IMG/VR virus record: IMGVR_UViG_3300025319_000110
Coordinates: 1 to 22,826 of that record
Source of the DNA: a virus
Direction: 5' to 3' (one strand)
Length of the DNA: 22,826 bases
The stretch's first letter is position 1. Each line of letters begins with the position of its first letter. The notes below the pieces were generated by a model, which ran no database searches, had not been told where the DNA came from, and saw only the letters and a list, made by a program, of their open reading frames with translations. The position numbers and the translations under genes were made by a program. Below are positions 1 through 22,826 of this stretch, one piece after another.

Positions 1-564
1 CAAGCTCACAGATTCATCAACGAGTTCATCCGGCGTATTTGCTGGTATTATCATCCCATCAATTTGTGCGCGTTTTGCTTTGCTATCTCGATTTAAGTCT
101 GTGCGCTTGGCATAATCGCCTTTGTTCAGCGCATCCAGTTCATCAATATCCACGTCCAATTTCGATATGCGTCTTAACTCATCAAATTGTTCGCGTGTTT
201 CCATGCGCGAAAATGCGAGCGGGTCGAACGAGAGTTCGCCTAGCAATTTATCAAGCAGTGTTTGTGGGGAAGAGAATCGCGCCCCTTTGATGCTTTCTAC
301 GGTCAGCGTGCTCCCGGCCTCCGTAAATTTGCGTTCAACCACAATTTCACCCAAATCGAGACGGACCCGCGCCTTGTTTTCGCCTTTACGGATAGGTTGC
401 GCCTGGATATGTTTAGTACCCGCAAGCGCCCACCAGATCGCATCGAGCACTGATGTTTTGCCAGCACCATTTTTCCCTGTAATCTGGACAAGATTTCCGT
501 CAGGTGTAATTTCCACGGCAATCAAGCGCTTGATATTTTCGGCGGTCAATTTTAATATTTTCAT
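1..564 (-). CDS. Partial SMC/RecN-like AAA ATPase (N-terminal 188 residues)
   Basis: The frame stays open from an ATG at 564 to the window edge, so the C-terminus is missing. The start MKILKLTAENIKRL is the usual opening of RecF/RecN/SbcC-type ATPases, and a Walker A motif GKNGAGKTS lies at about residues 30-38. The next segment (LDAIWWALAG) is the expected helix after the P-loop. A charged stretch that could start the coiled coil follows after residue 130. Phage proteins of this kind act in DNA recombination or repair, often with a nuclease partner; the subfamily cannot be set from this piece. The start overlaps the stop of the upstream zinc-ribbon gene as ATGA, so translation is probably coupled. 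Open reading frames on the other strand here are shadows. Confidence 0.85.
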   Translation of the reverse strand, partial: MKILKLTAENIKRLIAVEITPDGNLVQITGKNGAGKTSVLDAIWWALAGTKHIQAQPIRKGENKARVRLDLGEIVVERKFTEAGSTLTVESIKGARFSSPQTLLDKLLGELSFDPLAFSRMETREQFDELRRISKLDVDIDELDALNKGDYAKRTDLNRDSKAKRAQIDGMIIPANTPDELVDESVSL

Positions 565-734
565 TTCTTCTCCTTTATCTTGTATCTGGTTACGCGCCCG
601 CAACGTGGACATTCAAATACACGGTAGTCATTTTGATCAGTGGATGTAGATGTAACATACGCTGGCCTTATCTTGACTCTACCGCGCCTGTGGCCCTTGA
701 AATGGCAGATTAATTTTCCGAGTAGTTTATTCAT
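561..734 (-). CDS. Small basic zinc-ribbon-like protein, 57 aa
   Basis: This short basic protein starts MNKLLGKLICHFKGH and ends with a CPRCGR pair of cysteines, which suggests half of a zinc ribbon, perhaps completed by Cys10 and His11/His15. I do not recognise a named family or a function. The ATG at 734 is preferred to a TTG at 743 because it overlaps the stop of the Ro60 gene as ATGA, and its own stop overlaps the ATPase start in the same way. The three genes therefore form one translationally coupled operon. Confidence 0.7.
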   Translation of the reverse strand: MNKLLGKLICHFKGHRRGRVKIRPAYVTSTSTDQNDYRVFECPRCGRVTRYKIKEKK

Positions 735-2044
735 GGTTGACAAGCCTTTTCAAATTCACGAATATAATCAATGACGGCCTCGCTGAATCCGTCAATATGA
801 ATCCATTTGCCGTAACCCACACCATTTTTGTTGGATGCGACATTAATCATATAGCCGCGACCAACCGGATCAGGTACACGGTCATGACTTTGTTCATCGG
901 TAATAACAACAAGCCTGTCATATTCAATTTTATTCATAGCATGAACCGCCTCACCTAGATAGGTGCTGCTATGTTCTGTTGCGTTTTTCAAAGCATCTGC
1001 AAGAGCCATGCCTTGACGTGGCGGAACTTCGGCAAGTGAATCACTGAAAGCAAATACCCTAGTTTTTTCACAAACGCCAGCGGTTAATATTGCTACCGCA
1101 TAAGCCGCATCACGACGCATTAAATCGGATTTCGCTGACAATGATGCGTCCATGCTGCCGCTGTTATCTACTAGAATAACGGTTTTACCACTAATGCGCT
1201 CAATTCCATTCATGGCTTGAAGCATCGCTTTGTCAATTTCAGGCTCCCACTGCGGCACAGCACGCGCCGCCGCAATAAAGCGAAACGGAAGGGCTTTACT
1301 ATTCTTCGCACCTTCATGTAGAGAAGCAAATATCAGAGATTCGCCTACACCAGCATTCCGCATATTCCTTAAGTTGCGGAGTAATGCCAGATAGCCAAGT
1401 TTCTTTTCTGACAGGAGGCGTTCAAATGTTATTTTCTTGTCTGCGCCGCCGGATAGGGCGACTTCCCAAGTATCGGGTGCCGTTAAGGTTCCGGCGATAA
1501 GCTGTTTCCAGATTTGCGCTTGTTCCTCATTTTTGGGCTTGGCGTGGCACAGAAACAGCACGTCTCGCAATTTGATTTTGCCATCACGATTATATTTCGC
1601 CAGTTGATAACCATTGAATTTACGAAAGGCATTTTGCAGGCCGCGCTTAACCTGTGCGGAAAGGGGGCAGCGACCGTCCTTCCAATAAATTGCCAGAAAT
1701 TCAGTTAATTCATCAGCGCGCTGAATAACACTGGCGATAGTTTTGCCAACCAGCGTTCCTCTTGTTTTGCCGCGTGCCAGTTCACGCGCCAGTAACAGCG
1801 GCACATGACGAAGTTTGAAATGGGTACGGGCCTCGATCGCAAGCGCCGCCAGTTCTTCCGGCTTTACTTTTTGACAAGCATCAGAAATGCGGGAGGTGAT
1901 AGATTGTCCATCTTCATAAAATTCATTTTCCCATAACATACACGCCATCACAGAACGGCGTAATTGTTGCGATGGATTGATGTGTTTTGCTATCGCGCCT
2001 TCTTGAGTATAGATAGGATCGCGTTTTATATTTATCTTCGCCAT
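731..2044 (-). CDS. rsr: Ro60-like RNA-binding protein (TROVE + VWA domains)
   Basis: The 437-residue protein matches the Ro60 family. An alpha-helical TROVE (HEAT-like ring) domain fills roughly residues 10-280, with phrases such as LLARELARGK, and a VWA domain follows. The metal site is complete: DNSGSM at 293-298, Thr361 and Asp383. Known Ro60 proteins are rings that bind Y RNAs on the outside and RNA 3' ends in the cavity. In Deinococcus the homologue (Rsr) works with PNPase and a Y RNA in RNA decay and rRNA maturation. A phage copy might steer host RNA turnover, but that is inference. GGAG lies 7 nt before the ATG. Two Y-RNA-like stem-loops sit directly upstream on the same strand, which strongly supports the assignment. 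Confidence 0.92.
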   Translation of the reverse strand: MAKINIKRDPIYTQEGAIAKHINPSQQLRRSVMACMLWENEFYEDGQSITSRISDACQKVKPEELAALAIEARTHFKLRHVPLLLARELARGKTRGTLVGKTIASVIQRADELTEFLAIYWKDGRCPLSAQVKRGLQNAFRKFNGYQLAKYNRDGKIKLRDVLFLCHAKPKNEEQAQIWKQLIAGTLTAPDTWEVALSGGADKKITFERLLSEKKLGYLALLRNLRNMRNAGVGESLIFASLHEGAKNSKALPFRFIAAARAVPQWEPEIDKAMLQAMNGIERISGKTVILVDNSGSMDASLSAKSDLMRRDAAYAVAILTAGVCEKTRVFAFSDSLAEVPPRQGMALADALKNATEHSSTYLGEAVHAMNKIEYDRLVVITDEQSHDRVPDPVGRGYMINVASNKNGVGYGKWIHIDGFSEAVIDYIREFEKACQP

Positions 2045-2060
2045 ATCATTTCTCCAAAGT

Positions 2061-2152
2061 AATGCGGGAATATTCGATTAGAGTTTTTCGTGCGCTGCCT
2101 TGCGGCCCGCTTCCGTTCGCCAAGTGAAGTATCTCTAATCTTCGCCACGCAA
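2061..2152 (-). ncRNA. Candidate Y RNA, copy B (promoter-distal)
   Basis: Read on the minus strand, GGCGAAG (2146-2140) fits the bacterial Y RNA motif GNCGAA(N)G. It opens a helix GATTAGAG (2140-2133) / CTCTAATC (2083-2076). The 3' strand continues with a 5-nt bulge GAATA and then TTCC, so GAA pairs with TTC with a bulged C on the 5' side, as in Ro-binding stems. GCG/CGC can close the base. The 49-nt loop region has a TTC/GAA hairpin with a 7-nt loop and a GCC-GCAA-GGC tetraloop hairpin. It ends about 20 nt before the Ro60 start codon. Ends are estimated. Confidence 0.72.
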
Positions 2153-2160
2153 ATTTAGCG

Positions 2161-2226
2161 CCCGGAATAAACGATTACTGTATTTTTCATTAGCAGTGAA
2201 GTAGCAGTAATCTTCGCCAAGGCAAT
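2161..2226 (-). ncRNA. Candidate Y RNA, copy A (promoter-proximal)
   Basis: This copy has the same plan as copy B. GGCGAAG (2218-2212) opens a helix GATTACTG (2212-2205) / CAGTAATC (2180-2173), then a 5-nt 3' bulge GTTTA and TTCC that can pair with GAA across a bulged C. Relative to copy B the upper helix has two compensatory changes (C:G to G:C and T:A to A:T), which is direct evidence that pairing is conserved. The loop is shorter (24 nt) but keeps TACTTCACT and GAAAAA, and has a TTCA/TGAA hairpin with a 7-nt loop. It lies just downstream of a promoter on this strand. Confidence 0.72.
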
Positions 2227-2235
2227 TCTTCATGG

Positions 2236-2264
2236 TTGACAGTATGGACTTAATGATATATGGT
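2236..2264 (+). promoter_or_regulatory. Sigma70-like promoter for early plus-strand operon
   Basis: TTGACA (2236-2241) is followed after 17 nt by TATGGT (2259-2264, 4 of 6). The predicted start near 2271 gives a 20-nt leader before the YdaS-like gene. The two opposing promoters occupy the same 35 bp, and their -35 hexamers form an inverted repeat, so both cannot be bound at once. Confidence 0.5.
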
Positions 2265-2270
2265 TGTCAA
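2241..2270 (-). promoter_or_regulatory. Sigma70-like promoter for Y RNAs and Ro60 operon
   Basis: On the minus strand TTGACA (2270-2265) is followed after 18 nt by CATACT (2246-2241), which matches TATAAT at 4 of 6 positions. The predicted start near 2234 is about 10-15 nt before copy A of the Y-like RNAs, so RNAs and Ro60 mRNA could share one transcript. It interlocks with a promoter for the opposite strand. Confidence 0.55.
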
Positions 2271-2290
2271 GGTAAACTTGCAAATAAAAT

Positions 2291-2548
2291 ATGATCCGCT
2301 ATACTGACATACTGAAAATGCGTAAAGCCCTGAAAAAAGCGATTAAAATAGCTGGCGGCGAGTCAGCGCTGGCGGAAAAGCTCGGGATGATCAAGACGAC
2401 AAGGCACGGTAAAGTCCTCGGCGCAACCCGCCAGGGCGTCCATCAATGGCAGATAGCGCCACCGCATTGGGTGTTATCAATAGAAGCTGTGACTGGCGTA
2501 TCCAGATACGCATTAAGGCCGGACATATATGGATCAAGCAATGAGTAA
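2291..2548 (+). CDS. YdaS-like Cro-type regulator, 85 aa
   Basis: The protein contains the YdaS/Cro pattern: KKAIKIAGGESALAEKLG, then a recognition segment ATRQGVHQWQ, then VLSIEAVTGVSRYALRPDIYG near the end. The RPDIY ending is characteristic of this family. Such proteins are small helix-turn-helix DNA binders in prophages, here first in the early operon and facing the Ro60 operon, so it could act on the divergent promoter pair. The insert KTTRHGKVLG between the first two helices makes it longer than usual. No good ribosome site precedes either the ATG at 2291 or the alternative ATG at 2318, so the exact start is open. Confidence 0.8.
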   Translation: MIRYTDILKMRKALKKAIKIAGGESALAEKLGMIKTTRHGKVLGATRQGVHQWQIAPPHWVLSIEAVTGVSRYALRPDIYGSSNE

Positions 2549-2786
2549 AGACTTCATCCTCAATCCCATGCCGGAAGCCTCACGTCAACGCGGATCAAAA
2601 CATGGCGGCGTTCAGGCACACGCAAAAAAAAGACTGGATAAATTCATGCGGTGTCGGGTAAAATTAAATTCACATCATGGGAAAATGCGAATAAAGCCCT
2701 GCAACACGGCGGCCGGAAAAGAGGAAAGAAACAAAATATATATGCCTGCAATTTTTGCGGATGCTTTCATGCAGGTACAAAATTGA
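2529..2786 (+). CDS. Unknown small basic protein, doubtful
   Basis: This frame starts inside the end of the YdaS-like gene (ATG 2529, or ATG 2541) and reads MSKDFILNPMPEASRQRG before becoming unconvincing. Its second half overlaps, in another frame, the better-supported zinc-finger gene at 2651-2815. A run of eight A at about 2623-2630 could be a frameshift site, but a simple one-base change does not obviously join the two frames. The first part may be a real short gene whose end is uncertain. No function is suggested. Confidence 0.35.
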   Translation: MDQAMSKDFILNPMPEASRQRGSKHGGVQAHAKKRLDKFMRCRVKLNSHHGKMRIKPCNTAAGKEERNKIYMPAIFADAFMQVQN

Positions 2787-2815
2787 CGAGGAAGATAAAT
2801 GGTAAGGTGAAATGA
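2651..2815 (+). CDS. Small zinc-finger phage protein with GTG start, 54 aa
   Basis: Reading from GTG at 2651 gives a protein with KFTSWENANKAL, a basic stretch GGRKRGKKQ and then YACNFCGCFHAG, a compact CxxC-x3-H zinc-binding end seen in many short phage proteins. A stop lies in frame at 2639, so the start must fall after it, and GTG is the best choice. The stop overlaps the next start as ATGA (2812-2815), as in neighbouring genes. The specific function is unknown. Confidence 0.6.
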   Translation: MSGKIKFTSWENANKALQHGGRKRGKKQNIYACNFCGCFHAGTKLTRKINGKVK

Positions 2816-3060
2816 ACTATCTCCTCGCAATAGCCATGTACCTTTCCACACCTAATCATACAGACGAAATTTGTATGGAACTCAGTACCTATCAGGGGAA
2901 CGTAACGCACATGACGATCGATACCAGAGACATAAAAGCACGATTACGCTTTACCCGATACGGCTATTCACTAGCCACTGATAATGCAATATATATTGGG
3001 AATAGGGACGAAGTGATAGACCAATTTCGCAGAGATAACTGCCAGAATGATTTTATTTAA
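2812..3060 (+). CDS. Hypothetical phage protein, 82 aa
   Basis: The gene is coupled to the preceding one by an ATGA overlap. The protein begins with a short hydrophobic stretch (NYLLAIAMYL) that is too short for a confident membrane segment, followed by a mixed alpha/beta-looking part with TRDIKARLRFTRYGYSL and a charged end. I do not recognise the family. It belongs to the early operon and is followed by the Fis-like gene after 12 nt. Confidence 0.6.
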   Translation: MNYLLAIAMYLSTPNHTDEICMELSTYQGNVTHMTIDTRDIKARLRFTRYGYSLATDNAIYIGNRDEVIDQFRRDNCQNDFI

Positions 3061-3072
3061 CTAGAGGTAGAT

Positions 3073-3312
3073 ATGAGCAACAAATCAATTGCTGAAACTA
3101 TTACTATCGCGACTGTTAAATATTTCAAGGACCTGGATGGTGAGCAGCCAATCAAACTCTATGAATTATTCCTATACACCGCAGAAGGGCCTTTTTTACG
3201 AACGGTATACAAAGAGGCAGCATACAACAAAAGCAAAATGGCAAAGTGGCTTGGCATTAGTCGCGGGACTCTTCGTTCTAAGCTAAAATGGCACGGAATA
3301 CTGTCCGCATGA
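3073..3312 (+). CDS. Fis-like DNA-binding protein, 79 aa
   Basis: The C-terminal half matches Fis: LYELFLYTAEGPFLRTVYKEA (about 29-50) followed by a helix-turn-helix NKSKMAKWLGISRGTLRSKL (52-71). In Fis the corresponding text is a PLL..V helix and NQ.RAA..LGINRGTLRKKL. Length is close to the 77-98 residues of bacterial Fis. Fis dimers bend DNA and affect transcription, recombination and replication. A phage copy could modulate host or phage DNA topology or site-specific events; that is inference. AGAGG lies about 7 nt before the ATG. Its position amid phage genes makes it a viral gene rather than host sequence. Confidence 0.85.
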   Translation: MSNKSIAETITIATVKYFKDLDGEQPIKLYELFLYTAEGPFLRTVYKEAAYNKSKMAKWLGISRGTLRSKLKWHGILSA

Positions 3313-3327
3313 TTACGTGGTGATGAA

Positions 3328-3540
3328 ATGATCCAATATTTTCACCAAATCAATCTCATTGAATGGTTGTATTTGATCGATTCGAAAATAACATGGGATG
3401 AGTGTAGAAAACAATATCAACAACCGCCGTGGTGTACTTATCCATATGCCGTTGATCCGATGGGGTGCTGGTCGCTGATCGGGCATCGGGTAACAGGAGA
3501 AGATTTTTGCAAAAATTGTGATTTATACCGGGCGCTATGA
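3328..3540 (+). CDS. Hypothetical aromatic, cysteine-containing protein, 70 aa
   Basis: The protein is rich in Trp, Tyr and Cys, with YQQPPWCTYPYAVDPMGCWSL and a C-terminal DFCKNCDLY. The four cysteines could bind a metal. I recognise no family. A GGTGATGA ribosome site precedes the ATG, and its stop overlaps the start of the ASCH-like gene as ATGA, so it is part of the early operon. Confidence 0.6.
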   Translation: MIQYFHQINLIEWLYLIDSKITWDECRKQYQQPPWCTYPYAVDPMGCWSLIGHRVTGEDFCKNCDLYRAL

Positions 3541-4229
3541 AAGCCAGACCCATCATATTTTCAGGTGAAATGATCCGGGCTTTGCTTGCGGGACAGAAAA
3601 CGCAAACAAGGCGGGTTGTGAAACATAGACATGCCTATGAAACATCATTTGAAAAAATGACTAAGCAAGCCATTTCTGATCGATTAAACGCACCCGCCAG
3701 AATACTAGATTCAGAAGTCACAGAAGCAATTAAATATTTAATTAATAATTCACCATATGGCCAACCTGGTGATTTTTTATATGTAAAAGAGACGTGGTGC
3801 CCAGTTAATGATCGTGATTATGGCGGAGATTTATGGATAGATTATAGAGCTACGCCGAAATATGAAGCATCTCATCCGGCAGGCTGGGAGAACGCACCTA
3901 ATGATGCCGAGGCGTTGAAATGGAAATCATCGCGTTACATGCCGCGCAAATATTCACGCCTCACTCTCGAGATAACCCATATCCGCATCGAGCGTGTGCA
4001 GGATATTTCAGAACAGGATGCGCTTGCGGAAGGTGTAATGTACTGGTTGGATTCCGTGTCGCATGAACAGCAAGCCAAAATATACAACTGCGGCATAGGC
4101 CCGATAGCCGTGTATCAAATGCTGTTTGAGAAAATAAATGGTATTTACTTATGGATACAAAATCCGTGGGTATGGGTCATTGAGTTCGAGGTCATCAAGA
4201 AAAATATTGATGAAGTCACACAACCATGA
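3537..4229 (+). CDS. ASCH-like phage protein, 230 aa
   Basis: The start MKARPIIFSGEMIRALLAGQ followed by KTQTRRVV is the well-conserved opening of a phage family with an ASCH/PUA-like fold, often loosely annotated as a morphogenetic protein. Other family marks are GDFLYVKETW (about 78-87), YMPRKYSRLTLEIT and the ending NPWVWVIEFEV. ASCH domains are predicted to bind RNA or modified nucleotides; the role in phages is not established. It is coupled to its neighbours by ATGA overlaps at both ends. Confidence 0.75.
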   Translation: MKARPIIFSGEMIRALLAGQKTQTRRVVKHRHAYETSFEKMTKQAISDRLNAPARILDSEVTEAIKYLINNSPYGQPGDFLYVKETWCPVNDRDYGGDLWIDYRATPKYEASHPAGWENAPNDAEALKWKSSRYMPRKYSRLTLEITHIRIERVQDISEQDALAEGVMYWLDSVSHEQQAKIYNCGIGPIAVYQMLFEKINGIYLWIQNPWVWVIEFEVIKKNIDEVTQP

Positions 4230-4405
4230 CTTGTGATACCTGCACCAAGCAAGGTATTTATAATTTCGCCTGCGCGCATTGCGTGGCGCGGTTTATAAAA
4301 TCGCTGCCGAAACATCATGTCAAATACTGGCGCGGTTATTTCACCCGCGAAAGGGGCGACGAATTTGTTAAACAAGTGAGGACACTGTTATGTCCAGAGA
4401 AATGA
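4226..4405 (+). CDS. Small zinc-finger-like protein, 59 aa
   Basis: An ATG overlapping the stop of the ASCH-like gene opens a 59-residue frame beginning MTCDTCTKQGIYNFACAHC. The two CxxC pairs (Cys3/Cys6 and Cys16/Cys19) should bind one zinc ion. The rest is basic and aromatic (HHVKYWRGYFTRERGDEF). It may bind nucleic acid, but the family is unknown. Its 3' end overlaps the next gene by 16 nt. Confidence 0.7.
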   Translation: MTCDTCTKQGIYNFACAHCVARFIKSLPKHHVKYWRGYFTRERGDEFVKQVRTLLCPEK

Positions 4406-4662
4406 AAATAGGTGATATTGGCGTGCTGCAAAATCTAGCAAGTAGTAAACATTTAAACGGCATTATTGCTGAAATTATTGGTTATAATGGCGATCCTTAT
4501 AAAGGTAAGATGATTCCGCGTGACTGTGATTATGGAGTGTGGCATCCATTGCCAAATTCATATGGTGAATTTACAGGAGGCGTCTTAAAACACCAAATCC
4601 GCCATCTCTCTGACCCAGATGCAAAGCAGCGTACAGAGCAGGAACAGGAATTAGTGACATGA
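4390..4662 (+). CDS. Hypothetical phage protein, 90 aa
   Basis: The protein begins MSREMKIGDIGVLQNL and has a beta-rich look with GIIAEIIGYNG, reminiscent of small KOW/SH3-like barrels that begin with G-D-x-G-V-V. That fold assignment is a guess. A second ATG at 4402 would give a start MKIGDIGV, typical of the family look. The stop overlaps the next possible start as ATGA. Confidence 0.6.
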   Translation: MSREMKIGDIGVLQNLASSKHLNGIIAEIIGYNGDPYKGKMIPRDCDYGVWHPLPNSYGEFTGGVLKHQIRHLSDPDAKQRTEQEQELVT

Positions 4663-4676
4663 TGAGGAACAAGATT

Positions 4677-4838
4677 ATGAAAAACATGAAAAACGGCGAT
4701 CTGCTACACACATTGACTAATCTGGATGAGGAATTGAATAACGCTGTCGCCGGATTCAAGTGCGGCTTCTGGATCGGATGCGCTGCGGGTATTGTAGTAT
4801 CTGGCGTGATCATCTGGGCGGTATGGGCAATATTGTAA
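4677..4838 (+). CDS. Small single-pass membrane protein, 53 aa
   Basis: The frame encodes MKNMKNGDLLHTL, an acidic helix (NLDEELNN), then one hydrophobic span from about residue 30 to the C-terminus (IGCAAGIVVSGVIIWAVWAIL). It is therefore a likely inner-membrane protein with its N-terminus in the cytoplasm. The ATG at 4677 has GAGGA about 6-8 nt upstream; an ATG at 4659 overlapping the previous stop is the alternative (59 aa). The function is unknown; holin-like or superinfection roles are possible but unsupported. Confidence 0.6.
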   Translation: MKNMKNGDLLHTLTNLDEELNNAVAGFKCGFWIGCAAGIVVSGVIIWAVWAIL

Positions 4839-4839
4839 A

Positions 4840-5106
4840 ATGATTATTGTTGCCAAATACGAGGGCAAATGTCCGCACTGCGGTTTGCAAATCCATATCG
4901 GCAATGAGATTGACTGGCACAAAGGCGCAAAAGCCATCCATGTTGAATGTTTGCGCAAGATTGAAGTGGCCGAAAACAAGGCCATCAGGCATGACTATCC
5001 GGCAAGCTGGGGCAAACAACCCGGCGTAGATTACCCGGAACCAAAAAGAAGCACAGCTAAAAAGAAAATCACGCCGCCATTTGTGGATGATGAATTAAAT
5101 TTTTGA
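4840..5106 (+). CDS. PARP-type zinc-finger-like protein, 88 aa
   Basis: The N-terminal 40 residues show a C-x2-C ... H-x2-C finger: Cys11, Cys14, His34 and Cys37, with I-x-I-G-N-E-I-D-W between the pairs, like the PARP-type fingers found in phage and bacterial DNA-binding proteins. The C-terminus is lysine-rich and then acidic (PPFVDDELNF), an acidic tip typical of proteins that contact replication factors. DNA binding in phage replication is plausible but inferred. One base separates it from the membrane protein gene. Confidence 0.65.
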   Translation: MIIVAKYEGKCPHCGLQIHIGNEIDWHKGAKAIHVECLRKIEVAENKAIRHDYPASWGKQPGVDYPEPKRSTAKKKITPPFVDDELNF

Positions 5107-5122
5107 TAAAGACCACAAGATA

Positions 5123-5176
5123 ATGCGTATTCTCGCGCTTGACTATACAACCTATAGATTATTTATATTTTTATAA
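5123..5176 (+). pseudogene. Relic of an earlier ruvC-like gene start
   Basis: An ATG at 5123 reads MRILALDYTT and then runs into AT-rich sequence and a stop at 5174-5176. The first seven codons closely match the start of the intact resolvase at 5246 (MNILALDQAT), including DNA-level similarity (ATTCTCGC shared). This looks like the surviving 5' end of a displaced resolvase gene. Seven codons are little evidence, so chance or a start-site duplication cannot be excluded. Confidence 0.4.
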
Positions 5177-5245
5177 ACATAATTTTTATAATTACATCTC
5201 TAAAAAAATAAATGCTATCATTCGCTGTATTAATCTAAGGAAATT

Positions 5246-5686
5246 ATGAATATTCTCGCTTTGGATCAGGCCACCGTCACTGGCTGGGCTATAAGTTATG
5301 ATTTATATGGAGAATGGGATTTTAGCACACGAAAAGATGAGAGCGAGGGGATGAAGTTTTTGCGATTTAAAGCAAAACTTGCAGAAGTATGTGCTCTTGA
5401 AAAGATTGATTTGGTTGTTTATGAACGTCCGGCTGGTTTCCATGTAAATTCAGTTATACATAGTGCAAAATTAGTAGCGATTATCGTTACTTTTTGTGAT
5501 GAAAATAATATTAATTACAGGGCATATTCTGCATCGGAAATAAAAAAACATGCAACCGGGAAAGGCAATTCAGGCAAAGAAAAAATGATCGCCTCGGCGG
5601 AAACAAAATTCAACAAACAAAATTTATCGGACAATGAAGCCGACGCATTATGGTTATTGGATTTAGCGCAGAGGGATTATAAATAA
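5246..5686 (+). CDS. RuvC-like Holliday junction resolvase, 146 aa
   Basis: The protein has the RNase H-like RuvC pattern. MNILALDQATVTGWA carries the first catalytic Asp (Asp7), VVYERP carries Glu60, and SDNEADALWLL near the end carries Glu131 and Asp133 in place of the usual DxxD. HATGKGNSGKEKM is the basic loop common in phage RuvC-like enzymes. Such enzymes resolve recombination or branched replication intermediates before packaging. TAAGGAAATT gives the ribosome site. The gene is clearly more AT-rich than the primase gene that follows, and a relic of a similar start lies about 120 nt upstream, both hints of replacement by transfer. Its stop overlaps the primase start as TAATG. Confidence 0.85.
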   Translation: MNILALDQATVTGWAISYDLYGEWDFSTRKDESEGMKFLRFKAKLAEVCALEKIDLVVYERPAGFHVNSVIHSAKLVAIIVTFCDENNINYRAYSASEIKKHATGKGNSGKEKMIASAETKFNKQNLSDNEADALWLLDLAQRDYK

Positions 5687-8199
5687 TGACGATTGACGCG
5701 GAAGAAGTAAAAAAAAACTGTGATTTAGCCGCTATCGTCGGGCACTATACTCCCCTCGTTAAAAAAGGCCGCGAATACGTCGGCCGCTGCATCGCCCATT
5801 CGCCGGATGAGCACCCCTCCATGTATGTCGTGCCGGATAAGGGTTTTGTCCATTGTTTTAGCTGTGGGTTTTCTTCAGATATTATTGGTTTCATAATGGA
5901 GGTTGAAAGTCTGGATTTCGAGGCGGCATTAACCCGGCTCAATGGTGACAGCCCACAATGGCAACCGGCGATCTCGGTGCCCACAGCGCCGCCCCCGCCG
6001 GAACGCATTACCAGCAAGCCGCCTGCCGCTGCGCCAACGCCCAAAATGGGCATGGAAGGATTTGGCGAACCGATCAAGATTTATCCATTCAAAGACAGCG
6101 AAGGGTCGCTGATTATGTACGAGGCCCGCTATGACGTGTCTGATCCAAACATGAAGGCGCGGCAATGGACGTGGGGGCGGCGCGGCGATAATCCCCCAGC
6201 GTGGGCCTGTGGCATGTACACCAAGCCGCGTCCGCTCTATGGGCTGGATCGGCTCGCACAACGGCCGGACGCACAGGTATTGGTGACGGAAGGCCCGAAA
6301 AAGGCCGATGCCGGTAAAAACCTGTTGCCGTCCTGCGTCTCCATCAGTTGGGCTGGAGGCTGGACGCATTGGGATAAATACGACTGGCTGCCGGTAGCCA
6401 ACCGCAAGCTATTGCTCATGCCGGATGCGGATGATGTTGGCTACGCGGCCATGCAAAAACTCGCTAATCTTTTATCTGATCCGGCGGGCCTCGGTTGTGC
6501 CGTGCGGGTGGTTGATATGAACCGGATGCCGGAAGGATATGACCTCGCCGATTTTGAAAAAGACGGCTGGGACACGGCGCGGCTCATTGAATGGGCAAAA
6601 CCGCGAACATCAGACTATATCCACATCTCCCTGCGAAAAGAACCGCCAAATCAGGCCGTGGCTGAACGGGGTGAGGAATCCCCTCCCATTGGTATGGCTG
6701 AAAAACCGGTCAAGCCAAAACGCCAAAAAAAGCCGCCGTTGACGGTAGTGGGCGGCACTAGCAGCCTCGCCGAGGAACTGGATACAGAAGAGGTGCCACT
6801 CCAATACAGCGAAGATGGGGTCGCGGGTCAGTTCGTGGCGTTGCATCACGATCAATTTCGCGTCTGCCATGAATGGGGCTCCAGTTCCAAACCCATGTGG
6901 CTGGCGTGGGACGGGACACGCTGGAAACGGGACCGCAACCGGGTCACGGCGATGCAACTGGCGAAGGACCTGGCAATGGGCCTCAAATATCAGCCGGGGG
7001 CGGCAGGGTTGTCGCCCGCTGTCAAGGATAGATTTGAAACCATGAAATTCAAAGGCGCTTTTCTGGATTCAGCGAGTTTCGACCGGCACTTGGTCGCATC
7101 AGCGGAGACGTTTGACAATCACCCGCTATTGCTCAATACGCCACAGGGCACCATTGATCTCACTACCGGGCTGATGCGCGGACACCGGCAGGAGGATTAC
7201 CTCACCTATCAGACAACGATTTCCCCAGCACCGGGGCCGACACCCCTATGGGATTCCGTCCTGGCGTTTCCGTCCGGCTGTGATCCGGCGATTGAAGCCT
7301 ACCTGTGGCGAGCGCTGGGCTATGGCGCGTTGACCGGCGACACCCGCGAGGAGGCCCTGTTCTTTTTGCGTGGTAATCCGGGTTCCGGCAAGTCCACGAT
7401 GATCAATGCACTGGCCGATATTATGGGCGATTATGCAGTCAATATCAGCATGGATGCGCTGATCGAGCAAAAACATATGCGCCATCCGCAGGAGATTGCC
7501 AAACTCGAAGGCAAACGCTTCATCCACGCCAATGAAACGCAACAGCACCGGCGCTGGAATGAGGCGCTCATCTGCAAGCTCACGGGCCGCGATGTGATCT
7601 CCGCTCATTTGATGCGCATGAATGACACCGAATATAAGCCCACCGGCAAAATCTGGATACACGGCAATTACACCCCGCATTTAAAGAGCGTCGAAGGTGG
7701 CATTGCGCGGCGGCTGCACCTGATCGAATATCATCAACGGGCATTGCCGGAAGCGGAACAAGACAACACGCTGAAAGACCGGCTGCATCAAGAATATCCG
7801 GCGATACTCCACAAAATGATCCAGGGCTGCATGGACTGGCTGCAAATTGGCCTCAAACGCCCGCCGGAGATTGCCCAGAATGTACAGGAATATATGGAGG
7901 ATGAAGATATGTTGGGCGCCTGGTTTACGGACTGTTGCGATAAATCCAACCAGGCCGAAGCCTCTACCAGAGAAGCGCACAAGAGCCTGAAAGAATGGGC
8001 TGAACATAATGGGGAAAATATCCAATACCTGCCGTCGCCCAAGAGATTTACGCAGACGATGAAACAGCGCGGTTACGCCATCAAGCGCGGTGGCGCAGGT
8101 AATATTTTTATCGGCTTCGCGCTGAAAGACGGGCCCCGGCAAGTGGAGGAGGATTTACCCTTGCCGGAGGTACCGGCTGATTGGCAGGACCGGTTTTAA
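5686..8199 (+). CDS. Phage primase-helicase (CHC2 zinc finger, TOPRIM, SF3 helicase), 837 aa
   Basis: Residues 1-90 form a CHC2 primase zinc finger with Cys35, His38, Cys57 and Cys60. A TOPRIM nuclease-like primase core follows, with Glu202 in VTEGPKK and the DAD pair Asp247/Asp249. A proline-rich linker (about 315-355) joins it to a D5/P4-type region. The superfamily 3 helicase starts with Walker A GNPGSGKST at 563-571, and KIWIHGNYTPHL fits the SF3 sensor motif. The C-terminal 80 residues look like a winged helix. The enzyme would unwind the phage origin and lay primers. It lies last in the early plus-strand operon and ends convergently with the minus-strand operon. Confidence 0.92.
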   Translation: MTIDAEEVKKNCDLAAIVGHYTPLVKKGREYVGRCIAHSPDEHPSMYVVPDKGFVHCFSCGFSSDIIGFIMEVESLDFEAALTRLNGDSPQWQPAISVPTAPPPPERITSKPPAAAPTPKMGMEGFGEPIKIYPFKDSEGSLIMYEARYDVSDPNMKARQWTWGRRGDNPPAWACGMYTKPRPLYGLDRLAQRPDAQVLVTEGPKKADAGKNLLPSCVSISWAGGWTHWDKYDWLPVANRKLLLMPDADDVGYAAMQKLANLLSDPAGLGCAVRVVDMNRMPEGYDLADFEKDGWDTARLIEWAKPRTSDYIHISLRKEPPNQAVAERGEESPPIGMAEKPVKPKRQKKPPLTVVGGTSSLAEELDTEEVPLQYSEDGVAGQFVALHHDQFRVCHEWGSSSKPMWLAWDGTRWKRDRNRVTAMQLAKDLAMGLKYQPGAAGLSPAVKDRFETMKFKGAFLDSASFDRHLVASAETFDNHPLLLNTPQGTIDLTTGLMRGHRQEDYLTYQTTISPAPGPTPLWDSVLAFPSGCDPAIEAYLWRALGYGALTGDTREEALFFLRGNPGSGKSTMINALADIMGDYAVNISMDALIEQKHMRHPQEIAKLEGKRFIHANETQQHRRWNEALICKLTGRDVISAHLMRMNDTEYKPTGKIWIHGNYTPHLKSVEGGIARRLHLIEYHQRALPEAEQDNTLKDRLHQEYPAILHKMIQGCMDWLQIGLKRPPEIAQNVQEYMEDEDMLGAWFTDCCDKSNQAEASTREAHKSLKEWAEHNGENIQYLPSPKRFTQTMKQRGYAIKRGGAGNIFIGFALKDGPRQVEEDLPLPEVPADWQDRF

Positions 8200-8426
8200 T
8201 TCCTGGGAAAATAAGCCCATGTACAAATTATTGACTTTTTGAGCCATCGCTTCACTCTTAGCAATCTGCCATCTGGTAATGATTGCCACAATTCTATTGA
8301 CCCAGGATATTCCTGGAAACCTTGATCATCACATGCCTCAACTATGGCGTTTTGTTTTGAATTACATACAAGTACGGCCTTGATTTCCCGCGGGTTAACC
8401 AGATCATTGAGTGTTAAATTTTGCAT
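8196..8426 (-). CDS. Hypothetical protein, 76 aa
   Basis: GGAGG lies close upstream of the ATG at 8426, supporting a real gene. The protein has KAVLVCNSKQNAIVEACDD and LLRVKRWLKKSIICTWAYF, a basic C-terminal part with aromatic residues. No family is recognised. It is the last gene of the minus-strand small-protein operon, and its end overlaps the end of the primase gene by 4 nt, with no clear terminator between. Confidence 0.65.
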   Translation of the reverse strand: MQNLTLNDLVNPREIKAVLVCNSKQNAIVEACDDQGFQEYPGSIELWQSLPDGRLLRVKRWLKKSIICTWAYFPRN

Positions 8427-8444
8427 CTATCCTCCATACATCGG

Positions 8445-8603
8445 TCAATTGACCGGCACTGCCTTGACACTCGTTACCGAGCGGAAAGACAAACCGGCGT
8501 TGGTGAGTAAATTGGATACAGCCCGGAACGCATCGGTATCCTGTTGTACTACACAATGCACCGGGCCATTGAATAAGCGGTAAGTTATCAAGTATTTTTT
8601 CAT
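8445..8603 (-). CDS. Hypothetical small protein, 52 aa
   Basis: A strong GGAGG sits 7 nt before the ATG at 8603. The protein starts MKKYLITYRLFNGPVHCVV and continues DTDAFRAVSNLLTNAGLSF, which suggests a small beta-alpha-beta fold. The opening resembles in style the product at 9146 (MNTYYITYLSK), so the two may be distant relatives. The function is unknown. Confidence 0.65.
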   Translation of the reverse strand: MKKYLITYRLFNGPVHCVVQQDTDAFRAVSNLLTNAGLSFRSVTSVKAVPVN

Positions 8604-8624
8604 GATCTGCCCTCCACTTTTTGA

Positions 8625-8843
8625 TCAGTTACGCGGTTGCCGCCCGTAACAGGATGCGTACTCCAGTAATTCACCCCGTGAAACAGCTTCAATGAGCATT
8701 GCCTCTTTTACATTGCGCAATGCAAAGGGCAATGCAGATTTGCCAGTAAACGGGTTGGTTAAAAGCGCCCTGTAGTAAGCACACATATATTCAGGTATCC
8801 CGGAATAATCCGGTGCCCATGTATTATCATCCAGGTTAGTCAT
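8625..8843 (-). CDS. Hypothetical protein, 72 aa
   Basis: TAGGAGGATC precedes the ATG at 8843, a near-perfect ribosome site. The sequence MTNLDDNTWAPDYSGIPEYM is acidic and aromatic, followed by a helical part (LRNVKEAMLIEAVSRGELLEY). No family is recognised. It belongs to the minus-strand operon, downstream of a strong intercistronic hairpin. Confidence 0.65.
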   Translation of the reverse strand: MTNLDDNTWAPDYSGIPEYMCAYYRALLTNPFTGKSALPFALRNVKEAMLIEAVSRGELLEYASCYGRQPRN

Positions 8844-8874
8844 TGTCCGATCCTCCTACAGGTTATCGGGTTAA

Positions 8875-8905
8875 GCTCCCCTCACCGTATCAGGGTGAGG
8901 GGAGC
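8875..8905. promoter_or_regulatory. Strong intercistronic 12-bp hairpin
   Basis: GCTCCCCTCACC (8875-8886) and GGTGAGGGGAGC (8894-8905) form a perfect 12-bp stem with a 7-nt loop. No T-run follows on either strand, so it is not a classic intrinsic terminator. It sits between two minus-strand genes, just before the Shine-Dalgarno site of the downstream gene, where it could mark RNA processing, stabilise the distal message, or bind a protein. Confidence 0.7.
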
Positions 8906-8912
8906 GGTGTAT

Positions 8913-9146
8913 TTATGCTGGGGTGATATCGCTGTAAACGCTAAATTGATTTCCGGCCTGTTTGTGCGCTTTAAAAGTCGCGCCGCGAATACCTCTTGTG
9001 GCCGCATCAACCGTTTTTAGTTGCAATCCGTAAAACGGGCTATTCCCAAAAAACATCCGTTCTGAGTATTTTTCTGCTGCCTCTATTGCCGATGAGGCTC
9101 GCACACGTACTTTTTTTGACAAATATGTAATATAATATGTATTCAT
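8913..9146 (-). CDS. Hypothetical protein, 77 aa
   Basis: The protein starts MNTYYITYLSKKVRVRASSA followed by IEAAEKYSERMFF, a short beta strand pair then a helix, as in small single-domain phage proteins. GAGGAGG before the ATG lies inside the 3' end of the upstream XRE-like gene, and start and stop overlap as ATGA. The function is unknown. Confidence 0.7.
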   Translation of the reverse strand: MNTYYITYLSKKVRVRASSAIEAAEKYSERMFFGNSPFYGLQLKTVDAATRGIRGATFKAHKQAGNQFSVYSDITPA

Positions 9147-9340
9147 TTCATCCTCCTCAGGTTATGGTTGCCGCTAGCAGCGGCCTGTAATTTAATCGTT
9201 AACAGCTCCATTAGATTATTTGGCATGTCCCTGCGCCCTTTGCGCCACATGCCGACGGTATAAGCCGACACTGATAGCATGATCGCCACTTGCTCATCCC
9301 TGAGCTGGTGGTCCTGCATGAGTTGCGCGAGGGCGGTCAT
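9143..9340 (-). CDS. XRE/Cro-like helix-turn-helix protein, 65 aa
   Basis: The core LRDEQVAIMLSVSAYTVGMW followed by RKGRRDMPNNLMELLTIKL is a Cro/C1-type helix-turn-helix with the W-R-K-G-R-R-x-M-P turn common in small phage regulators. The ATG at 9340 is preferred to 9355 because it overlaps the stop of the upstream gene as ATGA, although no Shine-Dalgarno is seen. A damaged paralogue lies at 10119-10400. It may regulate this operon or the primase region. Confidence 0.8.
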   Translation of the reverse strand: MTALAQLMQDHQLRDEQVAIMLSVSAYTVGMWRKGRRDMPNNLMELLTIKLQAAASGNHNLRRMK

Positions 9341-9555
9341 TTTAATAAACGGCATATTCTGTATGTGAGTTCACATTTTGAAAAATGCCACCTGAGCAGT
9401 GATTTAATACGGCCTTTTATCGATCTTTGGCTCAGTAGTGCATTATGCAGATTATTTATTATCTGGCTGCGGGCGCTTAAATCGGCTGGTTCCGGGTGCA
9501 TAGCTATCAATTTCAATTGATCATCATACACGCGGAATGGTGATAGTGTGGTCAT
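9337..9555 (-). CDS. Hypothetical protein, 72 aa
   Basis: AGGTGAGG precedes the ATG at 9555. The protein MTTLSPFRVYDDQLKLIAMH ends in a basic helix rich in Arg and Lys (KGRIKSLLRWHFSKC). It is unrecognised. It is coupled to the XRE-like gene by a 4-nt overlap. Nine codons just upstream (MPRYLGEAV) end in an ATGA overlap with this start and could act as a leader peptide, but this is weak. Confidence 0.6.
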   Translation of the reverse strand: MTTLSPFRVYDDQLKLIAMHPEPADLSARSQIINNLHNALLSQRSIKGRIKSLLRWHFSKCELTYRICRLLK

Positions 9556-9621
9556 ACGGCCTCACCTAAATATCTAGGCATGTCAGATATAGCTTCATGG
9601 ATGCCACGATGCTTTCGTCTG

Positions 9622-9768
9622 CTATCTGGCTATCACCCCTACTTTTTGCCGTGCATAACGGCAGTTTTCCCATAATGCGTAAACCGGGATACTCATAGCA
9701 CCATTATATGTATTGCCAGCTTGTTCTAGCAGGCCAATAGCTTCATTCAGGGTCATTGTGCGCTGCAT
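9622..9768 (-). CDS. Hypothetical small protein, 48 aa
   Basis: This 48-residue frame has one of the best ribosome sites in the window (AGGAGGT, 8 nt before the ATG at 9768). It reads MQRTMTLNEAIGLLEQAGN, then PVYALWENCRYARQKVGV, an all-helical small protein. The function is unknown. Its Shine-Dalgarno is fully complementary to the loop of the candidate sRNA at 11402-11473. Confidence 0.65.
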   Translation of the reverse strand: MQRTMTLNEAIGLLEQAGNTYNGAMSIPVYALWENCRYARQKVGVIAR

Positions 9769-9831
9769 GATATTACCTCCTATTTATGGTACATCCCGCA
9801 CTGCACCATATAGATGCAGTGGACGGATGGA

Positions 9832-10005
9832 TCACTTAATGCCGTAGAACTCTTTGAGAGTCAGCAGCAGATACTCGGCGTCATTGATAGCATCTACCGG
9901 ATCGCGCTGTTTGGCGGACTCCAACGCGTCGCGCAACCAAAATGACATTGTGGCTGTATCTGTGCTCTCGTTGTAGCTGGTATGGTCTCCGTATGTGTTT
10001 AGCAT
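9832..10005 (-). CDS. Hypothetical acidic protein, 57 aa
   Basis: GAGGAG precedes the ATG at 10005, which is preferred to longer upstream starts that lack a ribosome site. The protein is acidic and helical, with TATMSFWLRDALESAKQRD followed by PVDAINDAEYLLLTLKEFYG. No family is recognised. The 100 nt upstream are AT-rich and could hold a promoter, though I see no convincing hexamer pair. Confidence 0.65.
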   Translation of the reverse strand: MLNTYGDHTSYNESTDTATMSFWLRDALESAKQRDPVDAINDAEYLLLTLKEFYGIK

Positions 10006-10118
10006 GATCTGATCTCCTCTATTAACTATATCTAATCCTAGCATAGATATGGCGATATGCAAGGCGAAAAGCATTTATTTTAGCAATATATTTTTATCGT
10101 CACGATTAGCAAAATCTA

Positions 10119-10400
10119 TCAAAATCGAAAAAACAGCCTATGCCTGGATATGCCCCGGGTGCGTACGATCGCGCTCGGGCAGTTATGGAGGCCGGTAGCA
10201 GTGGCCTGTGCTGCTTTAAATTCTGCAATCATGTTGTTTATTTGTATATTTTCTATTGTATCAGCGGCCTTAAGTTTTAACTGTAACAATTCTATAAGAC
10301 TGTCAGGCATTTCACGCTTGCCGCGTCTCCAGGCACTTACTGTATAGGCTGAGACTGACAGCAATTTGGCCACATAATCATCACAGATGACGAGAATCAA
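10119..10400 (-). pseudogene. Damaged paralogue of the XRE-like regulator
   Basis: The frame contains YVAKLLSVSAYTVSAWRRGK and REMPDSLIELLQLKLKAA, clearly a duplicate of the regulator at 9143-9340, with DNA similarity persisting into the 3' part. The helix-turn-helix N-terminus is broken: only a TTG start (10400) follows an in-frame stop, and residues resembling the missing helix (LIDSRHL) appear just upstream in another frame. Compared with the intact copy it also has an extra segment (IENIQINNMIAEF). It is either a frameshifted pseudogene or a shortened protein using TTG. Confidence 0.55.
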
Positions 10401-10477
10401 TCAATTGCCTGAATATGTGATTCCCATAAAAGATTTGTTAACGGAAACATAAGTGATTGATAATGCAGGGATTATCG

Positions 10478-10726
10478 TTATGCGGATAAAGTGTCACTAT
10501 CTATCACAGTATCGCGCAATGTTACACACATGTACATACCCTGGCACAATCTAACACGGCGAAATCCATACTTACTGACCATAAGTCTGGAAAACAGGTT
10601 GATGGACAGGTTGGCCTGGTTAATCTCGCAATGGACTAAGCAAGACTGATAGAGATCGCGCACCCTGGTTCTGGCTAAGTCGTTCTGTTGGACGAAAGTT
10701 GATACCCATTCTTTAGGTGTCATCAT
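10478..10726 (-). CDS. Small winged-helix-like protein, 82 aa
   Basis: GAGGA lies 7 nt before the ATG at 10726. The sequence can be aligned by eye with the C-terminal segment of the primase-helicase: W-V-S-T-F versus W-F-T-D-C, R-D-L-Y-Q-S versus R-E-A-H-K-S, and M-V-S-K-Y-G-F versus M-K-Q-R-G-Y. That region in P4/D5-type primases is a winged helix that binds origin DNA. A free-standing copy could modulate initiation, by inference. It is the first gene of the minus-strand operon, next to the repeat region. Confidence 0.6.
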   Translation of the reverse strand: MMTPKEWVSTFVQQNDLARTRVRDLYQSCLVHCEINQANLSINLFSRLMVSKYGFRRVRLCQGMYMCVTLRDTVIDSDTLSA

Positions 10727-10786
10727 GGTAATGTCCTCATATCATTAGATAATATTTAAATATATCACAATGCTACATAATGCACA

Positions 10787-10872
10787 AGTGTAGGATTAGT
10801 GTAAGATTTATAAATCCTACACTACAGATGTCGTACTGTAACTCATTGAATTATAAGGACGAGTGTAGGATT
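10787..10872. repeat. AGTGTAGGATT repeats (two direct, one inverted)
   Basis: AGTGTAGGATT occurs at 10787-10797 and 10862-10872. Its exact reverse complement lies at 10813-10823, so the first two form an 11-bp perfect inverted repeat with a 15-nt spacer. They lie upstream of the minus-strand operon and may be operator or iteron sites. Confidence 0.75.
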
Positions 10873-10885
10873 TTACGACAATAAT

Positions 10886-10987
10886 GATAGATGTATGATT
10901 GTGATAGTTCAAACCATTAACGTGCTGCGCGCGCGCGGGCGCGTGAAAGAGAGGAACTGTTCAAAGTATCACAATCTATCATCTATC
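10886..10987. repeat. 21-bp imperfect inverted repeat around a GC-alternating core
   Basis: The arm at 10886-10906 (GATAGATG, TAT, GATTGTGATA) is the reverse complement of 10967-10987 at 19 of 21 positions. GTTCAAA follows the left arm directly (10907-10913) and precedes the right arm (10960-10966). Between them is a block of alternating G and C (about 10926-10943), far richer in GC than its surroundings. The layout could form a large cruciform or bind a dimeric initiator. Confidence 0.7.
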
Positions 10988-11366
10988 ACTACACTATTCT
11001 ACACCATACACAATCATACATTCGGCCAATTCATTATCCGGACAATCTATCATCATCTATCATTAATATGAGTGTACCAGCTACACTAAGTCCCTGGCCT
11101 AGTGCCCAGCTTGACAAGATGATGCAGTGCAATCAGTAATCAGGCACCACTAGTAAACGGATGTTATTGATTTATATAGATAAATAATCCTATTTAACAT
11201 AATGTTTATTATACGTAGTACGATTCGGCGATAGTGAGTGTTTACTAATCGACCCCATATTTTTTCAGACAGACCCCGGCCCCCCAAAAGTTTATGCGTC
11301 CGCGAAATTATAGGGGCAGGTCTTAATAAATTTTCCACGTTTCAATTCTTTTGTTGCATTGAATCA

Positions 11367-11395
11367 TTGTTTTCTTTATGGGCAGGCGTTATACT
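11367..11395 (+). promoter_or_regulatory. Promoter for candidate sRNA
   Basis: TTGTTT (11367-11372) is followed after 17 nt by TATACT (11390-11395), a good -10. The predicted start near 11402 lies 33 nt before the hairpin of a perfect intrinsic terminator, leaving room only for a short RNA. Confidence 0.45.
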
Positions 11396-11401
11396 TATCT
11401 T

Positions 11402-11473
11402 GTTGCACAATGTCACTCCTACGTTGTAATCTTGCCGCCAGCCAAACCTCCTCTTGTGCTGGCGGTTTTTTTT
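11402..11473 (+). ncRNA. Candidate ~72-nt sRNA with anti-Shine-Dalgarno loops
   Basis: Between a promoter and a terminator is a short non-coding segment. Its first stem ACAATG/CGTTGT presents the loop TCACTCCTA, and the terminator hairpin presents a 15-nt loop containing ACCTCCTC. As RNA, ACCUCCU is complementary to AGGAGGU, the ribosome site of several neighbouring minus-strand genes. A trans-acting role is inferred. The alternative is a simple attenuator or terminator for transcripts entering the late region. Confidence 0.4.
11435..11473 (+). terminator. Perfect rho-independent terminator
   Basis: CCGCCAGC (11435-11442) pairs perfectly with GCTGGCGG (11458-11465), followed by eight T (11466-11473). 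There is no T-run in the minus direction, so it acts on plus-strand transcripts. It lies 65 nt before the first late gene. Confidence 0.9.
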
Positions 11474-11538
11474 GTCCATACTCGGGTAATAGACAAGGCT
11501 GAATCCATCTGCGTCACCCATAGGAGAGACTAGCACTA

Positions 11539-11709
11539 ATGACTAACATAGACATAAAAGAAAGATACAACAAAAGTCCGGCGCTGGATGTATTGGATGA
11601 TATTAAAAATATTAATTTATTTACTAAAGCATACCCTGGCAGGTTCGCCAGAATCGCGGCTGAGTTAGTTAAAACAAGACTTCATTGTCGCGATGCTGGA
11701 AAATTATAA
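11539..11709 (+). CDS. Hypothetical small protein, 56 aa
   Basis: The frame reads MTNIDIKERYNKSPALDVLD followed by a basic helical end (RIAAELVKTRLHCRDAGKL). AGGAGAG lies about 12 nt upstream. It is the first gene of the late operon and overlaps the next gene by 17 nt. No family is recognised. Confidence 0.55.
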   Translation: MTNIDIKERYNKSPALDVLDDIKNINLFTKAYPGRFARIAAELVKTRLHCRDAGKL

Positions 11710-11845
11710 AATTTTTGCCGAATTTGACAAGATAGTGGTCAGCTTAGAGCCGCATCCGGCCGGGCTGATAGTGACGTTTCTGGGCGGCGAAATGATTTTA
11801 ATCCCAAATGCCCTGCTTGAGGCGTGTTCGCAGACCGTGCATTGA
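11693..11845 (+). CDS. Hypothetical small protein, 50 aa
   Basis: The ATG at 11693 opens MLENYKIFAEFDKIVVSLEP followed by HPAGLIVTFLGGEMILIPN, a beta-rich small protein. Its stop overlaps the terminase small subunit start as TGATG. The overlap, together with steady codon use, supports it as real. The function is unknown. Confidence 0.55.
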   Translation: MLENYKIFAEFDKIVVSLEPHPAGLIVTFLGGEMILIPNALLEACSQTVH

Positions 11846-12381
11846 TGGCCGCCACCACGCTCACCCTGCAAGCAGTCCGGCAACGCCGCGAGGAACTGGC
11901 TGAAAAAAATAATTTCCCGGTCATCCCCGATCATCTGGGGCCGCTGCAACGCCTTGAGTTAGTCAAGCAAGACCCGAATTCCATGAATATCATCAGCCAA
12001 CGCGTCATGGACGGGGAATCGTTGAAGCAAATTGCGGAAAGTTGGGGTCTGCCGGTGCGCCCGTTTTGTCAATGGGTGGCGGATGACCCGGAACGCGCCA
12101 TGGAATACGATGCCGCGCTCAAAATACGGGCGGACGAGTATTATCACGAGACGATATTGATTGCCGACGCCTGTGATGACAAGGACGCCGTGCCGGTGGC
12201 GCGGGTGCAAATGGATGCGCGCCATAAATTCGCCGGAAAACTCGATAAAGAGCGGTTTGGCGATGAAAATCAGGGCAAAGGCGCGGGCAATTCCATCATC
12301 ATCAACATTCAAAGCCTCAATCCGCCGCCAGCCTGCGCGCAACCCGTCATTATTCAGGCGGAAACGGAAGAATTGATCTGA
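11845..12381 (+). CDS. terS: Terminase small subunit, 178 aa
   Basis: The product lies directly before the large subunit and overlaps it as TGATG. It has a helix-turn-helix-like segment (IISQRVMDGESLKQIAESWG, about 44-63) followed by a typical small-terminase core with DADDxxAVPVARVQMDAR-like text and KFAGKLDKERFG. Small subunits bind the packaging site and regulate the large subunit. The ATG at 11845 is chosen over an upstream ATG at 11824, because it begins at the stop of the preceding gene. Confidence 0.85.
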   Translation: MAATTLTLQAVRQRREELAEKNNFPVIPDHLGPLQRLELVKQDPNSMNIISQRVMDGESLKQIAESWGLPVRPFCQWVADDPERAMEYDAALKIRADEYYHETILIADACDDKDAVPVARVQMDARHKFAGKLDKERFGDENQGKGAGNSIIINIQSLNPPPACAQPVIIQAETEELI

Positions 12382-13865
12382 TGGCCGATCTCGTTATTGA
12401 TTACAAGCCACCGGGGCCCGTCGCTGAGCGTTATCTGCATGATGATGCGTTTATTTGCGGCATACGCGGCCCCATTGGATCCGGTAAATCCACTGCTTCC
12501 ATCATCAAACTCATCAAAAACGCGCAGACACAGACGCACGGGCCTGATGGCTGGAAACGCAGGCGCACGGCCATTATCAGGAACACGATGCCGGAATTAA
12601 AAACAACGACCATCAAATCGTGGGAGCAATGGATGCCGAAAACTATCGGCCATTGGCGCGACAACGGCCCGCCGCGCCATTACATCAAAGACCTGCGCAA
12701 TAAATTCGAGTGGGAGGTGTTGTTTGTGGCGCTGGATTCGCCGGAGGACGTGCATAAAGTCCTGTCCATGGAATTGTCCGATTGCTGGGTGAACGAGGCG
12801 CGGGAAATCCCGAAGGCCGTCATTGACGGATTGACGGAACGCATCGGGCGCTACCCGGCGGAACGTGATGGCGGGGCGGCCAATGTACAGTTATTGATGG
12901 ACACCAATTCGCCCGATACCGAGCACTGGTGGTATTGCCTCGCCGAACAGGACCAGAGCACGGAACGCAACCGGCAGATGTTGGCCTCCATGCACAAGGC
13001 TGAAGATGAATTGCGGGCCGTCCATGTGTTGAAAGAGGACCAGAAATTGATGTCGTTTTATGCGCAACCGAGTGGGGTGTCCGCACAAGCAGAAAATATC
13101 GGCAACCTGCGCAAAGGTTATTATCAATTCGCCCAGGCTGGCAAGACTGAAGATCATATTAAAATTTACGTCCACGGCGAATACGGCTTTTCGATGGACG
13201 GGTTGGCAGTGCATCCCGGCTACCGCGAATCCACCCATTGCCGCGAATTCCCGCTGATTAAAGGCTTGCCCATACGGGCGGGCGCCGATTGGGGTCTGAC
13301 CCCGGCGGGCGTCATCACGCAAAGATTGCCGAATGGCCGCTGGCTGGTGCATGATGAATATACCTCGGAGCGCATGGGCATCACCACCTTCGCCGAAGAA
13401 TTTAAACGCAAACTCTCCACGGAATACGCTGACTTTCCCATTGCGAGTTTCAGCGGCGACCCAGCAGGCGACGCCATGAACCCGGACGAAAGCACCTGTT
13501 TTTCCATCATGCGCGCGGCGGGCTTCAAGAATTGCAAACCGGCGCCGACCAATGATCCGACGCGGCGGCGTGAGGCGCTGGATTTTCTATTGCGCACTAT
13601 CATCGACGGCGAACCGGCCATCCTCATTCACCCACGTTGCAAGATGTTGCGCAAGGGACTGATGGGCGGCTACCAGTTCAAGCGCATCCAGACCACGGGC
13701 GATCATTTTCGTGACGTGGCTGACAAGAATATTTTTTCGCACGTGGTCGAGGCGTTGCATTATGATTTGCTTGCGGCGGGGGAAGATCGTAATGTAACAT
13801 TGGGCAAAGGCCCGCATGGAATGAAAGTGATGAGCTATAATACCGATTATCCATTATTCAGTTAG
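12381..13865 (+). CDS. terL: Terminase large subunit, 494 aa
   Basis: This is the packaging motor. The ATPase has Walker A GPIGSGKST at 30-38 and a Walker B-like CWVNEAREI with Glu139. The nuclease (RNase H-like) domain starts near Asp303 in GADWGLTPAG and continues with FSGDPAGD (Asp360, Asp364). The length of 494 residues is usual for podoviral TerL. It follows TerS with a 1-nt overlap and precedes the connector gene, the normal order. Confidence 0.93.
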   Translation: MADLVIDYKPPGPVAERYLHDDAFICGIRGPIGSGKSTASIIKLIKNAQTQTHGPDGWKRRRTAIIRNTMPELKTTTIKSWEQWMPKTIGHWRDNGPPRHYIKDLRNKFEWEVLFVALDSPEDVHKVLSMELSDCWVNEAREIPKAVIDGLTERIGRYPAERDGGAANVQLLMDTNSPDTEHWWYCLAEQDQSTERNRQMLASMHKAEDELRAVHVLKEDQKLMSFYAQPSGVSAQAENIGNLRKGYYQFAQAGKTEDHIKIYVHGEYGFSMDGLAVHPGYRESTHCREFPLIKGLPIRAGADWGLTPAGVITQRLPNGRWLVHDEYTSERMGITTFAEEFKRKLSTEYADFPIASFSGDPAGDAMNPDESTCFSIMRAAGFKNCKPAPTNDPTRRREALDFLLRTIIDGEPAILIHPRCKMLRKGLMGGYQFKRIQTTGDHFRDVADKNIFSHVVEALHYDLLAAGEDRNVTLGKGPHGMKVMSYNTDYPLFS

Positions 13866-13873
13866 GAGACGCC

Positions 13874-14080
13874 ATGGGATTTTTATTCAGCAAACCAAAA
13901 GCACCCCCACCCCCACCCAAGCCACCGGCGCCGGACACCTCCGCCGAAGTTGCCCGGCGGATGCAGGAAGCGGCCGCGCTGGAACGTAAAGCCAGGGGCC
14001 GCGCTTCGACTACACTCACCGGGGGGCAGGGGTTGCTGGATGACGAATACTCCGCTAAACGTATTCTTTTAAGGCAATAA
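13874..14080 (+). CDS. Small proline-rich virion-associated protein, 68 aa
   Basis: MGFLFSKPKAPPPPPKPPAP starts a proline-rich N-terminus. The rest has RRMQEAAALERKARGRASTT followed by LTGGQGLLDD, a combination regularly found next to podoviral portal genes. The R-G-R-A-S-T-x-L-T-G-G-x-G-L-L box is the family mark. The function is not established; a head-completion role is likely from position. AGGAG lies 6 nt before the start. Confidence 0.75.
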   Translation: MGFLFSKPKAPPPPPKPPAPDTSAEVARRMQEAAALERKARGRASTTLTGGQGLLDDEYSAKRILLRQ

Positions 14081-14081
14081 A

Positions 14082-15722
14082 ATGGCATTGCCTAAAAACG
14101 CGGAAGAAGAAGCTGATAACATCATCCGCGAATTCGAGCAGGCGAAAAGCAACCGCGCCAACTGGGACAGTCATTGGCGTGAAATCGCGGAACGTATCTG
14201 GCCGTCACAATGGACGGCCTTCGCTGCCCAGGGCATGCTGTCCACGACCGGCGAAAAACGCAACCGCGAGGTTTATGATTCCACTGCCGCCATTGCGCTG
14301 ACCCGTTTTGGCGCGATCCTCGATTCTACCATTACCCCCCGCAACGAAATCTGGTCGCGGCCGGTGGCGTCGCTGCTTGAACTCAATAAAAGCCGCCGCG
14401 TGAAACTCTATTTTGATGAGATTAATACGGCGTTGTTTAAATACCGCTATGCGCCAAAATCAAATTTTGTCAGTCAAAATCAGCAAGGCTATAAATCACT
14501 GGGGGCCTTTGGCTCCGGTCCGATGTTTGTAGACCGGCTGTCCGGCGAACCCGGCATCCGTTACCGCAATATCCATCTGTCGGAGATTTATTTTTTCGAG
14601 AACCATCAGGGCATCGTGGACAAATGCATCCGTTATTTCGCATTAACTCTACGCCAGATCGAACAACGCTGGCCGCAACAATTACCGGACAACCTGAAAA
14701 GCAGATTGATTACCCACCCGGAAGATAATGTATTTTTACTGCATTGCGTCAAGCCGCGTAAAGAATATGATCCGGCGCGGCGCGATAACAAAGGGATGCC
14801 CATCGCTTCTTATTACGTCCTGATTGAAGGCAAAAAAATCATGGAAGAAGGTGGCTATCAATCCTTCCCCTATGCCATATCCCGCTACGAACAAGCGCCG
14901 AACGAAGTCTATGGCCGTTCTCCGGCAATGGATGTCTTGCCCGCCATCAAGACACTGAACGAAGAAAAGAAAACCCTGTTAAAGCAGGGTCACCGGCAAA
15001 CTGATCCGATATTGCTTACCCATGATGACGGTGTGCTGGATACGGCGAGCCTCCGGCCCGGATCGGTAATTGCCGGGGGCATGTCGGCGGAAGGCCGCGC
15101 CCTGGTCGGCACGCTCCCGATCGGTAATATCGCCGTCTGCAAGGAATTGATGGACGATGAACGGGCGATCATCAACGATGCGTTTCTGGTAACATTATTC
15201 AGAATTTTGGTGGACTCGCCACAAAAGACGGCGACCCAGGTGATCGAGGAAGCGCGTGAGAAAGGCATCTTGCTGGCCCCGGTGCTGGGGCGCCAGCAAG
15301 CTGAATACCTGGGGCCGATGTTCGAGCGTGAACTCAATGTACTGTCCGAACAACGCCTGATCCCGCCGATGCCGCCGGAACTCATCGAAGCCCGGGGTGA
15401 ATACAAGATTGTGTTTGATTCGCCATTGTCGCGGATTCAACGTAGCGGCGAGGCGGCGGGACTGATCCGCTCGATGGATGCAACACTGCGCATCGTCGAA
15501 GTGACGCAAGACCCGACGCCATTGGATCATTACGACTGGGACACCATTATCCCGGAAATGTCCGATATCAACGGCGTACCGGCGCGCTGGATGCGTTCCG
15601 TCGAAGCCATTGGCGCCATCCGCGACAGCCGTGAACAGGCCAAACAGGCGGCGGAATTGTCGCAAGCCTTGCCCGGTATTGCCGCCGCCATGAAGGGTGG
15701 GGCCGCACTCGCTAAAGCATGA
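14082..15722 (+). CDS. Portal / head-tail connector protein (T7-type), 546 aa
   Basis: The protein matches T7-like connectors: an N-terminal helical part with NWDSHWREIAERIWP (about 26-40), then ALTRFGAILDSTITPRNEIW, GAFGSGPMFVDR and the long-range NLHLSEIYF-type strand. Length fits the 530-560 residues of the family. Twelve copies form the ring at the capsid vertex through which DNA is packaged. It ends in a 4-nt ATGA overlap with the Bbp19-like gene. An Ala/Gln-rich C-terminal tail is usual. Confidence 0.92.
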   Translation: MALPKNAEEEADNIIREFEQAKSNRANWDSHWREIAERIWPSQWTAFAAQGMLSTTGEKRNREVYDSTAAIALTRFGAILDSTITPRNEIWSRPVASLLELNKSRRVKLYFDEINTALFKYRYAPKSNFVSQNQQGYKSLGAFGSGPMFVDRLSGEPGIRYRNIHLSEIYFFENHQGIVDKCIRYFALTLRQIEQRWPQQLPDNLKSRLITHPEDNVFLLHCVKPRKEYDPARRDNKGMPIASYYVLIEGKKIMEEGGYQSFPYAISRYEQAPNEVYGRSPAMDVLPAIKTLNEEKKTLLKQGHRQTDPILLTHDDGVLDTASLRPGSVIAGGMSAEGRALVGTLPIGNIAVCKELMDDERAIINDAFLVTLFRILVDSPQKTATQVIEEAREKGILLAPVLGRQQAEYLGPMFERELNVLSEQRLIPPMPPELIEARGEYKIVFDSPLSRIQRSGEAAGLIRSMDATLRIVEVTQDPTPLDHYDWDTIIPEMSDINGVPARWMRSVEAIGAIRDSREQAKQAAELSQALPGIAAAMKGGAALAKA

Positions 15723-15988
15723 CCAACGCTGTTGAAATCGTAAAAAACTTTCTCAAGAACCGGAGACAGGCGTATATTGCTACGTTCCTCGGCACGGGGG
15801 CAGATGGCGAAGCCGTATTAAAAGATCTGGCGCGTTTTTGCCGTGCCAATAGAAGTACGTTTAATCCTGATCCATATCTTGCTGCCAGACTGGATGGCCG
15901 TAGGGAATGTTGGTTAAGAATAATGGAACATGTAAATTTAACAGAAGAACAATTATATAAATTATATGGCAGGAATATAGATACTTGA
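15719..15988 (+). CDS. Bbp19-like phage protein, 89 aa, with recoded 3' end
   Basis: The sequence RRQAYIATFLGTGADGEAVL with FCRANRSTFNPDP and GRRECWLRIMEHVNL matches the small protein encoded between connector and scaffold in BPP-1-type phages (Bbp19). Its exact role is unknown. From about 15850 the codons become AT-rich, unlike the first half. The last 48 nt encode TEEQLYKLYGRNIDT, and a diverged copy encoding TEDQLYKLYGRNIDD stands 403 nt downstream beyond the HNH gene. The present 3' end therefore seems to have been supplied by the inserted HNH element. Confidence 0.8.
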   Translation: MTNAVEIVKNFLKNRRQAYIATFLGTGADGEAVLKDLARFCRANRSTFNPDPYLAARLDGRRECWLRIMEHVNLTEEQLYKLYGRNIDT

Positions 15989-16021
15989 TTGTTCCACGAT
16001 TGACAATAGGTTACTGTCAAC

Positions 16022-16363
16022 ATGAGGGAAAGATTACCCAAGAATAGTGGTTTATGTTCGCGTTGTCATGGCCCAAGAAGTAATGCAGAAAAGAGATATT
16101 GTAAAACATGCCATGCAGCATGGATGCGCGAACATAGGCCAAAATATAGTGATTTAACTGATGAACAAAGGCAGAGGTCAAATGCCAGAGCTTATGCCCA
16201 TGTTTACCGAGACAGGGGAAAACTAATAAAGCAATCTTGTGAACAATGTGGTGACGAAAACTCTCAGATACACCATGATGATTATTCTAAGCCACTTGAG
16301 ATTAAATGGTTATGCCGTAAACACCATTTAGAATTACACAGCAACCGAAGATCAGTTGTATAA
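16022..16363 (+). CDS. HNH homing endonuclease, 113 aa
   Basis: A treble-clef-like N-terminal zinc part (Cys12, Cys15, Cys27, Cys30) is followed by a basic linker and an HNH core: SCEQCG (Cys73, Cys76), IHHDD (His84-His85-Asp86) and WLCRKHHLELH (Cys98, His101, His102, His106). All catalytic and zinc residues are present, so it should be active. Such enzymes cut at or near their insertion site and spread by repair copying. The last six residues (NRRSVV) are read from the relic of the Bbp19-like tail in another frame. A TTGACA/TGTCAA inverted repeat (about 16000-16020) precedes the start. Confidence 0.9.
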   Translation: MRERLPKNSGLCSRCHGPRSNAEKRYCKTCHAAWMREHRPKYSDLTDEQRQRSNARAYAHVYRDRGKLIKQSCEQCGDENSQIHHDDYSKPLEIKWLCRKHHLELHSNRRSVV

Positions 16364-16391
16364 ACTTTATGGGAGAAACATAGATGACTGA
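16344..16391 (+). pseudogene. Relic of the original Bbp19-like 3' end
   Basis: These 16 codons read TEDQLYKLYGRNIDD and stop. They match the last 16 codons of the upstream gene at 36 of 48 bases and 13 of 15 residues. The stop overlaps the scaffold start (ATGACTGA), the kind of coupling expected if this was once the true end of the Bbp19-like gene. It still carries the GGGAG ribosome site for the scaffold gene. Confidence 0.85.
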
Positions 16392-17220
16392 ACCACTCGT
16401 AGCCGCATCCGCGACAACTACAGCAGAGAGTATTACACAAGACACCACCACCACGGCCACAGCCCCCGTCTGGACGGACGGACTGCCGCAAGAAACACTC
16501 GGCTTTGTCGAAAAGAAAGGCTGGAAAGGGAACGCCGATGTGATCACCAGTTATCAGAACCTTGAAAAACTCCACGGCGTCCCGGCGGAACGCATCATCA
16601 AACTGCCGGAAAAACTCGAAGGCGCGGAGATGGACGTTATTTATAACCGGCTGGGGCGACCGGAAAAACCGGATGGCTACAAAATTCCGGTGCCGGAAGG
16701 CGAGGATGCCGCTTTTTCCAAGACCGCCGCGACCTGGTTTCATAAACACGGTCTATCGGCAAAACAAGCGGAAGGACTGGCAACGGACTGGAATGATTAT
16801 GCCAAGACCATACGCGAGGGCGAAACGCAAAAATCGCAAACCGCCGCCAATGAAGCGGTTGCCGCTCTTAAAACCAAATGGGGCGCAGCTTACGAGCAGA
16901 AGACGAAAATTGTCGATCAGACGGCGACCTCGCTCGGGCTGACTAAAGATGATTTGCTGGGCCTGCGTACCGCGCTGGGGCCGGGGCGGGCGATGGAGTT
17001 TATCTATAATCTCGGGACCAAGATGGGCGAGGCGGATTTTATTACCGGCGAAACTGCGCCTGATTTCGGTTCTGGCATCCTGACCCCGGAACAGGCCAAA
17101 CGCAAAATCGGCTTATTGCGCGAAGATACTGACTTTGTGAAGCGCTATACCTCCGGCAATGTACAAGCCAAGCTCGAAATGGAACAGCTTTCTAAATGGG
17201 CTTATCCGGATCCGGTTTAA
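16384..17220 (+). CDS. Capsid scaffolding protein, 278 aa
   Basis: The protein sits between connector and capsid genes, as scaffolds do, and is charged and helical, with a Thr/Ala-rich flexible N-terminus. Recognisable text includes YQNLEKLHGVPAERIIKLP, LGRPEKPDGYKIPVPEG and a C-terminal basic helix (LTPEQAKRKIGLL), shared by BPP-1-like scaffolds. It would guide assembly of the procapsid and leave before or during packaging. GGGAG lies about 9 nt upstream, within the relic of the previous gene. Confidence 0.8.
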   Translation: MTEPLVAASATTTAESITQDTTTTATAPVWTDGLPQETLGFVEKKGWKGNADVITSYQNLEKLHGVPAERIIKLPEKLEGAEMDVIYNRLGRPEKPDGYKIPVPEGEDAAFSKTAATWFHKHGLSAKQAEGLATDWNDYAKTIREGETQKSQTAANEAVAALKTKWGAAYEQKTKIVDQTATSLGLTKDDLLGLRTALGPGRAMEFIYNLGTKMGEADFITGETAPDFGSGILTPEQAKRKIGLLREDTDFVKRYTSGNVQAKLEMEQLSKWAYPDPV

Positions 17221-17248
17221 AGCAAAATAAATTTATTTATAACTGTGT

Positions 17249-17560
17249 ATGAAAACATGCTCTTGTTGTGGCGCAATTAAATCATTTACTGAATTTCATA
17301 AATGTGAAAGAGGGATAGGCGGAGTAAGGGGTGATTGTATTGTTTGTTTTCGTTTAAAGGCGGCTATTAGACATAGAAAAAAACCATCAATAATGCGAGC
17401 AAGAGTCGCTGAATGGAAAAAAAATAATAAACAAAAAGTCAATAATCAGCTAAAAAAATATAGAGATGCGAATAAAGGAAAAGTGGCATTTGCCATAAAA
17501 AGATGGGGCATGAAGCATCCAGAAAAAGCACTTGCAAAGACTCGGAAGTATGTACTTTAG
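17249..17560 (+). pseudogene. N-terminal part of an HNH endonuclease gene split by a mobile element
   Basis: The protein begins MKTCSCCGAIKSFTEFHK with zinc cysteines (Cys4/Cys7 and Cys30/Cys33) and a long basic helix of N-x-x-K-V repeats, the usual N-terminal half of phage HNH proteins. The HNH core is absent. The native frame ends at 17542, where a terminal inverted repeat begins; the last residues KYVL are read from the element. The missing core is found at 19770-19999. There is no clear ribosome site. Confidence 0.85.
17543..17559 (+). repeat. Left terminal inverted repeat
   Basis: This 17-bp sequence matches the inverted sequence at the right end perfectly. The first stop after the HNH fragment (TAG, 17558-17560) lies at its inner edge. 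Confidence 0.88.
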
Positions 17561-17604
17561 TAAACCCAGCGCCAGCAAAGGGTTACAGAAGGGGTAATTT
17601 TTAG

Positions 17605-17613
17605 TTATCCACA
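17605..17613 (+). promoter_or_regulatory. DnaA box 1
   Basis: TTATCCACA is an exact consensus DnaA box. A second exact copy in the same orientation lies at 17946-17954. Two consensus boxes within 350 bp, next to AT-rich sequence, hint at DnaA-dependent control or a replicon-like origin. Confidence 0.6.
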
Positions 17614-17617
17614 GGGC

Positions 17618-17749
17618 CTATTTAGGCCAGCCGTCTTTCGGTCGTTTTTTCTTGAGGGCGTTTTGAACAGCCTTATCCCAAGGCTTGTCAGTTTTGACTC
17701 GCTCTGGTTCTGGTCCTGTCTTTTTACTTTCAGATTTTGATTTCTTCAT
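17618..17749 (-). CDS. Small lysine-rich protein, 43 aa
   Basis: The frame reads MKKSKSESKKTGPEPERVKT, then DKPWDKAVQNALKKKRPKDG and WPK. The W-x-x-A-V-x-x-A-L-x-K-K-R-P-x-x-G-W-P ending looks like a conserved small bacterial protein of unknown function, often found in mobile DNA. It is basic throughout and may bind nucleic acid. A 14-bp inverted repeat flanks it. Confidence 0.6.
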   Translation of the reverse strand: MKKSKSESKKTGPEPERVKTDKPWDKAVQNALKKKRPKDGWPK

Positions 17750-17945
17750 AATCTCAAATCATACATAAAAATATTTTTTCAATTTCTGAATAATTTTTTG
17801 CACATAGATAGTGCGTATAACCTTCAGATTAAACATATCCACCAGACGATCTCTCTGGCAGTAAAATTACCCCTTCCACAGTAAGCGCATGAATACAATG
17901 TGATTGGTGCGTAGCAACATCAACACAAGCCAGAAAATCATCATT

Positions 17946-17954
17946 TTATCCACA
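17946..17954 (+). promoter_or_regulatory. DnaA box 2
   Basis: A second exact TTATCCACA. Just downstream, ATTGTGGT is repeated at 17993-18000 and 18025-18032, exactly 32 bp (about three helical turns) apart, in AT-rich DNA. Confidence 0.6.
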
Positions 17955-18011
17955 GAAAATACAATCAATAATAACAACGAAATACACATCATATTGTGGT
18001 TTAATTAGCAC

Positions 18012-18040
18012 TTGAATACATTTTATTGTGGTGCTATAGA
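18012..18040 (+). promoter_or_regulatory. Promoter of the element's RNA unit
   Basis: TTGAAT (18012-18017) and TATAGA (18035-18040) are 17 nt apart, each 4 of 6 to consensus. The start near 18047 would produce an RNA through a TTCATTTC/GAAATGAA hairpin (18060-18084), the small ORF, the tRNA and the following hairpins, to the terminator at 18661. Confidence 0.45.
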
Positions 18041-18200
18041 TCAAAGTTACACAATATATTTCATTTCATTCTTTAAGAAATGAACATATGGAGGTTGTTC
18101 TTCATGGAAGAAACGAAGGGAGCGTGCCTGCTTTTCTTCCAATAAAGCCGCGATTTGCGGTCGCGTCCGACGGGCTTGTCCGCCGGAAGGAGGTGAGAGC

Positions 18201-18308
18201 ATGGGCTGCGAAACCAAACCCCGACGAGTTCGGGAAGGCAAAAAGCCTGGGCCGAAGACCGTACCCGTGAGACCACACAGACGGTCAACGCCCAAACCGT
18301 GCAACTAA
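18201..18308 (+). CDS. Very small basic protein, 35 aa
   Basis: AAGGAGGTGA, fully complementary to the 16S rRNA tail, lies 6 nt before the ATG at 18201. The product reads MGCETKPRRVREGKKPGPKT followed by VPVRPHRRSTPKPCN. It is strongly basic with two terminal cysteines. Small K-x-G-P-K-T-V-x-V-x-x-H-R-R proteins occur in phages, but I cannot name a function. Longer frames over the same region in other frames or on the other strand lack ribosome sites. Confidence 0.5.
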   Translation: MGCETKPRRVREGKKPGPKTVPVRPHRRSTPKPCN

Positions 18309-18360
18309 GTTAGCCAATGGCTAACCAGCTAGGCGGCAGGCACGCCACCCCTTCAACTAA

Positions 18361-18442
18361 CCCCGGTTGGCGGAAACGGAGACGCAGTGGCTTTGGGAGT
18401 CACCGGCATTACGCCTTGAGGGTTCGATCCCCTCACCGGGGA
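18361..18442 (+). tRNA. Class II tRNA, Leu-like body with UGG (Pro) anticodon
   Basis: The acceptor CCCCGGT (18361-18367) pairs with ACCGGGG (18435-18441), with A73 at 18442; CCA is not fully encoded (CCT follows). The D arm is GCG/CGC (18370-18372, 18383-18385) with the GG and AGAC features of tRNA-Leu. The anticodon stem GTGGC/GTCAC encloses TTTGGGA, so the anticodon is TGG (18394-18396). A long variable arm GGC-ATTAC-GCC makes it class II. The T arm GAGGG-TTCGATC-CCCTC is perfect. Body and anticodon disagree: leucine-like shape, proline anticodon, with C1:G72, A73, G35 and G36 as proline identity elements. Confidence 0.85.
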
Positions 18443-18470
18443 CCTTTGTTTAGTTTGGAGATGGTGTCGT

Positions 18471-18661
18471 AAACCCAAGTATACATGGGTTTCGAGAGTT
18501 TCATGGACTCTCGTCAATTACCGCATTGTAAGCGGTGTTGGCGATACCATTTCCGCCATTCTGATTACCCCATACTAATCCAGTTCCTAGATAAGGGGAT
18601 ATATCAATCCTTAATATCTATATATAGTAGTTTAAGAATGATTGGAAATCCAATCTTTTTT
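18471..18661 (+). ncRNA. Array of hairpins ending in an intrinsic terminator
   Basis: Downstream of the tRNA are three regular stem-loops: AAACCCA/TGGGTTT with an 8-nt loop (18471-18492), CGAGAGT/ACTCTCG with a 7-nt loop (18493-18513) and ACCGC/GCGGT with a 7-nt loop (18520-18536). The segment ends at GATTGG-AAAT-CCAATC plus six T (18640-18661). No gene fits here. It may be the 3' part of the tRNA precursor or a separate structured RNA. Confidence 0.45.
18640..18661 (+). terminator. Rho-independent terminator with alternative pairing
   Basis: GATTGG (18640-18645) pairs with CCAATC (18650-18655) followed by T6. A second GATTGG at 18662-18667 could pair with the same CCAATC, so an alternative, non-terminating structure is possible. 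Confidence 0.65.
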
Positions 18662-18689
18662 GATTGGAAATTGCATGTAAAATTCCTAA

Positions 18690-18896
18690 ATGGCAAAAAA
18701 ACGTGCTACCACAGGCCAATCGATACAGTTTGACTTAACTGCGAAAATGGCTGCCTATGTGAATGACCTGATGGACGAAGAAGGTTTTGGTAACCAGCCT
18801 GCTTCGATTGTCCAGGCTGTCTTTTGGGAGGGCATTAGGGCGCTCATCGACAAAAACTCCATAACACGCCGCCCAGGAAAAATAGAAAAAGACTAA
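18690..18896 (+). CDS. Small protein, possibly ribbon-helix-helix, 68 aa
   Basis: The sequence QSIQFDLTAKMAAYVNDLMD followed by EEGFGNQPASIVQAVFWEGI has the pattern of a short beta strand then two helices, as in ribbon-helix-helix DNA binders (CopG/Arc type). The C-terminus is basic. That assignment is tentative. There is no strong ribosome site; the gene starts 29 nt after the terminator. It could regulate the element's own genes. Confidence 0.55.
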   Translation: MAKKRATTGQSIQFDLTAKMAAYVNDLMDEEGFGNQPASIVQAVFWEGIRALIDKNSITRRPGKIEKD

Positions 18897-18934
18897 CTTT
18901 TTACTTGACGAAATGCCTTTACTCAACTACAATA

Positions 18935-19105
18935 TTAGTCAGAGTATGCGCCGGATACCGGGTCTGGTTCCGGGACTGTTAGAAGTTTACCATTCGCACT
19001 TTTCCAAAACTCAACCGTCTGAGCTTTAGATTCTGTTTTCTGCCAGCCAAGCTTTACAAGCGCGTTATCCAGCTCATCCTTGCTGTACAAGCGCATTGCG
19101 GCCAT
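18935..19105 (-). CDS. Small protein, weakly HicA-like, 56 aa
   Basis: The frame reads MAAMRLYSKDELDNALVKLG, then WQKTESKAQTVEFWKSANGK and LLTVPEPDPVSGAYSD. The helix, LGW-x-K, x-x-x-x-E-F-W-K-x-x-N-G-K and V-P text recalls the short HicA/double-stranded-RNA-binding-like fold, but the catalytic histidine of HicA toxins is missing, so toxin activity is not claimed. It starts 3 nt after the stop of the 126-aa gene, so the two form an operon. Confidence 0.55.
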   Translation of the reverse strand: MAAMRLYSKDELDNALVKLGWQKTESKAQTVEFWKSANGKLLTVPEPDPVSGAYSD

Positions 19106-19108
19106 TTG

Positions 19109-19489
19109 TTATGCGGCCATTCTTAGCTCAAAGCAACGATTGGTATTTTCCTTCCTGATGCCATCATCTTTCGCGGCGGCCAGAAATTCATCAAATGTCA
19201 TTAACGGAATTGCTTTACACAAGATGCCATAATTAGCTTCCATAAGTGTCTCAATTACACCCGTTATGTCATCAAACGCACGTTTCAGATCATTGCTCCC
19301 AATATGAAGCCCCAGGACATCAGTAGAATTAAAGTAGTGATACCTATCAAAATTGTGGTAGTTCACCGTAATAATAATGGTGTCTACAACAGGCTTTAAT
19401 GGGACTATTTTTTCTCTCATAAAAAACGCCTTTAACGCCCAGTCAGGACGCGGGTTATCAATATTTATCAAGTTTGTGCAAGACAGCAT
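19109..19489 (-). CDS. Hypothetical protein, 126 aa
   Basis: A -10 TATAAT on this strand (19510-19505) lies 15 nt before the ATG at 19489, implying a very short leader. The protein has VVDTIIITVNYHNFDRYHYF and later MTFDEFLAAAKDDGIRK. No family is recognised, and it lacks the HicB opening. With the downstream 56-aa gene it makes a two-gene unit in the element, formally like a toxin-antitoxin pair, but this rests only on layout. Confidence 0.5.
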   Translation of the reverse strand: MLSCTNLINIDNPRPDWALKAFFMREKIVPLKPVVDTIIITVNYHNFDRYHYFNSTDVLGLHIGSNDLKRAFDDITGVIETLMEANYGILCKAIPLMTFDEFLAAAKDDGIRKENTNRCFELRMAA

Positions 19490-19654
19490 AGATACAACAG
19501 ATTAATTATATGATTTTTTGCGTTGTTTTTCATGTGATTTACAACACAATTAGCCACTAACTATCATATATCCCTGATAAGTGACAATAAAATAACTGAA
19601 AAATCATCATTTTGGTGTACAGACATTAGCTTGTTGATTGGTTAAGCTGATCAT

Positions 19655-19699
19655 GTTTCTTGGTTGCCCCCGCGGCATAATTCCCCCCACCCAAGAAAC
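19655..19699. repeat. 9-bp inverted repeat near the right end
   Basis: GTTTCTTGG (19655-19663) and CCAAGAAAC (19691-19699) are perfect inverses with a 27-nt spacer of C-rich sequence. It stands beside the terminator at the right end of the element and may be part of the end region recognised by a transposase. Confidence 0.65.
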
Positions 19700-19700
19700 C

Positions 19701-19728
19701 AACCCCTCCCCGTGACCGAGGGGTTTTT
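19701..19728 (+). terminator. Rho-independent terminator inside right end
   Basis: AACCCCTC (19701-19708) pairs with GAGGGGTT (19718-19725), with a T-run to 19728. It would stop transcripts before they leave the element toward the capsid gene. Confidence 0.75.
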
Positions 19729-19744
19729 ATTAAACTATGTTTCG

Positions 19745-19761
19745 TAAAGTACATACTTCCG
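19745..19761 (-). repeat. Right terminal inverted repeat
   Basis: This is the exact inverse of the left terminal repeat. It is followed directly by the second copy of CAAAGACT and then by HNH coding sequence. Confidence 0.88.
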
Positions 19762-19769
19762 CAAAGACT

Positions 19770-19999
19770 GCAAAACGAGGGCCGCACAAAAAAATGCAAT
19801 ACCAAAATGGGCAAATTTTGAAAAAATAGAACAAATTTATCATAAAGCACGAATATCTGGCCTCGAAGTAGATCATATTATCCCATTGATAAGTAATAAA
19901 GTTTGTGGCTTTCATTGTGAAGATAATCTGCAACTTTTGTCTAGGACAGACAACATCAGCAAAGGTAATCATTATTGGCCTGATGGATTTTTTAATTAA
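19770..19999 (+). pseudogene. C-terminal HNH core of the split endonuclease gene
   Basis: After the second target copy, coding sequence resumes with AIPKWANFEKIEQIYHKARI, then EVDHIIPL, CEDNLQLLSRTDNISKGN and HYWPDGFFN before TAA at 19997-19999. This is a complete HNH catalytic core. Joining it to 17249-17542 gives ALAKTAKR and then needs a one-base shift, near CGAGG or in the run of seven A at 19788-19794. The gene is therefore both interrupted and frameshifted. Confidence 0.85.
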
Positions 20000-20003
20000 A
20001 TAC

Positions 20004-20032
20004 TTGACATTTTCATTTTTAATGAATATCTT
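20004..20032 (+). promoter_or_regulatory. Promoter for capsid gene with palindrome in spacer
   Basis: TTGACA (20004-20009) is followed after 17 nt by TATCTT (20027-20032). The spacer holds a palindrome TTCATT-TTT-AATGAA (20012-20026), a good place for a repressor. It would supply capsid transcripts even though the terminators within the mobile element block read-through from the late promoter. Confidence 0.5.
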
Positions 20033-20180
20033 TATATATAAGTTAATGACCGTGAAAACATAAGTTATTAACGATGTAGTTCCGATAATTCTTTTTTAGA
20101 ACCGGATGAACGCCTCAAAGTAGGCACTACGCCATTAGTAGTAATTGGTAGAAGCCGGCCCCCTCTAGGACAAGCCCTTC

Positions 20181-20196
20181 GAGAATGATTATTCTC
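20181..20196 (+). promoter_or_regulatory. Hairpin just before the capsid ribosome site
   Basis: GAGAAT (20181-20186) and ATTCTC (20191-20196) form a 6-bp stem with a GATT loop, 7 nt before the AGGAGA site. A stem here commonly protects or times a highly expressed message. The rest of 20033-20180 shows nothing I can identify. Confidence 0.45.
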
Positions 20197-20217
20197 ATTT
20201 TCCAGGAGAGCATTGTA

Positions 20218-21114
20218 ATGTCCGTAAATATACCTTCGTGGTACGTCCAGCAATATTCCACCAACATCGATCTGTTGTTACAGCAGAAGGGCTCCAAGCT
20301 CTCCAGCGCTGTTTCAATGGGTTCTTATGTCGGCACCCAGGCCTCTCCCGTCGATCAAGTAGGTTCGATTGAAGCCAATACGGTCACCTCGCGTTTCGCC
20401 GATATGCCGCGTATTGATGCCGCACTTTCCCGGCGCTGGGTCACACCGACCGATTACGATGTGCCGCAGTTGATTGACAGCTTTGATAAATTGCGCCTCC
20501 TGACCGATCCGGGCAGCCGTTATGTTGAAAATGCGGTTTATGCCCTGGGCCGCAAGAAAGATACCGCCATCATCAATGCCTTTACCGATGCCGCGAAAAC
20601 CGGCGTCGCTGGTGCTGGCAGCACCATCTTTACCGCCGCCAATGAAGTGGATGTCTCCACCGGCGGCGCCAACTCACGCCTCAATGTCGCCAAAATCAAG
20701 GCCGTTAAGGAACTCATGCGGGCCAACTTCGTGGACTTTGACAACGATCCGGTCTATATCGGCCTGACCGCCAAAGACGAATCCTCTTTGCTGGAGGATA
20801 TCCAGATGGTATCCTCTGACTTCAATCAGAGGGACACCCCGGTTTTGCAGGACGGAAAGTTGACCCGTTTCCTCGGCATGAATTTCATTTATTGCGAACT
20901 GATTGAAAGCGTGGCTGCCGGTACGAATGAAGTGGATGTGCCGGTGTGGGCAAAATCAGGGATGCACTTGGGCGTGTGGAATGAAATACAGGCTTCAATT
21001 ACGGTGCGCAATGACATCCAGAGCGAACCGTGGCAAGCCTATGTCAAGATGACCTGCGGCGCGACCCGGCTTGAGGAAAACAAGGTATATTCAATAGAGA
21101 GCTATAGAGCATAA
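20218..21114 (+). CDS. Major capsid protein, 298 aa
   Basis: The start MSVNIPSWYVQQYSTNIDLL follows AGGAGA by 8 nt; upstream in-frame ATGs have no ribosome site. Text such as MGSYVGTQASPVDQVGSIEA, DYDVPQLIDSFDKLRLLTDP and WNEIQASITVRND is typical of the podoviral (BPP-1-like) capsid family. Length is shorter than most (about 330), mainly at the C-terminus, which ends VYSIESYRA in AT-rich codons unlike the rest. It overlaps the LAGLIDADG gene as TAATG. Confidence 0.9.
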   Translation: MSVNIPSWYVQQYSTNIDLLLQQKGSKLSSAVSMGSYVGTQASPVDQVGSIEANTVTSRFADMPRIDAALSRRWVTPTDYDVPQLIDSFDKLRLLTDPGSRYVENAVYALGRKKDTAIINAFTDAAKTGVAGAGSTIFTAANEVDVSTGGANSRLNVAKIKAVKELMRANFVDFDNDPVYIGLTAKDESSLLEDIQMVSSDFNQRDTPVLQDGKLTRFLGMNFIYCELIESVAAGTNEVDVPVWAKSGMHLGVWNEIQASITVRNDIQSEPWQAYVKMTCGATRLEENKVYSIESYRA

Positions 21115-21596
21115 TGGCTTTAAATATTACAGATATTTACTGGCTGGCCGGATTTATGGACGGTGAAGCATGTTTTTCTATGTGGGGCAAAACGCCATCT
21201 ATCACGATAGCGCAAAAGGAAATGTGGCCACTTGAAAAAGTACATAAACTTGTTGGTGGTAAATTCTATAAATTCAAGAATTGGGGAACCAATAAAGAAA
21301 CTTTTTATAATTCCCTGCATATTCATGGCAAACGCGCTATCGGCCTGATGATGACGCTTTATTCTTTGTTGTCCCCAAGGCGACAAGAAAAGATTGAAGA
21401 AATCATTGCCAAATGGAAATTAATACCTTGCCGTGGAGAACATAACAGAATCAAAACTCATTGCAAACGCGGTCATGAATTTACGGAACAAAATACATAC
21501 ATGAAAGCAGACGGTTCTGGCCGTGAATGTAGGAAATGCCAGAAGATACATAACGAAAAGTATCTCTCAAAGAAACAAGTTTTACAGATAGCTTAA
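21114..21596 (+). CDS. LAGLIDADG homing endonuclease, 160 aa
   Basis: YWLAGFMDGEACF (9-21) is a LAGLIDADG motif with the catalytic acid near Asp16/Glu18. Only one motif is evident, so the protein may act as a dimer. A C-terminal zinc finger follows (Cys117, His121, Cys139, Cys142), of the type attached to phage homing enzymes. The gene is AT-rich, overlaps the capsid stop by one base, and is clearly an insertion between capsid and cement genes. Its last residues KKQVLQIA may derive from the original capsid tail. Confidence 0.85.
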   Translation: MALNITDIYWLAGFMDGEACFSMWGKTPSITIAQKEMWPLEKVHKLVGGKFYKFKNWGTNKETFYNSLHIHGKRAIGLMMTLYSLLSPRRQEKIEEIIAKWKLIPCRGEHNRIKTHCKRGHEFTEQNTYMKADGSGRECRKCQKIHNEKYLSKKQVLQIA

Positions 21597-21615
21597 CTTA
21601 ACGTGGAGAATTAAC

Positions 21616-22116
21616 ATGGCGGTAGCCAACACTAAAAGCACTTTCATTACCAATGCCGATGCCGATCCCAAGGTATTGACCAGCGATTATATCTCCAAAG
21701 GCACCCTGTATGAGGCCGTCGGCACGGTCGAAGTTGCCGCCGCCGATGACGATGGTTCTGTTTATCGCATGGTACGGGTACCGTCAAACGCGCGCATCAC
21801 CAGTATTCTGACTGGCTGCGACGCCATCACCCTTGGCACCTCCTATCATCTTGGCGTCTACCAGACCGCCGCGAATGGTGGGGCCGTGGTGGATGCTGAT
21901 GTCTTTGCCTCCGCCGTTGATTTATCCAGCGCGCTTGTATTTACCGAGCATATGCTGGAAGCCACCGCAACTGACATTGACAAGGTGGAAAAACGGTTAT
22001 GGGAATTACTGGCGCTGGCCGCTGATTCCATGCGTGATTACGACATCTGCTGGACGAGCGTAACCAATGGCACCGCCGCTGGCACGATTGCGACGAAAGT
22101 GAAGTACGTCATCTAA
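21616..22116 (+). CDS. Probable capsid cement/decoration protein, 166 aa
   Basis: The protein follows the capsid gene in the position of the BPP-1 cement protein (Bbp16). It is rich in Ala, Thr, Val and Asp with a beta-type pattern: YRMVRVPSNARITSILTGCD, TSYHLGVYQTA and DYDICWTSVTNGT. This phage family is known for DITTLTDGTSYDLGLY-like text. GGAG lies 8 nt before the start. It overlaps the next gene as TAATG. Confidence 0.75.
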   Translation: MAVANTKSTFITNADADPKVLTSDYISKGTLYEAVGTVEVAAADDDGSVYRMVRVPSNARITSILTGCDAITLGTSYHLGVYQTAANGGAVVDADVFASAVDLSSALVFTEHMLEATATDIDKVEKRLWELLALAADSMRDYDICWTSVTNGTAAGTIATKVKYVI

Positions 22117-22310
22117 TGGCCGACCGGTTCTACAGCGTCATCCTCGGCGAGAACATGCAGCACATGGTCACGGAAGGCGCAGCCACGTCCTCGGAAGCCA
22201 TTGAACTGCGTGTGGCCGATACGATTTATACGAACAAACTGCATGTGCTGATGGGGCTGAAAGCCATTGAAGCCTATTTGCAAATGAAAGAAACAAGTCC
22301 GATTGCTTAA
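22116..22310 (+). CDS. Hypothetical structural-region protein, 64 aa
   Basis: MADRFYSVILGENMQHMVTE begins a small alpha/beta protein with a helical end (LMGLKAIEAYLQMKETS). It occupies the slot between cement and the following virion gene in BPP-1-like phages. Its role is unknown. It is coupled to the preceding gene by a 1-nt overlap. Confidence 0.7.
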   Translation: MADRFYSVILGENMQHMVTEGAATSSEAIELRVADTIYTNKLHVLMGLKAIEAYLQMKETSPIA

Positions 22311-22324
22311 CTTGAGGGAATACT

Positions 22325-22826
22325 ATGAGTGTCCTTGACAATGTAACCATGCTGGGCGAAGCCGGTACAAGCCGGGTCGCTGATGGCGTATCCGCCAAAT
22401 TGCGGCTAGGCAAAGACCGTGAATTGATTACCGGCATGGCGCACAGTCTCTATGCGGAAGCATCGGCACGCGGCAACCTGTACATGGCGAATGCGATTGT
22501 CACCGCTCCAGTCATCTGGACGACCGAAGCGGGCACCGGCGGACCGCTGTTGTGGAACGGCTCGACGACCAAGAAAGCGAGTATTCTGGCGGTTGGCTGG
22601 GGTATTTCGGTGGTGTCTACAGTGGCCGCAGCCATTGGCTTGACGGGCGGCAGTGGACAACCGGCGGCACCGACTACTGCGACCGCGATTGACAGTTCCG
22701 CTAATCTGTTGATTGGCGGGGCCGCATCAGCCTGTACGCCGTACCGGGTAGGCACGACCGTAGCGAACCAGTTTTTCCTGCCCTTGGGTAGCGTATCTAC
22801 AGGCGCCCTGACAGTTACTATAGGAG
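22325..22826 (+). CDS. Partial virion-associated protein (N-terminal 167 residues)
   Basis: The frame opens at ATG 22325, after TTGAGGGA, and remains open to the window end. It reads MSVLDNVTMLGEAGTSRVAD, then RGNLYMANAIVTAPVIWTTE and later ANLLIGGAASACTPYRVGTT, a Gly/Ala/Thr-rich beta-type protein of the kind found among podoviral head or head-tail genes. The assignment is by position; the C-terminus is missing. Confidence 0.7.
   Translation, partial: MSVLDNVTMLGEAGTSRVADGVSAKLRLGKDRELITGMAHSLYAEASARGNLYMANAIVTAPVIWTTEAGTGGPLLWNGSTTKKASILAVGWGISVVSTVAAAIGLTGGSGQPAAPTTATAIDSSANLLIGGAASACTPYRVGTTVANQFFLPLGSVSTGALTVTIG

Follow-up and report, generated by a model that had tools for sequence, protein, structure and literature searches.

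The phage genome analyzed here carries, in the leader of a Ro60 gene, two elements, YA and YB, that are very probably Y RNAs of the bacterial type, and the apex of the smaller one, YA, probably has the shape of a tRNA anticodon arm. Taken together, our comparisons make it likely that both elements are Ro60-bound Y RNAs and that YA presents an anticodon-arm-like apex. A covariance model, the covariation of the stem, and the strand bias of the elements all bear out the first-pass annotation of this DNA in its proposal that Ro60-linked Y RNAs are encoded in the Ro60 leader; two features had escaped it, namely, the anticodon-arm form of the YA apex and the absence, here, of the tRNA-like Y RNA found in most relatives. 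Judged from the sequence, the Ro60–Y RNA system is real and its arrangement ordinary.

A phage Ro60 gene and the two elements ahead of it

The 22.8-kb window (the whole stretch of DNA that was analyzed, 22,826 nucleotides) comes from a podovirus-like phage, with a head-tail connector (PF12236) and terminase genes, whose genome is complete at about 41,672 bp (the ends of contig G001 overlap by 126 bp, and the junction between them is spanned by the window). On the minus strand, positions 731–2044 hold a complete ORF of 437 aa, identified as Ro60 by Pfam, alignment, and structure modeling. This ORF harbors a TROVE domain (PF05731, E = 4e-18) and a vWA_Ro60 domain (PF25045, E = 1e-6) in which the MIDAS residues D293, S295, S297, and D383 are intact, these residues being invariant in an alignment of 70 sequences. 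The predicted model (pLDDT 91.4) matches 13 PDB entries at E < 0.001, all of them Ro60/TROVE structures, and reaches a TM of 0.78 against Xenopus Ro60 (1YVR). With its TROVE and vWA domains, its MIDAS, and its predicted Ro60 fold, the product qualifies as a Ro60/Rsr (TROVE) protein, and the complete TROVE+VWA gene that had been placed behind two stem-loops is indeed there. Elsewhere in the window, we also observed a perfect 12-bp inverted repeat (TGTATGATTGTG/CACAATCATACA, spacer of 105 nt) at 10892–11020, as well as putative free-standing HNH-type endonuclease ORFs amid the structural genes (16022–16363 and 21114–21596).

YA (57 nt, with a minimal apex) and YB (about 82 nt) lie on the minus strand at 2163–2219 and 2066–2147, respectively, and each displays the GGCGAAG, the 8-bp helix, the 5-nt 3′ bulge, and the TTCC that the first-pass annotation had described and that a check of the letters confirmed. 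In YA, the helix GATTACTG/CAGTAATC is accompanied by the bulge GTTTA, TTCC, and an apex of 24 nt; the 5′ strand of its putative Ro60-binding stem, GGCGAAGATTACTG, occupies 2205–2218, and the 3′ strand CAGTAATC, with bulge and TTCC, occupies 2164–2180, in line with the family consensus CGNYTRTTCC. In YB, the helix GATTAGAG/CTCTAATC comes with the bulge GAATA, TTCC, and an apex of 49 nt. As had been noted from the letters, one apex is small and the other larger, and one helix is set apart from the other by two compensatory pair changes (C-G to G-C and U-A to A-U).

Bacterial Y RNAs carry the motif GNCGAA(N)G, and YA and YB show the traits of this broad class, as they sit beside Ro60, contain GGCGAAG, and possess a covarying stem. 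Rfam scans of the window gave no credible match to either element. Our own model, built on 17 Y RNAs that all stem from other lineages, has just two matches in the window: YA, at 51.0 bits (E = 5e-15), and YB, at 44.3 bits (E = 1e-12). Folding energy, one of the checks that the first-pass annotation had suggested, is weak evidence by itself, with z = −1.9 for YA and z = −0.6 for YB, the latter not separated from shuffled sequences. These ordinary folding energies, the Rfam result, and the adjoining divergent repressor-like gene would suit a reading of YA and YB as chance hairpins, attenuators, or DNA operator repeats rather than Y RNAs.

The comparative data speak otherwise. The Ro60 protein, used as query, led to 61 viral and 36 genomic loci, and the upstream regions of these relatives contain a recurring element made of GNYGNAG, 7–8 nt, UACUUC, a variable apex, the stem complement, and CGNYTRTTCC. 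A scanner for perfect stems missed many such elements, and covariance models were used in its place. Among 23 short copies, 64 cells changed on both sides of the stem against 18.8 when shuffled, for a covariation score of 0.633 against 0.181 (slid controls reached 0.19 at most). Since these copies had partly been selected by pairing, a second test relied on sequence motifs alone: in the resulting 64 elements, 7.4 of 8 positions pair with their own partner versus 5.0 with a swapped one (0 of 20,000 permutations, a count that, here and in the other family tests, is not a strict probability because the rows are related). The stem thus covaries at homologous loci, where the first-pass annotation had considered that a lack of conservation of the helix, together with a lack of Ro60 binding, would undo its proposal. 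The strand distribution points in the same direction: all 143 covariance-model matches at E ≤ 1, spread over 63 sources and 445 kb, fall on the Ro60 strand, as do 68 of the 69 matches at genomic Ro60 loci. In 671 kb of viral DNA retrieved by the 5′-half pattern, matches were limited to two Ro60 loci and one fragment without Ro60. On account of these compensatory changes, of this strict strand bias, and of the association with Ro60 across many lineages, the non-Y-RNA reading can be regarded as already refuted, with a negligible probability left to it; a terminator-like site is moreover absent.

In viral contigs, the scan for Y RNAs without Ro60 by the 5′-half pattern mostly returned chance matches. 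The fragment without Ro60, a 15-kb viral sequence devoid of a TROVE gene, bears a 33-bit Y RNA match (L185:8433–8502, minus strand) that is possibly either a Y RNA without a Ro60 of its own or part of a truncated locus.

Promoter, operon, and tandem copies

The two Y RNAs lie, as the first-pass annotation had proposed, between a promoter and the Ro60 gene. This sigma-70-type promoter (2241–2270, minus strand; 10/12 in a consensus scan) is composed of TTGACA (2270–2265), an 18-nt spacer, and CATACT (2246–2241), and its counterpart in the sister phage L003 keeps the positions of the hexamers and the 18-nt spacing, with a diverged spacer and a −10 hexamer reading TATACT. On this basis, the transcript would start about 15 nt ahead of YA. 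More broadly, 12 of 30 arrays have a promoter-like site with a score of 9 or more ahead of their first Y RNA, against 12% of shuffles. A divergent YdaS/repressor-like gene (2291–2548, plus strand; PF15943, E = 1e-13; phrog_35) lies on the other side, and promoter-like sites of both orientations overlap at 2236–2270 (TTGACA-18-CATACT on the minus strand, TTGACA-17-TATGGT on the plus strand), between this gene and the Y RNAs, where they may possibly form a shared operator.

Downstream of Ro60 come a 57-aa Zn-ribbon-like ORF (561–734, minus strand; weak Zn_Ribbon_Prim match), whose start overlaps the Ro60 stop (ATGA), then an SMC/SbcC-like ATPase (phrog_1499; 1–564, minus strand), which also starts within an ATGA overlap with the preceding ORF and is cut at the window end (the full gene is in L071), and then an exonuclease VIII-like gene. 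Arranged in this way, the locus looks like an early recombination operon that runs leftward, away from the YdaS/repressor-like gene, its early timing being presumed. The first-pass annotation had coupled the RNAs to the SMC-like ATPase, an idea that we rejected: the overlapping start and stop codons reflect an ordinary operon position, nothing connects the ATPase to the RNAs, and in one relative a lysozyme gene stands downstream in its place. Neither does the co-occurrence of two Y RNAs with Ro60 turn out to be as unusual as had been supposed. At least two copies are present at 41 of the 58 viral Ro60 loci with matches (E ≤ 0.01), so that tandem copies are the norm next to Ro60; tandem same-strand arrays also occur at bacterial Ro60 loci. 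The arrays are usually upstream of Ro60 and are downstream of it in L026, L038, L041, L049, L061, and L179.

This layout raises the question of a cis-acting leader, in which YA and YB would stay in the mRNA and be bound by Ro60, which would thereby regulate its own translation or how stable the operon transcript is. Both elements do lie between the promoter and the start codon, the TTCC of YB ends about 11 nt ahead of the ribosome-binding site (GGAG, 2052–2055, minus strand), and no terminator-like site occurs between YA/YB and Ro60. However, where the array is downstream of Ro60, as in the relatives listed above, it cannot be a translation leader, and apices with complete tRNA domains (see below) suggest RNAs that act in trans. 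We hence consider a purely cis-acting leader to be quite unlikely and favor Y RNAs that associate with Ro60 in trans, while cis and trans roles of YA and YB may coexist.

The apex of YA and the tRNA-like Y RNAs of relatives

The apical hairpin of YA (UUCA-CUGCUAA-UGAA; 2186–2200, minus strand) comprises four A/U-rich pairs and a 7-nt loop with U33, A37, and A38, and its pairs have probabilities of 0.85–0.97 when folded in the context of the Ro60 stem, the only context in which it folds. The stem, the 7-nt loop, U33, and a purine at position 37, all characteristic of anticodon arms, are thus present together. We take this loop to be that of tRNA-Ser(GCU). At the scale of the family, 12 of 68 short phage Y RNAs fold to a 7-nt loop with U33 and R37, versus 0.42 in shuffles; anchored hairpins peak at a loop size of 7 (37 versus 8.5 when shuffled), with 4 and 5 hairpins at loop sizes 6 and 8, and display U33 in 23 of 37 cases (P = 8e-6) and R37 in 34 of 37 (P = 2e-7), these P values being optimistic for related rows.

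YB differs in this respect, with no clear anticodon arm. It contains a hairpin capped by a GNRA tetraloop (GCG-G-GCC-GCAA-GGC-AG-CGC; 2092–2110, minus strand) that folds in both sister phages, with a single loop change from GCAA in the window to GUAA in L003, and that could possibly be the relic of a D arm, a likeness judged by eye. At most, a weak 7-nt-loop hairpin of only 3 bp (UUC-ACUUGGC-GAA; 2116–2128, minus strand) may be added, which is the minimum-energy fold in L003 and not in the window.

Most relatives encode at least one Y RNA with a T arm and a D arm in permuted order, and in these tRNA-like Y RNAs what looked like an anticodon arm lies between the UACUUC box and the T arm. To avoid selection by pairing, 24 of them were taken for the sole reason that their segment at this place is exactly 25 nt long. 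Pairing at the five expected stem positions is seen in 108 of 120 cells, and the two variable pairs match their own partner in 44 of 48 cases against 25.4 when swapped (0 of 20,000, with the caveat on related rows given above); within the 7-nt loop, U33, A38, and a purine at position 37 are each found in 22 of the 24 elements. The triplets vary (GUU in 7, GCU in 4, and others). Over all 105 T-arm elements, a 5-bp stem with a 7-nt loop forms in 33, versus 10.2 when shuffled. The presence of an anticodon arm after the UACUUC box therefore shows many tRNA-like Y RNAs to be, in their predicted structure, circularly permuted whole tRNAs, with the Ro60 stem between the D arm and the anticodon arm.

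Several individual RNAs deserve mention. Upstream of a divergent Ro60 gene, L057:782–907 encodes an un-permuted cloverleaf, in the order acceptor stem, D arm, Ro60-type hairpin, anticodon arm, T arm, acceptor stem (MFE −55.5 kcal/mol), with GGCGGGG/CCCCGCC as acceptor and a GAU-type anticodon loop; a search for relatives of the Ro60 of this locus returned its own contig only. Just upstream of other phage Ro60 genes, tRNAs have been annotated or predicted (L065:2766–2840, Ser; L067:2128–2195, Gln; L064:2803–2873, Asn, the last by ARAGORN) that resemble portions of Y RNAs, with “anticodons” supplied by the Y RNA anticodon arm. In crAss001 (L069), a T-arm-like hairpin follows a UACUUC box around position 4740, in the 900-nt gap downstream of Ro60, a gap in which the Y model has no match.

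In the complete genome of the phage studied here, a genome-wide check revealed neither a permuted T/D arm nor a tRNA-mimic Y RNA: its Y RNAs are YA and YB only, next to one ordinary tRNA-Pro. YA and YB could accordingly be decayed tRNA-mimic Y RNAs, whose stem still gates Ro60 and whose apices are functionless. As a matter of fact, the minimum-energy fold of 56 of the 68 short Y RNAs lacks the 7-nt-loop hairpin, which may therefore be a relic; where YA and YB differ from one sister phage to the other, the changes are all in the apices; a D-arm-like stretch can be seen by eye at the end of YB; and loci without T and D arms are scattered over the Ro60 tree, a distribution that led us to reject a single clade-wide loss of the tRNA mimic. 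Against such decay, the sister phage L003 retains the apical stem, U33, and A37 of YA while the loop triplet changes from GCU to GCG, a change that by itself fits drift as well as selection, and the YA apex, UUCACUGCUAAUGAA, recurs in the distant phage L028. We therefore hold functionless apices to be rather unlikely and retain the anticodon-arm-like reading of YA. Still, the cis-regulatory and relic explanations could each be partly true.

Possible roles and known systems

If YA and YB are genuine Y RNAs, they would be made at the start of an apparently early leftward operon in which Ro60 is the first protein gene, be cut out of the leader RNA, attach by their stem to the outer face of the Ro60 ring, and thereby gate this ring, while the YA apex would offer its anticodon arm to some protein able to read such arms. 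Tentatively, and with a modest chance only of being right, this apex might act as a decoy or tether for a host enzyme that cuts or handles tRNAs during infection. A broader and slightly more speculative proposal is that phage and some bacterial Y RNAs are Ro60-tethered tRNA mimics with a true anticodon arm, YA-like minimal forms being free-standing decoys that keep host anticodon nucleases from harming phage translation or that steer Ro60 to cut tRNAs. YrlA has been suggested as a possible anticodon nuclease inhibitor in Salmonella (PMC7790460). An anticodon arm within the Y RNAs of bacteria and phages brings a concrete and testable idea of their partners, namely, enzymes reading or cutting anticodon arms. 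With its 57 nt, YA is a defined minimal Y RNA on which binding and structure could be studied. Certain phage “tRNA” annotations next to Ro60 can be explained as Y RNA parts, and Y RNAs may have originated from a tRNA that gained a Ro60 stem insert and was then circularly permuted.

The 2014 work of Chen reportedly describes a tRNA-like domain in one or more Y RNAs of each species. That bacteria and phages encode Y RNAs next to Ro60 has already been published (Chen 2014, as cited in PMC12282133 and PMC8394870). Putative Y RNAs of the Listeria phage CKA15 are proposed in PMC12282133, near a Ro60-like gene as in the window, with neither a structure nor an anticodon arm in the passages that concern them; mycobacteriophage Y RNAs are cited there as well. 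The Ro60 of the Thermus phage phiLo (PDB 9L5Y, 9KOP) is the top structural match by E-value (TM 0.69, E = 2e-17) and shares the fold of the window Ro60 at 22% identity; the titles of these entries name no Y RNA. In the Deinococcus Rsr–Y RNA–PNPase machine (RYPER), a Ro60-family ring is likewise combined with a Y RNA thought to gate and tether, according to a review (PMC8394870); the YA apex is very short, unlike the Y RNA of RYPER. In the same review, the tRNA-like parts named for Y RNAs are the D, T, and acceptor arms alone (PMC8394870).

YrlA (Rfam RF02553) resembles the window RNAs in its position beside Ro60 and its Ro60-type stem, and YA and YB, which have no Rfam match and no T, acceptor, or D arms, fall outside this subtype. 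It is with the relatives of the window RNAs that YrlA shares a permuted T arm, a closed acceptor stem, and a D arm, RF02553 matching L064 with 50.0 bits (E = 3e-10) and L025 with 48.4 bits (E = 4e-10), neither of which reaches the gathering score of 69. The YrlA consensus nevertheless lacks the anticodon hairpin, the corresponding region of L064 (2816–2924) being aligned as an insert. Unlike the Y RNAs with T and D arms of its relatives, YA has kept only a Ro60 stem and an anticodon-arm-like hairpin. The accessible literature contains no account of such an RNA, an earlier mention of an anticodon arm being possible in Chen 2014 or Sim 2020, and this comparison suggests that YA represents a novel Y RNA variant, in which a Ro60 stem bears an anticodon-arm-like apex with neither T nor D arm.

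Follow-up and report, generated by a model that had tools for sequence, protein, structure and literature searches.

In the genome of a tailed phage, a free-standing HNH endonuclease gene (hereinafter HNH1) is located between a Bbp19-like gene and a scaffold-like gene, and the 3' end of the Bbp19-like gene occurs twice, once on each side of the insertion. The comparison with the closest relative lacking this gene (L011) indicates that a resident L011-like phage, in which Bbp19 overlapped the scaffold gene, now harbors a foreign Bbp19 gene, the HNH gene and the last 48 nt of its own Bbp19. This organization is probably the outcome of a homing-type insertion, whose mobile unit would consist of the endonuclease gene and, ahead of it, a diverged 3' portion of the gene targeted.

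Organization of the Bbp19-scaffold region

The stretch of DNA analyzed (the window) is a 22.8-kb IMG/VR record (22,826 nt). The relevant features are the following:

12381-13865: terminase gene
14082-15722: portal (head-tail connector) gene (PF12236)
15719-15988, + strand: Bbp19-like gene, a foreign allele in whole or for most of its length, with the functional 3' end (PF25181, E=9.7e-17)
15941-15988, + strand: left copy of the Bbp19 tail, foreign and expressed (36/48 nt identical to the right copy)
15989-16021, + strand: spacer between Bbp19 and the HNH gene, read directly from the sequence
16022-16363, + strand: free-standing HNH endonuclease gene HNH1, 113 aa (phrog_2340 endonuclease, E=5.5e-14)
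16343: right junction between foreign and native DNA (87 nt equal to L011 rightward, 0 nt leftward)
16344-16391, + strand: remnant of the native 3' end of Bbp19, which is no longer translated as part of that gene (100% to L011)
16384-17220, + strand: resident scaffold-like gene (phrog_3742, E=7.7e-37; 94% nt identity to L011)
20185-21114: capsid gene (PF19821)
21072-21114, + strand: recoded capsid 3' end, upstream of HEG2 (12 mismatches to L011 in 43 nt)
21114-21596, + strand: second free-standing endonuclease gene, HEG2 (phrog_1492/5046 HNH endonuclease, E about 1e-12)

An RNA-binding protein of the TROVE/Ro60 type, which includes a vWA domain, is also encoded in the window, at 731-2044 on the - strand (PF05731, E=3.8e-18; PF25045, E=1.2e-6), and no Y-RNA-like Rfam match was found in the window.

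The Bbp19-like ORF ends as TEEQLYKLYGRNIDT, and positions 16344-16391 read TEDQLYKLYGRNIDD followed by a stop codon, this right copy overlapping the scaffold start as ATGACTGA. The two tails are identical at 36/48 bases and 13/15 residues, and have in common the peptide T-E-(E/D)-Q-L-Y-K-L-Y-G-R-N-I-D; seven codons are identical, seven are synonymous and two are non-synonymous. At the protein level, the tail scored 71 against the sequence that follows the HNH gene, and since no shuffle attained this value (0/100 and 0/200), the similarity is not due to chance. The second copy was also recovered by an independent search (E=8e-5), and a codon-blind search for QLYKLYGRN[hydrophobic]D gave two occurrences only in the window's own lineage.

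In L011, whose portal gene is about 90% identical to that of the window, Bbp19 runs directly into the scaffold gene (...AACATAAATTTA followed by ACCGAAGATCAGTTGTATAAACTTTATGGGAGAAACATAGATGACTGAACC...). From 16343, a point lying between a Leu and a Thr codon of the native Bbp19 tail, the two genomes are identical for 87 nt rightward, and not one base matches leftward. Other relatives (L012/L006 and L005) are also devoid of an HNH gene at Bbp19 and possess a single tail of the right-copy type, the right tail of the window being 95% identical over 42 nt to those of L012/L005. No HNH-less relative was found to carry the left tail or both tails. The original prediction, which had described two tails and the overlap of the right one with the scaffold gene and had anticipated that HNH-less relatives would pass directly from Bbp19 to the 16344-16391 sequence, with neither the left tail nor both, is therefore borne out on these points. 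The right copy is thus the native end and the left copy the foreign one, because L011 matches the former and no HNH-less relative has the latter, alone or together with the other.

At the other 83 Bbp19 loci, an HNH gene of the HNH1 family behind Bbp19 is absent in every case (83/83), and the scaffold start mostly overlaps the Bbp19 stop or lies a few bases from it. In the window, the left copy completes Bbp19 with its own stop codon; the right fragment retains, as in L011, a GGGAG ahead of the scaffold start, presumably serving the scaffold gene as a ribosome-binding sequence, as well as the ATGACTGA overlap. Since the right fragment carries this putative ribosome-binding sequence and the start overlap, both genes flanking the insertion remain whole. 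The final six codons of the HNH gene (NRRSVV) and its stop, from 16343, correspond to the native Bbp19 tail read in another frame.

The tail, which the original prediction had described as AT-rich, is confirmed as such (GC 0.26 in the window), but the HNH-less relatives have values of 0.34-0.36; since AT-richness is also a property of the native tails, it is by itself a weak argument for recoding.

Extent of the foreign stretch

The sliding identity between the window and L011 is about 0.90 in the portal gene, 0.65-0.68 from the start to the stop of Bbp19, and 1.00 from 16344 onward. The divergence from the nearest relative starts at the Bbp19 start (about 15702-15719), and position 15850, at which the range given in the original prediction begins, does not coincide with any boundary. 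Similarly, the idea of a GC-rich resident 5' part joined to a recoded 3' end does not agree with a Bbp19 gene that is 65-68% identical to that of L011 at the nucleotide level throughout, next to a portal gene at about 90%. At the amino acid level, Bbp19 is 84% identical to that of L005 and 70% to that of L011. L012 gives the same identity profile as L011 save for the middle of Bbp19, in which it is L011 that deviates; the center of the L011 gene looks as if it had been replaced in turn, and comparisons between the 5' and 3' parts are therefore blurred. The third-position identity at unchanged residues is 0.46 in the left tail, 1.00 in the right tail and 0.77 in the portal gene.

Since the identity to L011 falls across the whole gene, the foreign piece consists of the HNH gene together with Bbp19, in whole or for the most part, rather than of the tail alone, and this does not establish a recoded tail as a discrete cargo. 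Hence, the proposal that the endonuclease brought along the recoded 3' end of its target holds insofar as a foreign working end was imported and the native end left behind, but the import involves most or all of Bbp19. The mainly synonymous changes in the left copy are as expected for an imported gene that would still be working. As for the donor of the left tail or of Bbp19, none was found in IMG/VR (searched with back-translated patterns) or in bacterial and archaeal genomes, where only members of the same lineage and distant relatives were retrieved.

Endonuclease genes and the ends of neighboring genes

HEG2 is present downstream of the capsid gene in the window and in L005/L036, and absent in L011 and L037. 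The capsid genes of the window and L011 are identical over 335 nt and then differ at 12 positions in the last 43 nt, mostly synonymously and with IESYRA kept. L036 (with HEG2) and L037 (without it) share 98-99% identity in the 3.3 kb preceding this point and in the 1.2 kb following it, and their capsid genes differ at 12 of the 30 final nt, a density that is reached at one other place only in 3.37 kb. No leftover capsid tail was found behind HEG2. On the basis of these alignments, three comparisons show an endonuclease gene adjoining an upstream gene with an altered end, the residual fragment being seen only at HNH1.

Some further observations were made in this part of the genome. In L045, whose capsid is 60% identical, a decayed HEG2-like start follows the capsid stop and reads RDIHWLAGFLDGE before a stop codon. 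In L036 (3869-4889) and in the matching part of L037, the gene after the capsid gene is present in two tandem copies, about 69% identical. A third HNH gene lies between the scaffold and capsid genes of the window (17249-17542 plus about 19762-19998) and is interrupted by an element of 2.2 kb. This element has inverted ends of 23 bp (17543-17565 / 19739-19761, 91% complementary), and its insertion apparently duplicated an 8-bp target, CAAAGACT; the empty site was displayed by rejoining the flanks of the gene in a script. The element carries a tRNA-Pro(TGG) gene (18361-18444), and no transposase was recognized in it. The scaffold tail beside this third gene was considered as a further case of recoding (0.73 versus 0.91 to L011), but HNH-less relatives diverge there too and the comparison is uninformative.

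The HNH1 enzyme and its family

The HNH1 protein was not recognized above cut-off in Pfam and NCBIfam. Its AlphaFold2 model (pLDDT 85.5) has as its best solved match the Gme HNH nicking endonuclease 4h9d (Z 5.8 over 63 residues, a middling score), and Foldseek alone retrieved nothing at E<=0.001. The relatives of HNH1 in GenBank phages (L147-L158) are located directly after an SSB-type gene in all the annotated or readable cases (11/11); the upstream products end in an acidic tip of the DxDxIPF type, characteristic of single-stranded DNA-binding proteins, or in a near variant of it, and are mostly annotated so. In Carltongylesvirus, a member of the family is present next to ssb in 2KOFFS and TH29 and absent in phiEcoM-GJ1, TH53, flopper and others. 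This presence/absence supports the view that the HNH1 family represents a mobile free-standing endonuclease elsewhere. A 41.8-kb sister contig of the window phage contains one HNH1 copy and no SSB match, and these data as a whole support a location of the window copy away from what would be the usual site of the family.

No leftover tail fragment was found behind the ssb-linked relatives (11 GenBank phages) or at 16 other HNH loci. In the pairs of genomes with and without HNH1 at ssb, the ssb end is free of marked recoding, so that the rule of the recoded tail fails for some members of the family; the leftover-tail layout is not a fixed HNH1-family trait. Among about 3,245 gene ends scanned, no second HEG-linked tail fragment came to light, the other high scorers being judged by eye to be tandem paralogues, an HNH-HNH pair (L130) and low-complexity frames.

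Origin of the insertion

On the basis of established homing biology, the HNH enzyme would have cut the native Bbp19 near the Leu and Thr codons found at the junction, and the left end would have been repaired by copying the donor through its Bbp19 and HNH genes. The right end might have been joined at the junction via a matching tail fragment, if the donor possessed one, or otherwise by illegitimate joining; a fragment already present in the donor would have acted as the right homology arm, as proposed for the WHO elements of yeasts (PMC7282813), to whose mode of operation the whole course of events would correspond. The foreign Bbp19 end might differ enough to escape the HNH enzyme, and a putative resistance to cutting through its 12 base differences is plausible. 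A homing event is favored by the junction present in L011, by an identity to L011 whose fall coincides exactly with Bbp19 and which is back at 100% past the HNH gene, by the lack of HNH1-family genes behind Bbp19 at the 83 other loci, by the recoded capsid ends next to HEG2 and by the mobility of the HNH1 family elsewhere.

The same organization might be the outcome of ordinary mosaicism, that is, of the recombination of a diverged Bbp19-HNH segment, through homology at its left end and by illegitimate joining at its right end, with the HNH gene as a passenger and the tail as a scar, retained because it carries the ribosome-binding site of the scaffold gene. Mosaic patches without a nearby endonuclease gene do occur in these phages (the middle of the capsid gene in L036/L037 and the center of Bbp19 in L011), which counts against the homing reading, as do the lack of a donor among the sequences searched and the absence of a tail fragment behind the ssb-linked HNH1 relatives; moreover, Bbp19 would have been imported as an entire gene, and homing is here deduced from sequence. 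Even so, mosaicism appears unlikely, since the right junction falls exactly at the end of the HNH gene, within a pair of overlapping genes that are otherwise tightly joined in 83 relatives, and at two further endonuclease genes of the cluster the end of the upstream gene is likewise diverged on one side only.

The nearly identical peptide encoded by the two tails might also suggest that the tail was doubled in place when the HNH gene was inserted, the left copy having then changed under selection against cutting. This is quite improbable, because a single event can age neither one copy only nor a whole gene, and in the window the right copy is equal to L011, whereas the divergence of the left one and of the remainder of Bbp19 greatly exceeds that of the flanking genes. 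Nor could a recent doubling in place produce the third-position identities given above. A self-splicing intron, or another processed element, would have the right tail as its true second exon, in agreement with the ancestral position that this tail occupies; the left copy, however, already gives the gene a complete end and a stop codon. The intron was rejected, as no Rfam intron family matched the window at gathering thresholds, and the whole class of explanations is highly improbable. As the window is a metagenome contig, an assembly chimera might be thought of, but it is scarcely credible: the 800 nt at 15701-16500 are exact in two other assemblies (IMG/VR contigs 3300025174_000280 and 3300025326_000090), and the locus is therefore not a one-off chimera. 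A homing-type insertion is thus retained as the preferred reading.

Comparison with known systems

When phage genes overlap and are tightly packed, the entry of an endonuclease gene should destroy them. The locus described here represents a readable solution, in which a working upstream gene would have been brought along and the native end retained for the downstream gene. The original prediction had likened it to integrases that restore tRNA ends; the likeness holds as an analogy, but much closer parallels exist in the yeast WHO elements (PMC7282813) and in the hybrids of fungal mitochondrial mORFs (PMC3630166).

Among phage systems, the T4-type free-standing homing endonucleases (Seg, Mob) share, according to the available part of PMC2988022, an HNH or GIY-YIG gene placed between conserved genes and absent in relatives. 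They are described there as simple intergenic insertions with co-conversion of the flanks, and no leftover native gene end was found in that part of the article; in the window, co-converted sequence is present on the left flank only (Bbp19 at HNH1, the capsid tail at HEG2). In the phage HEG islands (Barth et al. 2023), endonuclease genes edge exchanged segments of essential genes, and the available portion of that article (PMC10448857) yielded no replaced gene end with a residual fragment. A group I intron carrying an HNH enzyme is not matched, given that there is no Rfam hit in the window and that the left copy has its own stop. No earlier phage case of a replaced end with a residual fragment was found in the open-access literature (subscription papers were outside the search). 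The layout is thus known from yeasts and fungal mitochondria, and for the bacterial virus as a new host no earlier report was found.

In the mORF hybrids of Glomus sp. (atp6, atp9, cox2 and nad3) and Allomyces (atp6), described by Beaudet et al. 2013, the residual native C-terminus is 91-98% identical to a relative, versus 64-81% for the insert (PMC3630166). These hybrids share with the window the order of the three parts, i.e., a foreign in-frame C-terminus, an endonuclease ORF and a residual native C-terminus, as well as a residual end near-identical to a relative and a foreign end differing mostly synonymously. They differ in that the enzymes are LAGLIDADG or GIY-YIG and reside in mtDNA, unlike the HNH enzyme of a phage structural operon, and in that the foreign portion is limited to the C-terminus; for the fungal hybrids, expression was tested.

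The WHO elements of Torulaspora and Lachancea yeasts (Coughlan et al. 2020, PMC7282813) consist of an endonuclease gene that immediately follows its target gene. The target has received a diverged 3' end in exchange for its own, and a fragment of the older 3' end lies further downstream, as at 16344-16391 of the window (100% to L011). Resistance is attributed to the new end, and the role of a second homology arm to the fragment (PMC7282813). The WHO enzyme is HO-like, with intein and zinc-finger parts, and occurs in multi-copy clusters on eukaryotic chromosomes, whereas that of the window is an HNH enzyme (phrog_2340, HNH fold) encoded once in a phage structural-gene operon. Allele-specific cutting was shown for the yeasts, and for the window locus it would be a prediction. 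The alleles of the WHO targets are near-identical upstream of the cut and diverged downstream of it, whereas the Bbp19 of the window is diverged along its whole length, the WHO pattern being present only in the capsid gene at HEG2. Besides, the fragment of the window, unlike that of the WHO elements, also constitutes the translation start of the next gene. As both the enzyme family and the host differ, the locus belongs neither to the WHO elements nor to the fungal mORF hybrids.

The existence of a WHO-like homing layout with an HNH enzyme in a phage is well supported, and mobility and immunity would follow from it by inference. A broader and more tentative idea, possible but rather doubtful, is that WHO-like homing units might be a general phage strategy, in which endonuclease genes from several families would be accompanied by a 3' end of the targeted structural gene that is diverged and resists cutting, and would repeatedly rewrite the gene ends of the capsid operon, the leftover native end acting both as homology arm and as translation start of the next gene. 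If the enzyme of the window cuts the native tail only, the WHO mode, that is, resistance by allele replacement rather than by splitting of the site, would extend from yeasts and fungal mitochondria to phages and to a third nuclease family, and would help to explain the abrupt changes at the 3' ends of phage structural genes between close relatives.

Follow-up and report, generated by a model that had tools for sequence, protein, structure and literature searches.

The window, a stretch of viral DNA 22,826 nucleotides long, contains a transposon-like element of 2,219 bp (17543-19761) inside a phage HNH gene. This element has no transposase of its own and very probably derives from a transposon family of the IS1595 type. 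As judged from its sequence, the copy in the window keeps two cargo genes of that family, a small basic protein ending in GWPK and a tRNA that joins a leucine-type body to the proline anticodon UGG.

The element is bounded by perfect 17-bp terminal inverted repeats, CGGAAGTATGTACTTTA on the plus strand at 17543-17559 and its reverse complement on the minus strand at 19745-19761. When the arms are lengthened to 23 nt, reaching 17565 on the left and starting from 19739 on the right, they are 91% complementary. The 8-bp target-site duplication CAAAGACT flanks them at 17535-17542 and 19762-19769. These repeats and this duplication had been described in a first-pass annotation of the sequence, and our analysis confirmed both at 17535-19769. 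That annotation had also reported the lack of a transposase; consistent with this, tblastn with the family transposase gave no match in the element or elsewhere in this phage's 41.8-kb record. A contig of a related phage carries a relative of the window element (97.6% over 781 bp) with a different duplication, AACGCGAG, which argues for mobility among phages. The closest relative of the window element is L052.

The sequences on either side of the element are the two halves of one HNH protein, as had been proposed. The N-terminal half (17249-17542, plus strand) is endonuclease VII-like, with a PHROG endonuclease VII match at E=3.8e-10, and its 98 amino acids align to residues 59-153 of an intact HNH protein encoded by Vibrio phage 501E54-1. 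The C-terminal half, which holds the HNH motif (19770-19999, plus strand), lies in a different frame, and its 68 amino acids are 47% identical to residues 210-269 of that protein, so that both halves align in order on a single intact homolog. Joining the flanks restored the peptide ALAKTAKR with the C-terminal half in another reading frame, reproducing the earlier observation. A near-complete uninterrupted HNH gene, which the first-pass annotation had suggested looking for, was not found in any close relative of the phage. Decay of the HNH gene after the insertion is plausible; the frame change could also predate the insertion, since the searches gave no uninterrupted copy from a close relative.

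A search for the ends, as the first-pass annotation had proposed, gave 20 viral stretches that hold the 17-mer and 51 from genomes. The family with these ends is found mainly in Acidobacteria, but a single betaproteobacterium and several virus contigs have it too; in a search of the Acidobacteria class the end pattern was present in 28 of 399 genomes, versus 1 for the reversed pattern. The end consensus of the family is CGGAAGTATGTACTTTACGCAA, and the window version ends in ...ACGAAAC. Twenty-seven elements bounded by ends of this type were compared, L153 being left out of the set because of its weak ends and imperfect duplication. Perfect 8-bp duplications, the length which we take to be the value for the IS1595 family, were observed in 22 of the 27, which excludes a chance origin of the ends and duplication. 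L052 has an 8-bp duplication after a 1-nt shift, L165 and L167 have none, and a contig end or Ns made the check impossible for L024 and L064.

The inverted ends of the window element match those of the IS1595-bearing elements. An IS1595-type transposase is encoded in 19 of the 27 elements, and all four of these transposases that were tested scored above the cut-off (Pfam DDE_Tnp_IS1595, E 1e-34 to 1e-38; NCBIfam NF033547). Autonomous relatives with the same ends, which the earlier annotation had also suggested looking for, therefore exist, and they sit in bacterial genomes (L040, L071, L012 and others). A near-identical autonomous element was sought in the class of the betaproteobacterium and was present in 1 of 369 genomes, that same genome; a search for carriage of the element on plasmids gave no match. 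Since the window copy lacks the transposase that 19 of the 27 elements encode, we regard it as a non-autonomous derivative. The first-pass annotation had rightly recognized a non-autonomous element splitting the HNH gene, and the IS1595-type identity is what it lacked.

Compared with the autonomous members, which encode an ISXO2-like transposase, the window element shares the ends, the 8-bp duplication, the GWPK protein and the UGG tRNA, whereas it has no transposase and has cargo of its own, namely a 126-aa ORF, a weakly HicA-like ORF and a folded RNA. Transposase-less derivatives of insertion sequences are termed mobile insertion cassettes or MITEs. Like these, the element has inverted ends, a target duplication and no transposase, and was presumably moved in trans; unlike them, it carries a conserved tRNA and a small protein, and at 2.2 kb it is too long for a MITE. 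A transposase from a bacterial or co-infecting copy would have recognized the ends of the element, excised it and inserted it in the HNH gene of the phage, with duplication of 8 bp at the target, and the insertion would have inactivated that gene.

The GWPK protein is encoded on the minus strand at 17618-17749 (43 aa), a gene that the first reading of the sequence had not named. Proteins of this kind, basic and about 45 aa long, are present in 19 of the 27 elements including the window copy, and their alignment (A2) has 13 invariant columns. No Pfam family was matched, and structure prediction gave one helix at a mean pLDDT of 69.5. Directly 5' of the tRNA lies a strongly folded RNA (18115-18352, plus strand); the region 18085-18360 has a z of -4.9, none of 200 shuffles was equally stable, and Rfam gave no match to it. 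The 68-aa ORF at 18690-18896 (plus strand) is ribbon-helix-helix-like, a likeness judged by eye, as was a HicB likeness, and it had no match in Pfam, NCBIfam or PHROG. The 56-aa ORF at 18935-19105 (minus strand) matches Pfam HicA_toxin weakly (E=0.059; 13.9 bits against a cut-off of 27). The 126-aa ORF (19109-19489, minus strand) is common to the element of the related phage, and in two proteobacterial genomes a search for its protein, run without a positive control, had no match. Two perfect DnaA boxes, at 17605 and 17946, are present as previously annotated; they were rejected as a replication feature of the family, as 0 of the 26 other elements have them.

The tRNA occupies 18361-18444 on the plus strand and has an extra arm. 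ARAGORN labeled it Pro(UGG); its body, however, is leucine-type. The same combination was found in 13 of the 27 elements (10 by ARAGORN and 3 by model R1) and the tRNA is missing from the other 14, which shows that transposition does not require it. Eleven UGG tRNAs went into building R1 and consequently match it by construction; among five further high-scoring loci (L157, L029, L052, L005 and L010), four have UGG and L010 has UGU. In the cloverleaf, 99.6% of cells are paired and 13 of 23 pairs changed on both sides, giving a covariation score reached by none of 500 shuffles. The anticodon TTGG and the discriminator A are invariant, while the alignment columns average 69% identity. The nearest host tRNA was Leu for 19 of 21 tRNAs and Pro for 2; A73 was taken from alignment A1, and the base-73 column of the host comparison was not used because some of the 3' ends in it had been placed 1-2 bases away from the true position. 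Among the four contigs of the same phage that cover the tRNA, a D-loop base is absent in three and present in the fourth.

The tRNA thus has the class II body, the leucine D arm and the A73 of a tRNA-Leu, but its anticodon is UGG instead of a leucine anticodon. It has an extra arm in place of the class I body of a tRNA-Pro, and in the main set the proline tRNAs of the hosts belong to class I and are 77 nt long. Allo-tRNAs (Mukai et al. 2017, as reviewed in PMC7609411) show an 8/4 or 9/3 arrangement of acceptor and T stems, with the identity of serine or alanine tRNAs. As in the allo-tRNAs of Acidobacteria and others covered by that review, the anticodon is foreign to the body and the setting includes soil Acidobacteria, whereas the window tRNA is 7/5, leucine-type and UGG.

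The predicted UGG tRNA is a recurrent cargo of the family and is also found next to intact transposases. The first-pass annotation was correct that the element carries a tRNA, and its proposal that the tRNA came in place of a transposase did not hold. When such tRNAs were searched for without reference to the ends, 51 of 299 genomes had matches, which were cut by eye to 15 tRNA-like places, and only these were folded; six were already known through the ends and nine were new UGG leucine-type tRNAs, six of them beside an IS1595 transposase. Such a transposase lay within 1.5 kb at 5 of 6 loci, compared with 0 of 24 and 0 of 30 control loci, the 30 host tRNA controls all being from one genome. 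IS1595 loci were collected from 61 genomes, and the scan for tRNAs covered 30 of them. A literature search gave no earlier description of tRNAs carried by IS1595 elements. The idea that the tRNA recodes the transposase of its own element was considered and rejected: conserved prolines stay proline with or without the tRNA, and no proline-for-leucine sites were seen in the transposases of tRNA-bearing elements. CCA is somewhat commoner in these transposases, an excess given no weight because it follows their relatedness.

As the leading function, we infer that the tRNA may insert leucine at proline codons. We give slightly less than an even chance that it is expressed, charged with leucine and reads some of these codons (CCA, CCG, CCU) in this way; the charging would follow from the leucine-type body. 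It would then act as a missense tRNA that is mobile and that selection maintains in the IS1595-type family. Counting against the leucine reading are the C1:G72 pair of the window tRNA, the two tRNAs nearest to Pro, the D-loop difference among contigs and the lack of proline-for-leucine sites in the transposases. In yeast, an engineered tRNA-Ser with a proline anticodon is reported to mistranslate (PMC6827378); it likewise combines a class II body with a proline anticodon, although it is artificial, has a serine body and is eukaryotic.

It is rather unlikely that the molecule is instead a tRNA-like RNA acting outside translation, in processing of the transposase-message leader, in regulation or as a decoy for a tRNA-cleaving toxin. 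Such a role is consistent with the frequent location of the tRNA about 90-150 bp 5' of a same-strand transposase (L012, L039, L040, L071, L164 and L274) and with a second, degenerate tRNA-like stretch in some elements. In addition, PMC7609411 reports that an allo-tRNA overlaps a transposon-related ORF and that this UAU type did not work in E. coli translation. However, position and strand vary, the tRNA being upstream on the opposite strand in L060 and L163 and downstream on the opposite strand in L165 and L166, and the full cloverleaf, the 3' A and UGG are all retained.

Proline synthetase reads G35, G36 and A73, and all three are present in the tRNA. Charging with proline is nevertheless unlikely. 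It would make the molecule an additional proline tRNA whose unusual body might, for instance, resist a tRNA-cutting defence, or which might serve poor proline codons in a phage or a new host. The window and L060 copies have C1:G72, as in three host proline tRNAs, but most copies have G1:C72, as in host leucine tRNAs, and the D arm and, mostly, the variable arm are leucine-type. That the inserted segment arose as an artefact of assembly, or is an element unrelated to IS1595-type transposons, is highly improbable and already contradicted: despite the missing transposase and an irregular contig end 23 bp past the left end of the element in the same phage (G001), five further contigs show one or both junctions at 99.9-100% identity, and IS1595-bearing elements have matching ends, a duplication of equal length and the same two cargo genes.

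Usually tRNA genes are the targets of mobile elements and not recurrent transposon cargo. Returning to the leucine reading, we tentatively propose that IS1595-family transposons may spread tRNAs with mismatched bodies and anticodons among soil bacteria and their phages, locally altering how proline codons are read. These would be above all Leu/UGG tRNAs, possibly along with long-armed UAU and UGC tRNAs, and the earlier allo-tRNA(UAU) near a transposon ORF might be part of the same phenomenon. The constancy of UGG on leucine bodies in otherwise divergent transposons implies that the foreign anticodon is selected for. If the tRNA decodes, transposons can make decoding ambiguous in the cells or phages that they enter; otherwise it would be a tRNA-shaped regulator or decoy. 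Some of the allo-tRNAs of Acidobacteria that lack an explanation could also be placed in this family.

The first-pass annotation had described a transposon-like element with 17-bp perfect inverted ends and a flanking duplication, and both were recovered: the element spans 17543-19761 (2,219 bp) with CAAAGACT on both sides. The window itself is a single IMG/VR record of 22,826 bases. The same phage DNA was present in five further IMG/VR contigs, with one or both insertion junctions at 99.9-100% identity. One of these is a 41.8-kb record (G001); at one of its contig ends (L014) the 23 bp past the element's left end were unlike the usual flank, which is held by the other contig end, and these bases are probably an artefact of the contig end. 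The genes around the element are those of a phage (terminase, capsid, head-tail), with the terminase closest to that of Burkholderia phage BcepC6B (40%) and Methylophilales phage MEP301 near (39%). A TROVE/Ro60-like protein with a vWA domain is also encoded in the phage record (731-2044, - strand; Pfam TROVE, E=3.8e-18).

The two sides of the element had been read as halves of one HNH protein. This reading was upheld when the N half was used as a query and when the two halves were aligned to intact proteins, and the flanks were identified as one HNH/endonuclease VII-like gene; in a protein of Vibrio phage 501E54-1, residues 59-153 align with the N half and 210-269 with the C half. When the flanks were joined in silico the halves lay in different frames, and the gene was therefore disrupted twice, by insertion and by a frame change, in either order. 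Two more homing-type endonuclease genes lie nearby (16022-16363 and 21114-21596).

The 17-mer end was found in 20 stretches of viral and 51 of genomic sequence, the latter mostly from Acidobacteria, and a search for paired ends yielded elements that range in size from 347 bp to more than 4 kb and have the extended consensus CGGAAGTATGTACTTTACGCAA. Among the 27 elements studied, perfect 8-bp target duplications flanked 22, the betaproteobacterial element L052 had one after a 1-nt shift, two had none and two were untestable. At least one end (up to two mismatches) occurred in 28 of 399 genomes of the Acidobacteria class, and the reversed pattern in one. In the class of the betaproteobacterium, the window-type end was confined to the L052-bearing genome (1/369). 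By its ends L052 is the closest relative of the window element (31 nt at 87%).

No transposase of the type encoded by the autonomous relative L040 was found in the window element or in the 41.8-kb record, in agreement with the first-pass annotation. The autonomous relatives with the same ends that it had proposed to look for do exist: a protein of about 320 aa related to the L040 transposase is encoded in 19 of the 27 elements, and all four transposases tested scored above cut-off as Pfam DDE_Tnp_IS1595 and as NCBIfam IS1595 family transposase. The L052 transposase frame seems to be interrupted by a stop (ORF of 279 aa against a longer match to the family transposase). Full copies were also present in the virus records G007 (L012), G008 (L223, target duplication TTATTTTT) and G804 (L224, target duplication CAGGATTG). 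The G008 record holds a 653-bp transposase-less element (L010 2350-3002) as well as the complete IS1595 element (L223 1684-4284), and their ends differ.

A gene for a small, basic protein, GWPK, with the motif GPxPxxxKxxxxWxxAVxxxLxKKxPxxGWPK, is carried by 19 of the 27 elements, including the window element (17618-17749, - strand), and matched no Pfam family. Among nine compared, the L052 protein was the most similar to that of the window (59%). In the tRNA-less elements inspected, a proteasome-like gene tends to occur, recognised in L064 (E=0.04) and L068 (E=0.00013) from a weak Pfam hit each and in L024 and L055 by eye. Ends, duplications and cargo are shared between the window element and its relatives.

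The other cargo is a tRNA with the anticodon UGG, detected in 10 of the 27 elements by ARAGORN and in 13 after a covariance model added L157, L029 and L052; the model also matched L005, a viral locus for which a single end was located. The L010 version reads UGU. In the window the tRNA lies at 18361-18444 (+ strand), and one (L006) of the four contigs covering it has a D loop one base longer. A strongly folded RNA lies upstream of it (18085-18360, z=-4.9) and matched no Rfam family. Degenerate second tRNA-like stretches adjoin the UGG tRNA in L071 (2970-3039), L060 (2694-2761) and L005 (10684-10753). A dense array in an Acidobacteria genome (L197, G034 contig C122) packs 17 tRNA genes into 3 kb, and many of them differ from the main set.

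In an alignment of 11 sequences, cloverleaf pairing was kept in 99.6% of cells, both sides had changed in 13 of 23 pairs, and the covariation score was reached by no shuffle; U33, U34, G35, G36 and the discriminator A were invariant. A non-translational role for this RNA is a less likely alternative. The nearest tRNA type was Leu for 19 of 21 element tRNAs and Pro for two. In one Acidobacterium, host leucine tRNAs resemble the element tRNAs in their type of D arm and in A73, and host proline tRNAs are different, with a class I body. Charging with proline is likewise a less likely alternative. Leucine synthetase disregards the anticodon, and our leading reading is that the tRNA would be charged with leucine and would place it at proline codons. 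Recoding that serves the element itself was counted against, the transposase being without tell-tale prolines.

Independently of the ends, a D-arm and anticodon pattern searched in 299 genomes matched in 51, and sorting by eye gave 15 tRNAs, six already known. An IS1595 transposase lay within about 3 kb of six of the nine new ones; of the others, L258 is at a contig edge, and L264 and L265 are without such a transposase. Of six tRNA loci, among them one already known, five had a transposase within 1.5 kb; none of 24 non-tRNA pattern matches did, and none of 30 host tRNA loci, these last all from one genome. The new loci L260 and L261 represent another IS1595 subgroup (transposase identity 35-36%), with other ends and their own 8-bp duplications; the long arm is gone from their tRNA, but UGG is kept. 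From the transposase side, 40 of 61 genomes matched, and 30 transposase loci were scanned: three had the UGG tRNA (two already known), one a long-armed UGC tRNA, two a long-armed UAU tRNA, one an ordinary Leu(CAG) tRNA and 23 no tRNA. The UGC tRNA, with an alanine anticodon, lies about 1.1 kb from the transposase (L270 295-383), and the UAU tRNAs are at L279 756-852 and L289 3400-3489, the latter with a serine-type G73.

The nearest known RNAs to the UGG tRNA are allo-tRNAs. The UAU tRNAs resemble the allo-tRNA(UAU) that a review (PMC7609411) reports as overlapping a transposon-related ORF, and their position beside IS1595 transposases agrees with that report. In the literature on tRNA-carrying transposons and on IS1595 with a tRNA, most subscription journals being outside its coverage, neither the UGG tRNA nor IS1595 as its carrier was found described.

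An IS1595 transposase from the host or a co-infecting copy would move the window element in trans, and the phage HNH gene would have been its landing site. A sister element in a related phage (L003) is 97.6% identical over 781 bp and sits at a different insertion site, with its left part replaced and its GWPK gene cut by the element end. In this sister element (L003 6012-7285), whose left end falls within the GWPK gene, inspection by eye showed an ORF of ribbon-helix-helix type and a fragment resembling tRNA-Gly. The different site and the replaced left part show that the window-type element is mobile and is remodelled among phages.
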